Assembly: GCA_016217545.1 (NCBI GenBank)
Contig: JACRHT010000002.1
Coordinates: 1 to 64,000 of the forward strand
Reading direction: 5' to 3'
Origin: Opitutia bacterium
GTDB lineage: Bacteria; Verrucomicrobiota; Verrucomicrobiia; Opitutales; Opitutaceae
Length of the DNA stretch: 64,000 nucleotides
The translations under genes were made by a program, and so were the position numbers. The notes beneath the pieces were generated by a model. That model worked only from the letters and a program-made list of their open reading frames with translations, was not told the origin of the DNA and ran no database searches. Positions 1 through 64,000 of this stretch are shown in pieces (within the stretch, counting starts at the first letter, position 1; every line of letters starts with the position of its first letter).

Positions 1-26
1 CGCTCAGCCGCTACACCGCCGACGAA

Positions 27-102
27 GGTGGTGCGCGTTGACCTCAACGCGCTCTTCGCAGACGAGCCCCGTGCAGCGGGTTGAGTTCAACGCGCTCCAC
101 CT
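27..102. repeat. Paired hairpin repeat (REP-like)
   Basis: Two head-to-head copies of a short imperfect palindrome with the core GCGCGTTGACCTCAACGCGC, followed by its inverted relative ending in CGCGCTCCACCTC. The same core occurs at 47965-48022. It lies downstream of metG at the window edge. The first 194 bases hold no convincing gene; the open frames there are short and lack coding character. Confidence 0.6.
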
Positions 103-194
103 CGATCCGATGCGCAATTCATGAGCCGTGACGGTCGCCGTCAGGGACGACGGCGACCACCTGGCGCGCGCGCGATCAGCGTTCATGCGACGCG

Positions 195-1724
<1,530 letters not shown>

Positions 1725-1770
1725 GAAAAGAACGGTCAAAGTAGTGGTCGGGACCCGTTTGTCGAAGATT

Positions 1771-1799
1771 TTGACGGGACTCGCCGGGCGGCCTAAGAC
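1771..1799 (+). promoter_or_regulatory. Sigma70-like promoter for the sensor kinase/regulator pair
   Basis: TTGACG at 1771-1776 and TAAGAC at 1794-1799 are separated by 17 bases. This places a start site near 1806, just ahead of the ATG at 1818. It is a motif match only. Confidence 0.45.
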
Positions 1800-1817
1800 A
1801 CCTTCGCCAACTCCCTC

Positions 1818-3053
1818 ATGACGCCCCTCGCTCGCGCGCTCCTGCTCTCGATCACCCTCGTCGGGGTTTTCCTCGTCGCGGCGTTTTCACTGCAAGCGTG
1901 GTGGCTGCGGCAGGAAACCGCGGCGCGCAGCGAAATGGCGGACCGGCTCGAAACCACTTTGAGCGGCGCCCTCCGCCTCGTTTCGCGGGCTCCGGAAAAA
2001 TGGGACGAGTCCTTTCGCCGCGATCTGAGCGGCTTGGTGCAGGCCGACGTCCAACTGCGGCGCGCGCCGGTCGTGGCGCCAAACCTGCCGGACGCCTTGT
2101 TCGCGGCGGTTCCGCTGCCGGGTCATCCCGATTGGACGGTCACCGCCACCGGCAACTCGCCCACGCTCCAGCGGCTGCGGCGCTCGCATCAACGCCTCTT
2201 CGTCACCACCATCTTTCTCGCGCTGCTTCTCGGTGCCATTCCGCTCGTGTTCAGCCTGGCCAGCTCGCGCCCGAATCCCGAGCGCGACACTCGTGCACCT
2301 TGGCGGCGCGACGCGGCGGGCTTCGAGCAATTCGCCCGCCTCACCGTCGAGCGCGGCGCGGCGCTCGAACGCGAGCACGACGCGCGCCGTCGCGCCGAGG
2401 AGGACCTGCAGGTCAGCCGCACGCTGCTCGACCGTTCTCTCGAGGAGCGCATCAAGCTCGGCCGCGAACTCCACGACAACATGAGCCAGACGCTCTACGC
2501 CGTGAGCCTCGCGCTCGAAAGCGTCCGCAAGAAAATGACCGCCGCGCCCGCGATAGAGGAGCGACTCGACCAGTGCGTCGTCGAACTGCGCCGCCTCAAT
2601 CAGGAAGTCCGCGCTTACATCCGCGAGCTCGAGCCGGAGAATCTCCGCCGCGAATCCTTCCCCACCGCGCTGGCCTCAACGCTCAAAGGCCTCGTGCCTG
2701 ATCACGTGGTGCTGGAACAACGTCTCGATCCCACCGCGCTCGAACTGATTCCCGCGCAGCACGCCTCGGAGCTGGTGAACATCGTTCGCGAGGCTGTCAG
2801 CAACAGCGTGCGCCACGGCCGCGCGCAACGCATCACGCTGCGCGCCGCGCATGACGCAGGCTCGCTCGCGCTCGCGATTGCGGACGACGGCGCGGGCTTC
2901 GCCGCCAGCCAGACGGCTTCCGGCGGCCACGGCCTCGCCAACATGCGTGCCCGCGCCGCCGCGCTTGGCGGCACGCTGCACGTCGAGTCCGCCCCGGGAA
3001 AAGGCACTCGCGTCCTCCTCACGTTGCCCCTCGCCTCTCCTTCCTCCGCATGA
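1818..3053 (+). CDS. Membrane sensor histidine kinase, NarL/HisKA_3 type
   Basis: Sensor of a two-component system. Two membrane segments (about residues 5-27 and 128-150) bracket a roughly 100-residue extracytoplasmic region with no recognised ligand fold. A short coiled linker follows, then a HisKA_3 dimerisation domain with the phosphoacceptor H219 in the motif ELHDNMSQ. The C-terminal HATPase_c domain shows the N-box NIVREAVSNSVRHG, the G1 box DDGAGF and the G2 box GHGLANM. The length of 411 residues is normal for the DegS/NarX-like class. The stop overlaps the start of the response regulator (ATGA), so the two are translationally coupled. The signal is not inferable. Confidence 0.93.
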   Translation: MTPLARALLLSITLVGVFLVAAFSLQAWWLRQETAARSEMADRLETTLSGALRLVSRAPEKWDESFRRDLSGLVQADVQLRRAPVVAPNLPDALFAAVPLPGHPDWTVTATGNSPTLQRLRRSHQRLFVTTIFLALLLGAIPLVFSLASSRPNPERDTRAPWRRDAAGFEQFARLTVERGAALEREHDARRRAEEDLQVSRTLLDRSLEERIKLGRELHDNMSQTLYAVSLALESVRKKMTAAPAIEERLDQCVVELRRLNQEVRAYIRELEPENLRRESFPTALASTLKGLVPDHVVLEQRLDPTALELIPAQHASELVNIVREAVSNSVRHGRAQRITLRAAHDAGSLALAIADDGAGFAASQTASGGHGLANMRARAAALGGTLHVESAPGKGTRVLLTLPLASPSSA

Positions 3054-3715
3054 ACGCCGCCCCAGTCCGTCGCATTCGCGTCCTGCTCGTCGACGACAGC
3101 CCGCTGATCCGGCTTGGCCTGCGCGCCGCGCTCGAAGACCGCGCGGACATCGAGATCGTCGGCGAGGAAGGCACCGCCACCGCTGGCGTCGCCGCCGCGG
3201 AGCGGCTGAAGCCCGACGTCGTGCTCCTCGACTTGCGCCTGCCGGACAAACCGGGCTTCACGGCCTGCCGGGAAATTTCCGCCCACTTGCCGACCGCGCG
3301 CGTGCTCATCCTGACCTCCGCGACCGACGAGCGAAACGTCCAGCAAGCCATCGCCGCCGGCGCCTACGGCTATCTGCTCAAGGACAACGACAGCGCCACG
3401 CTCGCCGCCGCGATTCTTCAGGTTGCGTCCGGCCGCTCCGTGCTCGACCCGACGCTGGCCGGGCAAGTCGTAAGCCTCGTGCGCCGCGGACCCGAACTCA
3501 GCGCAGCAGACAAAATCAAGTCCCTCTCATTTCAGGAACACCGAGTCGTGGCCCTCCTCACCGAAGGCAAAACGAACAAGGAAATCGGCGACGCGCTTAA
3601 CCTCACGGAGAAGACCGTGAAGAACTATCTCGCCACGATTTTCGACAAACTCGGCATCCAACGCCGCGCGCAGGCCGCTGCGCTTTTTACCGAAGCGCAC
3701 CGCGAGTCGCTCTGA
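3050..3715 (+). CDS. NarL/FixJ-type response regulator with LuxR-type HTH
   Basis: DNA-binding partner of the upstream kinase. The receiver domain (residues about 7-125) has the acidic pair DD near the N-terminus, the phosphorylation site D61 (VVLLDLRLP), a conserved T/S in LILTSA and K in YLLKDN. The C-terminal GerE/LuxR helix-turn-helix (about 155-215) contains EKTVKNYLATIFDKLG. It overlaps the kinase gene by four bases. The next genes downstream on the same strand are the prepilin-like cassette, which makes that cassette a reasonable but unproven target. Confidence 0.94.
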   Translation: MNAAPVRRIRVLLVDDSPLIRLGLRAALEDRADIEIVGEEGTATAGVAAAERLKPDVVLLDLRLPDKPGFTACREISAHLPTARVLILTSATDERNVQQAIAAGAYGYLLKDNDSATLAAAILQVASGRSVLDPTLAGQVVSLVRRGPELSAADKIKSLSFQEHRVVALLTEGKTNKEIGDALNLTEKTVKNYLATIFDKLGIQRRAQAAALFTEAHRESL

Positions 3716-3727
3716 TTTACGCGACTA

Positions 3728-3758
3728 GAGGCTTTCGCCTCCCTGATTACGGGAGGCG
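3728..3758 (+). promoter_or_regulatory. Two mutually exclusive hairpins between regulator and prepilin cassette
   Basis: GAGGC-TTTC-GCCTC (3728-3741) and CGCCTCCC-TGATTAC-GGGAGGCG (3736-3758) share the middle GCCTC strand, so only one can form at a time. Neither is followed by a T run. They lie in the 99-base gap before the prepilin cassette. They could be an attenuator-like switch, a weak 3' end structure, or a decayed hairpin repeat. Confidence 0.35.
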
Positions 3759-3814
3759 AGTGCCCCCTTCCATCGACCCTGTTTGGCACAGGCCGAGTGT
3801 GGCACTCTGGCCCC

Positions 3815-4378
3815 ATGTCATCCGTCCCTAGCTCACCGCTTCGCCGCTCTCGCGTAGCGCGAAGCCGAGTTGCCGCCGCTTCCGGCCTCACGCTGGTCGA
3901 AGTCATGATCGCCCTCGGCATCTTCGCCATCACCGCCACCTCCGTCGTCGCGGTGACGTTTCGAATCCGCTCGATGGCGGAGCAGACGATCTATCAAAAC
4001 ACGGCGCTCGTTCTCGCCCAAGGCTACGTCGAGCAATTGCGCAGCGTCGACTACACCACCCTCAGCTCCGCCGCCGCCAACAGCGCCATCGCCCTGCCAC
4101 TCGTCAACGCCACCGGCGCCGCGGCCACCGACACCTCGGGCGGTTCGCTCGGGAATGGCGACTGGTCCAGCGAGGTCGTCTACCTCGACGAAGACAGCGC
4201 GGGCCACAGCATCCAACCGCTGACCTTCCGATTCCAGCCGGTGCTCAACCTGCTTTCTCCCACCACCGCCGCCGGCGTGGAAATCACGGTCAACTACGAG
4301 ACGACCTACAACTTCGGCCTCACTCGAACCTTCCGCGGCACGCTGCGCACCGTGCGCTCCGGTATTCCCACCTACTGA
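3815..4378 (+). CDS. Prepilin-type N-terminal methylation domain protein (pseudopilin-like)
   Basis: A pseudopilin-like protein of a type II secretion/type IV pilus-like assembly, anchored in the inner membrane until processed. After a basic leader, the prepilin peptidase site is visible as G|LTLVE with the canonical Glu at +5, followed by a hydrophobic helix (about residues 28-50). The rest is a beta-rich globular domain of about 140 residues with no recognised ligand site. An upstream in-frame GTG at 3797 exists, but the ATG gives a leader of normal length. The stop overlaps the start of the next gene (TGATG). The exact family resembles PulI/PilV-like proteins, and the arrangement recalls Verru_Chthon-type cassettes; that link is inference. 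Confidence 0.85.
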   Translation: MSSVPSSPLRRSRVARSRVAAASGLTLVEVMIALGIFAITATSVVAVTFRIRSMAEQTIYQNTALVLAQGYVEQLRSVDYTTLSSAAANSAIALPLVNATGAAATDTSGGSLGNGDWSSEVVYLDEDSAGHSIQPLTFRFQPVLNLLSPTTAAGVEITVNYETTYNFGLTRTFRGTLRTVRSGIPTY

Positions 4379-5193
4379 TGAGAACCAGACGCCCACCCGC
4401 CCGCGCCGGCTACTCGCTCGTCGAAGTGCTGGTCACCATGACCGTGATGGGCTTGGTCATGGCCGGCGCCCTGCCGTTCTTCATTTCGAATCTCCGCTAC
4501 CAATACGTCGGCGAACAAAAACTCCTCGTGAACCAGGACGTGCGACGCGCCACCAACGAGCTCGTCGAAAACGCCCGCGAAGCGAACAACTTCGCCCTCT
4601 ACCAGAGCTTCTACAACCAGAGCCGCGCCAACGGCACCTCCGTTTCCCGCGATGCCAACGCCAGCGGCGCGGTCACTTGGGCCGACCGCCAACTCAACGG
4701 TCAGGCCGGCGACATGCTGGTCTTCGTCTACTACACCGACTCCTACTTCGACACCCGCTTCTACGACGGCGTCGCCGGCAACAGCCCCGACCTCTCGCAA
4801 GGCCGCGTCTCGCGCCTCGTCATTTATTGGACCGCCCCCAATCGCAACATCTCCGGCGAAACCGCCCTCTACTGCCTCGACACCGATCGCTACAAGGGCG
4901 CCGGTGCTACTTGGAACACCGGCTGGGGTGCCACCCTCCCCGCCGCCCTCTCCACCACCGGGGTCAGCGGCACGACCACGATCGAGGCCCTACTGCCACC
5001 GGCCAACAGCACCTGGGCCCAAAGCACCGACGCCCGCATCGTCCTGAACGACCTCAACGGCCTCGCCAACACCGGCGCCTGCTTCGTGAACTTCCAAAAC
5101 CGCTCCGTCATCGTGCGCGCGAAAATCCTGCACGGCTCCCGCGCCAAGCGCGTCACCAACACCTACAACTTCACCGTCACGCCTCGCGGCTGA
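4378..5193 (+). CDS. Second prepilin-type protein (PulJ-like)
   Basis: The second pseudopilin-like protein of the cassette. A processing site G|YSLVE sits after a twelve-residue basic leader, followed by the hydrophobic helix VLVTMTVMGLVMAGALPFF. The 271-residue length is typical of the longer J-type minor pseudopilins. The C-terminal half has Ser/Thr/Asn-rich segments compatible with a secreted beta-domain. The start codon overlaps the previous stop, and the next gene begins seven bases after the end, so the three are almost certainly co-transcribed. No secretion ATPase or secretin is in the window, so the machinery it belongs to must be encoded elsewhere. Confidence 0.85.
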   Translation: MRTRRPPARAGYSLVEVLVTMTVMGLVMAGALPFFISNLRYQYVGEQKLLVNQDVRRATNELVENAREANNFALYQSFYNQSRANGTSVSRDANASGAVTWADRQLNGQAGDMLVFVYYTDSYFDTRFYDGVAGNSPDLSQGRVSRLVIYWTAPNRNISGETALYCLDTDRYKGAGATWNTGWGATLPAALSTTGVSGTTTIEALLPPANSTWAQSTDARIVLNDLNGLANTGACFVNFQNRSVIVRAKILHGSRAKRVTNTYNFTVTPRG

Positions 5194-5200
5194 CCCTCCC

Positions 5201-7441
5201 ATGGACTCGTTCCTCTCTCCCTCCCGCCGCCGCGGCGTCGCCCTCGTGACCGTCGCCCTGCTCACCACCTTCGTGGGCATCACCGCCGCCGTGCTCCTCC
5301 GCTACGCGATCGTCGAGTTCCGCCTGAACCAGCGCACCGCCCTCCGCTTCGCCAGCAAGAATGCCGCCGAGGCCATGATGGAATACGGCGCCGCCGAACT
5401 GATGGCGCGACTCCAGCGCAACGTGAACTTCTCCACCAACGAGCTCATCTCCTCACCGCTCACCACCGCCACCACCCGCAAGGCCGTCCTCTTCGCCTCC
5501 GACTCCTCCAACCTCGTTTCGTCATCCTCCCTCCGGCTCTACGCCTCCGCCTACTCGGAGCCCGGCCGCAAATACGTCGACCCCGGTGATCCCGGCAACG
5601 ACTTCGACCCGCTCCGCGGACAGAACATTCGCTCCCAAACCATCCGCCTCCTCTCCCGCGCCACCGCGACTTCCGTCACCGGCATCACCGCCCCCGCCTT
5701 CGCCGTCAGCACGATAGAGATCCGCGACGTGTTCCTCTTCAACTACGCGATCTTCTACAACCTCACCATGGAGTTTCACCCCGGTGCCGACATGACCATC
5801 TCCGGCCCCGTCCACTCCAACGTCGACTCGCGCTACTCCGCCAGCTCCGTGCTGCGCTTCCAAAGCCCCGTCACCGCCGCCGGCCGGATCATTGCCGCAC
5901 CGTTGTCCAATGCAGGCAGCGGCCGCCCCACCGGACAGAACGTCCAATTCGCCACCGGACTCGACCAAAATGCCGACGGCGTGCCCGATACCGTCGCCCT
6001 CAACAGCAACACCATCACTGGCTCGAACGGCTCATCGCTCGGCACCTACGTCGACTCCGATCTCGTCAGCCGCTCCTCCTCCAACAGCTTCGCCCAAATC
6101 GCCTCCCAAGTCTGGCGCGGAAACGCCCAGGACAGCTCCATGGGCGTCATCCAACAAAACCTCCCGGCCATCAGCGCGGCCAATCCGTCCCAAGCCCACG
6201 ACCTCATCGAGCCCCCAAGCGGAGCGACATTGACCGAGGAGGCCGCGATAGCCCGAGAAGCCCAAAAATTCTCGAAGAAAGCCGGACTCTACATTTTTCA
6301 AGGAAGTCCGGTCAGCGGCACTGCCCCGGCCCCTGTAGCTTTCCACAACTCGGATGACGCCAAAACCTATAAGGCCCTCAATGCGGCGGCTCGTGCCACA
6401 TGGCTGACGAGCAATCCTGACAAGGTAGTCACCCTCCCCACTGGGATGGTCAAGAACACCCGAAGAATGGACGACTGGCGCGAAGACAAGACTGTCAACA
6501 TAGTCGATGTGGATATGAGCGTCATGCGCACCGCCGTGAACCCGTCCGGTTCCGCGACCGCCGCGGAGAAATTTCAGGTCAATGGCTCCGACTGGAATCT
6601 CGACTCTTCCACCGACGGCTGGAACGGACAGGTCTACGTCGAAGTCGAGTCCCCTCTTTCCGGCTACACCGCCACGAGCGACGTCAACGGCTCCGGCACC
6701 GGCACCGCCACGTCCGTCCGTCTGATCAACGGCTCCCGCCTCCCCAACCGGCGCGAATACAACACCAGCAACGCCATGCTGCCTGAGGGCGTTACCGTAG
6801 CAACAAACGCCCCGGTCTACATTGCTGGCAACTTCAACTCACCTGGCCTCAACGCCGGCACACGAAACGGAACTGCCGTGGGAACTGAGACAACCGCGTC
6901 CATCGGTATCCCAAAAGACAATGAGGTTCCAGCCGCCGTGATCGCGGACGCAATCAACATTCTCTCCAACGCGTGGATGTCAGGCGGCGTTCCGACCGGC
7001 GACAGCAAGTCCGACGACGCGATAGCGACATCGGCGTCACCGCCTGTGCGCGTGGCCTCCAACACTGAGATCTGCGCGGCCTTCCTTACCGGCAATGTCG
7101 CGACGGCCGGCACCGGAAATTTAAACGAAAACTACTCTGGGGGCGTCGAAAACTTCCCCCGCCTCCACGAAAGCTGGAGCGCCTCAGGCAACCGCACCCT
7201 CCGCTACCGCGGCTCCATGGTCGCACTGTTCAACAGCGAAGTCGCCACCGGCCGCTGGACCAACGCCAGCTACGGCGCGCCCACCCGCGAGTGGGGCTTC
7301 AATCGCATGTTCGCCGATGGCCGCCAGCCCCCCGGCACACCCATGCTGCGCTCCTTCCGTCGTCTCGACTACCGCGACATCTCCGAATCCGACTTCAACA
7401 CCTTTCTCGCCAGCACCACCTACGACTTCACCGAGATGTAG
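5201..7441 (+). CDS. Large PilX-like protein with N-terminal membrane helix
   Basis: A 746-residue protein starting with a basic stretch and a hydrophobic helix (about residues 12-35, GVALVTVALLTTFVGITAAV). This resembles PilX/GspK-type minor pilins but lacks the Glu+5 methylation site. The remainder is Ser/Thr/Asn-rich and includes the segment EFHPGADMTISGPVHSNVD, suggesting an extracellular beta-structured passenger. It is the third gene of the prepilin cassette. Parts of the passenger (about 6220-6560 and 6780-7140) use noticeably less biased codons than the flanks, hinting at faster evolution or recombination. Its role is unknown; a large surface-exposed tip-type subunit is one possibility. 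Confidence 0.8.
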   Translation: MDSFLSPSRRRGVALVTVALLTTFVGITAAVLLRYAIVEFRLNQRTALRFASKNAAEAMMEYGAAELMARLQRNVNFSTNELISSPLTTATTRKAVLFASDSSNLVSSSSLRLYASAYSEPGRKYVDPGDPGNDFDPLRGQNIRSQTIRLLSRATATSVTGITAPAFAVSTIEIRDVFLFNYAIFYNLTMEFHPGADMTISGPVHSNVDSRYSASSVLRFQSPVTAAGRIIAAPLSNAGSGRPTGQNVQFATGLDQNADGVPDTVALNSNTITGSNGSSLGTYVDSDLVSRSSSNSFAQIASQVWRGNAQDSSMGVIQQNLPAISAANPSQAHDLIEPPSGATLTEEAAIAREAQKFSKKAGLYIFQGSPVSGTAPAPVAFHNSDDAKTYKALNAAARATWLTSNPDKVVTLPTGMVKNTRRMDDWREDKTVNIVDVDMSVMRTAVNPSGSATAAEKFQVNGSDWNLDSSTDGWNGQVYVEVESPLSGYTATSDVNGSGTGTATSVRLINGSRLPNRREYNTSNAMLPEGVTVATNAPVYIAGNFNSPGLNAGTRNGTAVGTETTASIGIPKDNEVPAAVIADAINILSNAWMSGGVPTGDSKSDDAIATSASPPVRVASNTEICAAFLTGNVATAGTGNLNENYSGGVENFPRLHESWSASGNRTLRYRGSMVALFNSEVATGRWTNASYGAPTREWGFNRMFADGRQPPGTPMLRSFRRLDYRDISESDFNTFLASTTYDFTEM

Positions 7442-7477
7442 CCCGCCTCATCTCCCGAAGAAGCCACCGCCCTCGCT

Positions 7478-8176
7478 TTGAAACGCCCACTCCTGTCGCT
7501 CGCCCTACTCACCCTGCTCGACCTGGCGAACGCCGCCCACGGCGAAATCCTCGGCGCGCGCGCGCTGCCGCCCACCGCCACCCTGGTCATCTCCTCGCCG
7601 CGCCGCCCGGCGGCTCCGCCACCGTGGCCCAAGCCCCCGCCACCGCCGCGTGTCATCACCGTTCCTCGCCTCGACGACGACCGCCCGGGAGCGTGGCTCC
7701 AAGCACAATTCGCTGCCCGGCGCATCAACTTCGAGGCCGATCCGCTCACCGACTGGCGCCGCGTGATCCCGCCCTCGCGCTACTCATTGGAATGGACCGG
7801 GCGCTGGGCGCCCGACGTTCGCCTCGGCGCCACTCAGCTCCCGGCTGGGCAACTCGCCGACCTCTCCGATTCCGCGTGGCGCACCTACGTCAGCACGCTG
7901 CAACGGACCTATTTCCCGCGCGCCACCATCAACCTAGACGACGACACCAACAAAAACGCGGACATGACCCGCATCCTCGGTGCTCGCACCCGCGTGATCC
8001 GCTTCGACATCCCGCCCGACGATCCGGCGGGGAAACCGACGCAACTGCTGATCGTCGCCGCCGAATTTCCCGGCGGCGTGCTGGCATTCACCTGCGACGG
8101 CCCGGCACGGGACGTCGCCGCGCTTGCCCCCACCTTCGAACGCCTCCTCAACCGCGCCGAGTCGCTGGAACCGTAA
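7478..8176 (+). CDS. Exported protein of the prepilin cassette, function unknown
   Basis: I do not recognise a family. The 232-residue product begins with a good signal peptide (MKRPLLSLALLTLLDLANA) followed by a Pro-rich linker (about residues 40-60, PPPWPKPPPPP). It then has a folded region with conserved-looking segments SLEWTGRW and FPGGVLAFTCDGP. The start is TTG; no ATG occurs at a suitable place and the signal peptide fixes the frame. It follows the PilX-like gene by 36 bases on the same strand, so it is probably the last gene of that operon. It converges with rdgB. Confidence 0.75.
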   Translation: MKRPLLSLALLTLLDLANAAHGEILGARALPPTATLVISSPRRPAAPPPWPKPPPPPRVITVPRLDDDRPGAWLQAQFAARRINFEADPLTDWRRVIPPSRYSLEWTGRWAPDVRLGATQLPAGQLADLSDSAWRTYVSTLQRTYFPRATINLDDDTNKNADMTRILGARTRVIRFDIPPDDPAGKPTQLLIVAAEFPGGVLAFTCDGPARDVAALAPTFERLLNRAESLEP

Positions 8177-8185
8177 CGCCGCCGC

Positions 8186-8788
8186 TTATCGTCCCGCCAG
8201 CCACTGCGCCAGCTGCGCCCACGCGCGGCCGCGGTGGCTGATCGCGTTTTTCTCCGCCTCGCCCAGCTCCGCATAGGTGCAGGCGAAACCCTCGGGCACG
8301 AACAACGGATCGTAGCCGAATCCCTTTCCGCCGCGCGGCTCGCGACACAGCACGCCCTCGCAACGTCCCTCGAAGACTTGCTCCACGCCGCCCGGCCCGC
8401 GCAACAGCAGCACGCACACGAAACGCGCCGCGCGCTTCCCCTCCGGCACCTCGCGCATCACCTCCACTAGCTTGCGCAAATTCGCCGCTGCGTCGCCCTG
8501 CGGTCCCGCGTAGTAAGCCGACTCCACGCCCGGCGCGCCGCCGAGCGCATCGACGCACACGCCGCTGTCATCCGCCAAGACCCACGCGTCCGGTCCCAAC
8601 GTCGCCTGCAACGCCATCGCTTTCTTGCGCGCGTTGCCGATAAACGTGCCCGTGTCTTCCTCCACCGCCGGCATCTGGATCGCCGGCACCACGCGCACGC
8701 CCAACGCGGCGCTCGCCGGCGTCTCGTCCGCGAGCCGCTGCATTTCCTGAACCTTGTGCCTGTTCCCGGAAGCCAGATGGATGATCAT
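8186..8788 (-). CDS. rdgB: XTP/dITP diphosphatase (RdgB/HAM1 family)
   Basis: Hydrolyses non-canonical purine nucleoside triphosphates (XTP, dITP) to the monophosphate and pyrophosphate, cleansing the nucleotide pool. The N-terminal motif ASGNRHKVQE corresponds to the family T/SxNxxK nucleotide-binding signature. The core contains EDTGTFIGNARKKA and LADDSGVCVDALGG, with the catalytic Asp pair, and the C-terminal part contains GFGYDPLFVP and SHRGRA. The 200-residue length is normal. The start is the ATG giving MIIHLASGN; a longer frame upstream is not supported. Confidence 0.95.
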   Translation of the reverse strand: MIIHLASGNRHKVQEMQRLADETPASAALGVRVVPAIQMPAVEEDTGTFIGNARKKAMALQATLGPDAWVLADDSGVCVDALGGAPGVESAYYAGPQGDAAANLRKLVEVMREVPEGKRAARFVCVLLLRGPGGVEQVFEGRCEGVLCREPRGGKGFGYDPLFVPEGFACTYAELGEAEKNAISHRGRAWAQLAQWLAGR

Positions 8789-8938
8789 CGCTCCCACTCT
8801 CGTAAGCCCCGAACTCGTGTCGAGCCTCCGCACGCCCGCGACGCTGCGCCAGCGACCTGACCCCACGTCAGGCTTTGCGCGCCGTCACCGAGCGCCACGC
8901 CCCCCGAAAAATTCCGCCGAAGCCTCGGCGCAGGCGGA

Positions 8939-10108
8939 TCACTCGAGCAGGCTCCGTTTGCTGAACGTCGCCTCGTCGATGAACATTTTCTCGGGATACT
9001 TCACGAAGCCGCGCGTCAGCACGTCCTCGCCAAGCGTCTCGTGCCGCACGCGCTCGAGGCGCACCGCGTTCGCCAGGTGCTCGGTCCGCAACCCGCGGAA
9101 GATCGTCTTGCCCTTGTCGTCGCCGAACAGCACCGGCGCCTGATAACTCAGCAAATAATCGAGCTCGCGCGCCTGCAGCAGCTCGCTGACGAGTTGCGCG
9201 CCGCCCTCGAAAAACACGCCCGTGATGCCCTCCTCCGCGCACTTCTTCCGGAAATCCACGAACGACACCTTCGGCGACGCATTCGACAACACCCACGTGC
9301 GCACGCCCATCGCGTTCAACTTCCGGACGTAGCCCAAGCCCCCGTGCGAAGTCGTCACGACGATCGTCCGCTCGCGAAATTCGTCCGTGTAGAGGTTCGG
9401 CATCGCCTTATCGAGCACGCTGCGCAACAGACCATCGAAGACGAACCGCACCGGGCACCACTCGCCGACCGGCAGCCGCGAAGTCAGCCGCGGATTGTCC
9501 GCGCGCAACGTGCCCGCGCCGACCGCGATCGCCGGGAAATACCGCCGCCACAAATGCCCGTTCGCTCGCGCCGCTTCGCCCGTGATCCACTTCGACTCGC
9601 CGAGGCGCGTCGCGACCTTGCCGTCGAGCGTCACGCCCGCCTTGGCCGCGAACAGCGGCTGCTTGGTCGTGATCCAGCGATTGAAAATCAGATTCAGATC
9701 CTCGCACTCCGACGCAAGGACTCCCGCCACCACTTCGATGCCCGCCGCCCGCAGAATCTCGAAGCCATGGCCGGCGTGCGCGGGATTCGGATCGGTGGCA
9801 CCGACGACGACGCGCGCGAATTGGTGCTCGATGATCGCCTCCGTGCACGGCGGCGTGCGGCCGTGCGTGCAACATGGTTCAAGCGTCACGTAGAGCGTCG
9901 CGCCGGGCAGCGGCCGGCGGCCGAGCGCCCGCAGAGCGTTGATTTCCGCGTGCGCTTCCCCGGCCTTCGCGTGATGTCCCTCGGCGACGATTTCGCCGTT
10001 CTCCACGATCAGCGCGCCCACGAGCGGATTCGGGTGCGTGTCGCCCCAACCGCGCTTCGCCACCTCGATGGCGCGCCGCATGAACCAAACGTGATCGAGC
10101 TCCTTCAT
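8939..10108 (-). CDS. ribD: Bifunctional riboflavin deaminase/reductase
   Basis: Catalyses two steps of riboflavin synthesis: deamination of the pyrimidine ring and NADPH-dependent reduction of the ribosyl side chain. The N-terminal cytidine-deaminase-like domain (about residues 1-145) carries the zinc signature HAE with ligands H53, C79 and C88 (PCCTHGRTPPC). The C-terminal RibD_C reductase domain (about 150-365) follows, including VTLDGKVAT and the glycine-rich FFEGGAQL. The 389-residue length matches the fused form. Its first codon overlaps the last bases of the upstream MBL-fold gene, so the two form an operon. No FMN riboswitch is visible ahead of it. Confidence 0.96.
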   Translation of the reverse strand: MKELDHVWFMRRAIEVAKRGWGDTHPNPLVGALIVENGEIVAEGHHAKAGEAHAEINALRALGRRPLPGATLYVTLEPCCTHGRTPPCTEAIIEHQFARVVVGATDPNPAHAGHGFEILRAAGIEVVAGVLASECEDLNLIFNRWITTKQPLFAAKAGVTLDGKVATRLGESKWITGEAARANGHLWRRYFPAIAVGAGTLRADNPRLTSRLPVGEWCPVRFVFDGLLRSVLDKAMPNLYTDEFRERTIVVTTSHGGLGYVRKLNAMGVRTWVLSNASPKVSFVDFRKKCAEEGITGVFFEGGAQLVSELLQARELDYLLSYQAPVLFGDDKGKTIFRGLRTEHLANAVRLERVRHETLGEDVLTRGFVKYPEKMFIDEATFSKRSLLE

Positions 10109-10749
10109 CGCGCCACGCCCGCGACGAACGGGTTGTTCTCCTTCTCGTCTCCCACCGTCGTGCGCGGCCCGTGGCCCGGCAGCACGATCGTCTCATCCGG
10201 CAGCGTGTAGATCTGACCGCGGATCGACGCCGCCAACTGCTCGAAATTCCCGCCCGGCAAATCCCAGCGCCCGACACCGCCGTTGAACAGCGCGTCGCCG
10301 ACGAGCGCCGCTTTCGCCTCCGCTTGGTGAAACAACACATTGCCGGGGCAATGGCCGGGGACGTGCCGCACCTCAAATTCCCGCCCGAGCGCCGCGAGCC
10401 GGTCGCCCTGCCGCATGAACGCATCGATCTTCACGCCCTCGAGTTCCATCCCGGGCATCAGGAAATCGCGCATCACCTCGGGCGTCTCGATGAGATGCTG
10501 GTCAGCCTGGTGCGCGCGAACGACGGCGCCCGTCGCCCGCTTGATCGTCGCGGCATCCTGCGTGTGATCCCAATGCCCGTGCGTCAGCCACAACTCGACG
10601 AGCTTGCATCCGTCTTTCGCGAGGATCGGCTGCACCTTCTCCCAGACATCCGCCGGCGCGTCCACCAGCACGGCCTCGCCGGCGGGCGGCTCGGTCAGCA
10701 GGTAGCCGATTGTTTGGATCGGCCCCGAAGGCAGCGGATAGATTTTCAC
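10105..10749 (-). CDS. MBL-fold metallo-hydrolase (glyoxalase II-like)
   Basis: Metallo-beta-lactamase fold hydrolase with the binuclear metal motif HGHWDH (H57, H59, D61, H62), a further His in VPGHCPGNV, an Asp in LVGDALF and a C-terminal HGP. The 214-residue length and the GHCPGN context match the YcbL/GloB-like class of glyoxalase II-related hydrolases. The natural substrate cannot be told from sequence. It is transcribed just ahead of ribD with a four-base overlap. The hybrid kinase lies 100 bases upstream on the same strand, with only a small GC-rich inverted repeat between them. Confidence 0.88.
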   Translation of the reverse strand: MKIYPLPSGPIQTIGYLLTEPPAGEAVLVDAPADVWEKVQPILAKDGCKLVELWLTHGHWDHTQDAATIKRATGAVVRAHQADQHLIETPEVMRDFLMPGMELEGVKIDAFMRQGDRLAALGREFEVRHVPGHCPGNVLFHQAEAKAALVGDALFNGGVGRWDLPGGNFEQLAASIRGQIYTLPDETIVLPGHGPRTTVGDEKENNPFVAGVAR

Positions 10750-10849
10750 GTTCGCCAGAATCCGCGCGTGCCACGGTTCCGCAAACGTAATTTGGCGCCG
10801 CGCGCGTCTCGCTGCCCGCTCACTGTCGTCGCACGACGGGCGCCGCGCC

Positions 10850-13800
10850 CTAGTTCAGCGCGGCCTGGACCTCGCGCAGGAGAGTCATCGCGGTGAAGGG
10901 TTTTGCCAGCACGCACCGCACACCGGCGCGCTCCGCTTCCTCGCTCGTCACGCTTTGGCCGAGCCCGCTGCACACGATGACGGGGATATCCGCCCGATCC
11001 ACACGCAACTCGTAGATCAAGTCCCAGCCTTGCGCGCCGGGCATCATCAGGTCCGTGATCACGACCCGCACCGTATCGCGCTGCAACGGCCAGTCCGCCA
11101 GCGCTTCGGCGACGTTGGGGAAAGCCACCACTTGGTATCCGGCGCTCTCGAGCACTTCGCGCATGGCGATGCGGATCGACTCCTCGTCGTCCACCACGAG
11201 CACGCGTTCGCCGTTTCCGCGTGGCAGGTCTTCCGCGTCGGCCACCGGGGCGGCGGAGCTCTCGCAGCCGAGCGCTGGCAGGAACACCTCAAAGCGCGTG
11301 CCGTTGCCCGGCGCGGAGTCCACTTCGATGAAACCTCCGTGGCCGCGCACAATGCCGAGCACCGTGGACAGGCCCAGCCCGGTGCCTTTGCCGACTTCCT
11401 TGGTGGTGAAGAACGGATCGAAAATCCGTCGCTGCAACTCCGGGGTCATGCCATGACCCGAGTCCTGCACCGAAAGCACCACGTATGTGCCGGCGCATAC
11501 GTGGTCGTGCGCCGCAGCCATCGCATCGCCCACCAAGCGTGTGGCCACGCCGAGATTGAGGCGCCCGCCCTCCGGCATCGCGTCGCGAGCGTTGATGCAG
11601 AGATTCATCAGCACCTGGTGCACCTGCGTCGGATTCGCGAGCACGGCCGGCAAGCTTCGCGCGGTGTCCCGGACGACCTCGATGTTGCGCGGCAGCGTCT
11701 CATTCAGCAGCCGCGTGATTTCCGCCACGAGATGCTCGACCTGCAGCGGGATGCGCTCGCCACCGATGCCGCGACTGAACGTCAGCAATTGCGCCACGAT
11801 GCCGGCGCCGCGCTGCGCGGAGCCCTCCATCAACTCGAGATAGCGGCGCGTCTCCGCGTCGATCTGTCGTTCGCGCAGCAGCCCCGCGACCATCAGGATC
11901 GGGGCGAGGATGTTGTTCAAATCGTGCGCCACGCCGCTGGCGAGCGTGCCCACGGCCTCCATGCGCTGCGCGCGGAGGAAACGATCCTCGAGATTCTTCT
12001 GCTCGGTCACGTCGCGCGCCACGCCGACGACGCGGATGACTTTCCCTTCATCATCCGTGACCGGGTAGGCGCGGTCCAGGATCCAACGCTCGCTGCCGTC
12101 GGGCCGCACGATGCGGTATTCCTCGTGGTAACCGCCGCTCGCTTGCCGCGCGGCGGCCACCGCGACGCGCTCCGCGTCCTCCGGCACGATCGCTTGCAGC
12201 CACTCGCGGGGATTCGCGTAGAGCGCCTCGCGCGTGCGTCCCCACACTCCCTCGTAGCCGGGGCTGACGTAGACGATCTCGTTTTTCGCCACCGAGGTCA
12301 TCCAGAACACCTCGTCGATGTTCTCCGCCATCTGCCGGAAGAGTTCTTCGCTTTGCGTCAGTCGCTCGTGCAGCCGCATGCGGTCGAGCGTCGTGGCGAC
12401 CTGATCGGCGACGGCCTTCATCAACCGGACGTCTTCCTCGACGAAGCGCGAGCGGGTTCGGCTGCCGAAGGTGATCGTGCCGATCAGGCGATCGCCGACG
12501 AGCAACGGATGGCCGCAATAGGCGCGCAGCCCGACACCGATGAGCGTCTTCGCCTGCGGCAGCGTCACCGTCGGGAGATCGGCCAGAACCAGCGGCTGCT
12601 TGCGCTCCGCCACCACGCCCGCCAGCGAGCTGCCGAACTCCAGCACCGCAAACTTCTCGCGCAGCTCCTCTGGCATTCCTCCGCAGCTCTCCAGCAACAG
12701 GGTCTTGCCGTTCGGCGAAACCATGTGGTTCGCGAACATGTCGCATTCCAGCTCGCGGGCGATGTCCGCCAAAATCCCGCGCAACAGCGAGCGCGGGTTC
12801 TCGCCGACCACCAAGCGGCGGGAAATATCCGCCAGCAACGTGACTCGTCGCTGCTGCCGCCGGCGCGCTGTCACGTCGACCAAGGTCGACAGGATCGTCG
12901 CCTCGCCATCCGTGGTCAGCAGACGCGTCGAGAGCTCGGCGACGAAGAGTTCGCCGTTTTTCTTTCGGAAAATCCCCTCCCAACCGCGAATCACGCCATG
13001 CTCGCGCAGCATCGCCACAAACCTTGCCGCCGCTTCCGGACTGGGCCAGATGTGGCGGGCGCTCCGGCCAAGCGCTTCCTCGCGCGTGTAGCCGGTGAGC
13101 GCCACCCACGTGTCGTTCACGTCGAGCACGAGGCCATCCTCGAGTCGCGTCAGCGCGATCGCAGCCGGGTTGTTCGCGAACGCCTGGGCGAACTTCGCGC
13201 GGGAAAGGCGCAAATCCGTCTCCACCTGCTTCCGCTCGGTGATGTCCGTGGCCACGCCGTCCCAAACCACGCCAAAGTGTTCGGTGCGGTGCGGCCGCGA
13301 TTTCAACGACAGCCAGCGCATGACTCCGTCCGCTCGGCGGAATCGCAGCTCGATATCAAAATCCGACATCGTCCGAAAACTCTGCTCGCCGACCGTGAAC
13401 AAGCGCTCGTTGTCCTCGGCGCTGATCTGGCCATACAGTTGCCTCGCATCCGCGAGCAGCGCTTCCACGGTGATACCGTGAATCAGTTCCATGCCCGCGC
13501 TGGCATAGAGAAAACGTGGACCGGCCTCCGTGCGCACCAAGCGATACACGTAGCTGCCCGGCAGATTGTCGCCCAGCGCGCGCAGTTGCTCTTCCCGTTG
13601 GCGGGCGAGTTGTTCGGCGGCGCCACGCGCCGCGATGTTCTCGGTCAACTCACTGAAGCTCCGCCGCAGCAAGACGAGCAGCAGCAACGACGTCACGATG
13701 ACGAAGAACCAACCCTTCATCATCGCGACATCGGCGAACGTATCGCGATCCTGCACCACGGACACCAACACGTGATCCGACAGGCCGATCCACAGCGCGG

Positions 13801-13894
13801 CGAAGACCCCGTAGGCCAAGACGATCCTCACCGCCCTAGCCCGGGAGGACTTCGTCGGGGGCGCGACAGGTGCAGATGGGGACTCGGAAACCAT
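10850..13894 (-). CDS. Membrane hybrid histidine kinase (PAS-PAS-GAF-PAS-HisKA-HATPase-REC)
   Basis: Sensor kinase of 1014 residues. Two N-terminal membrane helices (about 20-45 and 60-82) precede two PAS/PAC units (to about 355, ending in ATDITERK and VDVTARR). A GAF domain (about 360-520) and a third PAS/PAC ending in ARDVTEQ follow. HisKA has the phosphoacceptor in GVAHDLNNILAP, and HATPase_c shows the boxes NLCINARDAM, DSGHGM and GTGLGLS. A C-terminal receiver has VVDDEE, the phosphorylatable Asp in VITDLMMPG and K in VLAKPF. The start is the ATG giving MVSESPSAP; upstream codons in the frame lie in the divergent promoter region with alaS. The stimulus is unknown. Confidence 0.92.
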   Translation of the reverse strand: MVSESPSAPVAPPTKSSRARAVRIVLAYGVFAALWIGLSDHVLVSVVQDRDTFADVAMMKGWFFVIVTSLLLLVLLRRSFSELTENIAARGAAEQLARQREEQLRALGDNLPGSYVYRLVRTEAGPRFLYASAGMELIHGITVEALLADARQLYGQISAEDNERLFTVGEQSFRTMSDFDIELRFRRADGVMRWLSLKSRPHRTEHFGVVWDGVATDITERKQVETDLRLSRAKFAQAFANNPAAIALTRLEDGLVLDVNDTWVALTGYTREEALGRSARHIWPSPEAAARFVAMLREHGVIRGWEGIFRKKNGELFVAELSTRLLTTDGEATILSTLVDVTARRRQQRRVTLLADISRRLVVGENPRSLLRGILADIARELECDMFANHMVSPNGKTLLLESCGGMPEELREKFAVLEFGSSLAGVVAERKQPLVLADLPTVTLPQAKTLIGVGLRAYCGHPLLVGDRLIGTITFGSRTRSRFVEEDVRLMKAVADQVATTLDRMRLHERLTQSEELFRQMAENIDEVFWMTSVAKNEIVYVSPGYEGVWGRTREALYANPREWLQAIVPEDAERVAVAAARQASGGYHEEYRIVRPDGSERWILDRAYPVTDDEGKVIRVVGVARDVTEQKNLEDRFLRAQRMEAVGTLASGVAHDLNNILAPILMVAGLLRERQIDAETRRYLELMEGSAQRGAGIVAQLLTFSRGIGGERIPLQVEHLVAEITRLLNETLPRNIEVVRDTARSLPAVLANPTQVHQVLMNLCINARDAMPEGGRLNLGVATRLVGDAMAAAHDHVCAGTYVVLSVQDSGHGMTPELQRRIFDPFFTTKEVGKGTGLGLSTVLGIVRGHGGFIEVDSAPGNGTRFEVFLPALGCESSAAPVADAEDLPRGNGERVLVVDDEESIRIAMREVLESAGYQVVAFPNVAEALADWPLQRDTVRVVITDLMMPGAQGWDLIYELRVDRADIPVIVCSGLGQSVTSEEAERAGVRCVLAKPFTAMTLLREVQAALN

Positions 13895-14019
13895 GGGGTA
13901 ATCGCCCACTCGCACTCCGCAAATACGAGCGAACGAGGAAGCCCCGATAGTAACACGGCCCACTCTCTCCGACTCCGCGTTTTGCGACAACTTCCACTCG
14001 CCCTTTGCAGAGCTAAATG

Positions 14020-14035
14020 CCCGTGGCGCCACGGG
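14020..14035. promoter_or_regulatory. Perfect 16-base palindrome between hybrid kinase and alaS
   Basis: CCCGTGGCGCCACGGG is a perfect palindrome within the 219-base divergent gap between the hybrid kinase and alaS. It could be a dimeric regulator site or a remnant of the genome's hairpin repeats. Nothing else clear is seen in this gap. Confidence 0.4.
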
Positions 14036-14113
14036 AGATCATCCCGCATTGCGTCAAATTTGCTCTCGCCGACCCCGTCTCCGTCCTCTGTCTTCCGTCA
14101 TCTGTCCTCAGAC

Positions 14114-16978
14114 ATGACCTCCGCCGAAATTCGCCAGTCCTTCCTCGATTTCTTCGCCCGCCAGGGCCACACGATCGTCCCGTCGTCGTCCCTGCTGCCG
14201 GACTCGCCCGGACTCCTCTTCACCAACGCCGGCATGAACCAGTTCGTGCCCATCTTCCTCGGCGACCGCGCGCCCGACGTCTCCAAGTGGGCCGGCGTGA
14301 AGCCCTCCAAGGACACCCGCGCTGCCGACACCCAGAAGTGCATCCGCGCCGGCGGCAAACACAACGACCTCGAAGACGTCGGCTACGACACCTACCACCA
14401 CACGATGTTCGAGATGCTGGGCAACTGGTCCTTCGGCGACTACTTCAAGAAGGAGTCCATCACCTGGGGCTGGGAACTCATCACCAAGGTCTGGGGCATC
14501 CCGCCGAAGCGCCTCTTCGCCACGATCTACAACCCCGACAAATCCAAGGGCGATCCCGCCGACCGCGACGAGGAAGCCTACGCGATCTGGGCCGAGCTGT
14601 TCCGCAAGGAAGGCCTCGATCCCGCCATCCACATCGTCAACGGCAACAAGAAGGACAATTTCTGGATGATGGGCGACACCGGCCCCTGCGGCCCGTGCTC
14701 GGAGATCCATTTCAACCTCCTCCCCTCCGACGACGAGGCCGAGGGCCGCAAGCTCGTCAACAGCTCCAGCCCGCGCTGCATCGAAATCTGGAACCACGTT
14801 TTCATCCAGTTCAACGCGAACGCCGACGGCACCTTCGCCCCGCTCGCCGCCAAGCACGTCGACACCGGCATGGGCTTCGAACGCGTCGCCGGCATCTACG
14901 CCACGACGCACGGTTTCAAGGACTTCTCCGCCGAGCCCTCGAACTACAACTCCGACGTCTTCGCCCCGCTCTTCACCAAGGTCACCGCGCTCTCCGGCAA
15001 AACCTACCGCGGCACCGTCCCGACCAAGCGCGAAGGCCTCACCGAGCAGGAAAACATCGACGTCGCGTTCCGCGTCCTCGCCGACCACGCGCGCTGCGTC
15101 AGCTGCGCCATCGCCGACGGCATCATGCCCGGCAACGACGGCCGCAACTACGTCATCCGCCGCATCCTCCGCCGCGGCATTCTCTACGGCAAGAAACTCG
15201 GCTTCAAAGTCGGCGACTTCTCGCAGCTCGTCGCCCCGGTGGTCGAGTCACTCGGCCACGTCTTCCCCGAGTTGAAGCAGCAGCAGCAGGTGATCGAACG
15301 CGTCATCCGCTCCGAAGAGGAGAGCTTTGGGCGGACCTTTGAAAACGGAATGCGGCTATTTCATCAGGAACTCCGTAGCGCCTTCCACGACGCCCATCGG
15401 AAGATCGGCCAGTCGAATAAATCGATTCTCTTTATCGGCGACGACGAGGGGCATTTTATCGGTTCGGTAACGAGCACCGGGCAGCCTCTACCTGAAGTGA
15501 AGCTTCAACTGGCAGATCTCACGCAGAGCACGGCGGATCAGCTCGGTTTGGGAACGATCACCATTCCGGGATACGTCGCGTTTGAGCTGTCGGATACCTA
15601 CGGGTTCCCTTTCGACATGACCCAACTTCTGGCGAGAGAGCGAGGCCTTACGGTTGACGCGGAGGGATACAACTTGGAACTGGAGCTTCAGCGTTCAAGG
15701 TCCCGCGCCGCGCAGAAGAAGGAAGTCATCGTCGCCGCCACCGAAGGCGAAGCGACCGACGTCAAACCGACCACTTTCCTCGGCTACACGACGCTCAACG
15801 CCACCGGCACGCTCCTCGAAATCGTGAAGACCGAGAAAGACGCCTTCCTCGTATTCGACCAGACGCCCTTCTACGGCGAAATGGGCGGCCAAGCCGGCGA
15901 CACCGGCACCGCGACCATCGCCGGCCAAGCACTCCAGATCGTCGACACGATCAAAGACAAATCCGGCCGCCATCTGCACAAACTCGCCGCGGGAGTCCCC
16001 GCCCCTACCGCCGGCGCTTCCGTCACGCTCGCGGTCGATCCCGCCCGCCGCCGCGCGATCAATCGCCACCACTCTTCCGCGCACTTGATCCACTGGGCCC
16101 TGCGCAAGGTCCTCGGCACGCACGTCCGCCAGGCCGGCACGTCGAAGACGCCCGAGCGCATGCGCTTCGACTTCTCGCACTTCGAGGCGATGACGCCCGC
16201 GCAGATCAAGGAAGTCGAACAGCTCGTGAACGAGAAGGTCATCGATAACGCCAAGGTCGAATCCTACGAGACCGAGTTCGACAAGAAGCCCGAGGGCACC
16301 CTCGCCTTCTTCGGCGACAAATACGGCAAGATCGTCCGCGTCGTCGACATCGGCGGCTACAGCCGCGAGCTCTGCGGCGGCACGCACGTGTCCACGACCG
16401 GCGAAATCGGTCTCATCAAGATCGTCGCCGAGATGGCGGTCGCCGCCGGCACGCGCCGCGTCGAAGCCGTCGCCGGCCAGCCCGCGTTCGACTTCGTTTC
16501 CGCCGAGGAAACCGCGCTCAAAGCCGTCAACGCCCGCCTCAACGCCGGCGTGCAAGACGTCGCCCAAAAACTCGAAGCCGTCTTCGCCCGCCAGAAGGAA
16601 CTCGAGCAAAAGCTCAAGGCCTTCGAAGCCAAAGCCTCCGCTGGTCTCGCCGACGAACTCGTCGCGAAAGCCACCGAGAAAGACGGCCTCAAATTCGTCA
16701 CCGCTGTGGTCAGCACCGATTCGCCCGACGCGCTCCGCTCGCTCGGCAGCCAGGTGTTGAACAAGCTCGGCGAAGGCGTCGTGACGCTCGGCACTGCGTT
16801 CAGCGACAAGGCCAGCGTCGTCGCCTTCTGCTCGCCCGCCGCGATCAAGGCCGGCCACCAAGCCGGCAAGATCGTCGGCGAGATTTGCGCAAAGCTCGGT
16901 GGCAAAGGCGGCGGCAAGCCCGACTTCGCCATGGGCGGCGGCAAAGACCCCGCGAAGCTCGCCGAAGTCCTCAAATGA
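14114..16978 (+). CDS. alaS: Alanyl-tRNA synthetase with an internal atypical insertion
   Basis: Class II synthetase that charges tRNA-Ala and clears misacylated Ser/Gly. The aminoacylation core spans about residues 1-400 (start MTSAEIRQSFLDFFARQGH; GNWSFGDYFKKE). The editing domain has zinc motif HSSAH (H653, H657) and CGGTH (C754, H758), and a C-terminal DHHA1-type domain follows with a glycine-rich tail. The protein is 954 residues against about 875 usually. The excess falls at about 405-532, between core and editing domain, where codon usage also changes abruptly (15330-15710). A hairpin-repeat-like stretch lies in frame at 15989-16008. The reading frame is intact, so it is presumably functional. 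No clear Shine-Dalgarno precedes the ATG. Confidence 0.96.
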   Translation: MTSAEIRQSFLDFFARQGHTIVPSSSLLPDSPGLLFTNAGMNQFVPIFLGDRAPDVSKWAGVKPSKDTRAADTQKCIRAGGKHNDLEDVGYDTYHHTMFEMLGNWSFGDYFKKESITWGWELITKVWGIPPKRLFATIYNPDKSKGDPADRDEEAYAIWAELFRKEGLDPAIHIVNGNKKDNFWMMGDTGPCGPCSEIHFNLLPSDDEAEGRKLVNSSSPRCIEIWNHVFIQFNANADGTFAPLAAKHVDTGMGFERVAGIYATTHGFKDFSAEPSNYNSDVFAPLFTKVTALSGKTYRGTVPTKREGLTEQENIDVAFRVLADHARCVSCAIADGIMPGNDGRNYVIRRILRRGILYGKKLGFKVGDFSQLVAPVVESLGHVFPELKQQQQVIERVIRSEEESFGRTFENGMRLFHQELRSAFHDAHRKIGQSNKSILFIGDDEGHFIGSVTSTGQPLPEVKLQLADLTQSTADQLGLGTITIPGYVAFELSDTYGFPFDMTQLLARERGLTVDAEGYNLELELQRSRSRAAQKKEVIVAATEGEATDVKPTTFLGYTTLNATGTLLEIVKTEKDAFLVFDQTPFYGEMGGQAGDTGTATIAGQALQIVDTIKDKSGRHLHKLAAGVPAPTAGASVTLAVDPARRRAINRHHSSAHLIHWALRKVLGTHVRQAGTSKTPERMRFDFSHFEAMTPAQIKEVEQLVNEKVIDNAKVESYETEFDKKPEGTLAFFGDKYGKIVRVVDIGGYSRELCGGTHVSTTGEIGLIKIVAEMAVAAGTRRVEAVAGQPAFDFVSAEETALKAVNARLNAGVQDVAQKLEAVFARQKELEQKLKAFEAKASAGLADELVAKATEKDGLKFVTAVVSTDSPDALRSLGSQVLNKLGEGVVTLGTAFSDKASVVAFCSPAAIKAGHQAGKIVGEICAKLGGKGGGKPDFAMGGGKDPAKLAEVLK
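15330..15710 (+). other. Segment of atypical codon usage with insertion inside alaS
   Basis: Between roughly 15330 and 15710 the strong G/C third-position bias drops: codons such as TTT, GGA, CGG, AAT, CTA and GTA replace the neighbours' GGC, CGC, CTC and GTC. The segment still encodes recognisable AlaS at both ends (EEESFGRTFENGM and AFELSDTYGFP). In between it adds about 60 residues (including SILFIGDDEGHFIGSVTSTG) where other AlaS proteins have a short link. The edges are sharp, which suggests homologous replacement from a different donor. Confidence 0.6.
15989..16008 (-). repeat. Hairpin-repeat-like stretch inside alaS
   Basis: On the minus strand this reads GTAGGGGCGGGGACTCCCGC, with the same GTAGGGGCG opening as the intergenic hairpin repeats. 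It is translated in frame as part of AAGVPAPTAGAS. Confidence 0.4.
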
Positions 16979-16979
16979 G

Positions 16980-17007
16980 GTAGGGGCGGTTGCCCTCAAC
17001 CGCCCTT
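16980..17007 (+). repeat. Hairpin repeat GTAGGGGCG family
   Basis: GTAGGGGCGGTTGCCCTCAA followed by CCGCCC forms the stem GGCGGTTG/CAACCGCC with a CCCT loop directly after the alaS stop. Copies at 35115-35171 have the same design with different but still complementary stem bases. Confidence 0.65.
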
Positions 17008-17025
17008 CTGCGCTTCCCCCAACCG

Positions 17026-17054
17026 AAGGCCGGTCCCGCGACCGGCCTTTTCTT
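17026..17054 (+). terminator. Rho-independent terminator after alaS
   Basis: A perfect ten-base stem AAGGCCGGTC/GACCGGCCTT with a CCGC loop is followed by TTTTCTT. It separates alaS from the toxin-antitoxin operon. Confidence 0.8.
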
Positions 17055-17168
17055 CGCCACCGCAGGATGTGCGTCGGCTCCCGGCGGCACCGTTCCGCCG
17101 CCCGTCGCCCTGCTCGCGCACGCCGCCGCCGGCACTGCCGCGACCCCGTCCTCAGCATTCAGGATTGC

Positions 17169-17206
17169 TTTGCCAAATGGCAGTCATGTTTATGCCATTT
17201 GGCAAA
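17169..17206 (+). promoter_or_regulatory. Perfect inverted-repeat operator of the toxin-antitoxin operon
   Basis: TTTGCCAAATGGCA at 17169-17182 and its exact reverse complement TGCCATTTGGCAAA at 17193-17206 are separated by ten bases. Each arm is itself nearly palindromic (TGCCA-NN-TGGCA). The site ends 40 bases before the antitoxin ATG. Autorepression by the Xre-type antitoxin, as known for this family, is the natural reading. Confidence 0.75.
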
Positions 17207-17246
17207 TGTCTCTTGTCTTCCGACCGAAAGTGACGACACTGAGGGC

Positions 17247-17663
17247 ATGAAAGCCCGCAAATCCAAGACCGCGCTGGTCGAGCATCTCCACGACAACCAC
17301 GCCCTGAAGGACCGCGTGGAGGAAGGACTGCCGGTGCTCGAGATCGTGCAATTCGGCAAGCAGGCGGGCTTCACCAACGACGAACTCGCGCGCCTCATCC
17401 AGATCCCACCGCGCACCTACGCCCGGCGCGTGGCGGAGAAGGCCCGCCTCAAGGTCCACGAAGGCGAGCGCGCCGCGCGGCTGATGCGCCTCTTCGATCG
17501 CGCCCGCGAGATTTTTGGCACCGACGAGAACACCCGCGGCTGGTTCAACGCCAAGCTCCTCGCCCTCGGCGGCAAGACCCCGCTCGACTACGCGCAGACC
17601 GAGCCCGGCGCCCGCGAGGTGGAGAACGTCCTCGGTCGCATCGAGCACGGCGTGTTCTCGTGA
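17247..17663 (+). CDS. Xre/MbcA/ParS-type antitoxin
   Basis: Antitoxin half of a type II RES-Xre system. The 138-residue protein has an N-terminal helical DNA-binding region (about 35-75, including LARLIQIPPRTYARRV) and a C-terminal DUF2384/MbcA-ParS-Xre toxin-binding domain. The latter is recognised by the segment REIFGTDENTRGWFNAKLLALGGKTPLDY. It starts at the ATG preceded closely by GAGGG. Its last codons overlap the GTG start of the toxin (GTGA), so it is translationally coupled. A perfect inverted repeat lies in its promoter region, as expected for an autoregulated antitoxin. Confidence 0.92.
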   Translation: MKARKSKTALVEHLHDNHALKDRVEEGLPVLEIVQFGKQAGFTNDELARLIQIPPRTYARRVAEKARLKVHEGERAARLMRLFDRAREIFGTDENTRGWFNAKLLALGGKTPLDYAQTEPGAREVENVLGRIEHGVFS

Positions 17664-18124
17664 GTTCGCTGGTCGTCTGGCGCCTCTGCGCCGCGAAATA
17701 CGCCGCCACCGCCTTCTCCGGCGAGGGCGCGGAGCTCTATGGCGGTCGCTGGTCTCCTCCCGGCTTGCGCGTCGTCTACTGCGCGGAATCCCGCGCGCTC
17801 GCCATCGTCGAAGTGCTGGCCAACGCCGACGAGCCGGACCGCCTGCTCCACCTGAAATGGAATTTCGTCTCGGCCACTTTGCCGGAGAGCGCGGTGGAAA
17901 AGCCGGCGCGCTTCCCGACCAATTGGCGCCAGTTTCCCCACCCGCCCGAGACGCAGGCCGTCGGCGCAGCCTGGCTTAAAGCCGGCACGCACCTCGCGCT
18001 GCGCGTGCCGAGCGCCGTCGTCCCGGGTGAGTTCAACTACCTCGTGAATCCCGCGCACCCGGCATTTGCCAAACTGGAAATTGCCCGGCCCGAGCCCTTC
18101 GCGTTCGACCCGCGGCTGTTGTAG
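17660..18124 (+). CDS. RES-domain toxin (NAD-depleting)
   Basis: Toxin of the RES-Xre pair; characterised members degrade NAD+ by an ADP-ribosyltransferase-like fold. The family residues are visible: R30 in LYGGRW, Y40 in VVYCAES and E43, with a C-terminal NYLVNPAHP segment typical of the family. The 154-residue length is normal. The start is GTG overlapping the antitoxin stop. The frame is intact, so the module appears active. The neighbouring genes are housekeeping or transport genes on the opposite strand. Confidence 0.92.
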   Translation: MSSLVVWRLCAAKYAATAFSGEGAELYGGRWSPPGLRVVYCAESRALAIVEVLANADEPDRLLHLKWNFVSATLPESAVEKPARFPTNWRQFPHPPETQAVGAAWLKAGTHLALRVPSAVVPGEFNYLVNPAHPAFAKLEIARPEPFAFDPRLL

Positions 18125-18165
18125 CGCAGAGGCAGAGATCTGGAGCAAGCAGGCGGACGCCCGGC

Positions 18166-20658
18166 CTATTCGTCGCGCAGCGCCACGAGGGGATCGATCT
18201 TCGCCGCGCGGCGCGCCGGCAGGTAGCTGGCGAGTAATGCCACCGCGATCAGCACGAGCGACACCGCCGCATACACGGTCGGCTCCGTGGGTTTCACGCC
18301 AAAGAGAAGGCTCGTCATGGAGTGGCTCAGCAGCGCGGCACCGACCAAGCCGAGCACGATGCCAATGCCTGTTTTCCACAGGCCTTGTTTCAGGATCAGG
18401 CCGATGATCTCGCCCTGCGACGCGCCGATCGCGCCACGCACGCCGATCTCGCGCGTGCGCTGCGAAACATCGTAGGCGAGCACGCCGTAGATGCCCAAGG
18501 CCGAGAGAAACAGCGCCAAGCCCGCGAACGCCACGAGCAGCAGCATGACGGCGCGGCGATTGTCGTAAGACGAGTCGACGACCTGCGCCATCGCGCCGGT
18601 GTCGAACAACGCGATGGCCGGATCGATTTCCTTCACCTTCGCGCGCAGCGCCACGACGACGTCCGCCGCCGGACGCTCGGTGCGCAGGAACAGCGTCAGG
18701 CCGCCGGGCCGACCGCCGAGCATGACTTGGTAGATGAAAGGGTTTCCGCTCTTCTCCTCCACGCCGTTGTGAGGCACGTCCTTCACGACGCCGACGATGG
18801 TCGGCCAATCCGCGTCCTTCTGCGGCCGGGGACCGAACGCAAAACGGCCACCCAAGGCGGAGCGGTTCGGGAAATATTTCTTCGCAAAGCTCTCATCGAC
18901 GACGAACACGCGGCGCCCCGGCGCGAGGTCGCCCTCCTCAAAAAAACGTCCCTCGACCAGCTTGAGCCCGAGCGTCTCCAAATAGCCCGGCGTCACCACG
19001 ACGCGGAAAGCTCCCGGCTGCGGCGCGCCCGGCGGCAGCGTGTCGTTCTCGAGCGTGAACGCATTGATCGGCAGCCCGCCTTCGAAAGGCGTGGCGAAGC
19101 CCAGCGCGACCGAGCTCACGCCGGGAATCTCGCGCAGCGCGGCGAGCATTCGCTCGCGGATCTTGTTCGCCGCCTCGTCGCTCGCGCGGTGCGCCTGCGG
19201 CAATGCGATCCGCCCGGTGACGACGTGCGACGGATCGAAACCCGGATTGACCTCGAGCGCCTTGGCAAAGCTCTGGATCAGAAGTCCCGCACCCGTGAGC
19301 AGCATCAACGCCACGGCGACCTGCGCCACGACGAGCGTGCTGCTGAGCGCGCGCACGCCGCGGCCCGACGACGCGCCGCGCGTGCCCCGCTGAATCACTT
19401 CGGCCAGGTTGGTTCGCAGCACGTGAAAAACGGGGATTAGTCCGATCAACACGCCGACCACGAGCGAGAGCGCCACGGCGAAGCCGAGCACGCGCAGATC
19501 GATCGTCGCGGCCATGGCCTCCGGCAGCATTTTCGCGAGGTAGAAATTCGTCGCCTTGAGCGCGCCCCACGCGAACAGCACGCCGAGCACGGCGCCGAGG
19601 CCGGTGAGCAGCAGGCTCTCGAGCAGCAACTGCCGCGCGATGATGCGCCGGCTCGCGCCGAGCGCCGAGCGGATCGCCAGCTCCGATTGGCGGGCGTTCG
19701 ACCGCGCAAGGAGCAGGTTGGCGACGTTCACGCAGCCGATGAGCAGCACGAACGCGACGCCGCCCTGAAGCAGCAACAGCGTGGGCCGCACGGGCTCGAC
19801 GCGCTGCTCCTGCACGCCGCCGACGTTCATCGTCATGCCGGAACGTTCGACAAAGGCTTTCAACGGCGGTGGGCCGGCGTCGACGTAGATTTTCTCGAGC
19901 GTCTTGGCTTCGGCGTCGGCCGCGCCGATCGTCGCGCCGGGCTTCAGTCGGCCGTAAAGATTGATGCCTACGCCGTAGCGCCCCTGCGGATTCTCCGCGC
20001 CCGCCGGCCAGCTCAGGGGCATGACGAATTTCACGCGCGCGTCGAAAGCCTCGAACTCACGCGGCGCCACGCCGATGATCTTGTAAGCATCGCCGTCGAT
20101 GCGGATTTCCCGCCCGATCACCTCCGGGCTCTCGTTGAACTGCGCGCGCCAAAACGACTGGGTCAGCACCGCGACGCGGTCCGCGCCCTGCTTGTTTTGC
20201 TCCTTGGTGAAGAAGGTGCCGAGAATCGGCTGCACGCGCAGGATCGAGAAGATCTCGGAGGTCGCCTTGGCCGCCGGCGTGCGCACCACCGCGCCCTCCT
20301 CGCCGACCATGTTGTAGGAAAACGACCACAGGCCGAGCGTCTCGTAGGACGTCGCGTTCTTCGAGTAGTCGAGATAGAAAGGGATGTTCGCCGGCATGTG
20401 GGGCAGACCCGCCTTCTTCGCCGACGTGTAGAGTTCGACGATCCGAGCCGGCTCCGAAAACGGCAGCGGCTTCAGCATCAGCGAATACACCGTCGAAAAA
20501 ATCGCGGTCGTCGCGCCGATGCAGAGCGCGAGCGTGAGCAGCGTGGTAGCGGCGAAGCCGCGGCTTTTCCAAAGCAGGCGAAACGCGTGGCGCAGGTCGC
20601 CGGGGACGCCGGCAAGCAAGCCGCTGGAACCCGTAGCGGAGGCGTGGGGGTGGGACAT
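18166..20658 (-). CDS. ADOP-type duplicated ABC permease (MacB/FtsX fold)
   Basis: Large permease of 830 residues with two MacB_PCD periplasmic domains and two FtsX-like membrane domains. The first membrane helix is at about residues 35-57 (LLTLALCIGATTAIFSTV). A periplasmic domain with MPANIPFYLDYSK and QSFWRAQFNESPEVIGREI follows, then the first FtsX block ending near GTRGASSGRG. A second repeat ends in the signature SLVLIAVALLASYLPARRAAKIDPLVALRDE. This is the duplicated permease architecture known from Acidobacteria and Verrucomicrobia. No ATPase or membrane-fusion partner lies next to it. The start is the ATG giving MSHPHASATG. The transported substrate is unknown. Confidence 0.9.
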   Translation of the reverse strand: MSHPHASATGSSGLLAGVPGDLRHAFRLLWKSRGFAATTLLTLALCIGATTAIFSTVYSLMLKPLPFSEPARIVELYTSAKKAGLPHMPANIPFYLDYSKNATSYETLGLWSFSYNMVGEEGAVVRTPAAKATSEIFSILRVQPILGTFFTKEQNKQGADRVAVLTQSFWRAQFNESPEVIGREIRIDGDAYKIIGVAPREFEAFDARVKFVMPLSWPAGAENPQGRYGVGINLYGRLKPGATIGAADAEAKTLEKIYVDAGPPPLKAFVERSGMTMNVGGVQEQRVEPVRPTLLLLQGGVAFVLLIGCVNVANLLLARSNARQSELAIRSALGASRRIIARQLLLESLLLTGLGAVLGVLFAWGALKATNFYLAKMLPEAMAATIDLRVLGFAVALSLVVGVLIGLIPVFHVLRTNLAEVIQRGTRGASSGRGVRALSSTLVVAQVAVALMLLTGAGLLIQSFAKALEVNPGFDPSHVVTGRIALPQAHRASDEAANKIRERMLAALREIPGVSSVALGFATPFEGGLPINAFTLENDTLPPGAPQPGAFRVVVTPGYLETLGLKLVEGRFFEEGDLAPGRRVFVVDESFAKKYFPNRSALGGRFAFGPRPQKDADWPTIVGVVKDVPHNGVEEKSGNPFIYQVMLGGRPGGLTLFLRTERPAADVVVALRAKVKEIDPAIALFDTGAMAQVVDSSYDNRRAVMLLLVAFAGLALFLSALGIYGVLAYDVSQRTREIGVRGAIGASQGEIIGLILKQGLWKTGIGIVLGLVGAALLSHSMTSLLFGVKPTEPTVYAAVSLVLIAVALLASYLPARRAAKIDPLVALRDE

Positions 20659-20795
20659 GTTGCGTGAGAACCCTGCGAAGCGGACCAAAGTTACACCAAT
20701 TCCCTGCTCCGGGAGTTTCACCCGGCCCTGCAATCAAAATTTTCTCGCTCCAACACACGGCTTTGCTTCAGCCCGGAAGCGGCTATTTTTCCCGC

Positions 20796-21050
20796 ATGGA
20801 TCCGAAGACGATCGCCAACGAAATCTGCGATCAGGCCGATGACTTCCTCGCCGGGGTGCGGAAACGCGACGAAGCCAAGGCCGGCATCGCGGAATACCTC
20901 ACCCTCCACCACCGCTCGCTCGCGCCCGCCGACAAGAAGGCCATCATCGATCAGACGATGCGCATCCTCGACAACGAGGGCTTTTTCGAGGCCGAAGCCG
21001 GGGGCGAAGGCGAGGACGCAGGCGATTTTTCCGAGGCCGGGGAAAGCTGA
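20796..21050 (+). CDS. Small acidic protein, function unknown
   Basis: An 84-residue protein with no recognised family. It is mostly helical and ends in a very acidic tail rich in Glu, Gly and Asp. The start is the ATG giving MDPKTIANEICDQADDF; the longer upstream frame covers the non-coding gap after the divergent permease. Codon bias across the frame is strong, supporting it as real. It converges with the hybrid kinase gene ten bases downstream. Confidence 0.6.
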   Translation: MDPKTIANEICDQADDFLAGVRKRDEAKAGIAEYLTLHHRSLAPADKKAIIDQTMRILDNEGFFEAEAGGEGEDAGDFSEAGES

Positions 21051-21060
21051 TCCGTTCCGT

Positions 21061-24000
21061 TCAGTTGCGCGGGCGGGAGAATTTCTCGACGGCGCACGCG
21101 AGCTCGTGCTTGCGCACCGGCTTGGAAAGGAATCCCGCCATGCCGAGCGATTCGCAACGCGTCCGGTCCTCGGTGCTGCTGTTGGCGGTCAGCGCCACAA
21201 TCGGCGGCGTCCGCGAACCGTCCCGCCGCCGGATCGCCGCCGTCGCCTCGTAGCCGTCCCGCACCGGCATGCGGCAATCCATGAACACGAGGTCGTAGCG
21301 CTTCTGGGCCGTGCGAGTGATCGCCTCGTCGCCATTGGCGGCGACATCCACCGTGCAGCCGAGCGACTCGAGCATCGACTTCGCGATGTAGCGATTCACC
21401 TCATCGTCCTCGACCAGCAGGATCGCACGCGGAGCGAGTTTCAGCGGGACCGTCTCCGTCCGCACAACCGGCGCCCGCGCCGGGCGGCGCAGACGGCTGA
21501 GTTCCTCGACCAAGTATTCAGGATGCAACAACGGCTTGCGAACGAGGCCGGCAGGCGCGAGTTCGGCGGCGTCCTCGAGCTCGAACCCCCAGGGGGCTGC
21601 GAGAATCACCGGGAGCTTTGTCGGATCGTTCTGCCGCCACTCCAGAAGCGCCGTGCGCTCGAGCACCGCAACCGAGAGATCGATCAACAGCGCGGTGAAC
21701 CCGCCGCCCCGGAGCCGCTCGCGCGCTTCCGCCACGCTGCCGGCGGTCACGACCTCCACCCCGGTTCGAATCCCGATCGCCGCAATCGCCTCCGCGGCCG
21801 CCGGCAAATCGTCGATCGCGAGCACGCGCCAGCCTCGTGACGACATCGCCACCGCGGGCAATTCCACCGGCAGATCGATCACGAAGGCGAATGTCGAACC
21901 GCGTGCCCGCTCGCTGACGATTTCGATCCTCCCGCCCATGAGTCCAACGAGGTGCTTGCAGATGGCGAGGCCGAGCCCGGTTCCGCCATAGCGGCGCGTC
22001 GACGACGCGTCTTGTTGGGTGAACTTGTCGAAGAGGCGCTCCTGCGCCTCGGGTGCGATTCCGATTCCGGTATCCTCCACCGAAAATCGCATGCGCTCCG
22101 AACCGGCGGCCGCTCCCGGCTCACGGCTCACGCGCACCACGATATGCCCGCGGTCGGTGAACTTGATCGCGTTGGAAATGAGATTGAGCAGCACTTGGCG
22201 CAACCGTCCCGCGTCACCTACGACCATCCCCGGCAGATCCGGCGCCAGCACCAGGACGAGTTCGAGTTCCTTCTCCAGCGCCTTGGCGTGCAAGGTCTCG
22301 ATCGCATCGATCACCGGCTGGCGCGGCTCGAACGACTCCTGCGCGAGGGTCACGTGCCCCGCCTCGATTTTCGAGAAATCCAGCACGTCGTTCAACAGCG
22401 TCAACAGTCCGCCCGCGCTGACCCGCAACGCATCGAGAAACTCCCGCTGAGTGGCATCGAGCGTGGTGTCAGCGAGCAGATCGGCCGAGCCGACAATGCC
22501 GTTCAGCGGCGTCCGGATCTCGTGACTGACGGTGGCGAGGAAGTCACTCTTGGCCGTGCTGGCGGCGGCCGCTGCTTCCTTCTCCCGTCGTTCGTGCTCG
22601 GCCCGCGCCTGGGCCTCTGCGACGAGCCGCTCGTGCTCGAGACGTTCGCGTTGCCGGCGCAGTCGCAGGCTCTGCGCCATCCACGCCCCGGCGCCCACCA
22701 GAGTGGCGAGCAGCACAACACCGCCGTAGCGAAACCAGAGCGTCTCCCAGACATGCGGCGCCAGCTCGAGCACGGGAATCTCGGCGGCCGGCCCACGGCG
22801 TCCATCGCGGCCGACCGCGCGCACGGCGAACCGGTAGCGGCCGGGCGCGAGTTCAAACAGATCCACCCGGCGATTCGGTCCGGCATCGCGCCACTCGTTG
22901 CGTCCGCCATCGAGCGAATATTCGAACCGCAGCGTCTCCGCGTCGGTGAGGTTGACGGCGGAAAAACTCACCGACACGCGGCGCGTGCCGGCCGGCAGCG
23001 AAACCTTCTCCACCCGCGCGATCGGCTGCGAAACACCGTCGACCTCCAAACCAGTGAGAAAAGTCGGTGGCATCGGCACCGCCTCGAATCGCTGCCGCGG
23101 TTCGAGGAACGTCACGCCGCGCATTGTCGCGATGACGAAGCGCCCGTCACTCGTGCGCCGCCACAGCGGCGAAACGCCATCGCGCAGCGCGAACGGCAGT
23201 CCGTCGGTCTGGTCGATGAGCACGAAGTCCAAGGCGGGGGCTCCCCCGCCCAGCCACCGCTCCACCGATTGGCGCGTGATGCGCAACAGCCCGCGGTCCG
23301 TGCCGGCCCAAATGTTGCCATCGTCATCGTGGAAGATCATTTGGGCGATTGCCGGAGGGAGACCCGACGCACTGGTGACGCGATGCCACGCGCCATTCGC
23401 GCGCACGACCAAGCCGCCGTCCTCCCACGCCACCCACAGCCGGCCCGCCGCATCGCAATGCACGGCCTCAACGCCAGCCACGCGATCCGCCACCGTCTCG
23501 TGGCGCACTTGATCCGCCTTGAACGCAAACAGCCCCGCGCGGCGGCTCGCCGCCCAGATCGTCCCGTCCACATCTTCCGCGAGCGCGTGAAAACGCGTGG
23601 CCGGCACGCCTTCCTCCGGCGTGTAGATGCGAAACTGTCCGGCGCGCTCGCGCGCGACGCCGGTGTTGGTCACAATCCAGAGCGAACCGTCGCGCGCCGC
23701 GTGGAGACCGTAGACGACTTCGTCGCCGGTGCCCGAACGCGGATGGAGCAACGTGTCGGAGTCGCTGACTTCCAACGCACCTTCACCAAATGTGCCCGCC
23801 CAGATGTGTCCCCGCGCGTCACGCTCCAGTGTCATCGGCCATGAGCCGGTCGGCCGGAACCGCTCGCCCAAGGGCGCGGGCGCCGGTTGAAACACGCCGT
23901 CGCGCAACAACACCACGCCGCCGCCGTGCGTCGCGACGAGGAACTCGCCCGGTGCGGTTTCGAGCACGCTGTTGACGACCGGCTGCTTCAAGCCGGCCTG

Positions 24001-25017
24001 CCGTCCGAGTGTGAGCACACGGTTCGGTCGCAAGCGAGTCAGCCCACCGCCGTTGGTTCCGAGCCAGATGTTGTGTGCGCTATCCTCGAAGACAGCCTGC
24101 ACGGCGTCGTTCTCGAGCCCCTCTTCCATCGTGACACGAAGCCATCGGTTGGGCGCCAGCCGGGCGTAGGCACCGCGGGTGGAACTGGCGATCCAGAGCC
24201 GTCCGCGCGAGTCCTCCAGCAGACGGATGTAATCCGGCGGCAGAAACTCGGGCCGAGGAAAATCCTCCACCACACCGCCGCCGCGCCAGCGGACAATCCG
24301 GCCGCGAATCGCGATCCAGACGCCGCCTCGAGCGGAGGCCGCGATGCCGCCCAATTGCTCGCGCGGATCGTCGGAACTGAAGATGACGTCCCACTTGCCG
24401 TTTCGCCACAGACAGATGCGTTGCGGCTGCGTGAGCCAGAGATTCCCCTCGTCGTCGGTCGCCAACGCCGACCCTTGAATCGTCCGCGGCCCGATGTCCG
24501 GCAAAGGCAACTCGCGGAAGTGCTCCCCGTCGGCGCAGGTGAATGCCTTGCCACCGAACGTGACGAGAATCTGGCCGTTCAACTCGACGAGGGAGTGCGA
24601 GGGCTCCATGGGGATGCCCTGCTCGGCGCCATACCAGCGCCATTTCCCATCGTGCATGCGCCCCAAGCCGCGATTGCCCGCGAGCCAGAGAGCGCCATCA
24701 CGCGCCACCAGCATGTGCAGCACCATGCCGTCGTGCAGCGCCGGCGCATCCGGCGGCGCAATCACCTCGAACCGCATGCCATCGAAGCGAGTGAGATTCG
24801 AATACGAACCGATCCACAAGTGGCCGTCCGCCGTTTGGGCGAAAGAGGTCGGCGCCACGTGCGGATAACCCGCCTCGACCGTCCACACTCGCACGTGGAA
24901 TTCAGCCGTCGCGGGCGTGAAAATATCCCGCTGCGCCAGCACAGTGCCTGCAACAAGGAAGCAGGCGGCGAGGAATAACTTGCGGGCGCGTGCGGGAATT
25001 CGTCCTGTGAGTATCAC
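21061..25017 (-). CDS. Giant one-protein two-component system (Reg_prop/Y_Y_Y hybrid kinase, double receiver)
   Basis: A 1318-residue hybrid kinase. A signal peptide ([21 protein letters not shown], cleavage near VLAQ) leads into about 650 periplasmic residues of beta-propeller repeats of the two-component-regulator propeller type (recurrent GxLWIGS, GHIWAGT, GNIWAGT). A Y_Y_Y domain and one membrane helix (about 760-782) follow. Cytoplasmic HisKA has its phosphoacceptor near residue 830 ([13 protein letters not shown]), and HATPase_c has [15 protein letters not shown] and GTGLGLA. There are two receivers: a divergent one with a single Asp near 1109 (LLIDLSV) and a canonical one with Asp near 1244 (VFMDCRMP). 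No HTH output domain is present. Such proteins usually sense polysaccharide breakdown products; that role is inferred. The start is GTG. Confidence 0.93.
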
Positions 25018-25087
25018 GTGGTTCGTAGGGCCCTATGGACCTACTGTTTCTCGCGCCCTTCCACGCGTCCAGCTTCGTTTCGATTTT

Positions 25088-25537
25088 ATGAACTACTCCA
25101 GCCCTGACCTTGGCCAACATCCCCCGCGCAGCCCGCGCGCCCGCCTCGGCGGCTATGCGCACCTGCCCCGCCTGCTCGACAAGGCCCGCGCCCAACTCGC
25201 CGGCAAGATGGGCGAATACAACTGGAACTGCCCGCTCGACCAGCGCTTCTTCGCTTTCGTCGGCGTCACGGCCGACGCGCTGCTCGCCGCCGTGAAGGAG
25301 GGCAAGGGCGACGCCGAGATGCTCGAGTGGCTTTCAGCCAACCAGCAGCCCAAGCGCGCCGCCTGGGAAATTCTCGCCTGGTCGCAATGGCTCGAAAGCC
25401 TCGCGCCCGGCGACGTCACACGCCACGAGACATTCGCGGAGCACATCCGGAAGATGGCGCCGAAACGCGACGACATCCGCACGATGTTCGACCGGCTGGA
25501 GCTCGACGACTACTTCAGCTTCGGCGGCAAGGCGTGA
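25088..25537 (+). CDS. DUF5069 family protein
   Basis: A 149-residue protein of a conserved but uncharacterised family common in Verrucomicrobia and relatives. Recognisable are the N-terminal RLGGYAHLPRLLDKARA, the middle segment YNWNCPLDQRFFAFVG and the C-terminal FFRL-like MFDRLELDDYFSFGG. It is likely cytoplasmic, with no signal peptide. It is transcribed divergently from the giant hybrid kinase and converges with pdxH. No catalytic motif is evident. Confidence 0.82.
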   Translation: MNYSSPDLGQHPPRSPRARLGGYAHLPRLLDKARAQLAGKMGEYNWNCPLDQRFFAFVGVTADALLAAVKEGKGDAEMLEWLSANQQPKRAAWEILAWSQWLESLAPGDVTRHETFAEHIRKMAPKRDDIRTMFDRLELDDYFSFGGKA

Positions 25538-25543
25538 ACCTGC

Positions 25544-25589
25544 CGTCGGCATCGCGCCGACGTCCCGAAGAAGACCGGCGAAGAGCCGG
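25544..25589. repeat. Hairpin pair in convergent gap
   Basis: CGTCGGC-ATCGC-GCCGACG (25544-25562) and CCGGC-GAAGA-GCCGG (25575-25589) lie between two converging genes. The second, continuing as GCCGGCGCGTCTC, resembles the hairpin at 26276-26294. They are either REP-like elements or a structure insulating the two 3' ends. Confidence 0.5.
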
Positions 25590-25597
25590 CGCGTCTC

Positions 25598-26236
25598 TCA
25601 CGGCATCAACCGCTCGACCGTCCACTTCCCGTCGGGCTGGCGTCGATACATGAACCGATCGTGCAGCCGGTTCGGACGCCCCTGCCAAAACTCAAACGTC
25701 TCCGGCGTCACGCGATAGCCGCCCCAATTCGTCGGCAGCGGGATCACGCCCTGTGCAAACTTCGCCTTCATCTCGGCGAACTTCTGCTCCAGCAGCGCGC
25801 GCGTGGTGATGACCGAACTCTGTCGCGACGCCCAGGCCCCGATCTGGCTGTCGCGCGGTCGCGACAGGAAATACTTCAGCGACTCCGCCGCGCCGATCTT
25901 GTCCGCCCCGCCGGTGACGACGACCTGTCGCTCGAGCGGCAGCCACGGAAACATCAACGCCACCCGCGGATTCGCCCCGAGATCACGGGCCTTGGCACTC
26001 TCGTAGTTGGTGTAGAAAACGAAACCGCGCTCATCGAAACCCTTCAGCAGGACGGTGCGCAAGTTGGGGCGGCCCGTCGCGTCGGCGGTGGCCAGTGACA
26101 TGGCATTGGGCTCCAGCACCTGCGTCTCGATCGCCTCCCGCATCCAGAGGTCGAACTGCGCGAACGGACTGACGTTCAGGTCGGGCAGATCGAGCGAGCG
26201 CGACGCGTAGTTGCGGCGGAGTTCCTGCAGGTTCAT
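25598..26236 (-). CDS. pdxH: Pyridoxamine 5'-phosphate oxidase
   Basis: FMN-dependent oxidation of pyridoxine/pyridoxamine 5'-phosphate to pyridoxal 5'-phosphate, the last step of vitamin B6 salvage. The 212-residue protein starts MNLQELRRNYAS and shows the family core: NAMSLATAD, RTVLLKGFDERGFVFYTNYESAK, SRPRDSQIGAWASRQS and the C-terminal GRPNRLHDRF with ERLMP at the end. The length is normal (E. coli 218). The start is fixed by the typical N-terminus; a longer frame would run into the ispH promoter region. Confidence 0.96.
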   Translation of the reverse strand: MNLQELRRNYASRSLDLPDLNVSPFAQFDLWMREAIETQVLEPNAMSLATADATGRPNLRTVLLKGFDERGFVFYTNYESAKARDLGANPRVALMFPWLPLERQVVVTGGADKIGAAESLKYFLSRPRDSQIGAWASRQSSVITTRALLEQKFAEMKAKFAQGVIPLPTNWGGYRVTPETFEFWQGRPNRLHDRFMYRRQPDGKWTVERLMP

Positions 26237-26275
26237 GCCGCGCAGCTTCGCGATTCGTTCCGCCCGAGGCAAGCA

Positions 26276-26294
26276 GCCGGCGCGTGTCGCCGGC
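26276..26294. repeat. Hairpin in the pdxH-ispH divergent gap
   Basis: GCCGGC-GCGTGTC-GCCGGC forms a six-base stem within the 127-base divergent gap. It shares the GCCGGCGCGT core with the element at 25575-25597. No clear promoter boxes are otherwise assigned in this gap. Confidence 0.4.
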
Positions 26295-26363
26295 ACAGTT
26301 CTCCGCTGCGACACGCGCGACAGGAAGTTTGACGCTCCCCGGGGTTGTGCTTCCGTCAGGACT

Positions 26364-28085
26364 GTGTCCGTCGCCATCGCCCGCCTCCCTCTCCTTCTCG
26401 CGTTCAACCCGAGCAATCAGCTCGCGGTCGCCGTGGACGGCGCGCGCGTGCGCTTGCCCTTCGCCGGTGACCGGGCGGCCGCGGACTTGACCCGCTCCTT
26501 CCCGGCCCGCACGGAGCCGGCCGAGTATTTTTCGTTCACGCACGAAGGCACGGAATGGGCCGTATCGTTCGTGCAAGTCACGACTCCCGCGGCGGCCGGC
26601 GACCTCGCCTTTCGCTCGATCGAACAACTCGAGCGCCAGGGCGACCGCCTCGATCCGCTGCTCGCCGCCGTGCTGCCGCGGCTCGAGCCGCACCTGATCG
26701 AGATTCCCTACCTGCACCTCGGCGAGAACGACTACATCTACCGGTTCCGCGTCGAGAAGGACCGCAACCGCTCGATCTACGAGCAGGACGACACCGCGCG
26801 CGCCCTCTACCAGAGCAAGCTGTGCGAAGCCATCAAGGCCCTCTCGCGGACCAACGAGCGCTCGGCCTCCACGCCGGCCGTGCTCGATTTCGGCGCGGTG
26901 CACTACGTCATCCCCAGCCATTTCGGTTTCTGCCTCGGCGTGAAAAACGCCATCGAGCGCGCCTATGAATCGCTCGCGGAGAATCCCGGCCGCCGCGTCT
27001 TCATGCTGAGCGAGCTGATCCACAATCCGTTCGTGAACGAGGACCTCCTGCGCCGCGGCCTGCGCTACCTGCAAACCGACAAAGGCGTGCCGTTCACCGT
27101 CAGCGGCCGACCAGCGAACGCCGATCAGCCTGAGCCGTGGCTGTGGGATTCGCTGACCAGCGAGGACGTCGTGATCATCCCGGCCTTCGGCGCCACCGAC
27201 GAGGACAAGAAGCGCCTCATCCGCAAAGGCATTCGCGTCGCGCAATACGACGCCACGTGCATGCTCGTGGAAAAGGTCTGGAAAGCGGCCCGTGCATTCG
27301 GCCGCGAGGGGTTCACGGTCGTCATCCACGGCAAAAGCGAGCACGAGGAGACGAAGGCGACTTTCTCGAACACCCGCCGCTACGCGCCCGCCATCATCAT
27401 TCGTTCGCTCGACGAGGCGCGGCTCCTCGGCGACTACATCGCCAACCCCACGCCAGAGGGACGCGCCGCCATTCTCAAGAAATTCGAAGGCAAGACCACG
27501 CCCGACTTCGATCCCGCGCTGCACCTCGACCGGGTCGCCATCGTCAACCAGACGACGCTGCTGATGAACGAGACGGCGACCATCATCGACTACTTCAAGT
27601 CCATCTTCGCGGCAAAATACGGCGCGGCGGCCGGACTCGAGCACGTCGGCGGCGCAGGCAAGAAGGACACCCTTTGCTACGCGACGCAGGTGAACCAGGA
27701 CGCCCTCGCCCGCGCGCTGGGCGAGCCGCTCGACGCGGCCTTCGTGGTCGGCGGCAAGAACTCGTCGAACACCTACCAACTCTACCGCGTGTGCGAGCAA
27801 AAGCTCGGTGGCCGCGCCTTCTTCATCCAATCGGAGTCCAGCATCCGCTCGCGCTGCGAGATCGAACACTACGTTTTTCCCGCCAGCGGCCACGGCAAAG
27901 GCGGACACACGGAAGTGCACCCGCTGTGGTCGCACGCCGATACGGCGTCCAAACGCGTGCTCATCACCGGCGGCGCATCGTGTCCCGACGGACTGGTCCA
28001 GCAGGTGATCACACGCATCAACTCCTTCTTCCCGGCCACGGCGTTGCGCTCGATCGACGACGTCCTCGCCGATTTGGGAAAATAA
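26364..28085 (+). CDS. ispH: 4-Hydroxy-3-methylbut-2-enyl diphosphate reductase with long N-terminal extension
   Basis: Terminal iron-sulfur enzyme of the MEP isoprenoid pathway, producing IPP and DMAPP. The three cluster cysteines are present: C190 (HFGFCLGVKNAI), C299 (YDATCMLVEKVW) and C540 (GGASCPDGLV). Also present are active-site-type histidines in ELIHNP and HGKSEHEET, and the NQTT motif. The product is 573 residues, against about 310-420 for known types. The extra 180 residues at the N-terminus have clear coding bias and no recognised fold, and contain no internal Met, so the GTG at 26364 is the best start. DATC replaces the usual DTTC. It is divergent from pdxH. Confidence 0.9.
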   Translation: MSVAIARLPLLLAFNPSNQLAVAVDGARVRLPFAGDRAAADLTRSFPARTEPAEYFSFTHEGTEWAVSFVQVTTPAAAGDLAFRSIEQLERQGDRLDPLLAAVLPRLEPHLIEIPYLHLGENDYIYRFRVEKDRNRSIYEQDDTARALYQSKLCEAIKALSRTNERSASTPAVLDFGAVHYVIPSHFGFCLGVKNAIERAYESLAENPGRRVFMLSELIHNPFVNEDLLRRGLRYLQTDKGVPFTVSGRPANADQPEPWLWDSLTSEDVVIIPAFGATDEDKKRLIRKGIRVAQYDATCMLVEKVWKAARAFGREGFTVVIHGKSEHEETKATFSNTRRYAPAIIIRSLDEARLLGDYIANPTPEGRAAILKKFEGKTTPDFDPALHLDRVAIVNQTTLLMNETATIIDYFKSIFAAKYGAAAGLEHVGGAGKKDTLCYATQVNQDALARALGEPLDAAFVVGGKNSSNTYQLYRVCEQKLGGRAFFIQSESSIRSRCEIEHYVFPASGHGKGGHTEVHPLWSHADTASKRVLITGGASCPDGLVQQVITRINSFFPATALRSIDDVLADLGK

Positions 28086-28109
28086 AAAAGCCGGGCGCGA
28101 AGCCCGGCT
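28084..28109 (-). terminator. Rho-independent terminator of the outer-membrane protein gene
   Basis: On the minus strand the stem AGCCGGGC/GCCCGGCT is followed by TTTTTT. On the plus strand no T run follows, so it serves the minus-strand gene that ends at 28135, though it may also fold on the ispH transcript. Confidence 0.75.
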
Positions 28110-28134
28110 CGGGAGAGGCGCAAGGGCGCGAGCG

Positions 28135-29433
28135 TCAGAACTTGAAGTTCATGCCACCACGGATGCCCATGGCGTTGCCGAAATCGATCTTCGCCGTGCG
28201 GCCGCCCACTTCCATGTCGTAGGAGCCGAACTTCTGCATGTTCACGCCGGCATAGAAGCCCGTGCGCTCGGTCGCGGCCCAGTCAAGGTTCACGTCGGCG
28301 TAGAGACCGCCGAGGAACGCGCTCTTCGCGTCGTCCGCCTCTTCGGTGATCGGCTCGGGCAAGTCAGCAACGGTAAGGCTTTCGAAGACCGTGTAACGCG
28401 TGCCGCTGAAAGCGCCCGCCATGCCGATGCTCGCGCTCAGGCCGAGACGCTCGGTCAGCTGCGCGCGGATTTGCGGCCCGAGGCGCAGCATGAAATAGGC
28501 GCCCTTGATCTTCCAGTTGCCGTCGATCGCCGCGCCACCTGCCGTGGTGACGGTCTTGCCCGTGCCGGCGACGGTCGTGTCGGGCGTCGCGCTGACGGGC
28601 ACGGTCGTTTCGAGCGAGTTGTCATTGCCGTCGACGGTGGAATCGAAGTCCCCGAAAGTGGGACCGCTCTTCACTCCGTCCGGCAACGTGCCGCCGAGGC
28701 GGAAATAGTCGCTGTAAACCGAGAGCGTCGCGCGCACGGCGCCGCCGGTCTTTGAGTGGACCGGGTTCAACGCGATGCCGCCGGCCAAGCCCCACTCGAA
28801 GCGATTGCCGAGCTTGCCGAACGCGCGGGACATCGAGAGTTCGATGCCGCTGTTCATTCCTTCCTTTTTCTCCGCGAAGGCACCTTCCGATCGTGCGCTG
28901 TAGTTGCTCATCCGGAGCAGCGACCCGTCGATCAGGCCGGCGGAGGCCGCCGACCACTCGCGGCTGAAGGCGGCGTTGTAGCTGAGTCCCTCGCCCACCA
29001 CCTTATCGGTCAACGGACCGCCTTCCTCGGCTCGCGTCACTTGGTGCGCGCGATAGCGGCCATTGCCGATCGGCTCACCGTAAAAGGTCGGCGTGCCCAC
29101 CTTGGTCGCCTGATCGGGCGCGTTCTTCGTTTCGAACGGGTCGCGCAGCGCGTCCTTCTTCACGTAGCCGGTGTCGTAGACGTAGTTGCCCGAGGCATCC
29201 GGACCAGTCGTGCGAATGCTGGAGATGCTACCGAGGTTGCCGAACCGCACCGAGGCGCCCTTGTTCAGGATGCGAACGCCGAAATTGAGGTTGTTCTTCG
29301 GCACATACCATTCGTCGGTGGGAAGCGTGAGGGCGAGATTGGCCTCTTCGTCAGTGGACGACGCGGATTGCGCAAAAGCCGGGGCAACGAGCGCGGCCAA
29401 CAGGGCCACCGTGGAAACGGAACGAAGGTTCAT
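28135..29433 (-). CDS. Outer-membrane beta-barrel-like protein, function unknown
   Basis: A 432-residue exported protein. The signal peptide is clear (MNLRSVSTVALLAALVAPAFAQ). The mature part alternates amphipathic strands with Gly/Thr-rich turns and ends in NFKF; the C-terminal Phe is typical of barrels inserted by the Bam complex. Segments such as FGVRILNKGASVRFGNLGS recur in uncharacterised verrucomicrobial proteins as far as I can recall. It is not a recognised transporter class. It lies just downstream of the ParA operon on the same strand with 59 bases between, and has its own terminator. Confidence 0.75.
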   Translation of the reverse strand: MNLRSVSTVALLAALVAPAFAQSASSTDEEANLALTLPTDEWYVPKNNLNFGVRILNKGASVRFGNLGSISSIRTTGPDASGNYVYDTGYVKKDALRDPFETKNAPDQATKVGTPTFYGEPIGNGRYRAHQVTRAEEGGPLTDKVVGEGLSYNAAFSREWSAASAGLIDGSLLRMSNYSARSEGAFAEKKEGMNSGIELSMSRAFGKLGNRFEWGLAGGIALNPVHSKTGGAVRATLSVYSDYFRLGGTLPDGVKSGPTFGDFDSTVDGNDNSLETTVPVSATPDTTVAGTGKTVTTAGGAAIDGNWKIKGAYFMLRLGPQIRAQLTERLGLSASIGMAGAFSGTRYTVFESLTVADLPEPITEEADDAKSAFLGGLYADVNLDWAATERTGFYAGVNMQKFGSYDMEVGGRTAKIDFGNAMGIRGGMNFKF

Positions 29434-29492
29434 TCAGGAAAGGGAGAAAGCAGAGTAGGATGGCTTGGAAAAGCCAATTCAAACCTTGTTCC

Positions 29493-30224
29493 CTACGCTT
29501 TTTCCCTGATTTCCGGCGGTTCGTCCCCTCCCAAACCGAGTTGCCGGGCCTTCCGCTTCAAATCGTCCGCGAGCTGCTCGAGTTCCGTTTCCTTCTCCTG
29601 CTGGTCCTGCATCTTCGAGAACAGCCTGGCTTCGCTCTGCTCCAGAAACTCCTCCCGCTCGCGCAGGGCCGCGCGCTGCTCCTTCAATGCCGCTTCCTGT
29701 CGGTCGAGCTCTTCCTTCAGCTTCTTGAACGCCTCAAATTCCTCTCCCGAGACGGCCGGACCGGCGGCAACCGTTTGTCTTCTGGCGGCCGCCACGACGC
29801 GTTCGCGGGCCGCCAGAAGCGCCTCCGCCTCGGCCAACTCCCGCTCGCGCTCCGCCAGCCTCGCCTGCGCCTCGCTCACCGCCAAATCGCGTTCCGCAAG
29901 TTTCGCCTCCAAGGCTCGGATCGCTTTCTGTAGTTCGTCCACTTGGGTGCCGCTGAGTTTCGGCGCTTCCCCACCCCACGGAGTCCGCGATTGCGCGAGG
30001 ATCGCATCGATCGACTTCCGAGCCTCAACGGTCGCCGCACTCGTGGCAGCCGCTGCCTCCTGCGCCCGCAGCAACGGACTGGCACGACGCGGCAGAATCA
30101 GGGGCTTGCTGCCGCCGCCCGAGGGCTTGGGCGTGACGATGCCCGGAGGCGCCACGAAGCTCGGGGGCTTCGGGAACGGCGGCGGGAGGCCGGCGGCAGG
30201 GGGCGGGTTGTTCTCCACGCCCAC
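29493..30224 (-). CDS. Coiled-coil protein of the ParA operon
   Basis: A 243-residue cytoplasmic protein without recognised family. The N-terminal 55 residues are Pro-rich (AAGLPPPFPKPPSFVAPP) and probably disordered. From about residue 85 to 232 it is an almost uninterrupted heptad-rich coiled coil (VDELQKAIRALEAKLAERD and following), ending in an acidic tail. The start is GTG at 30224, three bases after the previous gene's stop, with a second GTG two codons in. It is the third gene of the ParA operon. It could be a scaffold or cargo adaptor, but that is inference. Confidence 0.75.
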   Translation of the reverse strand: MGVENNPPPAAGLPPPFPKPPSFVAPPGIVTPKPSGGGSKPLILPRRASPLLRAQEAAAATSAATVEARKSIDAILAQSRTPWGGEAPKLSGTQVDELQKAIRALEAKLAERDLAVSEAQARLAERERELAEAEALLAARERVVAAARRQTVAAGPAVSGEEFEAFKKLKEELDRQEAALKEQRAALREREEFLEQSEARLFSKMQDQQEKETELEQLADDLKRKARQLGLGGDEPPEIREKA

Positions 30225-30227
30225 GAA

Positions 30228-31184
30228 TTAACGCCCAAACAGCCGCGAAAACAAGCCGCCCTTCTTCGGCGCGACCGGCGCCGCAGCGGAGGAATTCAGC
30301 TTCGACGCCCAGGCGGCGCGGAAAAAACGCGCGGCGATCGCCTCGCGCACCGGATCGCCGATCACCACGAGTTCGCGCTCCAAGGAACCGCCGGCGTTCA
30401 GTTTCGCCACCAGAGCGGCTGCCGCATCCTTGAACCAGTCGAGCGTCGCGTTCACGGCGGTTTGCACACGCTGCTCGGCGCGGGCCTGCGCATCCGCCGA
30501 CAACCCGGCCGCCGCCGCCTCCGTGCCGGCAAGCTTCGCGCCGAAGGCCTTGGCCAAGGCGACCTGTTCCGGCCGGCCGACCGCGGCCGCCGCGAGTCCG
30601 AGCGCCTCCGGCAAATGGAGGCCACTCGAACCCTTCCGGAACGGCAAAAACTGGCCGATACCTTCCTCGTCGCCGTGCGACAGCGCGTTCAGCAAGGCGC
30701 GGAAATCCCCGCCGATCACGACGCGCGTCGACATCTGCTGCGCGAGATTGGCGAACTCGCCGATCGTCGCCACGCCCTCCGACGCGCACACCGCGCGTGT
30801 GCCTTCGCTCAGATTCACCAACGCGAGCGGGTAGGCCTCCGGAATGCCAAGGCGACCGAGCGTCTTCAGCACGGTGTTTTCCTTCGATGCGCTCTCCTCG
30901 ACCTGCGCGACCATGTCGCCAAACGGGTCGTCGAACGCGAGTGTCTCCTTGAGGATGCCGATGAGGTGATCGACGCGCTTCTCGCTGCCGGCGATCTCCG
31001 GCAGCATCAGCAACTCCTCATAGTTGAAATCGATGTATTTCGACGGCTTCTCCTCCTCGCCTTTCACCGGCCAGTCGGCGGTGTCGAGGTTTTGCGCGAG
31101 GCTGCTCAGCGAGGTGTCCGCCATGATGGAGCTGTGGAAACGCTTGCGGACGTCTTCCCAGTCTTTCGCGGTGTATTTGGCCAT
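30228..31184 (-). CDS. ParA-partner protein with C-terminal amphipathic tail, function unknown
   Basis: A 318-residue protein that I cannot assign to a family. An acidic, helical N-terminal half (MAKYTAKDWEDVRKRFHSS) is followed by a helix-hairpin-helix-like stretch (LGIPEAYPLALVNLSEG, about residue 115). An Ala-rich helical region comes next. The last dozen residues, KKGGLFSRLFGR, form a short basic amphipathic helix strikingly like the membrane-targeting tail of MinD (KGFLKRLFGG). A strong Shine-Dalgarno (GGAGGA, five bases before ATG) supports the start. It lies 11 bases after the ParA gene. The tail suggests a peripheral membrane partner of the ATPase. Confidence 0.75.
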   Translation of the reverse strand: MAKYTAKDWEDVRKRFHSSIMADTSLSSLAQNLDTADWPVKGEEEKPSKYIDFNYEELLMLPEIAGSEKRVDHLIGILKETLAFDDPFGDMVAQVEESASKENTVLKTLGRLGIPEAYPLALVNLSEGTRAVCASEGVATIGEFANLAQQMSTRVVIGGDFRALLNALSHGDEEGIGQFLPFRKGSSGLHLPEALGLAAAAVGRPEQVALAKAFGAKLAGTEAAAAGLSADAQARAEQRVQTAVNATLDWFKDAAAALVAKLNAGGSLERELVVIGDPVREAIAARFFRAAWASKLNSSAAAPVAPKKGGLFSRLFGR

Positions 31185-31195
31185 GGTGTCCTCCG

Positions 31196-32089
31196 TCAGG
31201 TTGCGGGCGCGTGCCCGACGATTTCGGCGGCGAGCTGGCGGTAGTCGTTCGTGACGCTGTCGGTCTCCGTGCCCTCGGAGCCGACGAGCGCGACCGGCAG
31301 GCCGAGCGTCACGGCGCGTCGCACGACGATCGCGTCGCGAATTTGCGTGGAGAAAATCTTCGCACTCGGCGCGCAGCCGCGTTTCTGCGCCTTGAATTGA
31401 TTCAGGCGGAGCTGCATTCGCATCTTCGGCACCTCGATGTCGACGTTCGTCTTGATCGCGTTGAACACGATGCCGTAGACCTGCGCCGAGGGCCCCATCG
31501 CCGCGGTGCGGAAGCTCGCCGAACTCTGCTGGAAGCGCATGAGTTTCTCCACGAGCAGCGTGAAACCAATCAGCGACAGCGCGTCGGGATTCGACGGCAC
31601 GTAGATCTCGTTCGCGCAGAAAATGGCGTTTTGCGACGCGCGCAGGATGTTCGGCGGGCAATCGAAGAGGATGACATCGTAGTCCTTCTCCACCTCGGCC
31701 AGCTGCTCCTGGAAGATCGCGTAGCTCGGCCGCTTCGGATCGGGCTTATATTCGCCCTCGAGATCGACGAGGTTGAACGTCGTCGGAATCAGATCGAGGC
31801 CCGGCAGGAGCTTCTCGCCCTCCTTGCCCTCGACGACGCTCTTGATGATCAAGTCGCGCACCCGCGCGGTGCCGGGATCGAAAATCGAATAGATCGCGCC
31901 CACGCCGCTGGCGTTGATCTTGTTCCAGCGATCGAGCTTCAACAGCCAGATGCTCGCGTTCGATTGCGTGTCGAAGTCCACCAGCAGGACCCGCATCCCG
32001 CGTTGCGCGAGCGCGGCGGCGGTGTTGACGATCAGGGAGGTTTTGCCGACGCCGCCCTTGTAATTAATGAATGCGATTTTGCGGGCCAT
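31196..32089 (-). CDS. ParA/MinD-superfamily ATPase (orphan, no ParB)
   Basis: Walker-type positioning ATPase of 297 residues. The deviant Walker A motif KGGVGKT with signature lysine K11 and catalytic K16 is at the N-terminus (MARKIAFINYKGGVGKTS). The A' box VLLVDFDTQSNAS follows, and Walker B is VILFDCPPN. The C-terminus shows no MinD-type membrane tail and the N-terminus no HTH, unlike plasmid ParA of type Ia. No ParB or parS-like site is nearby. It heads a tight operon with a tail-bearing partner and a coiled-coil protein. That arrangement points to intracellular positioning rather than chromosome segregation, which is inference. Confidence 0.9.
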   Translation of the reverse strand: MARKIAFINYKGGVGKTSLIVNTAAALAQRGMRVLLVDFDTQSNASIWLLKLDRWNKINASGVGAIYSIFDPGTARVRDLIIKSVVEGKEGEKLLPGLDLIPTTFNLVDLEGEYKPDPKRPSYAIFQEQLAEVEKDYDVILFDCPPNILRASQNAIFCANEIYVPSNPDALSLIGFTLLVEKLMRFQQSSASFRTAAMGPSAQVYGIVFNAIKTNVDIEVPKMRMQLRLNQFKAQKRGCAPSAKIFSTQIRDAIVVRRAVTLGLPVALVGSEGTETDSVTNDYRQLAAEIVGHAPAT

Positions 32090-32221
32090 CAGGGGTATCG
32101 CGACGCGCGAGGATGGCGGCAACCCGCCCAAACCCGCGAGTTAAAAAACCTTTGAATCACGCCCTCGCGCGGCGCGACTTTCGGTTTTTCTTTTGCCGAA
32201 TCTTCCGCCCTGCTTCGCGCC

Positions 32222-32686
32222 ATGTCCGAGCCTTCGCTGCAAGACCGATACTCCCCGCAAAGCATCTGTTTCGGCTGCGGCCCCGCCAACCCCAAGGGCC
32301 TGCACATCCAAAGCCACGTGCGCGGCAGCGAGGTCGTCGCGACCTGGACGCCCGAGAAGCACCACGAAGCTTTCCCCGGCGTGCTCAACGGCGGCATCAT
32401 CGGCTCGCTGCTCGACTGCCACTGCAACTGGACCGCTGCCTGGCATCTCATGCAGCAGGGCAAGCTCGAGAAACCGCCGTGCTGCGTCACCGCCGACTAC
32501 GCGATCAAGATGATGCGCCCCACCCCGACCGATGGCCCCGTCGAGCTCACCGCGCGCGTCGTCGAGTCCACCGCGGACCGCGCCGTTGTCGAGGGCGTGC
32601 TCACCGCCGGCGGCAAACCGCGCGCCACCTGCCGCGGCACCTTCGTCGCCGTGCAGCCGGGACATCCCGCGTATCACCGCTGGTAA
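32222..32686 (+). CDS. PaaI-type hotdog thioesterase
   Basis: A 154-residue single-hotdog protein, probably an acyl-CoA thioesterase. The N-terminus has a CFGCGPANPKGL motif common in this subgroup, and the catalytic-type loop is HHEAFPGVLNGGIIGSLLDC. The central helix and the C-terminal strand VEGVLTAGGKPRATCRGTFVAV are typical. The substrate is unknown. It is divergent from the ParA operon with 132 bases between, where an AT-rich stretch near 32140-32155 is the most promoter-like sequence. Confidence 0.85.
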   Translation: MSEPSLQDRYSPQSICFGCGPANPKGLHIQSHVRGSEVVATWTPEKHHEAFPGVLNGGIIGSLLDCHCNWTAAWHLMQQGKLEKPPCCVTADYAIKMMRPTPTDGPVELTARVVESTADRAVVEGVLTAGGKPRATCRGTFVAVQPGHPAYHRW

Positions 32687-32791
32687 GCGTTTACCGCCGC
32701 GCGTGCCCGACTCAGCGGCGCCCCACGCGATTTCACCTCGTCGTAACGCAGCCGTCGCACGCGCGCCACATTGCGATGCCATGCTGCGGCG

Positions 32792-33184
32792 ATGCCCGCC
32801 GCCCACATCCTCGCCGTCGACGACGAACCGGAAATCCTCGATCTGATCGCCTATCAGCTCCGCAAGGCCGGCCACTCGGTGGCGACCGCCGGCAACGGCT
32901 GGGAAGCGCTCGCCGAAGTGCGGCGCCAGCGCCCTGACCTCATTCTCCTCGACCTGATGCTGCCGGACCTCGACGGCTTCGGCGTCTGCGAAATTCTCCG
33001 CCGCGACGCCGCGACGGCGACGATTCCCATTGTGATCATTTCCGCGTGGGCCTCGGCCGACTCGCGTCACCTCGGCCTCGAACTCGGCGCCCTCGATTAC
33101 CTGACCAAGCCGTTCAGCCCGCACGAGCTGGTGCAGCGCGTGAATCGCCTCACCGAGGTCCGTGCGGACCGAGCGGCAAACTGA
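32792..33184 (+). CDS. Single-domain response regulator
   Basis: A 130-residue stand-alone receiver with VDDEPE at the N-terminus, the phosphorylatable Asp in LILLDLMLPDLDGFG, Ser/Thr in IVIISAW and the conserved K in YLTKPFSPHEL. No output domain is present, so it works by protein contact or phosphorelay. The start is the ATG giving MPAAHILAVDDE; an in-frame TTG 21 bases upstream is less likely. No kinase is adjacent. It is convergent with the tonB-like gene, with three bases between. Confidence 0.92.
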   Translation: MPAAHILAVDDEPEILDLIAYQLRKAGHSVATAGNGWEALAEVRRQRPDLILLDLMLPDLDGFGVCEILRRDAATATIPIVIISAWASADSRHLGLELGALDYLTKPFSPHELVQRVNRLTEVRADRAAN

Positions 33185-33187
33185 AGG

Positions 33188-33880
33188 TCAGTCGCGATCG
33201 GTCATCGTAAACCCGATCGGCACGACCATCCGGAACGGCACCGGCTTGCCGTGGCGCTTCCCGGACTCGAAGCGCCACTTCAACACCGCGCGCACCGCCG
33301 GCTCCTCGAACTCGCGCGCGGAGCTCTTCAAGACCCGCGCAGACGTCACCCGTCCGCTGGCATCCACGTCGAACTCCACCGTCACGCTGCCCTCGACGCC
33401 GGCGCTGCGCATCGCGAACGGATACTCGGGCGGGATCTGGGCCTTCGCGCGCGGGTGAGCGTCGAGCTGCTCCATCGTGAAGATGCCCGGCCCACGGGGA
33501 TCACCCACGACGGGCGCGCCGGTCGTGCCATCGCCCCAATCCTTGGGGATTTTATCGGCCTTCACGTCGACCTTGGCTGACGGCGGCGTGAACGGATCCA
33601 CGACCACGTCGGGCCGCACGTCGACGGAGCGGTCCTCCGTGACCGGCTTGACCGGGCCCGGCTTGCTCAGCGGCTTCACGGCCTCGACCGCGGGATCGGG
33701 GTCGACCTTCGGGGTGATCAGCTCGACCGGCATCGGCGGAAGCTTGATGGGCGGATCGAGTTTGATGCGGTCGATGATGGCCGGAACGTCCGGACGGATA
33801 CCGAACAGCAACACGACGTGGAACGTCGCTGCGACTAACGCGGGAACGCCGAAGCGTTGAGTCATGGTGGCGGTGTGCAT
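33188..33880 (-). CDS. tonB: TonB-family energy transducer
   Basis: Links the inner-membrane proton motive force (ExbBD) to outer-membrane receptors. A short cytoplasmic N-terminus precedes one membrane helix (about residues 12-32, VPALVAATFHVVLLFGI). A Pro/Val/Asp-rich periplasmic spacer follows (about 40-115), then a C-terminal TonB_C domain (about 150-225) with EYPFAMRSAGVEGSVTVEF and the KWRFESG segment. The start is the ATG at 33880, which has GGTGGAG seven bases upstream; two other starts (GTG 33898, ATG 33865) are possible. No exbBD is in the window. Confidence 0.9.
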   Translation of the reverse strand: MHTATMTQRFGVPALVAATFHVVLLFGIRPDVPAIIDRIKLDPPIKLPPMPVELITPKVDPDPAVEAVKPLSKPGPVKPVTEDRSVDVRPDVVVDPFTPPSAKVDVKADKIPKDWGDGTTGAPVVGDPRGPGIFTMEQLDAHPRAKAQIPPEYPFAMRSAGVEGSVTVEFDVDASGRVTSARVLKSSAREFEEPAVRAVLKWRFESGKRHGKPVPFRMVVPIGFTMTDRD

Positions 33881-33977
33881 GGCAATCTCCACCTGCACGA
33901 CGCACGACCGCGCGCTTTATTAGGAGGCGGCGCAAACTTCGTTGCCAAACTGCGGCGCGACCGCGTCACATCGCGGC

Positions 33978-34409
33978 GTGAAACCCACCGACCTCGCGTT
34001 CAGCCAAGCGCTCGGCCTCGTCGCCGCGCCCGCCGGCGCCGAGCACCTGCTCGAGCTGCCGTTCGCGCCGCTCGTGCAGAACCACGTGGGCACGACGCAC
34101 GCCGCCGCGCAGTTCGCGCTCGCCGAGGCCGCCAGCGCCGCGTGCCTGCAGCGCGACTTTCCCGCGCTCGACGGCAAGGTCTTCGCCGTCGTCCGCGGCG
34201 TGCAGCTCAAATACCGCAAGGCCGGCACCGGCGATCTCCTCGCCTTCGCCCGGCCCGACGACCTCACTCGCGCCAACCTCGTCCGCGATCTCGAAACCAA
34301 GACCCGCACCGCGGCGACCGTGCTCGTCGAACTGAAGGACCGCGCCGGCAACGTGACCTTCGCCGGCAGTTTCGATTGGTTCATCGCCCGCGCCGAGGCG
34401 GCACCGTGA
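33978..34409 (+). CDS. Hotdog-fold protein (DUF4442/YiiD-C-like)
   Basis: A protein of about 143 residues with the features of a DUF4442/thioesterase-like hotdog. These are a hydrophobic strand ELPFAPLVQNHVGTTHAAAQFALAE followed by a C-terminal strand pair ending DWFIA. It is thought to act on acyl-CoA or acyl-ACP, but the substrate is unknown. The start is uncertain: GTG at 33978 is used here, while a TTG at 33942 lies 14 bases after a good AGGAGG. The last codon overlaps the GTG of the next gene, indicating coupling. Confidence 0.72.
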   Translation: MKPTDLAFSQALGLVAAPAGAEHLLELPFAPLVQNHVGTTHAAAQFALAEAASAACLQRDFPALDGKVFAVVRGVQLKYRKAGTGDLLAFARPDDLTRANLVRDLETKTRTAATVLVELKDRAGNVTFAGSFDWFIARAEAAP

Positions 34410-35095
34410 TCTCCATGCGCCTCCGCCTCGCCCTCGCCTTTTGCGCGCTCGCCGCCGTCGCCTCCGCGGCCGAACTGCCGTCCTACTTCAGCGACGCGCT
34501 GGCGCGTTTCACCTCCGACGCCCCGCGCGGTTGGGCCTACACGCTGACCACCACGCGCGAAGGCGACACCTCGGTTGAGCGCTACGATCCCTCGCGTCCC
34601 AAGGGCGGCGAGTGGACCTTGCTCGAACGCAACGGTCGCGCGGCCACCGCTGACGAGATCGAGCGCTACCTCCGCTACAAGGCCAGCAGCACGCCGCCGA
34701 CCGCGCGCGCCACGTTCGAAAAGGGCGACCTCGATCGCGGGAGCTTCGAGCTCGTGCGCGAGGACGCAGCGACGGCCGTGTTTCGCGGCCGGTTCCGCGA
34801 GGATCTCAAGGAGCCGCTGCTCGCGCATCTCGTGCTCGAACTCCAAATCGCGAAAGCCGATCCCGCCGTGGAATCCTTCACGATGCGCCTCGTCGCGCCG
34901 TTCACGCCCGCGCTCGGCGTGAAGATGCACGAGCTCGAAGTCGCGATGGAATTTTCTCCTCCGACCGACGACCGCCCCTCACTCCCGCGCGCCTCACGCT
35001 CGCGCTTCCGTGGCCGGCTTTTCTTCCTCAAGTCGATCGAGGAAGACCTGCGCATCACCTACGCGGATTTCCAGCGCGTCGTGCCGCACCGCTGA
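34406..35095 (+). CDS. Exported protein, function unknown
   Basis: A 229-residue protein with a signal peptide (MRLRLALAFCALAAVASAAEL). The mature part contains alternating charged strands (TRATFEKGDLDRGSFELV-like region) and no recognised domain. It may be a periplasmic lipid- or outer-membrane-related factor, but nothing specific supports that. GTG at 34406 is chosen because GAGG lies seven bases upstream and it overlaps the preceding stop; ATG at 34415 is the alternative. Confidence 0.7.
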   Translation: MISMRLRLALAFCALAAVASAAELPSYFSDALARFTSDAPRGWAYTLTTTREGDTSVERYDPSRPKGGEWTLLERNGRAATADEIERYLRYKASSTPPTARATFEKGDLDRGSFELVREDAATAVFRGRFREDLKEPLLAHLVLELQIAKADPAVESFTMRLVAPFTPALGVKMHELEVAMEFSPPTDDRPSLPRASRSRFRGRLFFLKSIEEDLRITYADFQRVVPHR

Positions 35096-35114
35096 ATGGT
35101 CGCGTGGTTTTCCG

Positions 35115-35171
35115 GTAGGGGCGCTTGCCCTCAAGCGCCCAACGAGGGCCGTTGAGGGCAACGGCCCCTAC
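35115..35171. repeat. Inverted pair of GTAGGGGCG hairpin repeats
   Basis: Two copies face each other: GTAGGGGCGCTTGCCCTCAA-GCGCCC and, on the minus strand, GTAGGGGCCGTTGCCCTCAA-CGGCCC. Their stems (GGCGCTTG/CAAGCGCC and GGCCGTTG/CAACGGCC) differ from the copy at 16980 by paired, compensatory changes. They lie in the convergent gap before glgB's 3' end. Confidence 0.75.
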
Positions 35172-35184
35172 CTCACGGCCGCGT

Positions 35185-37398
<2,214 letters not shown>

Positions 37399-37517
37399 GG
37401 TGCCATCACTTTGTCCGAGCGCCCCGGTGGGTCTAGCGCAAATCGCCCGGCACATTCCTCGCAATTCCCAGTCGAAATCTCGTTGCGCCACCCCAACCGC
37501 CCCGACAGTTGAAACGG

Positions 37518-39599
37518 ATGCTTCGCCGCCTGGCTCTCTGCTTCGTGTTCGCCGCTCTCGCGGGCATCGCCGCGCGCGCCCAAACCGCGGGCACGATGCC
37601 CGATGTCCGGGGCGACGAATCCGTCTACGACGACAATACTCGGGAACTAGTCGTCCGCGGTCATGCGCGTCTCGTCTGGGGCGAAGTCGTTCTCACCGCC
37701 GACGAACTCCGCTACCGCCGCGAGAGCAACACCGTCACCGCGTCCGGACATTTTATTCTCACCCGCGGTTCGCGCCGCCTCGTCGCCGACGAAGGCACCT
37801 ACGACCTCGCCTCGAACACGCTCCACGTCCGCAACCTCCGCGTCGGCGAATTTCCTGTCTACGTCACCGGCGAGTCCGTCGACGGCACGTTCGACAAACT
37901 CGTCTTCACCAACGCCACGATCTTCTTCCGCGAAAACGCCGCCTACGCGCCCTCCATCCGCGCCCGCAAGGTCGTCTACGAAAAAGGCCAGATCGTCTCG
38001 GGCGAAGGCCTCGCACTCGGCCTCCTCGGCAGCCACTTTCTCTCGATGCCGACGTTCCAGCACAAGCTCGGGACGGAGCTGTTCTCCTACTTCGTCGGCA
38101 AAGTCGGCTATCGCGCCAGCCTCGGCCCATTCCTCGAAGCCGATGGCCGCATCCCCATCGCGCCCGGCGTGAAAGCCGGCGCCGACATCGGTCTCTACGG
38201 TTCACGCGGCGTCATGGTCGGCCCCGCCGCCACCTACCGCACGGGCGACGACAACAATTTCGCGACCGGCGGACTCACGAGCGGCTACATCAACGACCAC
38301 GGCGATCGCAAAACCGACATCCTCGGCCGCGCCGTGCCCGAGAACCGCAGCTTTGTCGAGTGGTGGCACCGCCAACGCGTCGGCGAGCGCTTCACCCTCG
38401 ACGGCCAGTTCAACTACTGGAGCGACTCCGAGGTGCTGCGCGACTTCCGTCCGAAGCGCTTCTTCCCCGTCCAGCAACCCGACTCCTACCTCGAAGGCAC
38501 CTACACCGGCGACAACTATGTCCTCAGCGCCTTCTCGCGCGTGCATCCGAACCGCTACCACCGCGTGCAGGAACGCTTGCCCGAAATCCGCTTCGACCTG
38601 CTCCCCTCCGAAGCGCCCGCCGGCTTCTACGAACGCGGCTCCGCTTCCCTCGCCGTGCTCGAGGAGGACGCCTACCTCAATCTCCCCAAGCAACGCTCCA
38701 CCCGTTACGACGCCTACTACGGCATCGAGCGCCCCATCGCCCTCGCGCCGTGGATGACCTTCACGCCCGTCGCCGGCGGACGCCTCACGCACTACGCGAA
38801 CGCCACCGGCGGCAAGGACACCTACACGCGCGCCATCGGCGAAGTCGGCTTCGATGCCCGCCTCCGCGCCGCCGGCGTTTTCGACTACAAGAATCCGCTT
38901 TGGGACATCGACGGCCTGCGCCACCTCGTCGAGCCGCGCCTCTCCTACCGCTACGCGCCCAAAGCCGACACCGGAGCGCGCTACATCCCGGCGATCGACC
39001 ATCGCGTCTTTTCGACCTACCTGCAGCCGCTCTCGATCGGCGACCAGCGCAACATCGACGACCTCGACGCGATGAACACCGTGCGCCTCTCGCTGAACAA
39101 CACGCTCCAAACCCGCAGCTCCACCGGCTCGCGCGACCTCGCGGCGCTCAGCTTCGCCGCCGACTACCGCTTCGAACGCAAGCTCGGCCAGCGCCCGCTC
39201 ACCGATCTCCACACCGAGCTCGCGCTCACGCCCGCCGACTGGATCACGTTCTCCGTCTACGAACGCTTCACGCCGCAGACCTCCGAGCAGCAGGAGCTGA
39301 ACTACGCCCTCGAAATCACCGATCAGGAATGGTGGGCTGCGAAGCTCAGCTCGCATTTCCTCCGCAACGACTACCAGGAATACGCGCTCGATTACCGCCA
39401 GCGCATCAACGAAGTCTTCGACGTCGTCGGCCGCTGGCGCTACGACGTTCGCAACAGCCGCTTCAACGAGCAAACCTACGGCATCTCGCAGCGCCTCGGC
39501 CAAACCTGGGCGATCAAATACGAAGTCTCCTTCTCCGAAGGCCCGCGCCGCGAAAGCAGCTTCGGCTTCAACCTCGAAGTCGAACTCCTGAAATTCTGA
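37518..39599 (+). CDS. lptD: LptD/OstA-like outer-membrane LPS assembly protein
   Basis: Probable LPS transport barrel of 693 residues. After a signal peptide (MLRRLALCFVFAALAGIAARAQ), an OstA/LptA-like periplasmic beta-jellyroll spans about 30-140 (DNTRELVVRGHARLVWGE, YRRESNTVTASGHF). A long C-terminal barrel region follows, with alternating aromatic strands and RLGQTWAIKYEVSFSEGPRR, ending in ELLKF. It is somewhat shorter than E. coli LptD (784), and the four disulfide cysteines are not evident. The ATG at 37518 is chosen over a TTG three codons upstream. It is divergent from glgB. Confidence 0.85.
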   Translation: MLRRLALCFVFAALAGIAARAQTAGTMPDVRGDESVYDDNTRELVVRGHARLVWGEVVLTADELRYRRESNTVTASGHFILTRGSRRLVADEGTYDLASNTLHVRNLRVGEFPVYVTGESVDGTFDKLVFTNATIFFRENAAYAPSIRARKVVYEKGQIVSGEGLALGLLGSHFLSMPTFQHKLGTELFSYFVGKVGYRASLGPFLEADGRIPIAPGVKAGADIGLYGSRGVMVGPAATYRTGDDNNFATGGLTSGYINDHGDRKTDILGRAVPENRSFVEWWHRQRVGERFTLDGQFNYWSDSEVLRDFRPKRFFPVQQPDSYLEGTYTGDNYVLSAFSRVHPNRYHRVQERLPEIRFDLLPSEAPAGFYERGSASLAVLEEDAYLNLPKQRSTRYDAYYGIERPIALAPWMTFTPVAGGRLTHYANATGGKDTYTRAIGEVGFDARLRAAGVFDYKNPLWDIDGLRHLVEPRLSYRYAPKADTGARYIPAIDHRVFSTYLQPLSIGDQRNIDDLDAMNTVRLSLNNTLQTRSSTGSRDLAALSFAADYRFERKLGQRPLTDLHTELALTPADWITFSVYERFTPQTSEQQELNYALEITDQEWWAAKLSSHFLRNDYQEYALDYRQRINEVFDVVGRWRYDVRNSRFNEQTYGISQRLGQTWAIKYEVSFSEGPRRESSFGFNLEVELLKF

Positions 39600-39658
39600 G
39601 CGAGCAACGCGCGATGCGCTACCTTTCCGGATTTCCGAAACCGCGTTCGTCGCGTGCG

Positions 39659-39686
39659 GTAGGGCGGGACCGCCGGGCCCGCCGCG
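39659..39686 (+). repeat. Hairpin repeat, GTAGGGCGGG variant
   Basis: GTAGGGCGGGACCGCCGGGC followed by CCGCCGCG can form GGCGGG/CCCGCC. It occupies the 148-base gap between lptD and the rsmB-like gene, which contains nothing else clear. Confidence 0.5.
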
Positions 39687-39747
39687 AATCAGGGAATAGC
39701 TCGCCCACACTTCTCGCGGTGACGAAACCTGGGCAAATTCGCCTGCC

Positions 39748-41025
39748 ATGAACCCGCGCATCGCCGCGAACCAGCAGCGCACGTTCCTCGCGCAACTCGC
39801 CGTCGTGCTCCCGCACGTCCGCACCGACAGCGCGCTCCCGCGCCGCATCAAGGAACTCCTCGGCCGCAATCGCGCCTTCGGCTCCCGCGACCGCCGCCTC
39901 TACCGCGAGCTGCTCTACACCGTCATCCGCTACCTGCCGTGGTTTGAGCCGCTCCTCGCCAGCGACGAAAACGCCGCCGCGCAACTCGCCGCCTGGCTCG
40001 CGCCGGAAATGAAGGACACCGCCGCCTATCGCGCCGCGCTCCTCGAAGGCTGGCCCGCGACTCCCCCCACGCTCGCCGAGAAATCCGCCGTCCTCCGCGC
40101 CCGTTTCTCCGCCCCAGGTAGGGCGAGTCGTCCCGACGAGCCGCCCACATCCGTCGACGACAACAACTTCGCCCCCACCACTCTCCTCCCCGCGTGGTTC
40201 CGCGAGCACTGCCCCGAAGCTTTCTCGTCGGCGCAGCTCGATGCGCTCCTCGCCCGCGCACCGATCTGGATTCGCCTCCAAGCCAACGACCGCGAGATGG
40301 TTCTCGACGAGTTCCGCCGCAAGGGCTGGGAGCCGCGCGCCACTCCGGTTTCGCCCGACGCCTTCGCGCTGCCGCCCAACGCCGAGGTCGCGAACACCGA
40401 CGCTTACCGCCGCGGCTTCGTCGAGATTCAGGACGTCGGCTCGCAACTCGTCCTCGCTCACGCTCCCGTCGCGCCCGGCGAGCGCTGGCTCGACGCCTGC
40501 GCGGGCGCCGGAGGCAAATCGCTCCAACTCGCCCACGCCGTCGAAGCCGCCGGCCGCGTCGACGCCACCGACATTCGCCCCGCGATGCTCGAGGAGCTGC
40601 GCGAACGCGCCACCCGCGCCCGCCTCACAAACGTCCGCCTCGTCCGCGCCGCCGACGGCGTCTACGACGGCGTTCTGGTCGACGCGCCGTGCAGCGGCTC
40701 GGGCACGTGGCGCCGCCTGCCGCACATGAAGTGGCACACGCAACCGGCCACGATCCCGCAATTCGCCGCGCAACAACTCGCCATCCTCTCCGCCAACGCC
40801 GCGCACGTCCGCCCCGGTGGGTTGCTGGTCTACGCGACGTGCTCGCTGAGCCACGTGGAAAACCACGACGTCGCGGCCGCGTTCCTCGCCACGCACGCGG
40901 AATTTTCCGCCGAAAAGCCGGCGCGCGATCTCGGCGACCGCTTCGACGGCGCCGGCACCACATTGCTGCCCGCCACCCACGACAGCGACGGCTTCTACGT
41001 CGCCCTCCTCCGCCGCCGCGCCTGA
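39748..41025 (+). CDS. rsmB: RsmB-like 16S rRNA (cytosine-5) methyltransferase
   Basis: SAM-dependent RNA m5C methyltransferase of 425 residues. An N-terminal NusB-like helical region (about 1-110) is followed by the RsmB/NOP fold. Motif I is DACAGAGGKSLQLA, motif IV VDAPCSGSGTWRRLP carries the release-type Cys, and motif VI VYATCSLSHVEN carries the catalytic-type Cys. Residues about 124-134 (GRASRPDEPP) are encoded by a hairpin repeat sitting in frame in the linker between the two domains. The exact target (C967) is inferred from the family. Confidence 0.9.
   Translation: MNPRIAANQQRTFLAQLAVVLPHVRTDSALPRRIKELLGRNRAFGSRDRRLYRELLYTVIRYLPWFEPLLASDENAAAQLAAWLAPEMKDTAAYRAALLEGWPATPPTLAEKSAVLRARFSAPGRASRPDEPPTSVDDNNFAPTTLLPAWFREHCPEAFSSAQLDALLARAPIWIRLQANDREMVLDEFRRKGWEPRATPVSPDAFALPPNAEVANTDAYRRGFVEIQDVGSQLVLAHAPVAPGERWLDACAGAGGKSLQLAHAVEAAGRVDATDIRPAMLEELRERATRARLTNVRLVRAADGVYDGVLVDAPCSGSGTWRRLPHMKWHTQPATIPQFAAQQLAILSANAAHVRPGGLLVYATCSLSHVENHDVAAAFLATHAEFSAEKPARDLGDRFDGAGTTLLPATHDSDGFYVALLRRRA
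40118..40145 (+). repeat. Hairpin repeat embedded in frame in the rsmB-like gene
   Basis: GTAGGGCGAGTCGTCCCGAC followed by GAGCCGCC matches the intergenic repeat family and is translated as part of GRASRPDEPP in an interdomain linker. The reading frame is preserved. Confidence 0.6.
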
Positions 41026-41072
41026 GCGATTTCCCCCTTGCGCGCCCTCCGCGCCGTCCCTCGACTCGACCC

Positions 41073-42050
41073 GTGGTCGCCGAAGCCGATTATCGCATCA
41101 AACTTCCCGTTTTCGAGGGTCCGCTCGATCTCCTGCTCTTCCTCATCCGCAAGAACGAGCTGGATATCTACGACATCCCGATCGAGTCGGTGACCAAACA
41201 ATACCTCGAAGTCCTCTACGCGATGAAGGACTTGGAACTCGAGGTCGCCGGCGAGTTTTTCGTCATGGCCGCCACGCTGATGGAGATCAAGAGCCGCATG
41301 CTCCTCCCGAAGCACCAGCAAGCCATCGACCCGAACGCCGACGACGAGGAACTCGATCCGCGCTGGGAACTCGTCCACCAGCTCCTCCAATACAAGAAAT
41401 TCAAGGAAGCCTCCGGCAAACTCGGCGAGATGGCCCGCTATACGCAGGACATGCTACCCCGCCCCGCCAGCGCTTTTGCCCCGCTCGCGGAACGCCCGCT
41501 GAAGAGCGTCGATCGCATCGAACTCTGGAACAGCTTCAACGTCGTCCTCCGCCGCCTCGCCGAGAAGCTCGTCGTCGGCGAAATCCACGCCGAACAGGTC
41601 ACCGTCGCCGATCAGATGGAATACATCCTCGAGCGCGTGAAGACCCAGCGGGAGTTCACTTTCTCGAGCCTGTTCACGACGAAGATCCCTCTCCGCACGC
41701 TCGTCGCGACCTTCCTGGCCATGCTCGAGCTGACCCGCCTCCGCAAACTCACGCTGCGGCAGGACGAGGCTTTCTCGGACATCTACTGCACCGCCGTCGA
41801 AGACACGCCGCCCGCGCCCGCGACTCCGGTCGATGACATCGCTGCAACCGCGCCCGCAGCGGAAGCGCCGCCCGCCCCGGCTTCCTCGAGCGAGCCGATT
41901 GTCGCGACCGAGCCCGCCGCGGAGACGCCGCCGGCAGCCGACGCACCCGCGTCGGCGTCCGTCATCGATCAAAACGCTCTTGAAACGTCCGACCCGGCGA
42001 ACACCGTCACGCCCCAAGATGAAAAAAGCGCCCCGCCGCCGCCCGTCTAA
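41073..42050 (+). CDS. scpA: Segregation and condensation protein A
   Basis: Kleisin subunit of the SMC-ScpAB condensin. The N-terminal kleisin helices are clear (IKLPVFEGPLDLLLFLIRKNELDIYDIPI), followed by the MAATLMEIKSRMLLP segment. The C-terminal winged-helix region ends near residue 245 (LTLRQDEAFSDIY). A further 80 residues are Ala/Pro/Glu-rich and low-complexity (PAPATPVDDIAATAPAAE), an unusual extension for the family. The start is GTG (VVAEADYRI). scpB and smc are not adjacent. The 3' end overlaps the next small gene by 32 bases. Confidence 0.93.
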   Translation: MVAEADYRIKLPVFEGPLDLLLFLIRKNELDIYDIPIESVTKQYLEVLYAMKDLELEVAGEFFVMAATLMEIKSRMLLPKHQQAIDPNADDEELDPRWELVHQLLQYKKFKEASGKLGEMARYTQDMLPRPASAFAPLAERPLKSVDRIELWNSFNVVLRRLAEKLVVGEIHAEQVTVADQMEYILERVKTQREFTFSSLFTTKIPLRTLVATFLAMLELTRLRKLTLRQDEAFSDIYCTAVEDTPPAPATPVDDIAATAPAAEAPPAPASSSEPIVATEPAAETPPAADAPASASVIDQNALETSDPANTVTPQDEKSAPPPPV

Positions 42051-42294
42051 GTCCGCGAAGAAGCCCAAGGCGAACGCGCACCTGCTCGGCCTCGGCCTCG
42101 ACAACGACGACGGCCACAAGCGCATCACGCAGGCCGAAAAATTCTCGCTCTTTGGCGGCTCCGAGGAGACGCACGGCCGCATGGCCGAGACGATGATCAA
42201 GACCTTCGAGGAACTGAAGCACCGCGGCAAACACCTCGAAACCGTCGAGCCCAAGGAACTCGCCGAGATCATCCACAAATCCACGCCGCGCTGA
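42019..42294 (+). CDS. Small basic protein overlapping scpA
   Basis: A 91-residue protein of unknown function. The N-terminus is Lys/Arg/Pro-rich (MKKAPRRRPSKSAKKPKANA) and probably unstructured or nucleic-acid-binding. The rest is helical (GRMAETMIKTFEELKHRGKHLE). It starts inside the last 32 bases of scpA in another frame. Codon bias continues past the scpA stop, so it is a true gene. Its coupling to a condensin subunit invites a role near the chromosome, but nothing in its sequence proves it. Confidence 0.65.
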   Translation: MKKAPRRRPSKSAKKPKANAHLLGLGLDNDDGHKRITQAEKFSLFGGSEETHGRMAETMIKTFEELKHRGKHLETVEPKELAEIIHKSTPR

Positions 42295-42342
42295 GGCGCG
42301 CAGTTGTCTTTTTTTCGAACCGCACTTCACTTTCCCACCAAC

Positions 42343-42666
42343 ATGGCCGCCAACATCCTGAATCTCGACACGAACTCCTTCAAACCCGCCGTTTCCGGCA
42401 GCACGCCCGTCCTCGTTGACTTCTGGGCTCCTTGGTGCGGCCCGTGCAAGGCGATCGCCCCGATCCTCGAAGACCTCTCGACCGAGCTGGCCGGCAAGAT
42501 CCAGATCGCGAAGGTCAACGTCGACGACAACGGCGACCTCGCCGCCCAATACGGCGTCCGCGCCATCCCCACGCTGCTCCTCTTCAAGAACGGCGCCGTT
42601 GCCGAGCAGTTCGTCGGCATGATGGACAAGGCCACGCTCAAGGCGAAACTCGCCGGCAAGATCTGA
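42343..42666 (+). CDS. trxA: Thioredoxin
   Basis: Cytoplasmic dithiol-disulfide oxidoreductase of 107 residues with the active site W31-C-G-P-C35 in FWAPWCGPCK. The cis-Pro segment is VRAIPTLLLFKNG and the length and C-terminus are normal. The start is the ATG giving MAANILNLD; an upstream frame of 13 codons is unlikely. A strong terminator follows 30 bases after the stop. Confidence 0.97.
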   Translation: MAANILNLDTNSFKPAVSGSTPVLVDFWAPWCGPCKAIAPILEDLSTELAGKIQIAKVNVDDNGDLAAQYGVRAIPTLLLFKNGAVAEQFVGMMDKATLKAKLAGKI

Positions 42667-42695
42667 GCGAACTCGCCTCCTCCCTCTCTCTTCCC

Positions 42696-42721
42696 GCCGG
42701 AGCAACCGCTCCGGCTTTTTT
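42696..42721 (+). terminator. Rho-independent terminator after trxA
   Basis: The stem GCCGGAGC/GCTCCGGC with AACC loop is followed by six T residues. Confidence 0.85.
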
Positions 42722-42754
42722 GCGCCCTCGCGGTGCGATCCCGCGCCCCACACC

Positions 42755-42781
42755 TGTAGGAGCCTGCTTGCAGGCGACCGT
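42755..42781 (+). repeat. Hairpin repeat TGTAGGAGCCTGC variant
   Basis: GTAGGAGCCTGCTTGCAGGC (extending to GACCG) forms GCCTGC/GCAGGC. It sits in the 238-base convergent gap after trxA, which otherwise shows only the terminator. Confidence 0.5.
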
Positions 42782-42904
42782 TGGAGTTACATCCGCGCGC
42801 GAGATTCGCGACTACCTTCGACCGGCCAGCCACCAGCCAGCACCCTCCACCCAACGCGCTTCCCCACCAGCCCCACAGGTCACGCTGCGGCAAGCGCCCC
42901 GTGC

Positions 42905-44323
42905 TCAGAATTTCTTCAGCTCGAAAACCAGCACGCCCGGAGGCGTCGCGCCCGACGAGAGGACATCCACGTGCACCGTCGTCCCCTTGGGCAAGCCCGC
43001 TGAGAATCGATCGTCGAGCGCGGCGTTGAACATCCGCACTGCCGCCGCCGGCGTCTGCGCGACTCGTGCATCGAACCGCACTTCGGGTATGCCGTTGGTC
43101 ACCACGCCCCCCGGCGGCAGCCGCAACTGAACTTTCACGGAGCCTTCGATCTTCATGCGCAGCACCGCGCTGTTGAGAGACTCCCACTCCTGTGCGAAGG
43201 GCGAAACCAGCAGCGAGGAAACCTGCGCGCCGGCCGACAACACGCCCACCGCGACGAGTCCACCCATCGCGGCGAAGTGCCACACCGGCTTCTTGCCCGC
43301 TTGCTCACCGCTGCCGCGCACAGCCGCCACCAAACCGACGACCACGATGCCGCCCAGCGGCCAAAGCGAACGATAGCCGCCATGCCAGTTCGGCGAAAAC
43401 ACCGCGACCGCACTAAACAGCGCCATCGCTGCGCCCAGGGCCAGCAACCAGCCCATCCGCGCACGTGGCTCGGTTCGGGTTTCACGACGCGCCGTTGCAA
43501 TCAGTCCCACCATGACAATCGCGCCAATCACCGCCGCCAGCACCCGCGCCGAACCGTGCTCACCCACGATGAAAACGCCCCAACCCGCGGGGAGCGCGAA
43601 AGTGAACAGCGATTCCAGCCGACCGACGATCTCCGTGCGATCGACGATGCCGGCTCCATCCATCAGCCACCGCTCCAACAAGCCCGACGCAACGAGCCCC
43701 ACGGCCATGACCGCCAAATGGGTCAGAAACCAGCCTTTCAAGTCGTTCACCACGCGCAGCGGCCGCGCAAGCGTCAGCGCCGCCAACGGAACGAGTCCCA
43801 TCGTCGCGTTCGGGAAGTAGCACATCGCCGCGCCGAAATAGAGCAGCGCACCGCCGAGCATGCCCACGAACCGCCGTTGCCCGCCGACCTCCAATTCGCT
43901 TTCCGTCGCCGCGAACGCGGCGAGTGACAACAAAGCCGACAGCGCCGCCGGCCAAGCCGCCGCCCAAGCGACGTAGAGTTGCGCGGCAGGCAGCAGCATG
44001 ACGCCCGCAGACAACGCCGTCGCATCGATCTCGGACCAGCCGCCGCGCTCACAGACCTGCCAAATGGCGACGCCGCAAAGCAGCACGAGCAGGAACGACA
44101 GTCCGCGCAGCGCCGTCAGCATCGGCACCGAGTCGATCGAGTGAAACGCCAAGTCCTGGAGTGCGCCGTGCAAGATGCCCTTTTGCGCGCCGTCCGTCGC
44201 GAGCACCTCAGGCGCGCTCAGTCGCAGAAAATCCTCCGGCGAGCCAAACTCGTGCGTGAAGACCGGCCAATACGCGAGCAACGGCAGGACGAGCAACGCG
44301 AGATAGCACAGGCGGGTGCGCAT
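42905..44323 (-). CDS. Polytopic membrane protein, GT-C/GtrII-like
   Basis: A 472-residue protein with roughly ten membrane helices in the first 340 residues and a soluble C-terminal domain of about 110 residues. The N-terminus MRTRLCYLALLVLPLLAYWPVFTHEFGSPEDFLRL places an acidic loop after the first helix. That is the usual position of the catalytic Asp/Glu of GT-C lipid-linked glycosyltransferases such as GtrII. The assignment is tentative. It lies three bases downstream of the DNA polymerase gene on the same strand, with no obvious functional link. Confidence 0.7.
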   Translation of the reverse strand: MRTRLCYLALLVLPLLAYWPVFTHEFGSPEDFLRLSAPEVLATDGAQKGILHGALQDLAFHSIDSVPMLTALRGLSFLLVLLCGVAIWQVCERGGWSEIDATALSAGVMLLPAAQLYVAWAAAWPAALSALLSLAAFAATESELEVGGQRRFVGMLGGALLYFGAAMCYFPNATMGLVPLAALTLARPLRVVNDLKGWFLTHLAVMAVGLVASGLLERWLMDGAGIVDRTEIVGRLESLFTFALPAGWGVFIVGEHGSARVLAAVIGAIVMVGLIATARRETRTEPRARMGWLLALGAAMALFSAVAVFSPNWHGGYRSLWPLGGIVVVGLVAAVRGSGEQAGKKPVWHFAAMGGLVAVGVLSAGAQVSSLLVSPFAQEWESLNSAVLRMKIEGSVKVQLRLPPGGVVTNGIPEVRFDARVAQTPAAAVRMFNAALDDRFSAGLPKGTTVHVDVLSSGATPPGVLVFELKKF

Positions 44324-44326
44324 GGA

Positions 44327-46498
44327 TTACAGCAGGAACTCCTGCTGGTCGACTTTGGGCCGGAGACCCGCGAATCGTCCATAGCGTTCCGACCAATCGT
44401 CGATTTTTTCCAAGTAATAGACAGGGTCGTAGGGTGCCGCCGCCGGATCGAAGAGCGCCACCGGCCGCGCCCGCTGCCAGTCCGCCGTCTGCCCCTTCTG
44501 CTTCGCCACGATGTAGTAGGTGACGCGCTCGCCCATGCGCGGACGCGGCGTCATCTGCAGCGCCGCTTCCGCCGCGGCGCGGCGCGGCTTGCCGCCACCC
44601 GCAATCCATTGCTGATACGCGTCGGGGTTCTGGCTCAACGACTCCGACTTCGCCAGTTCCGCGACCGGCAACTCGCGCGCGGCGATCTTTGCGCGATAGT
44701 CCTCGATCGTCTTCGCGGGCGACTGGTCGGTGACGCCGAGCACGAAAGCAATGAACTCGTCGCTCAGCCGCTTCAGGTAAGGCTCGATCCCGCGCGAACG
44801 CAGCGCCGAGCCGCGGAGCGTCACCTCGCCATCGACGGCGAGCGCGTAGTTCTTCGCCTTGTAGCAGAACATCGCGTCGTAGCGGCCGTCGAACTCCAGC
44901 TCGATGCCCGTCGGCAGCACACCGACAACCTCCGCGAGCAATTTCTCCGGCTCCGCGAAGTATTTTTCCGACGAGAGATAAATGCCGTCCGTGTCGGCCT
45001 CGAGGATCGTGCAACCTTGCTTCTGAAACTCCTCGATCAGCTTCTGCAGGAGTTCGCGCCCGCGCCGGGTGACCTCGGCCGCGAGGTCGCCGTCGCCGAA
45101 GCGCGCGCCGGAGAAGCCGAGATAGCCGTAGAACGAGTTGATCAGGATCTTGAAATTCGCCTGCCGTGCTTGCGCCTCGTCGCGCTCGGCGGCCGTCGGC
45201 GCGGACTTGGCGAGCTGCTTGTATTTCAGACGGTATTCGCGCAGCCGCTTGAGCAGCGGGATGAACACGCCGAGCGAATCGTTCTTCGGGTTGCGCCCGA
45301 TGTGCAGCAACAGGCTCGGATAGAGCGACGCGACGTCGAAGTGCAGCACGTGCTTGAACACGCCCTCCTGAAAGCTCCGCGTGAAACCACCCTCGAACGT
45401 CGCCCACTCCACCGGCGCCGGGCACGCCGCGCGCGCGTGGTAGTATTCCTCGAGAAAGAGCAAGTCGACCTTGCCCGCCGTCCCGCGCAGCGCGGCGTCC
45501 TGCAGCAGCAGCGGAAAAGTCCGCGTCTGCTCGAAATAGGTCGGCAACAACACGTCGGCCACGCCCTTGGTCTCGCGCAGGTCGTCGGCGAGATACGCGA
45601 GGAACTTCGCGCGGTCGCGGCGAAACTCGTCCTGGATCCCGAAGCCGTCGATGTAGGTGCGCCCGGCGCCGTCCTCCGGCGTCACTCCGAAGTAAATCGC
45701 CGCTTCCTTGAGCCCATACGACGTCATCTCACGCGTCGTGATGTCGTAGAGCTGCACGAGCAGATACGTATCAATCACCGCGCGCCCCGGGATATCGCAC
45801 CGCGGAAAATCCACCCAGCGTTCCGCGACCTTCAGCCGGCTGTTGCGAAACTCCGCGTTCAACCCGAACCGCCCCCAAGCACACGGCAGCTTGTAGCGCC
45901 GGCAGCGCTGGCGCAGGTAGTCGAGGTCGAACTTGAAGAGGTTGTGCCCCTCGATGACGTCCGGGTCCATCTCGCGCAGCACGTCGTTGAAGCGGATGAG
46001 CAGGCGCTTTTCGCCGTCCGGCGTTTCGTCCTCCAGCTCCAACAATTCGCGCCGCGCGCCGCATTGCAGGCCGATCGCGAGAATGCGGTCGCCCGCGCGG
46101 CGCGCGTCGGAAAATCCGCCCGGCTCCTCGGTCGCCGTCTCGATGTCGAGCTGACAGCGACGCAGCTCCGAGAAGTGCATCTCGGCATAGAGCCGCGCCC
46201 GCTGCTGGAGCAGCCACTGGCTCTCGTAGGGCTTGAGCACATCGATCGGCGCGCCCTCGCGCGTGGCGCGAAAGAAGTTGTCGAAACGCGAGAGCGCTTC
46301 GGCGTGCGCGAGCCAAGTGAAGGCTCCCTCGCCTCGCAGCCGCTCAAAGGAGATATCCGGGATCGTGGCGCTTTCCGCGACCCACGCGAACGGCCGAAAC
46401 GCCTCCACGCGTTCAATGCGTCCGCCGTCGGGCATCGCGACCGACACGTGGGCCTTACCCGCGTCGTCGATCCACAGACCGCACAGCGTTTCGGGCAT
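44327..46498 (-). CDS. polB: Family B DNA polymerase (Pol II-like)
   Basis: A 723-residue family-B polymerase, slightly shorter than E. coli Pol II (783). The proofreading exonuclease motifs are present: Exo I LDIETA, Exo II EGHNLFKFDLDYL and Exo III YLADDLRET. Polymerase motifs follow: A FDVASLYPSLLL, B KILINSFYGYLG and C EADTDGIYLS, where Glu-Ala precedes the DTD catalytic pair. It is therefore expected to have both activities. Such enzymes are scattered in bacteria and act in translesion or replication restart; that role is inferred. ATG at 46498 has a GGAG six bases upstream. Thirteen bases separate it from the small membrane protein gene upstream. Confidence 0.93.
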   Translation of the reverse strand: MPETLCGLWIDDAGKAHVSVAMPDGGRIERVEAFRPFAWVAESATIPDISFERLRGEGAFTWLAHAEALSRFDNFFRATREGAPIDVLKPYESQWLLQQRARLYAEMHFSELRRCQLDIETATEEPGGFSDARRAGDRILAIGLQCGARRELLELEDETPDGEKRLLIRFNDVLREMDPDVIEGHNLFKFDLDYLRQRCRRYKLPCAWGRFGLNAEFRNSRLKVAERWVDFPRCDIPGRAVIDTYLLVQLYDITTREMTSYGLKEAAIYFGVTPEDGAGRTYIDGFGIQDEFRRDRAKFLAYLADDLRETKGVADVLLPTYFEQTRTFPLLLQDAALRGTAGKVDLLFLEEYYHARAACPAPVEWATFEGGFTRSFQEGVFKHVLHFDVASLYPSLLLHIGRNPKNDSLGVFIPLLKRLREYRLKYKQLAKSAPTAAERDEAQARQANFKILINSFYGYLGFSGARFGDGDLAAEVTRRGRELLQKLIEEFQKQGCTILEADTDGIYLSSEKYFAEPEKLLAEVVGVLPTGIELEFDGRYDAMFCYKAKNYALAVDGEVTLRGSALRSRGIEPYLKRLSDEFIAFVLGVTDQSPAKTIEDYRAKIAARELPVAELAKSESLSQNPDAYQQWIAGGGKPRRAAAEAALQMTPRPRMGERVTYYIVAKQKGQTADWQRARPVALFDPAAAPYDPVYYLEKIDDWSERYGRFAGLRPKVDQQEFLL

Positions 46499-46511
46499 CA
46501 GCAACTCCGGC

Positions 46512-46862
46512 TCAGAACGGCCGGAAATACACCATCACGAAAGCCGTCGCGACGAGCACGAGCGTGATCGTGCTCAGCACGCCGCGCAGATGCGGCCGGC
46601 GGTAGGCGATGCCCGACATGGCGGCGAGACCGAGCCAGCACACGAGCTTCACCCAGACCCAGCCGGTGCTGGCGAACGGAATCTTGTTCAGCGAGAGCAT
46701 GGCGAAGCCGCTGACCAACATCAGCAACGCCGCGATGCCCGTGATCATCAGCGTGCGCTTGCGGTTTTCCGGCGCCGGGTTGGCGAACGCCATGAACGTG
46801 TGCGCGCTGAGCACCGCGAGCGAGAGCAGGTGCAGGACTTGGTAGTAAGGCAGTCTTTCCAT
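46512..46862 (-). CDS. Small four-helix membrane protein, function unknown
   Basis: A 116-residue protein with four predicted membrane helices (about 8-28, 40-60, 68-88, 93-112). The N-terminus is MERLPYYQVLHLLSLAVLSAH. It resembles SirB-like small membrane proteins in size and topology only. The ATG at 46862 is chosen; a longer frame would enter the 3' end of the 6S RNA candidate. It precedes the DNA polymerase gene by 13 bases and is probably co-transcribed with it. Confidence 0.7.
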   Translation of the reverse strand: MERLPYYQVLHLLSLAVLSAHTFMAFANPAPENRKRTLMITGIAALLMLVSGFAMLSLNKIPFASTGWVWVKLVCWLGLAAMSGIAYRRPHLRGVLSTITLVLVATAFVMVYFRPF

Positions 46863-46890
46863 GAGGGGTATGCGTGGGTGAAATTGAAAT

Positions 46891-47071
46891 GACACTCCGC
46901 CTGTGCCGTATGCCTACTGTGGCTCCAAAACCTTCTAGGTTAAGGTGGGCGCCACCTGGCACGTTTCTGCCTTCCGGTTTACGGCCTGGCATCGGCGTGC
47001 CGCTTGGCGGCTCCCAAATGGTATCAAAGGCAAAGAGCGAATTCGAGGCACCTCGAACACTGCAGAGTGTC
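46891..47071 (-). ncRNA. ssrS: 6S RNA candidate
   Basis: RNA that mimics an open promoter and sequesters RNA polymerase holoenzyme. The 181-nt minus-strand span closes with GACACTC/GAGTGTC. An apical arm follows with GGG/CCC, GCCGCC/GGTGGC and GGCACG/CGTGCC, topped by TGCC/GGCA. A large central bubble holds the small 3'-side hairpin AACCT-AGA-AGGTT after CACCTT, closely parallel to CACCTTGAACC...GGTTCAAGG of E. coli 6S RNA. A GATACCA segment on the 5' strand also parallels the E. coli CATACCA. The promoter at 47079-47106 starts transcription exactly at the closing stem. It fills what would otherwise be a 290-base empty gap. A covariance-model check was not possible. Confidence 0.75.
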
Positions 47072-47078
47072 GCCTCGG

Positions 47079-47106
47079 ACCGTAGCCCCCTCGCCTCCCC
47101 CGTCAA
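47079..47106 (-). promoter_or_regulatory. Sigma70-like promoter of the 6S RNA candidate
   Basis: On the minus strand TTGACG (47101-47106), 16 bases, then TACGGT (47079-47084); the predicted +1 near 47071 is the first base of the RNA's closing stem. Confidence 0.6.
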
Positions 47107-47153
47107 ACGCGAACGTCGCGGAATTTCCCTCGGCGATTCCAGCGCTTCGCACG

Positions 47154-47606
47154 TCACTCCATGACCGTCGGGTCAAGGTGCTGCACGATCACCTCCTGCA
47201 GCGTCGCGAGGAAAACGTAGGCCGCGAACGCCCGGCGCAACGGCTCGGCGAAATCGTCGATGTCGAGATCGCCCGACTCCAAGTGCTCCTCCTCGAGCTC
47301 CTTGAAATGGCTCGCCCGCAGCTTCAGCCGGATCGCCGCGCACGCCCGGAGGATCGGTTCGCTGTTCGTCGGATCGAGGGCGATCACGCCCGTGGCGAAG
47401 AAATCCGAGTCGAACAACCCCAGCAGCACCGCGATATCGCTGGACTGACCGGCGAGCAGTTCGCTGCTCCACGTGTCCGCAAAGTCCGGATCCGGCACTT
47501 GTGGATTGATCGCGAGCGTCGGCTCGAGCTGGTCGGCCGTCATTTTCATGACGTCGAGCAGCGGCGCGACGGCATCGAGGTTCAGTTTTACCTCAACCCG
47601 CTTCAT
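47154..47606 (-). CDS. ClpS-associated protein (DUF2017-like)
   Basis: A 150-residue acidic helical protein with no catalytic motif. It overlaps the 3' end of clpS by 14 bases. In Actinobacteria clpS is also followed by a DUF2017 gene, and the present protein shares size, acidity and position with that family. Direct similarity (for example in the LRRAFAAYVFLATLQEVIVQHLD tail) could not be tested here. It is likely a partner or regulator in Clp-mediated proteolysis, by context only. Confidence 0.72.
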   Translation of the reverse strand: MKRVEVKLNLDAVAPLLDVMKMTADQLEPTLAINPQVPDPDFADTWSSELLAGQSSDIAVLLGLFDSDFFATGVIALDPTNSEPILRACAAIRLKLRASHFKELEEEHLESGDLDIDDFAEPLRRAFAAYVFLATLQEVIVQHLDPTVME

Positions 47607-47889
47607 TGGCCTCGAGCACCGCGGAAAGGTGCCACTGTTGGAGCGTGAAGACGTAGGCCTCGGCCGCCTCGCGATTGCCGGTCCAGAGGATCGAGCGCCC
47701 CTGCTCGTGCACCTCGAGCATGTGCTTGCGCGCCTTCACTTCGTCATAGCCGAAGACCCGTTTGAAAACCATGACGACATACGACATGAGGTTCACCGGG
47801 TCGTTCAACACGACCACGCGCCACGCGTCTTGCAGGCGCGTCTCGGCGTCCGTCGCCAGCGCGGGTGTCGTGTGAGTTTTGGTGGCCAC
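47593..47889 (-). CDS. clpS: ATP-dependent Clp protease adaptor
   Basis: Delivers N-degron substrates to ClpAP. The 98-residue protein has a short flexible N-terminus, then the ClpS core: WRVVVLNDPVNLMSYVVMV with the hydrophobic pocket residues, VFGYDEVKARKHMLEVHEQG (His/Met pocket) and the C-terminal helix EAAEAYVFTLQQWHL. The start is GTG at 47889 (VATKTHTTPA); the longer frame runs into a hairpin repeat. clpA is not in the window. Confidence 0.95.
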   Translation of the reverse strand: MATKTHTTPALATDAETRLQDAWRVVVLNDPVNLMSYVVMVFKRVFGYDEVKARKHMLEVHEQGRSILWTGNREAAEAYVFTLQQWHLSAVLEANEAG

Positions 47890-47964
47890 GGGGACAGCAA
47901 AATCAGAAGCGGAAGGAATGCCAGCGTTGCGTTGCCTAGCCACGCAAAAGGATGGGGTCGTCTC

Positions 47965-48022
47965 GGTGGAGCGACTTGACCTCAAGCCGCTCGTAGCGCG
48001 TTGAGGTCAACGCGCTCCACCT
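47965..48022. repeat. Paired hairpin repeat related to that at 27-102
   Basis: The first arm is GTGGAGCGACTTGACCTCAA and so on; the second, on the minus strand, reads GTAGGTGGAGCGCGTTGACC-TCAACGCGCT. The same GTAGG opening and TTG-loop-CAA design as the GTAGGGGCG copies is visible, with loop ACCT instead of CCCT. It fills the clpS-proS gap. Confidence 0.65.
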
Positions 48023-48030
48023 ACCCGCCC

Positions 48031-49821
48031 TTACGCCTTCGGCTCGCCGGCCGCGCGCACGGCGGCGGCGATGACCGCCTCCGCGTCCGCGAGCGGAACT
48101 TTTTTCACTTCCTTCTCGGCGCGCCACTTCATCTCGAAGATGCCTTCTTTGAGGCCCTTGCCGCCGACGGTGAGGCGCAGCGGGAAGCCGAGGAGATCGG
48201 CATCTTTGAATTTCACGCCCGGACGCTCCGCGCGGTCGTCGATCAAAACGTCCGCGCCGGCAGCCTCGGCGGCGGCGGCGAGTTTCTCGGCAACTCCACT
48301 CGCGGTGGGATCCTGTGGATCGAGATTGGTCACCACGACCTGCCAAGGCGCGACGGCCCACGGCCAGATGATGCCGTCGGCGTCATTCGCTTGCTCGATG
48401 ATCGCCTGCAGCGTGCGGCTCACGCCGATGCCGTAGCAGCCCATCACCATCAGGTGCGACTGCTTCTTGTCGTCGGTGTAGACGGCGTTGAATTTCTCGG
48501 AGTATTTCGTGCCGAGCTTGAAGATGTGGCCGACCTCGATGCCGCGGCGGACCTGCAGCGGCTTGCCGGACTTCACGTCGGGCTCGCCCGGGCGCACGCG
48601 GCGAAAATCGCCGAACTTCGTGATCGCGAGGTCGCGGGTCACGTTGACGTTGCGCAGGTGGAAACCGTCCTTGTTCGCGCCCGTGGTGCCGTTGCCGATG
48701 AGGCGGATGGCGTGATCGGCGAACACGCCCGCGAGCGCGGACGGATTCTTGATCGTGCCCTTCACGGCGCCGAGCGAGCCGGGCTTCGCGCCCAGCACGG
48801 GCTCGATTTCCTCGGGCGTCGCCGGACGCCAAAGCTGGAAGCCGAGCGAGCCGAGCTTCGCCTCCTCGACGTCGTCGCAGCCGCGCACGATCACGACGAA
48901 CGGCTTGCCGTCGCCGACGAAGACGAGCGTCTTGAACTGCTTGTCGGCCGGCACCGAGTAAGGCGCGGCTTCGAGCGCGGCGATGGTGACGACGCCGGGC
49001 GTCGCGAATTCCTCGATCGCGCCGGCGGGCGCGGCATCAGCCAAATCGGCGGGCACGAGCGCGCTGGTGGCCTTCTCGCGGTTCGCCGCGTAGCCGCTCT
49101 CCTCGTTGTAGATGACGTCATCGTCGCCAATCTCGGCGGGGACCATGAACTCGTGCGAGAAGTTGCCGCCCATGACGCCGGTGTCGGCCTCGACCGCGAT
49201 CGCAACGATGCCGAGCCGCTTGAAGAACGCCTCGTAGGACGCCTTCATCGCGAGGTAGCTCTTGATCGCGCCCTCGTCGGTCGCGTCGAACGAATACGCG
49301 TCCATCATCACGAACTCGCGCGCGCGCATCAGACCGTAGCGCGGACGGATCTCGTTACGGAACTTCGTCGAGATCTGATAAAAGTTCTTCGGCAAATCGC
49401 GGTAGCTGGTGATCTCGGTCTTCACGAGCGGCGTGATGACCTCTTCGTGCGTCGGCCCGAGGACGAACTCCGGCTCCTTGCTGCGACCCTTGCCGGCCCC
49501 GGCGTGGTCAACGCGGAACATGATTTCGCGCGCCGCGTTCCAGCGCGGGCCTTCTTCCCACAGCTCGGCCGGATGCACGTGCGGCATCCAGACTTCGATC
49601 GCGCCCGCGCGCTCATTCTCGGGACGCGCCCGCTCCATCTCCTCGCGGCAGATTTGCGAGATCTTCTGCATCACACGCAGGCCGGCCGGCATGAAGGTGT
49701 AGAGGCCGCCGCCGAGCTTCCGGACGAGACCGGCGCGGACGAGGAGCTTGTGCGACGCAATCTCGGCGTCGGCCGGGCTCTCTTTGAGCGTGGGAATGAA
49801 AGTCTGCGACCACTTCTTCAT
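48031..49821 (-). CDS. proS: Prolyl-tRNA synthetase
   Basis: Class II synthetase of 596 residues. The N-terminal half has motif 1 (GLRVMQKISQICREEMERA) and motif 2 (FRNEIRPRYGLMRAREFVMMDAYSF). An inserted editing (YbaK-like) domain of the bacterial ProS type covers about 230-390 (GDGKPFVVIVRGCDD). Motif 3 is CYGIGVSRTLQAIIEQ and the anticodon-binding domain lies at the C-terminus. The start is the ATG giving MKKWSQTFIPTLKE. No clear signal lies in the 125-base divergent gap with the next gene. Confidence 0.96.
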   Translation of the reverse strand: MKKWSQTFIPTLKESPADAEIASHKLLVRAGLVRKLGGGLYTFMPAGLRVMQKISQICREEMERARPENERAGAIEVWMPHVHPAELWEEGPRWNAAREIMFRVDHAGAGKGRSKEPEFVLGPTHEEVITPLVKTEITSYRDLPKNFYQISTKFRNEIRPRYGLMRAREFVMMDAYSFDATDEGAIKSYLAMKASYEAFFKRLGIVAIAVEADTGVMGGNFSHEFMVPAEIGDDDVIYNEESGYAANREKATSALVPADLADAAPAGAIEEFATPGVVTIAALEAAPYSVPADKQFKTLVFVGDGKPFVVIVRGCDDVEEAKLGSLGFQLWRPATPEEIEPVLGAKPGSLGAVKGTIKNPSALAGVFADHAIRLIGNGTTGANKDGFHLRNVNVTRDLAITKFGDFRRVRPGEPDVKSGKPLQVRRGIEVGHIFKLGTKYSEKFNAVYTDDKKQSHLMVMGCYGIGVSRTLQAIIEQANDADGIIWPWAVAPWQVVVTNLDPQDPTASGVAEKLAAAAEAAGADVLIDDRAERPGVKFKDADLLGFPLRLTVGGKGLKEGIFEMKWRAEKEVKKVPLADAEAVIAAAVRAAGEPKA

Positions 49822-49946
49822 GGGAAACCCGCAACGAAACAACTCCCCCGCCCCCGCGCAATGGAATTTCCCACCCGCGCGTCGCCGCATGCGTTCTACG
49901 GAAACCCGCTTGTCCCCGTCGCCCACCGTGCTTTGCTCGCGCGCTG

Positions 49947-50567
49947 ATGAGCGCCCGCCGCAACCGTTCCGAACCGAAGCCCTGGTCCATGAAATGGATC
50001 GTGCTCGCCATCGTGATCTTCGTGATCGGCTACACGCTCGTGAACGTCTTTTACCGCAAGCCCGGCCCGGCGTTCCGCCCCTACGAGGACATGAACAAGC
50101 GCGCCACCACCGCGCGCCTCCTCAACGCCGGCTGGCAAAAACTCCCCGTCGACCTCTCACGCCCCGCGAACAAACCGGGCTTCAGCATCGCCGCCTCCGT
50201 CGCCCGCGCCGGCGCCGGGCTGGGCACCGAGCTCGAAGCGTCGTTCGCCGAGAAACCGCGCCTGCTCGCCACGATCGACAAGGTCACCGCGCCGACCGAG
50301 ACCGCGCGCGGCTCCGCTTACTCCGTGTTCTTCACGGCGAGCCTCTCCGACCAGAGCTTTCAAGTCGGCCACCTCGAGGCGCTGCTGCGCGGCAACGAGA
50401 TCGTCCTCATCCCCACACTCGAGCGTCTGCCGAACAAACTCCTGAGCCGCTGGGAAGACGCCGACTATTGCGCGACCGTGCCGACCGAGCGCCTCGCGCC
50501 GGGCCGCTACACGATCCGCCTCGCCGCGAAAGGGCCGGCGGCGCAGTGGACGTTCGACGTGCGCTGA
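49947..50567 (+). CDS. Membrane-anchored protein, function unknown
   Basis: A 206-residue protein with a short basic cytoplasmic start, one membrane helix (about 16-35, WIVLAIVIFVIGYTLVNVFY) and a periplasmic beta-rich domain. The segments ARGSAYSVFFTASLSDQ and RYTIRLAAKG look like an Ig/PapD-type sandwich. No family was recognised. It precedes the argA-like gene by 39 bases on the same strand. Confidence 0.72.
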   Translation: MSARRNRSEPKPWSMKWIVLAIVIFVIGYTLVNVFYRKPGPAFRPYEDMNKRATTARLLNAGWQKLPVDLSRPANKPGFSIAASVARAGAGLGTELEASFAEKPRLLATIDKVTAPTETARGSAYSVFFTASLSDQSFQVGHLEALLRGNEIVLIPTLERLPNKLLSRWEDADYCATVPTERLAPGRYTIRLAAKGPAAQWTFDVR

Positions 50568-50606
50568 CGCGCTCGCGTGCGACGCGCTATTGACGCGCCG
50601 GGCGCG

Positions 50607-51935
50607 ATGCCCGAAGAAATGCGCCAAGAAAAAATGTCCACCGGCGCCGACATCAAGCCCACCGACCTCCGCGGCATCCTGAAATACGTTCCGCGTTACC
50701 AGGATCAGATCTTCGTGATCGCCATCGACGGAGCGATCGTCGCCGACGAGAACTTCGGCAACATCCTCCTCGACGTCGCCGTGCTCCGCTCGCTCGGCAT
50801 CAAGGTCGTCATCGTGCACGGCATCGGCCGCCAGATCGAGGAGCTCTCGGCGCTGCGCAAAGTCACCATCACCGACTCGATCGGCACCGGCGTCACCGAC
50901 GCCCCGACGCTCGACCTCGCGATCCGCGCCGCCGGCCGCGTCACGCACCTCGTGCTCGAGGAACTTTCGCAAAACAATCTTAAGGCCGCCCTCACCAACG
51001 CCGTCCGCTCCGTGCCGCTCGGCATCCTGCGCGGCGTCGACCACCAACTCACCGGTCGCGTCGACCGCATCGACAAGGAATTCCTGCTCCAGCTCATCGG
51101 CTCCGGTGTCGTGCCCGTCGTCAACCCCATCGCCTTCGACCGCGACGGTCGTCCGCTGCGGGTAAACTCCGACCTCCTCGCCGCCGAGATCGCCGAAGTC
51201 CTGCAAGCCACGAAGATCATCTTCTTCTCGCCCTGCCGCGGCCTCGAGATCAACGACACGTTCAAGCAGCAGATCAACGTCGACCTCCTCCGCGACCTCG
51301 TCACCAAGGACCCGGAAGCCATCAACGAGGCCATGCGCTCCAAGGCCGCGCACGCCGTGAAGGCCATCGAGACCGGCACGCCGCGCGTGCACCTCCTCGA
51401 CGGCCGCATGATGGACGGACTGCTGACGGAAATCTTCTCCAACGAAGGCGTCGGCACCCTGATCCACGGCAACGAATACCAGCAGATCCGCCTCGCCCGC
51501 AAAGGCGACGTGCGCGCCATCTACAACCTCACCCGCTCCGCCGTGAAGCGCGAGGAGCTCGTCTTCCGCACGCAGCAGGCGATCGAGAAGAACATCGAAA
51601 ATTTCTACGTCTACGAGATCGACGAGAACATCATCGCGTGCGCTTCCGTCGCGCTCTACCCGGACAAATCCGACACCGCGGAGATCGGTTCGGTCTACGT
51701 CATGCCGTTCTACCACCACCGCGGCATCGGGCGGAAGATGATCGAATTCGGCCTCAAGCTCGCCAAGGAGCGCGGCGCCGCGCAAGTCGTGGCGATGTCG
51801 ACGCAAGCGTTCACGTTTTTCACTTCGGTCTGCGGCTTCGTCGAAGCCGACAAAGACGCCCTGCCCGATTCGCGCCTCAAGACCTACGAGGAAAGCGGCC
51901 GCAACTCGAAGATCCTCGTCAAGGATCTCTCCTGA
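50607..51935 (+). CDS. argA: N-acetylglutamate synthase (ArgA type, AAK-GNAT fusion)
   Basis: First step of arginine synthesis: acetyl-CoA plus glutamate to N-acetylglutamate. An amino-acid-kinase-like domain (about 30-290) is followed by a GNAT acetyltransferase domain (about 300-435). The kinase-like domain lacks the catalytic Lys/GGG of true NAG kinases (IAIDGAIV and VHGIGRQIEE), as expected for ArgA, where it is regulatory. The GNAT domain shows the acetyl-CoA loop HHRGIGRKMIEF and strand EIGSVYVMPFY. The length is 442. The start is uncertain among ATGs at 50607, 50619 and 50634. Confidence 0.92.
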   Translation: MPEEMRQEKMSTGADIKPTDLRGILKYVPRYQDQIFVIAIDGAIVADENFGNILLDVAVLRSLGIKVVIVHGIGRQIEELSALRKVTITDSIGTGVTDAPTLDLAIRAAGRVTHLVLEELSQNNLKAALTNAVRSVPLGILRGVDHQLTGRVDRIDKEFLLQLIGSGVVPVVNPIAFDRDGRPLRVNSDLLAAEIAEVLQATKIIFFSPCRGLEINDTFKQQINVDLLRDLVTKDPEAINEAMRSKAAHAVKAIETGTPRVHLLDGRMMDGLLTEIFSNEGVGTLIHGNEYQQIRLARKGDVRAIYNLTRSAVKREELVFRTQQAIEKNIENFYVYEIDENIIACASVALYPDKSDTAEIGSVYVMPFYHHRGIGRKMIEFGLKLAKERGAAQVVAMSTQAFTFFTSVCGFVEADKDALPDSRLKTYEESGRNSKILVKDLS

Positions 51936-51957
51936 CCGCCGACCGCGGCGCCCCTCG

Positions 51958-52293
51958 TCAGCGCAGCGCCGCAAATCGCCCGCCAGCCGCGTCCACTTCC
52001 TCCCGCGAGGTGACGCGCACGCTCAGCGAAGCCACCGCCGGCTCCGAAAAACCCGCCGCCAACAGGCGCCTCTTCAGCGCGGAGGTGAACCGCGCCTGCT
52101 CCGTGTCCGCAAACGCGCGGCGCTCCGCCTTGCTGCGGCAGACGAGCCAAACCAGAAAATCGTCCTCCGCGCCTCCGTGCGACGCGACGACTTCATGGTC
52201 GACCACCGGACACGCCGAGCCGATCTGCTCGCGCTCGACCGCATCGAGGCACTCGCCGATCCGCCGCGTCCATTGACCGGAGCCTCTCGCCAT
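51958..52293 (-). CDS. Small conserved-looking protein after the FKBP gene
   Basis: A 111-residue protein of unknown function, with ferredoxin-like alternation (QIGSACPVVDHEVVASHGG, DDFLVWLVCRSKAERRAF). It starts 11 bases after the FKBP stop on the same strand and shows the local codon bias, so it is probably its operon partner. Confidence 0.6.
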   Translation of the reverse strand: MARGSGQWTRRIGECLDAVEREQIGSACPVVDHEVVASHGGAEDDFLVWLVCRSKAERRAFADTEQARFTSALKRRLLAAGFSEPAVASLSVRVTSREEVDAAGGRFAALR

Positions 52294-52304
52294 CGCCACT
52301 GGCG

Positions 52305-53015
52305 TCAGTTGACGCCCAGCAACTCGATTTCGAAAATCAGCGCCGCGTTCGGCGGGATCTTTCCGCCCGCGCACGGACCGTAGCCCAGCGCCGGGGGCAC
52401 GTAGACCTTGAACTTGTCGCCGACCGACATGAGTTGCAGCGCCTCGACCCAGCCGGGCACCACCTGCGTCAGCGAAATATCGATCGGCTGGCCGCGCTGC
52501 ACCGACGAATCGAAAACCGTGCCGTCGATCAAGGTGCCGTGGTAGTGGACGCGCACCTTGTCGGTCGCCTTCGGCTTCACGCCGCCAAAACCTTTCTTGA
52601 GCACCTCGTATTGCAGGCCCGAAGCGGTCGTCTTCACACCGGAGCGCGTCTTGTTCTTGGCGAGAAAATCGTTCGCCGCCTGAAGATTCGCCTTCCCCTG
52701 CGCCTCCATTTCGGTGGCGAGCTTGCGTTGGTGCTCCTCGAACGCCGCTTGGATCATCTTCTCGTCGATGCGCGTCTTCTGGCCGCCGACCGCGTCCTGC
52801 ACGCCGGCGGCGAAGGCCGCTTGGTCGAACTTCAACGCCGGCTGCCGCGCGATGTTCGAGCCGATCTGGTAACCCATGCCGTAGCTCACGCGCTGGTCGG
52901 CGGTCTCGAAACCTTTCGCCGAAGCCTTCGCATCGGCCTTCTTGTCGCCGCAGCCGGCGAGCGCGAACGTCAAAGTTAGGAGCGAAACGGGAACGAGCAG
53001 CGAGGTCGTCTTCAT
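52305..53015 (-). CDS. FKBP-type peptidyl-prolyl isomerase lipoprotein
   Basis: A 236-residue periplasmic PPIase of the FkpA/Mip class. The lipobox is LAGC (lipidation at about Cys22) after signal MKTTSLLVPVSLLTLTFA. The N-terminal dimerisation helices span about 35-125 (SYGMGYQIGSNIARQP), a linker follows, and the C-terminal FKBP_C domain is at about 145-236. That domain has VRVHYHGTLIDGTVFDSS, PIDISLTQVVPGWVEALQLM and PPALGYG, with the active-site aromatics and Asp conserved. It assists folding of exported proteins. It sits with the small 111-residue gene downstream and the ABC cassette upstream. Confidence 0.94.
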   Translation of the reverse strand: MKTTSLLVPVSLLTLTFALAGCGDKKADAKASAKGFETADQRVSYGMGYQIGSNIARQPALKFDQAAFAAGVQDAVGGQKTRIDEKMIQAAFEEHQRKLATEMEAQGKANLQAANDFLAKNKTRSGVKTTASGLQYEVLKKGFGGVKPKATDKVRVHYHGTLIDGTVFDSSVQRGQPIDISLTQVVPGWVEALQLMSVGDKFKVYVPPALGYGPCAGGKIPPNAALIFEIELLGVN

Positions 53016-53062
53016 GGGAAAACGCGAGCGAACCAACCGCCCGACGAAAGACAAGCCGCCGT

Positions 53063-54052
53063 TCAACGCGCGTCCGGCGGCAGCATCTCGAAGGTCGCCA
53101 CGTCCTTCACCGTCAGCGGACGCTCGAGGAAACCGAGTTCGCTCAACAGCTTCAGCTGCGTCTCGAGCCGCGCAGGTGTGAGCTGACCCATTTTCTCGCC
53201 GCGCGCGGGGTCGCCGAGCACGAGTTGGTAATCCTTCATGGCCTTGATGCTGTAGGCAAAGAGCTCGTCCGGCAGGTCGGAGCGTGTGGCCTTGATCAGG
53301 TTGTTTCCGGGCGTCGGATCGCCGGTCAGGTAGTCGACCCAGCCGCGGATGCTCGCGCGCACGAAGCGGCGCACGACTTCCGGGTTTTCGACGAGAAAGG
53401 CGTCGCTCGTGAACAACACGCGGTAGGGCTCATAGCCGCCCGGCGTGGCGATCAGAAACGCCCCGGCGTCGGCCCCCCGCTGCCGCACGAAGAACGGTTC
53501 GTTCGTGACGAAGCACTGCTGGATGAACTTCTTGTCGCTCATGAAGCGCGCGAGTTCGCCCACGAGCGGCTGAATGTTGAAATGGATGCCGAGTTTCTTC
53601 TGCGCGACTTGCAGCCAGATCGAGCCGGCGCCGGCCATGATTGTCTTGCCGTCGAGATCCTGCAGCGAACGGATGGGGTTCTGTGCGTGGAAAAGAATGC
53701 CCTGCGCATCGCGCTGCATCTCCGCCGCGACCATCTTGATCGGCACGCCGCGCCCGACCGCGACGATGACATCGTCGCCATTCGTCATGCCCAGCTGCGC
53801 GCGACCGGTGGCGACGGACGCCATCACCTGGGCGTTCGGGCCGCCCTTCACGATTTCGACGTCGAGCCCTTCTGCGACGTAAAACCCCTTCGCGACCGCC
53901 TGGTAATAGCCGCCGTGCTCGGGCTGCGGGAACCAGTCGGTCTGGAACCTGATTTTGATGCGTCCGTTCGCGTCGGCCGTGGCAGTTTTCTTGCCGCAAC
54001 CCGTGACGAGCACGAGCGAGAGCAGCGCGAGGAGGAGCGTGGGGAGGCGCAT
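53063..54052 (-). CDS. ABC importer substrate-binding lipoprotein (NMT1/THI5-like)
   Basis: A 329-residue binding protein with lipobox TGC after MRLPTLLLALLSLVLV and an NMT1/SsuA-type fold. Typical segments are DWFPQPEHGGYYQAVAKG (the THI5-like opening), MASVATGRAQLGMTNGDDV and PEVVRRFVRASIRGW. NMT1 proteins bind hydroxymethylpyrimidine, nitrate/sulfonate or similar ligands. The FPQPEHGGYYQA opening is closest to the pyrimidine-precursor type. It is the last gene of the ABC operon, one base from the permease stop. The start is ATG. Confidence 0.93.
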   Translation of the reverse strand: MRLPTLLLALLSLVLVTGCGKKTATADANGRIKIRFQTDWFPQPEHGGYYQAVAKGFYVAEGLDVEIVKGGPNAQVMASVATGRAQLGMTNGDDVIVAVGRGVPIKMVAAEMQRDAQGILFHAQNPIRSLQDLDGKTIMAGAGSIWLQVAQKKLGIHFNIQPLVGELARFMSDKKFIQQCFVTNEPFFVRQRGADAGAFLIATPGGYEPYRVLFTSDAFLVENPEVVRRFVRASIRGWVDYLTGDPTPGNNLIKATRSDLPDELFAYSIKAMKDYQLVLGDPARGEKMGQLTPARLETQLKLLSELGFLERPLTVKDVATFEMLPPDAR

Positions 54053-54053
54053 G

Positions 54054-54848
54054 TCAGTGATCGTTGGGTTCGAAGGAATCGTGCCAGTGGTGCAACAGCG
54101 CCCAGTTCAGGAGCGACACCGCTGCAACGAACACGAAGCCGAGCAGGCAGCTCGTCAACGCCGTCGCGAACAGCGCGGGAATCTTGATCTGGGTGTTGTA
54201 GCTGTAGACGAGAAAGCCGAGGCCGCCGGAGCCGCCCGAGGCGTTGCCGACCATGTATTCGCCGAAAATCGCGCCGATCGGCGCCAGCGTCGCCGCGATG
54301 CGCAGTCCCGCGAGGTAATACGGCAGCGCCGACGGCATGCGCAGCAGCAGCAGTTCCTGCACGCGGCTCGCGTTGCACATGCGGAAAAGCGCCACGTGGT
54401 TCATGTCCGTCGAGAGCAGACCCTGCGTCGTGTTCGCCACGATGGGAAAAAACGAGATCAGCCACGTGATCGTGATGATGCCCGGCATGCCCGGGCCGGC
54501 CCACAGCACGATGATCGGCGTCAGCACGATGACCGGCGTCATCTGCAACACCAGCAACCACGGGTAGAGCGAGAGCCGCAGCGAGTTCGAAACGCCGAGC
54601 ACCAGCGCCATCGTCAGGCCCAGAACCGCCGCGAGCAGGAATCCCGCCGCCGCGCCGAGCGCCGTCGCTCCCACCGCGGAAATCAGCCGCGCCTTTTCGC
54701 GCCACGCCGCCTCCAGAATCTCCACCGGCGTCGGCAAGATCCAGCTCTGCAAGCCCGTCGCCGCGCGCACGGCATACCAGATGCCGAAGAACACCGCACC
54801 GGTGACAACGGGCAGCAGCCACTGCTTGAGCGGCGATTCGCGTCTCAT
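54054..54848 (-). CDS. ABC importer permease (SsuC/TauC-like)
   Basis: A 264-residue integral membrane subunit with about six helices. The coupling EAA-like loop is MCNASRVQELLLLRMPSALPYYLAGLRIAAT. It overlaps the ATPase gene by four bases and precedes the binding protein by one base, so the three are one operon. The substrate is inferred from the binding protein. Confidence 0.94.
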   Translation of the reverse strand: MRRESPLKQWLLPVVTGAVFFGIWYAVRAATGLQSWILPTPVEILEAAWREKARLISAVGATALGAAAGFLLAAVLGLTMALVLGVSNSLRLSLYPWLLVLQMTPVIVLTPIIVLWAGPGMPGIITITWLISFFPIVANTTQGLLSTDMNHVALFRMCNASRVQELLLLRMPSALPYYLAGLRIAATLAPIGAIFGEYMVGNASGGSGGLGFLVYSYNTQIKIPALFATALTSCLLGFVFVAAVSLLNWALLHHWHDSFEPNDH

Positions 54849-55621
54849 GCGCGCACCTCCGTTTCGACCTCGTGCAGAATGCGTGTCACCTCATTCACTT
54901 GCGCGGCGAACTCCGCCGTCTCGCGCAACGCCGCGCGTCGCGGATATCCGAACTCCACCCGAATCTCGCGGTGGATGCGCCCGGGATGCGCCGACATCAC
55001 GACGATGCGATTCGAGAGGAACACCGCCTCCGCCACGGAGTGAGTCACGAACACCGCCGAAAAAGGCGACTGCTCGCGCAACGCCAGAAGCTCCTCGTTG
55101 AGCCGGTGTCGCGTCATCTCGTCGAGCGCGCCGAACGGCTCGTCGAGTAGCAGCAACTCCGGCGCAAGCGTGAGCGCCCGCGCGATCGACACGCGCATCT
55201 TCATGCCGCCCGACAGCTGACGCGGGTAATAGTCCCGCACCTTCGCCAGTCCCACGAGTTCCAGAAACTTCTCCGCCTGCGCCGCGCGCTCCGCTTCCGT
55301 CGCCCGACGCAGCCGCAGCGGAATTTCCACGTTCTGCCGCGCCGTGAGCCACGGCAGCAGCGTCGCGTCCTGAAAAATGAACACCTGCCGGTCGCGCGCC
55401 TGCCGCGGCAGCTTGCCGAGCACGCGAACGTCGCCTTCGGTCGTCGGGCTCAGCCCCGAGATCAACTTCAGCACGGTCGACTTGCCGCATCCGCTCGGAC
55501 CGATGAGGCTCACGAAGTCGTCGCGCGCGATGTCCAGATCGACGCCATCGAGCACGAGCGGCCCGTCGCCGTAGCGCTTCCGGACCGAGGCGAGTTTGAC
55601 GATGGGCGTGGGGACGTCCAT
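54845..55621 (-). CDS. ABC importer ATPase (SsuB/TauB-like)
   Basis: A 258-residue ATPase with Walker A GPSGCGKST (41-49), Q-loop FQDATLLPW, signature LSGGM, Walker B LLLLDEPFGALDE and switch His in VTHSVAEAV. It is the first gene of the ABC operon. Its ATG overlaps on the opposite strand the most upstream ATG of the amidase gene (shared CATG at 55619-55622), leaving almost no room for separate promoters if that amidase start is used. Confidence 0.95.
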   Translation of the reverse strand: MDVPTPIVKLASVRKRYGDGPLVLDGVDLDIARDDFVSLIGPSGCGKSTVLKLISGLSPTTEGDVRVLGKLPRQARDRQVFIFQDATLLPWLTARQNVEIPLRLRRATEAERAAQAEKFLELVGLAKVRDYYPRQLSGGMKMRVSIARALTLAPELLLLDEPFGALDEMTRHRLNEELLALREQSPFSAVFVTHSVAEAVFLSNRIVVMSAHPGRIHREIRVEFGYPRRAALRETAEFAAQVNEVTRILHEVETEVRA

Positions 55622-56918
55622 GAAACGGCCAGTGGATACAACCGGAAGCAAAACGCCAGTTCCTTTGCCCTTCGCCGACTGGCAAGCGATGTCGCCCGGC
55701 CGCGCCGCGCAGGAAGTCGCCCGGCGCGTCGCCGAGCTCCCGGCACCACTGCGGTCTGCCGCGCTCGCCTGGCAGTCCACCAACGACGATCTTTCCGCGG
55801 CGCTGACGCGCGGCACCGGCCCGCTGCGCGGCCTCCCCTACCTCGCCAAGGATCTCTTCGACGTCGCCGGCGTGCCCACGCGCGCCGGCTCGGCGTTCCT
55901 CGCCGAGACGCGGGCCACACCCGGCGACAGCGCGCTCGTGCGCCGCTTGCGTGACTTGGGGGCCGCGCTTGCGGGCAAGACGCATCTCGTCGAGTTCGCC
56001 GCCGGCCTCACCGGCGAGAACCGCACCTACGGCGACTGCCCGCACCCGCGCTTCGCCGACCGGCTGGCGGGCGGATCGAGCAGCGGTTCCGCGGCACTCG
56101 TGGCGGCGGGCGTGACGCCTTTTGCGCTCGGCACGGATACCGGCGGCTCGGTGCGGGTGCCGGCGGCGTTTTGCGGGCTGTTCGGCTTTCGCCTCACGCC
56201 GGGCGAACCGTTCGTGCGCGACGCTTTCCCGCTCTCGCCGACGTGCGACACCGCCGGCTGGTTCACCGCGTTCCCACAGGATCTCGCGCAACTGAACCAC
56301 GCGCTCCTCGGCGCCCGCGAACCCGCCGACCGCGCGCCGCGCGGCGTGTTTCTTCGCGCTCGCGCAGTCTTTCCGGAAGCGGACACCGCGATCGACGACG
56401 CGTGCGCACTCGCCGCGGCGCAGCTGGCCGCACCGCTGGACACTGAGCGCGAGCGAGCGCTCCTCGCCACGTGGGCCAACGCCGTGGACGCCTACACCAC
56501 GCTCGTCACGCACGAAGCCTTCACGATTCACCAGCCCTGGCTCGATCGGTTCCGCGACCGCTATGATCCCGGCATCTGGCAGCGGTTCGTCAAAGCCGGA
56601 CACACGACGCCGGCGCAGCTCGAGGCGGCGAGCGCGACGTTCGCGGCAGTCCGCACATCGTTCGCCGAATTGTTCCGCGCCCACGATTTTCTGGCGTTTC
56701 CCTGCGCGCCCGTGCCCGCGCTGACGAAGGCCCAATGCACTCTGGAAACCCGCCGTGCGATCCTCACGTTCACCGCGCCGGCCTCGCTGGCCGGATTGCC
56801 CGTGCTGACAGTGCCGGTCCCGCTGGCGAATGGCCTGAGCGCGGGTCTGCAAATCGTCGCGCCGCGTGTCAGCAGTCCGGTCTTTGATTGGGTGCTAGCA
56901 TGCTGCGCCGAACAATGA
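55620..56918 (+). CDS. Amidase-signature family hydrolase
   Basis: A 432-residue amidase (Ser-cisSer-Lys). The catalytic Lys is in PYLAKDLFDVAG. The Ser cluster is LAGGSSSGSAA, and the nucleophile loop GTDTGGSVRVPAAFCGLFGFR is complete. The C-terminal half is shorter than in GatA, fitting small-molecule amidases such as AtzE or hydantoin-type enzymes. The start is uncertain: ATG at 55620 overlaps the divergent ATPase start, while ATG at 55689 would leave a 67-base promoter gap. The 3' end overlaps the convergent amidohydrolase by 24 bases. It probably releases an amine or ammonia from an imported ligand. Confidence 0.9.
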   Translation: MKRPVDTTGSKTPVPLPFADWQAMSPGRAAQEVARRVAELPAPLRSAALAWQSTNDDLSAALTRGTGPLRGLPYLAKDLFDVAGVPTRAGSAFLAETRATPGDSALVRRLRDLGAALAGKTHLVEFAAGLTGENRTYGDCPHPRFADRLAGGSSSGSAALVAAGVTPFALGTDTGGSVRVPAAFCGLFGFRLTPGEPFVRDAFPLSPTCDTAGWFTAFPQDLAQLNHALLGAREPADRAPRGVFLRARAVFPEADTAIDDACALAAAQLAAPLDTERERALLATWANAVDAYTTLVTHEAFTIHQPWLDRFRDRYDPGIWQRFVKAGHTTPAQLEAASATFAAVRTSFAELFRAHDFLAFPCAPVPALTKAQCTLETRRAILTFTAPASLAGLPVLTVPVPLANGLSAGLQIVAPRVSSPVFDWVLACCAEQ

Positions 56919-57764
56919 CACCGCGTTGCCGCCCATCACGGCGGCCTGCGCCTCACTCGGCAGTTTAGCCCGCGCCTCGGTCACGAACCGCGACAAGCCG
57001 CTCGCCTGATCGTCGCGCGGAAACAAACGCAGCGGATAATCCGATCCGAAAAGCAAACGCTCCGGCCCCACCGCCGCCAGCGCGCGCGTCCACGCCGTTG
57101 CGTCGTAGAGCAGCGGCGAGGCGGCCGTGTCGAACCACACGTTCGCGAGTGCACGGCTCGCCGAATCGAAAGCCAAGCCCCCGCCCCAGTGCGCGAGCAC
57201 GAAGCGCGTCTGGGGAAACTCCCGCGCCCAACGCGTGAAATCTTCCAGCGGCGTCGAGACCCAACCGTCGTAGCGGCGGCTCGCCGGGTCGGTGACATGG
57301 AGGTTCACGGGAAGCTTCAGCTCGCCCGCGAGACGCAGCATCTCGCCGACCCGCGCATCGTCGGCCGCGAACCCTTGGGAGTGCGGCGAGAGTTCGCCGA
57401 CCCCGCAGAAGCCCGCGTTGGCCGCGCGCGTCATTTCACCGAGATCGTCCGGGTGAACAGCGGCGCACGCCGCGAGCCGGTCCGGGTGCGCGCGCGTGCA
57501 TTGCGCGTAGAAGCGATTTTGCGCGGCGCACGTCGCCGGTTTTTCCCAATACCAACCGAGCAACACCGCGCGCTCGATCCCCGCCGCATCCATGTCGCGC
57601 AACAACTCATCAACGCTCGGGAAAAGCTGCACCGGCGCACCGTCCTTGCGCCGACGCGTGCAAAGGCGCGCCCAATGCGCCTCGCCGCCGGCCGCCGCCC
57701 ACGCCGCGGGGTTGGCCGCGACTTCCGGCGGATAAAGGTGCACGTGCGCGTCGACGGTCGGCAT
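56895..57764 (-). CDS. Amidohydrolase-2 family TIM-barrel hydrolase
   Basis: A 289-residue metal-dependent hydrolase or decarboxylase of the amidohydrolase-2 type. The N-terminal metal motif is VDAHVHLYPP, further ligand candidates are LPVNLHVTD and FVLAHWGGG, and the C-terminal Asp is in LLFGSDYPLR. The ligands of a mononuclear site are complete. It lies between the amidase and the purine permease. The long upstream frame on this strand is a shadow of the permease gene and was excluded; the start is the ATG giving MPTVDAHVH. The substrate is unknown. Confidence 0.9.
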   Translation of the reverse strand: MPTVDAHVHLYPPEVAANPAAWAAAGGEAHWARLCTRRRKDGAPVQLFPSVDELLRDMDAAGIERAVLLGWYWEKPATCAAQNRFYAQCTRAHPDRLAACAAVHPDDLGEMTRAANAGFCGVGELSPHSQGFAADDARVGEMLRLAGELKLPVNLHVTDPASRRYDGWVSTPLEDFTRWAREFPQTRFVLAHWGGGLAFDSASRALANVWFDTAASPLLYDATAWTRALAAVGPERLLFGSDYPLRLFPRDDQASGLSRFVTEARAKLPSEAQAAVMGGNAVSLFGAAC

Positions 57765-57821
57765 AAAAACCGGCTGGTTCTCTAGCCGCCGACCTGCACT
57801 CTCGGAAAGCTCAATCTGCCC

Positions 57822-59156
57822 ATGCTCGCTCGCTTGTTTCAGTTCGAACGCCACCGCACCACCGCGGCGCGCGAAATCCAGGCCGGCATCACGACGTTCG
57901 CCGCGATGGCCTACATCCTCGCCGTGAACCCCGCGATCCTCGCCGCCGCCGGCATCCCGCGCGGCGGACTCGTGACCGTCACCGCGCTCGCGGCCGCAGC
58001 GAGCACGTTGATCATGGGTCTGGTGACGAATTTCCCGCTGGCGCTCGCGCCGGGCATGGGAATCAACGCCTACTTCGCATTCACCGTCTGCCTCGGACTT
58101 GGCGTGCCATGGCAATCGGCGCTCGGCCTCGTCTTCGTCAACGGCCTCGCGTTTCTCGCGCTCTCCGTCTCCGGCATCCGCGAAAAGATCATCAACATCA
58201 TCCCGTTTCAGCTGAAGATGGCGATCACGTGCGGCGTGGGGCTCTTCATCGCGTTCATTGGTTTGAAGAACGGCGGGCTCGTCGTCCCCGACGCCAACAC
58301 GCTGGTGACCCATGGCAATCTCGGGGCGCCGTCCGTGTTGCTCTTCTTCGCCGGCTTGCTGCTCACGATCATCCTCGTCACGCGCAACGTCCCGGGCGCG
58401 ATCATCCTCTCGATCCTCGGCATCACGCTCGCCGGCCTCGTGATTCCCGACGGCAAGGGCGGCCACCTCACCAATTGGCCGGAACACGTCGTGTCGCTGC
58501 CGGCGTCGATGAGCGACACGTTCCTGAAGCTCAATTTCGACTACTTCACGCAAGACCCGGTGAAGGCGACCACGGTGGTGCTCACGCTGCTGCTCATCGC
58601 GCTGTTCGACAACATCGGCACGCTCGTCGGCGTCGCGCAACGCGCGGGCTTGCTCGATGCGGAAGGCAAGTTGCCCGGCGCGGGCAAGGCGCTGATCTCC
58701 GACTCGATCGGCGTGATCCTCTCGTCGCTCTTCGGCACGTCGAACGTGGTGAGCTACGTCGAGTCGGCGTCCGGCGTCGCCGCCGGCGGGCGCACCGGCC
58801 TCGTGAGCGTCACGGTCGCGGCGCTGTTCCTCGGCGCGCTTTTCTTCACCCCATTGATTCTCGCGGTGCCCGCGGTGGCCACCGCGCCGGCGCTCGTCGT
58901 GGTGGGCATCTTCATGTTCCAGTCGGTGGCGGATCTCAACCTGAAGGATTTTCACGAGGCCGCGCCGGCGTTCCTGATCATCCTCGGCACGCCGCTCACG
59001 TTCAGCATCGCCGAAGGCATCGGACTCGGGCTGCTGGCGTTCGCGGTCGTCTATCTTTTCACCGGCCGCGGCCGGCAGGTCTCATGGCTGATCTACGTGC
59101 TCGCCGCGATCTTCGGCGCGCACCTGTTCCGCGACCTGTTCGCGCGGTTGTTCTAG
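57822..59156 (+). CDS. NCS2-family purine/nucleobase permease (AzgA-like)
   Basis: A 444-residue permease with about 12-14 helices. The AzgA/COG2252 hallmarks are present: AGITTFAAMAYILAVNPAIL, NFPLALAPGMGINAYFAFTV, LIALFDNIGTLVGVA and GTSNVVSYVESASGVAAGGRTGL. Members take up adenine, guanine or hypoxanthine by proton symport. It is divergent from the amidohydrolase, with 57 bases between. Its stop shares the palindrome CTAG with the stop of the convergent UspA gene. Confidence 0.95.
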   Translation: MLARLFQFERHRTTAAREIQAGITTFAAMAYILAVNPAILAAAGIPRGGLVTVTALAAAASTLIMGLVTNFPLALAPGMGINAYFAFTVCLGLGVPWQSALGLVFVNGLAFLALSVSGIREKIINIIPFQLKMAITCGVGLFIAFIGLKNGGLVVPDANTLVTHGNLGAPSVLLFFAGLLLTIILVTRNVPGAIILSILGITLAGLVIPDGKGGHLTNWPEHVVSLPASMSDTFLKLNFDYFTQDPVKATTVVLTLLLIALFDNIGTLVGVAQRAGLLDAEGKLPGAGKALISDSIGVILSSLFGTSNVVSYVESASGVAAGGRTGLVSVTVAALFLGALFFTPLILAVPAVATAPALVVVGIFMFQSVADLNLKDFHEAAPAFLIILGTPLTFSIAEGIGLGLLAFAVVYLFTGRGRQVSWLIYVLAAIFGAHLFRDLFARLF

Positions 59157-59584
59157 GGCTTCATCACCGCGCGCACCACGAGCAGCGGCGTGCTCGTGGC
59201 GTGGCGCACCGCGTCGATCGTGCTGCCGTGAATGATGTCGCCGAGCAAACGATGACCGTGCGAGGCGAGCGCGATGAGGTCGCAGTGCTCCGCGGCGGCC
59301 ACGCGGACGATTTCGGCGGGCGGATTGCCGAGTGCGAGTTGCGTCGTAACCGTCAGGCCGGTGCCGTGCAACTCGCTCGCACAGCGCGCGAGGTAGTCGC
59401 GGTCGGCGCGCATCTCGTCGGACTCGGTGAGTTTGAGCTGCTCGAAATTTCGCGCGGCCCAGCCGTCGGCGACGTGCAGGAGCAGCAGTTCCGACCCGAG
59501 CTTGCCCGCGAGTTCGGCAACGTGCGGGAGCAAGGTCGCGTCGGCGCGGCCGTTTTCGAGGGCGACGAGAATCTTGCGATACAT
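59153..59584 (-). CDS. Universal stress protein
   Basis: A 143-residue UspA-fold protein (MYRKILVALENG start). The C-terminal ATP-type loop reads SHGHRLLGDIIHGSTIDAVRH, a slightly shifted form of GxxGx9G(S/T). Nucleotide binding is possible but not certain. It is transcribed after the Nramp gene, two bases apart, probably as one operon. Its stop overlaps the NCS2 permease stop. Confidence 0.92.
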   Translation of the reverse strand: MYRKILVALENGRADATLLPHVAELAGKLGSELLLLHVADGWAARNFEQLKLTESDEMRADRDYLARCASELHGTGLTVTTQLALGNPPAEIVRVAAAEHCDLIALASHGHRLLGDIIHGSTIDAVRHATSTPLLVVRAVMKP

Positions 59585-59586
59585 GG

Positions 59587-60933
59587 TCAGGACGCGACGA
59601 AGTCGTAGAGGAGTTTGGTGTTCAGCGCCACGATGATCGCGGAGACGACCCACGCGGCGTATTTGATCCACGCTGGGTTCACGAACTCGCCCATCTTGAC
59701 GCGATCGCTGGTGAATTGGACGAGCGGAATCACCGCGAAGGGCAACTGGAGGCTCAACACCACCTGCGAGAAGACGAGGAGCTTCGCCGTGCCGCTTTCG
59801 CCGTAAAGTCCCGCGACGATCGCCGCGGGCACGATGGCGATCGCACGCGTGATCAGGCGGCGAAGCCACGGACGCAGGCGGAGGTTGAGAAAGCCCTCCA
59901 TCACGATCTGACCGGCCAGCGTGACCGTGAGCGTCGAGTTTTGTCCCGAGGCGAGCAGCGCGACCGCGAAGATCGTGCTCGCTGCCCCCACGCCGAGCAT
60001 CGGCGTGAGCAACTTGTAGGCATCCTGGATCTCGGCGACTTCGTGGTTGCCGGCCTTGTAGAAGACGGCGGCGGAAACGATCAGGATCGAGGCGTTGATG
60101 AAGAGCGCGAACATCAGCGCGAGCGTCGAGTCGATGGTCGCGAACTTGATCGCCTCGCGTTTGCCGGAAGGCGTTGGCTCGTATTTGCGCGTCTGCACGA
60201 TCGAGGAATGCAGGTAGAGATTGTGCGGCATCACCGTCGCACCGAGAATGCCGATCGCGATGTAGAGCATCTCGGGGTTCGTGATGATCTGCGCCGTCGG
60301 CACAAACCCACCGAGCACTTCGCGCACGTCCGGCCGCGAGAAAAGGATTTCCAGGCCAAAACACAGACCGATGAGCGTCACGAGCGACACGACGATGGCT
60401 TCGAGATAACGGAAACCACGGTGCGCGAGAAAGAGAACCAACATGACGTCGAGCGCGGTGAGAATCACGCCCCAGAGCAGCGGAATGTGGAAAAGCAGGT
60501 TCAGCGCGATCGCCGTGCCGATGACCTCGGCGAGATCGCAGGCACAGATCGCGATTTCGCACAGGAACCACAGCGCGTTCGAGATCGGCCGCGGGTAGTG
60601 GTCGCGGCAGGCTTGCGCGAGATCGCGTCCGGTGGCGATGCCGAGCTTCGCGCAGAGCGACTGCAGCAGGATCGCCATCAGGTTCGAGATGAGGATGACG
60701 CTCAGCAGCGTGTAACCGAACTGCGAGCCGCCCGCGAGGTCCGTGGCCCAGTTTCCGGGGTCCATGTATCCGACGGCGACCAGGTAGCCCGGACCGGAGA
60801 ACGCGAGCAGCTTGCGCCAGAAACTCGCGCCCGCGGGCACGGACACGGTGCCGTGCGCCTCGGGCAGACTGGGCGCAGTGCGCGCGTGCCGCCAGCCGAC
60901 ATCAGAGGGAGAAGATTCGCGTTCAGGTTCCAT
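59587..60933 (-). CDS. mntH: Nramp-family divalent metal (Mn2+/Fe2+) transporter
   Basis: A 448-residue proton-coupled metal importer with 11 membrane helices. The metal-binding motifs are intact: DPGNW in helix 1 ([19 protein letters not shown]) and the [10 protein letters not shown] motif of helix 6. The N-terminus is a 40-residue cytoplasmic tail. The start is the ATG at 60933, just after a TTG. Upstream lies an MntR-box-like palindrome at 60979-60996. It is followed by the UspA gene. Confidence 0.95.
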
Positions 60934-60978
60934 CAACGGAGCCGCAGCGAAACGGCAAAACGCAGGAGCGCAAGACAG

Positions 60979-60996
60979 ATTTAGCCTTTCCTAAAT
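60979..60996 (-). promoter_or_regulatory. MntR-box-like operator upstream of mntH
   Basis: On the minus strand ATTTAG-GAAAGG-CTAAAT is a perfect six-base inverted repeat with a six-base spacer. The E. coli MntR site has the same arrangement and almost the same centre (ACATAG-CAAAGG-CTATGT). It lies 46 bases before the transporter ATG. Manganese-dependent repression by a DtxR/MntR-type protein is the likely meaning. Confidence 0.65.
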
Positions 60997-61061
60997 TTTA
61001 CTGCCTGCGCGAATCCCAGCTCCGACTTTACGACGCCCACGCCGCAGTGGCCGTCCCAGCA

Positions 61062-61835
61062 CTAAAAAGCCCAGACGAACCGCAGCGCGGGATACCAGTC
61101 CGGCGCCGCGCGATTGACGCCGGCATAGAGCGCCGCGTCCCACGAAAACTTCTCGGTCACCTGCCACACGAGCCCGAGACCCGACTGGGTCGCCCAGCGG
61201 CCCCGTCCGCCGGCGGCGTTCGAAGTCGTTTCCCAATACCAGCTCCAGCGCTTGTTCAGCGTGCGCGCTAAGACCACGTAGCCCGCCCACCAATCCTCCC
61301 GCGAACCGGCGCCATCGTCGACCCAATCGATCTCAGCTTGCGCGGAGAACGACCACGCTTCTCCGAGCGGACGATAGAACGGCACGATCACGCCGAATTG
61401 GGAGACAGCCGGCCGCAAGCGCGACGACACCGTGTCGCGAAACTGGTAATAAGGCAGAAGTGCCAGCGCGGTCCCGTCGGACGACTCCCAGAATTTCCAC
61501 TTCGCGCGCACATAGACGCCACCGGTGCCACGCACACATTCGTCTACGTCCGCGCCGGAGAAATCCTCGTCGCGCCAGCCCTCGATCCCGATTTGCACGT
61601 CGATGTTTTCCGTCACACCGGTGGAAAGCTGCGCCACCGCCAGCGAGACGCTCCGCATGCGCACGCCATCCCGCGCCGGCGTGTAGCGGTCGTAGGCGCC
61701 GGTCGCGAGGTCGGTCTCCACGAGCCACTCTCCGCGCGCGACTGTTTGCGGCGCCTCAGTGAATTGCGCCGACAGCCGAATGGCGGCCAAACCGGCAAAA
61801 ACGAGAAACGAAATTGAGCGCAGAAAGGGAGGCAT
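61062..61835 (-). CDS. Exported outer-membrane-type protein, function unknown
   Basis: A 257-residue protein with signal peptide MPPFLRSISFLVFAGLAAIRLSA. The mature part is rich in Trp/Tyr amphipathic strands (GGVYVRAKWKFWES, WSWYWETTSNAAGG) and ends in RFVWAF, a C-terminal Phe typical of outer-membrane barrels. It resembles transporter-like channel proteins of the Phenol_MetA_deg type by composition only. It is divergent from the FbpB-like permease across a 134-base gap with a palindrome. Confidence 0.7.
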   Translation of the reverse strand: MPPFLRSISFLVFAGLAAIRLSAQFTEAPQTVARGEWLVETDLATGAYDRYTPARDGVRMRSVSLAVAQLSTGVTENIDVQIGIEGWRDEDFSGADVDECVRGTGGVYVRAKWKFWESSDGTALALLPYYQFRDTVSSRLRPAVSQFGVIVPFYRPLGEAWSFSAQAEIDWVDDGAGSREDWWAGYVVLARTLNKRWSWYWETTSNAAGGRGRWATQSGLGLVWQVTEKFSWDAALYAGVNRAAPDWYPALRFVWAF

Positions 61836-61885
61836 AAGGTCCGTATCGGCACGGCCAACGGCACGATTGAGGCACATGATAATTC

Positions 61886-61899
61886 GCGTTCCTGAACGC
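61886..61899. promoter_or_regulatory. Perfect palindrome in divergent promoter region
   Basis: GCGTTC-CT-GAACGC lies midway between the outer-membrane protein gene and the permease gene and could be a shared operator. It is not a Fur-type sequence. Confidence 0.35.
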
Positions 61900-61969
61900 A
61901 ACCTGAACTTCGCCGCTGGGCGCATCGACCTGCTTTTCGCCCTTGCCGCTCATCGGACCCTCGGGCGAC

Positions 61970-63673
61970 ATGCCTCGCATGTCCCAGAGCTTCGCGCGCT
62001 TCGTCTTCTTCGGCACGCTGCTCTTTTTCGCGGCCTTCTTCCTCTGGCCGATCGCGCAAATTCTCCGCGGCGGCTTCGTCGATGCCGACGGCCACATCAC
62101 GCTCGCCTACATTGCCGCCCTGCTCCGCGACCCCATCTATGTGGGGGCGCTGGCCAATTCATTTCTCCTCGCGCTGACGACCACCGCCTTCGCCCTCGGC
62201 ATCGCGCTGCCGCTCGCAGTCGTTTCCGACCGCTACGCCTTTCCGGGTAAGAGCCTGCTCGGCGCCCTCGTCCTCGTGCCGATGATCCTGCCGCCCTTCG
62301 TCGGTGCGATCGGCATCAAGCAAATCCTCGGGCAATACGGCGCGGTCAACAGCCTCATCGTCGCGCTGGGACTGCGGCCGCCCGGCTGGGCCTTCGACTG
62401 GCTCGGCGCCAACCAGTTTCTCGGCATCGCGATCGTCAACGCGCTGTCGCTCTACCCGATCATCTACCTCAACGCCGTCGCCGCACTCGCCAATATCGAT
62501 CCCGCACTCGAGGAAGCCGCGACCAACCTCGGTTGCACGGGCCTGCGTCGCTTCCGCAAGATCACGCTGCCGCTCATCACGCCGGGGCTCTTCGCCGGTG
62601 GAACGATCGTCTTCATCTGGTCTTTCACCGATCTCGGCGTGCCGCTCATCTTCGACTACGCCCGCGTCACGCCGGTCCAGATTTTTCACGGTCTGAAGGA
62701 CATTGGCGGCAACCCGTTCCCCTTCGCGCTCGTGGCGATCATGCTCGCCGCATCGGTTGCCATCTACGCTCTCGGGAAAGGCCTCTTCGGCCGCCAGAGC
62801 CACGCCATGATGGCCAAGGCCACGCACTCCGGCGGACCGCGCACGCTCCACGGCCTCGCCGCCTGGACGGCCACGGCGCTCTTCGCCGGTGTGACGCTCG
62901 TCGCCGTGCTGCCCCACCTCGGCGTGATTGCCGTGGCGTTCTCGCGCGAGTGGTATGGCACCGTTCTCCCGCAGCACCTCACGACGGAGAATTTCCAACT
63001 CGCACTCGGCCACGACCTCACCGTTCCCGCCATCGCCAACAGCCTCAAATACGCGAGTGCCGCCACGATCATCGATCTCCTGCTCGGCACCGCGCTCGCC
63101 TACGTCATCGTGCGCTCCCGCATCGCCGGCCGCGCCGTGCTCGATTTTCTCGCCATGCTGCCGCTCGCCGTGCCGGGCCTCGTGCTGGCCTTCGGCTATC
63201 TCGCCATGAGCCAGGAGGGAAAGTTCTTTTCCTTCCTCAACCCCATCGCGAATCCGACGCTCCTCCTGATCATCGCCTACTCCGTTCGTCGCCTGCCCTA
63301 CGTCGTGCGTTCGGCCGTCGCCGGTTTCCAGCAAACCAGCGAGACGCTCGAGGAAGCCGCACAAAACCTCGGCTGCCCTCCGCTCAAGGCGACATTCAAG
63401 ATCACGCTCCCGCTCATTCTCGCCAACCTCATCGCGGGCGGCCTGCTCGCGTTCTCCTTCGCGATGCTCGAGGTGTCCGACTCGCTCATCCTGGCGCAGA
63501 AGCAGGCCTTTTACCCGATCACGAAGGCCATCTACGAACTCTTCCAGCTGCTCGGCGACGGCAAGTTCCTTGCCTCCGCGCTCGGCGCGTGGGCCATGGC
63601 TTTCCTCGGCATCACGATCGCAGGTCTCGGCATTCTCCTGGGCCGCAAACTCGGCGCCATCTTCCGCGTCTAG
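61970..63673 (+). CDS. Fused ABC permease (FbpB/iron-type)
   Basis: A 567-residue permease made of two fused six-helix units. Each carries an EAA coupling loop (EEAATNLGCTGLRRFRKITLPLITPG and EEAAQNLGCPPLKATFKITLPL). The architecture is that of the Fe3+ FbpB/AfuB type, also used by thiamine and phosphonate importers. No ATPase or binding protein is adjacent in the window, so partners must be elsewhere or the substrate differs. ATG at 61970 (MPRMSQS) or 61979 is the start. Its stop shares CTAG with the convergent MFS gene. Confidence 0.92.
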   Translation: MPRMSQSFARFVFFGTLLFFAAFFLWPIAQILRGGFVDADGHITLAYIAALLRDPIYVGALANSFLLALTTTAFALGIALPLAVVSDRYAFPGKSLLGALVLVPMILPPFVGAIGIKQILGQYGAVNSLIVALGLRPPGWAFDWLGANQFLGIAIVNALSLYPIIYLNAVAALANIDPALEEAATNLGCTGLRRFRKITLPLITPGLFAGGTIVFIWSFTDLGVPLIFDYARVTPVQIFHGLKDIGGNPFPFALVAIMLAASVAIYALGKGLFGRQSHAMMAKATHSGGPRTLHGLAAWTATALFAGVTLVAVLPHLGVIAVAFSREWYGTVLPQHLTTENFQLALGHDLTVPAIANSLKYASAATIIDLLLGTALAYVIVRSRIAGRAVLDFLAMLPLAVPGLVLAFGYLAMSQEGKFFSFLNPIANPTLLLIIAYSVRRLPYVVRSAVAGFQQTSETLEEAAQNLGCPPLKATFKITLPLILANLIAGGLLAFSFAMLEVSDSLILAQKQAFYPITKAIYELFQLLGDGKFLASALGAWAMAFLGITIAGLGILLGRKLGAIFRV

Positions 63674-64000
63674 GCCGAGCGACTCGGCTCTCCCGCCGCC
63701 CGCGGCAGCACGAAACCCAACGCCGCCACCGCGAGACCGAGCGCCGCGGTGAACAGGAAATACCGTCCGCCCTCGTGCAGCCCGAGCGCCGTGATCAGCA
63801 CCGGCGCGAAGCCCGCGAAGATCCGCCCGAGATTATACGCCGCGCCCGACAACGTCGTGCGGTAGCGCGCGAACACCTCGTTGAAATACGCCCCCATCAA
63901 CCCGAACGGCACGCCGTTCAACAACGGCAGGCTGAGCGCGAAAAACAAACTGCGCCCCGTCCAGCTCCAGCTCCAACACGCCACCGAAAGAGTCGTCAGT
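63670..64000 (-). CDS. MFS transporter, C-terminal part (truncated by window edge)
   Basis: The last 109 residues of a membrane transporter. Three to four hydrophobic helices are visible, with the MFS-like loop GAYFNEVFARYRTTLSGAAYNLGRI, close to the helix 10-11 region of sugar/metabolite:H+ symporters. The frame stays open to the edge of the window, so the start lies outside. The substrate is not inferable. Confidence 0.8.
   Translation of the reverse strand, partial: LTTLSVACWSWSWTGRSLFFALSLPLLNGVPFGLMGAYFNEVFARYRTTLSGAAYNLGRIFAGFAPVLITALGLHEGGRYFLFTAALGLAVAALGFVLPRAAGEPSRSA

Follow-up and report, generated by a model that had tools for sequence, protein, structure and literature searches.

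Three adjacent genes at 29493-32089 of the 64,000-nucleotide stretch of Opitutia bacterium DNA that we analysed (the window) encode a ParA-type ATPase and two co-inherited partners, and we consider it moderately likely that together they form a PomXYZ-like, nucleoid-based positioning system of three components with a membrane-tailed adaptor. A literature search among open-licence papers found no description of such a system, in agreement with the first-pass annotation of this DNA, which had proposed it as undescribed. The open reading frame coordinates confirm that neighbouring genes are separated by 11 and 3 bases, as reported there, and the features of the unit are as follows:

31196 to 32089, minus strand: ParA-type ATPase gene, 297 aa; deviant Walker A motif KGGVGKTS, basic residues conserved in the C-terminal third, no membrane tail
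30228 to 31184, minus strand: gene for the adaptor (the tailed protein), 318 aa, helical; homologue of an alpha-CTD/sigma-region-4 type protein, with a MinD-like basic-hydrophobic tail at its end
30231 to 30266, minus strand: the adaptor tail KKGGLFSRLFGR, its last 12 residues, from the sequence read and the alignment
29493 to 30224, minus strand: coiled-coil protein gene, 243 aa, GTG start; Pro-rich basic N-terminal region followed by an acidic coiled coil

Scanning the genome collection with the adaptor gave 49 loci, all labelled Verrucomicrobia(ota) or a subgroup of it, and most of them are from Opitutia, Opitutales, Opitutaceae or genera that we take to belong there. Named species account for three of them (Cerasicoccus arenae, C. 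maritimus and C. frondis; the NCBI taxonomy places Cerasicoccus in Opitutia, Puniceicoccales), so the system should be accessible in culture. The ParA gene lies immediately upstream of the adaptor, on the same strand and 10-268 bases away, in 47/49 loci; the sequence of locus L009 begins at the adaptor, the 6 kb that precede the frame-broken adaptor of L055 contain no ParA match, and two frames share the ATPase match in L035, L038 and L050. Partners regularly found away from a ParA neighbour had been named as a possible refutation of the proposal, and the loci present no such pattern. Downstream of the adaptor, the coiled-coil gene was detected by BLAST in 43/49 loci (in L053 as a short segment only) and by profile in L040 and L044, making 45/49. 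At L045 and L048 the sequence ends before the position of this gene, and at L050 and L055 neither BLAST nor the profile detected it. Two further genes were considered as parts of the system, one at 28135-29433 with relatives in 31/48 loci and the IspH gene beyond it (29/48 loci), counts in which many loci are too short to display these neighbours. We rejected both because L029 (Cerasicoccus) and L027 share only the three genes with at least four other loci.

At the level of genomes, the adaptor was found in 29 of 288 sampled from the phylum, all belonging to the window's order (29/43 order genomes sampled), and a second sample of 93 genomes from the class gave 10 adaptor matches, every one of them again in that order. 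An ATPase of this type (at least 369 bits) occurs in the same 29 genomes; two order members outside the 29, G220 and G286, have a relative that is 45-48% identical, and outside the order ATPase matches never exceed 128 bits. The coiled-coil profile matches 28 of the 29 adaptor genomes and none of the 14 others of the order, the exception being G131, where the ATPase is accompanied by a distant adaptor and the coiled-coil protein is missing. The profile also picks up other, longer proteins in which this coiled-coil motif accompanies a receiver domain; the genome-wide match in G158 is a protein of this kind, and there the open reading frame beside the adaptor matches as well, at 55 bits. Co-occurrence of the three genes has a Fisher p of 1.9e-10, calculated without correction for kinship. 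Together with the neighbourhood survey, this marks the three genes as a conserved, co-inherited unit and supports the earlier proposal of an undescribed ParA-type unit.

The set can be kept without being linked. In G172, the ATPase (~3,443 kb), the adaptor (~2,882 kb) and the coiled-coil gene (~4 kb) are spread over one contig of 3,987 kb, and G039 and G048 carry the coiled-coil gene on a different contig; in all three genomes, the unlinked coiled-coil gene encodes a protein of the usual length with a Pro-rich start. The set can also be lost. Three genomes that share a genus label differ: G140 has the full set and G085 has none, and in G257 the adaptor is truncated and an open reading frame resembling a transposase interrupts the coiled-coil gene, a pattern that looks like joint decay of the system. 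A second unit in G257 (L083) consists of an ATPase and an adaptor with no coiled-coil match. Some loci and genomes in these two surveys appear to be the same assemblies (L014/L057 and L017/L059), and the surveys therefore do not count as independent samples.

The ATPase matches Pfam AAA_31 (E 1.5e-35) and has the features of the ParA/MinD superfamily, namely the KGGxGKT deviant Walker A motif and the aspartates of Walker A' and B, with K11, G12, G13, G15, K16, T17, D38, D40 and D143 unchanged throughout the 31 sequences aligned. The solved structures most similar to it are Soj proteins (best PDB match E 5.2e-15), and basic residues at positions 222, 224, 228, 233, 236, 244, 251, 257 and 258 recur in 93% or more of the 29 ATPases aligned. 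Sequence and alignment show neither an N-terminal extension nor a C-terminal amphipathic tail, the protein ending in AAEIVGHAPAT. It scores 43.4 bits against the MinD family model TIGR01968, below the cut-off of 212.9, and 38.7 bits against Pfam MipZ (cut-off 20.7), where the best stretch, residues 5-44, covers the shared P-loop only. None of the three proteins of the unit has a ParB family match in Pfam or NCBIfam, and the two partners do not provide the ParB that stands beside parA in a ParABS system. Earlier described as an orphan ParA with an intact KGGVGKT motif, no membrane tail and no ParB nearby, the ATPase retains the first two of these descriptions, and the third holds for the three proteins of the unit.

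The window's own genome (5.09 Mb in 17 contigs) has six AAA_31 matches: the ATPase described here, a Soj-like ATPase on contig C16 that is 25% identical to it, and four others that are weaker and fall in open frames of 472-769 aa. We thus saw no further stand-alone, MinD-sized AAA_31 match in this genome. By family matches, the ATPase and its system fall within the ParA/MinD superfamily, yet are neither MinD nor ParABS nor a demonstrated Pom system.

The adaptor end, KKGGLFSRLFGR, does resemble the membrane tail of MinD as the first-pass annotation had observed (E. coli K-12 MinD ends in KKGFLKRLFGG), and the tail is indeed carried by the second protein and not, as in MinD, by the ATPase. We aligned 45 adaptors, the window's and those of 44/49 loci, omitting L024, L040, L045, L048 and L055 as extended, having an alternative start, cut or frame-broken; the adaptors of L024, L040 and L055 likewise end in basic-hydrophobic tails. 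In all 45, the last 14 residues have a charge of at least +3 (mean +4.1, against +0.2 in the preceding 26 residues) and hold 3-6 bulky hydrophobics, following a variable linker. Loss of the tail among orthologues had been another possible refutation, and its basic-hydrophobic character is instead present in 45/45. A simple tail pattern combined with a charge of at least +3 is found in 39/45 adaptors and in 2 of the 439 other open reading frames of at least 150 aa from the window and 48 loci, and one of those 2 is the adaptor of L024, which lies outside the alignment.

A hydrophobic-moment test was weak, with 10/45 tails at p <= 0.1 against shuffles of the same 14 residues, so it is from the likeness of the tails that we infer membrane binding by the adaptor. 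In G172, G039 and G048, paralogous units pair the ATPase with adaptors that have no tail, which indicates that not all ATPases of this type depend on the tail. Both observations would suit a different reading, unlikely though worth serious consideration, in which the tail is a protein-docking peptide that binds cargo or the coiled coil and the system is a purely cytosolic, nucleoid-based positioner; docking peptides can be short basic-hydrophobic tails. Against this, the likeness to the MinD tail is strong, and the character of the tail is kept while its exact residues vary, which suits a membrane better than one specific binding site. We favour the membrane-tailed adaptor.

Neither the adaptor nor the coiled-coil protein has a Pfam match above the cut-off, and in that respect the adaptor deserves its earlier description as an unfamiliar 318-residue protein. 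It does, however, have relatives. Between the adaptor profile and L089, a 445-aa protein of G257, the alignment spans 286 columns (hhalign 98.7%, E 1.7e-16); L089 matches sigma-70 region 4 (E 1.6e-8) and, below threshold, alpha-CTD (E 0.0087). The score of this alignment is 118, compared with at most 24.6 for 82 other control open reading frames (the control set numbered 88, of which 6 are relatives and were set apart) and at most 18.4 for five shuffles of L089. This profile alignment supports shared ancestry of the adaptor with a DNA-binding-type (alpha-CTD/sigma-4) protein. Retention of DNA binding is not supported: a Pfam scan of the 45 adaptors recognised no alpha-CTD, sigma-4 or HTH domain, and comparison with the C-terminal domain of the genome's own RpoA gave 2% probability. 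Two other matches, to baeRF_family10 (Pfam E 0.0024, under the cut-off) and to T2SSF (8/45 members, best E 0.00055), we put down to chance helical similarity.

The structure of the adaptor is predicted confidently as nearly all helical (mean pLDDT 87.9). With the whole model as query, no PDB match reached E <= 0.001 and the best of the 234 chains aligned had a Z of 3.4; the sequence profile gave two PDB matches, the better at E 1.3. The central domain (residues 101-203, pLDDT 86.4) gave six matches at E <= 10 and none at 0.001, and Z exceeded 2 in 2/20 chains, the N-terminal domain of RAD51C (Z 4.1, 61 residues, 3.0 A) and a segment of a DNA polymerase (Z 3.6, 66 residues, 4.5 A), both of which we take to contain helix-hairpin-helix-like domains. 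These model-based matches are a hint only, and the dearth of better ones does not imply a new fold. The 286-column homology and these weak fold matches could also be read as signs of a transcription factor in the adaptor, with the ATPase acting as a regulatory switch and the unit controlling gene expression from the membrane. We consider this improbable given the Pfam and RpoA results above, and the linked coiled-coil protein better suits a scaffold.

The third protein is Pro-rich with a coiled coil, as first described. Its N-terminal region contains LPRR and is probably disordered, and the acidic coiled coil that follows has a heptad-like consensus with a conserved LKEREEFLEQSE...KMQxQQEKETELEQ stretch. 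In 26 aligned proteins, the window's included, taken from the 43 that BLAST detected, the N-terminal region always carries a net positive charge (mean +6.3) and the remainder is acidic (mean -14). This region in the window's protein is 20% Pro and 17% Ala, with Pro ranging from 3 to 29% over the 26. A match to FlbB (22.4 bits, cut-off 110) we ascribe to coiled-coil similarity. A Pro/Ala-rich N-terminus joined to a coiled coil is the make-up of a PomX-type activator, a correspondence of layout only. According to PMC10241942, it is with a positively charged, disordered N-terminus that the partners act on ATPases of this kind, and the N-terminal region of the coiled-coil protein fits this rule. 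By charge layout, it is the coiled-coil protein, rather than the adaptor, that is the likelier activator of the ATPase.

The mechanism that we propose would run as follows. On binding ATP, the ATPase would dimerise and bind the nucleoid by the conserved basic residues of its C-terminal third. The coiled-coil protein would self-assemble into a scaffold, and its basic, Pro-rich, disordered N-terminal region would stimulate ATP hydrolysis as PomX does with PomZ. ParA gradients would then move the complex over the nucleoid, and it would be held at the membrane, or handed to it, through contacts with the adaptor, whose C-terminal amphipathic tail would dip into the inner membrane.

As to what is positioned, our leading guess is the division site, because MinC was not found in the sampled order (0/43 genomes, compared with matches in 6/14 control genomes). 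A more specific version is a hybrid machine: a PomX-like scaffold, tethered to the inner membrane by an adaptor derived from a transcription-type (alpha-CTD/sigma-4) protein, would be carried along by a ParA that walks on the nucleoid, and the machine would set the division site where MinC is not found. We regard this speculation as rather doubtful. We compared cargo markers between the 29 order genomes with the system and the 14 without it, bearing in mind that such correlations are confounded by kinship and genome size. Microcompartment shell genes (19/29 with the system, 2/14 without, p 0.003) and CheW (18/29 and 2/14, p 0.004) are more frequent with the system, and they are missing from 10/29 and 11/29 of the genomes that have it. 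For flagellar and pilus genes, this comparison shows no significant association with the system: FlhA is present in 14/29 and 3/14 (p 0.11) and missing from 15/29, and PilM_2 in 25/29 and 12/14 (p 1.0), the latter a weak test given that PilM_2 also matched in 9/14 controls, its matches probably including FtsA-like proteins. Flagella, chemotaxis and microcompartments were rejected as sole cargo, many system-bearing genomes having no such marker, as were pili, whose marker is equally frequent in genomes without the system. The enrichment of shell genes and CheW would favour a local version of FlhG, ParC or McdAB that positions one of these known cargoes, a reading to which we attach little probability given the genomes that lack each marker, the FlhA and PilM_2 results and the confounding; chemotaxis or microcompartment cargo retains some probability.

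How division sites are placed in bacteria without Min, and how orphan ParA ATPases find their partners, are open questions, and here we have a ParA accompanied by two co-inherited partners. If the proposed system is real, it would represent a third arrangement beside the nucleoid-based systems (Par, Mcd, Pom) and the membrane-based one (Min), linking both surfaces, and a DNA-binding-type protein would have been recruited as its adaptor.

With MinCDE, the system shares an ATPase of the ParA/MinD superfamily and a C-terminal tail of the same kind. It differs in that the tail is on the partner instead of the ATPase, in the absence of MinC matches from the 43 order genomes and in an ATPase score below the MinD cut-off. 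The contrast with Min drawn by the first-pass annotation therefore stands as to the position of the tail, but a membrane-binding partner is not unique, since E. coli MinE is described as binding the membrane. ParABS (Soj-Spo0J) likewise has a nucleoid-type ATPase, Soj proteins being the best solved-structure matches; in contrast to it, the partners here have no ParB family match, and a Soj-like ATPase is encoded elsewhere in the genome, on C16. Carboxysome positioning by McdAB, set beside our system by description only, likewise combines a ParA-type ATPase with a partner that is not ParB, but 10/29 genomes with our system have no detected shell protein. McdAB consists of two proteins and is not known to have a membrane-tailed adaptor.

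The statement that known ParA-like positioners use other partners needs amending, as the closest analogue, PomXYZ of Myxococcus xanthus, was not named there and has a similar partner layout: a ParA-type ATPase accompanied by two further proteins, one of them Pro/Ala-rich with a coiled coil and basic residues in its N-terminal part, the two systems being compared by layout alone. PomXYZ is characterised by a cluster on the nucleoid that directs FtsZ to midcell. According to PMC7993993, residues 27-182 of PomX are 23% Pro and 19% Ala, and the coiled coil lies in 222-401. The activating peptide of PomX is at its extreme N-terminus, whereas basic residues are spread in the coiled-coil protein here, and the third protein of our system is an alpha-CTD/sigma-4 relative with a membrane-like tail. 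We know of no membrane tail on PomY. By analogy, PomXYZ would be the closest working model for this system, with the membrane-tailed adaptor replacing PomY.

Relatives of the ATPase and the adaptor of the trio (the minus-strand genes for the ParA-type ATPase, the 318-residue adaptor and the coiled-coil protein) also occur together in a paralogous unit, and a further relative of the adaptor carries a sigma factor domain.

L086:4770-9766, minus strand, paralogous unit, also found in L087, L088 and L091
L089:3006-4340, minus strand, protein of 445 aa that combines sigma-70 region 4 with an alpha-CTD-like part

In L086 and L091 the paralogous unit consists of a membrane-type protein, a Ser/Thr kinase (in L086 matching Pkinase at E 8.8e-29), an unknown protein, an ATPase and a distant adaptor. 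The ATPases of the paralogous units are 60-65% identical to that of the window and the adaptors 24-27%. The adaptors of L086, L087 and L088 have no tail; that of L091 ends in a basic-hydrophobic stretch. The 445-aa protein is related to the window adaptor across 286 columns.

L093:5534-6082, plus strand, and L094:3808-4323, minus strand, acidic low-complexity protein divergent to a related ATPase

This arrangement was seen in genomes G286 and G220, where searches for the adaptor and the coiled-coil protein found no match to either. The acidic protein, which ends in PASLLDSYFKG plus one residue and in L093 has no match in Pfam, is possibly another type of partner for the ATPase.

L107:437-1624, L108:157-1437 and L109:605-1747, all plus strand, receiver and coiled-coil proteins (G158, G134, G128)
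Window 32771-33184, plus strand, receiver-like gene just past the divergent neighbour of the ATPase
Window 28135-29433, minus strand, protein with a signal-peptide-like start, 3' of the trio
L090:2528-4895, minus strand, split coiled-coil gene of G257

The EREAFLEQSE motif of the coiled-coil protein is also conserved in a coiled coil fused to what reads as a response-regulator-like receiver domain. The window receiver-like gene has relatives in 21 of the 48 compared loci, and a signalling link is possible. Relatives of the downstream gene lie 3' of the trio in 31/48 loci; its product, with nothing in Pfam at E 0.1, would by its sequence be of outer-membrane type. The coiled-coil gene of G257 is interrupted by an ORF resembling a transposase, which looks like ongoing decay.

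L027:11180-12223, minus strand, 348-codon open frame with a MinD-like end

This frame, which had no Pfam match at E 0.1 and is reminiscent of a type VI secretion TagF-like protein, ends in PKGFLKKLFGG, nearly the tail of MinD.
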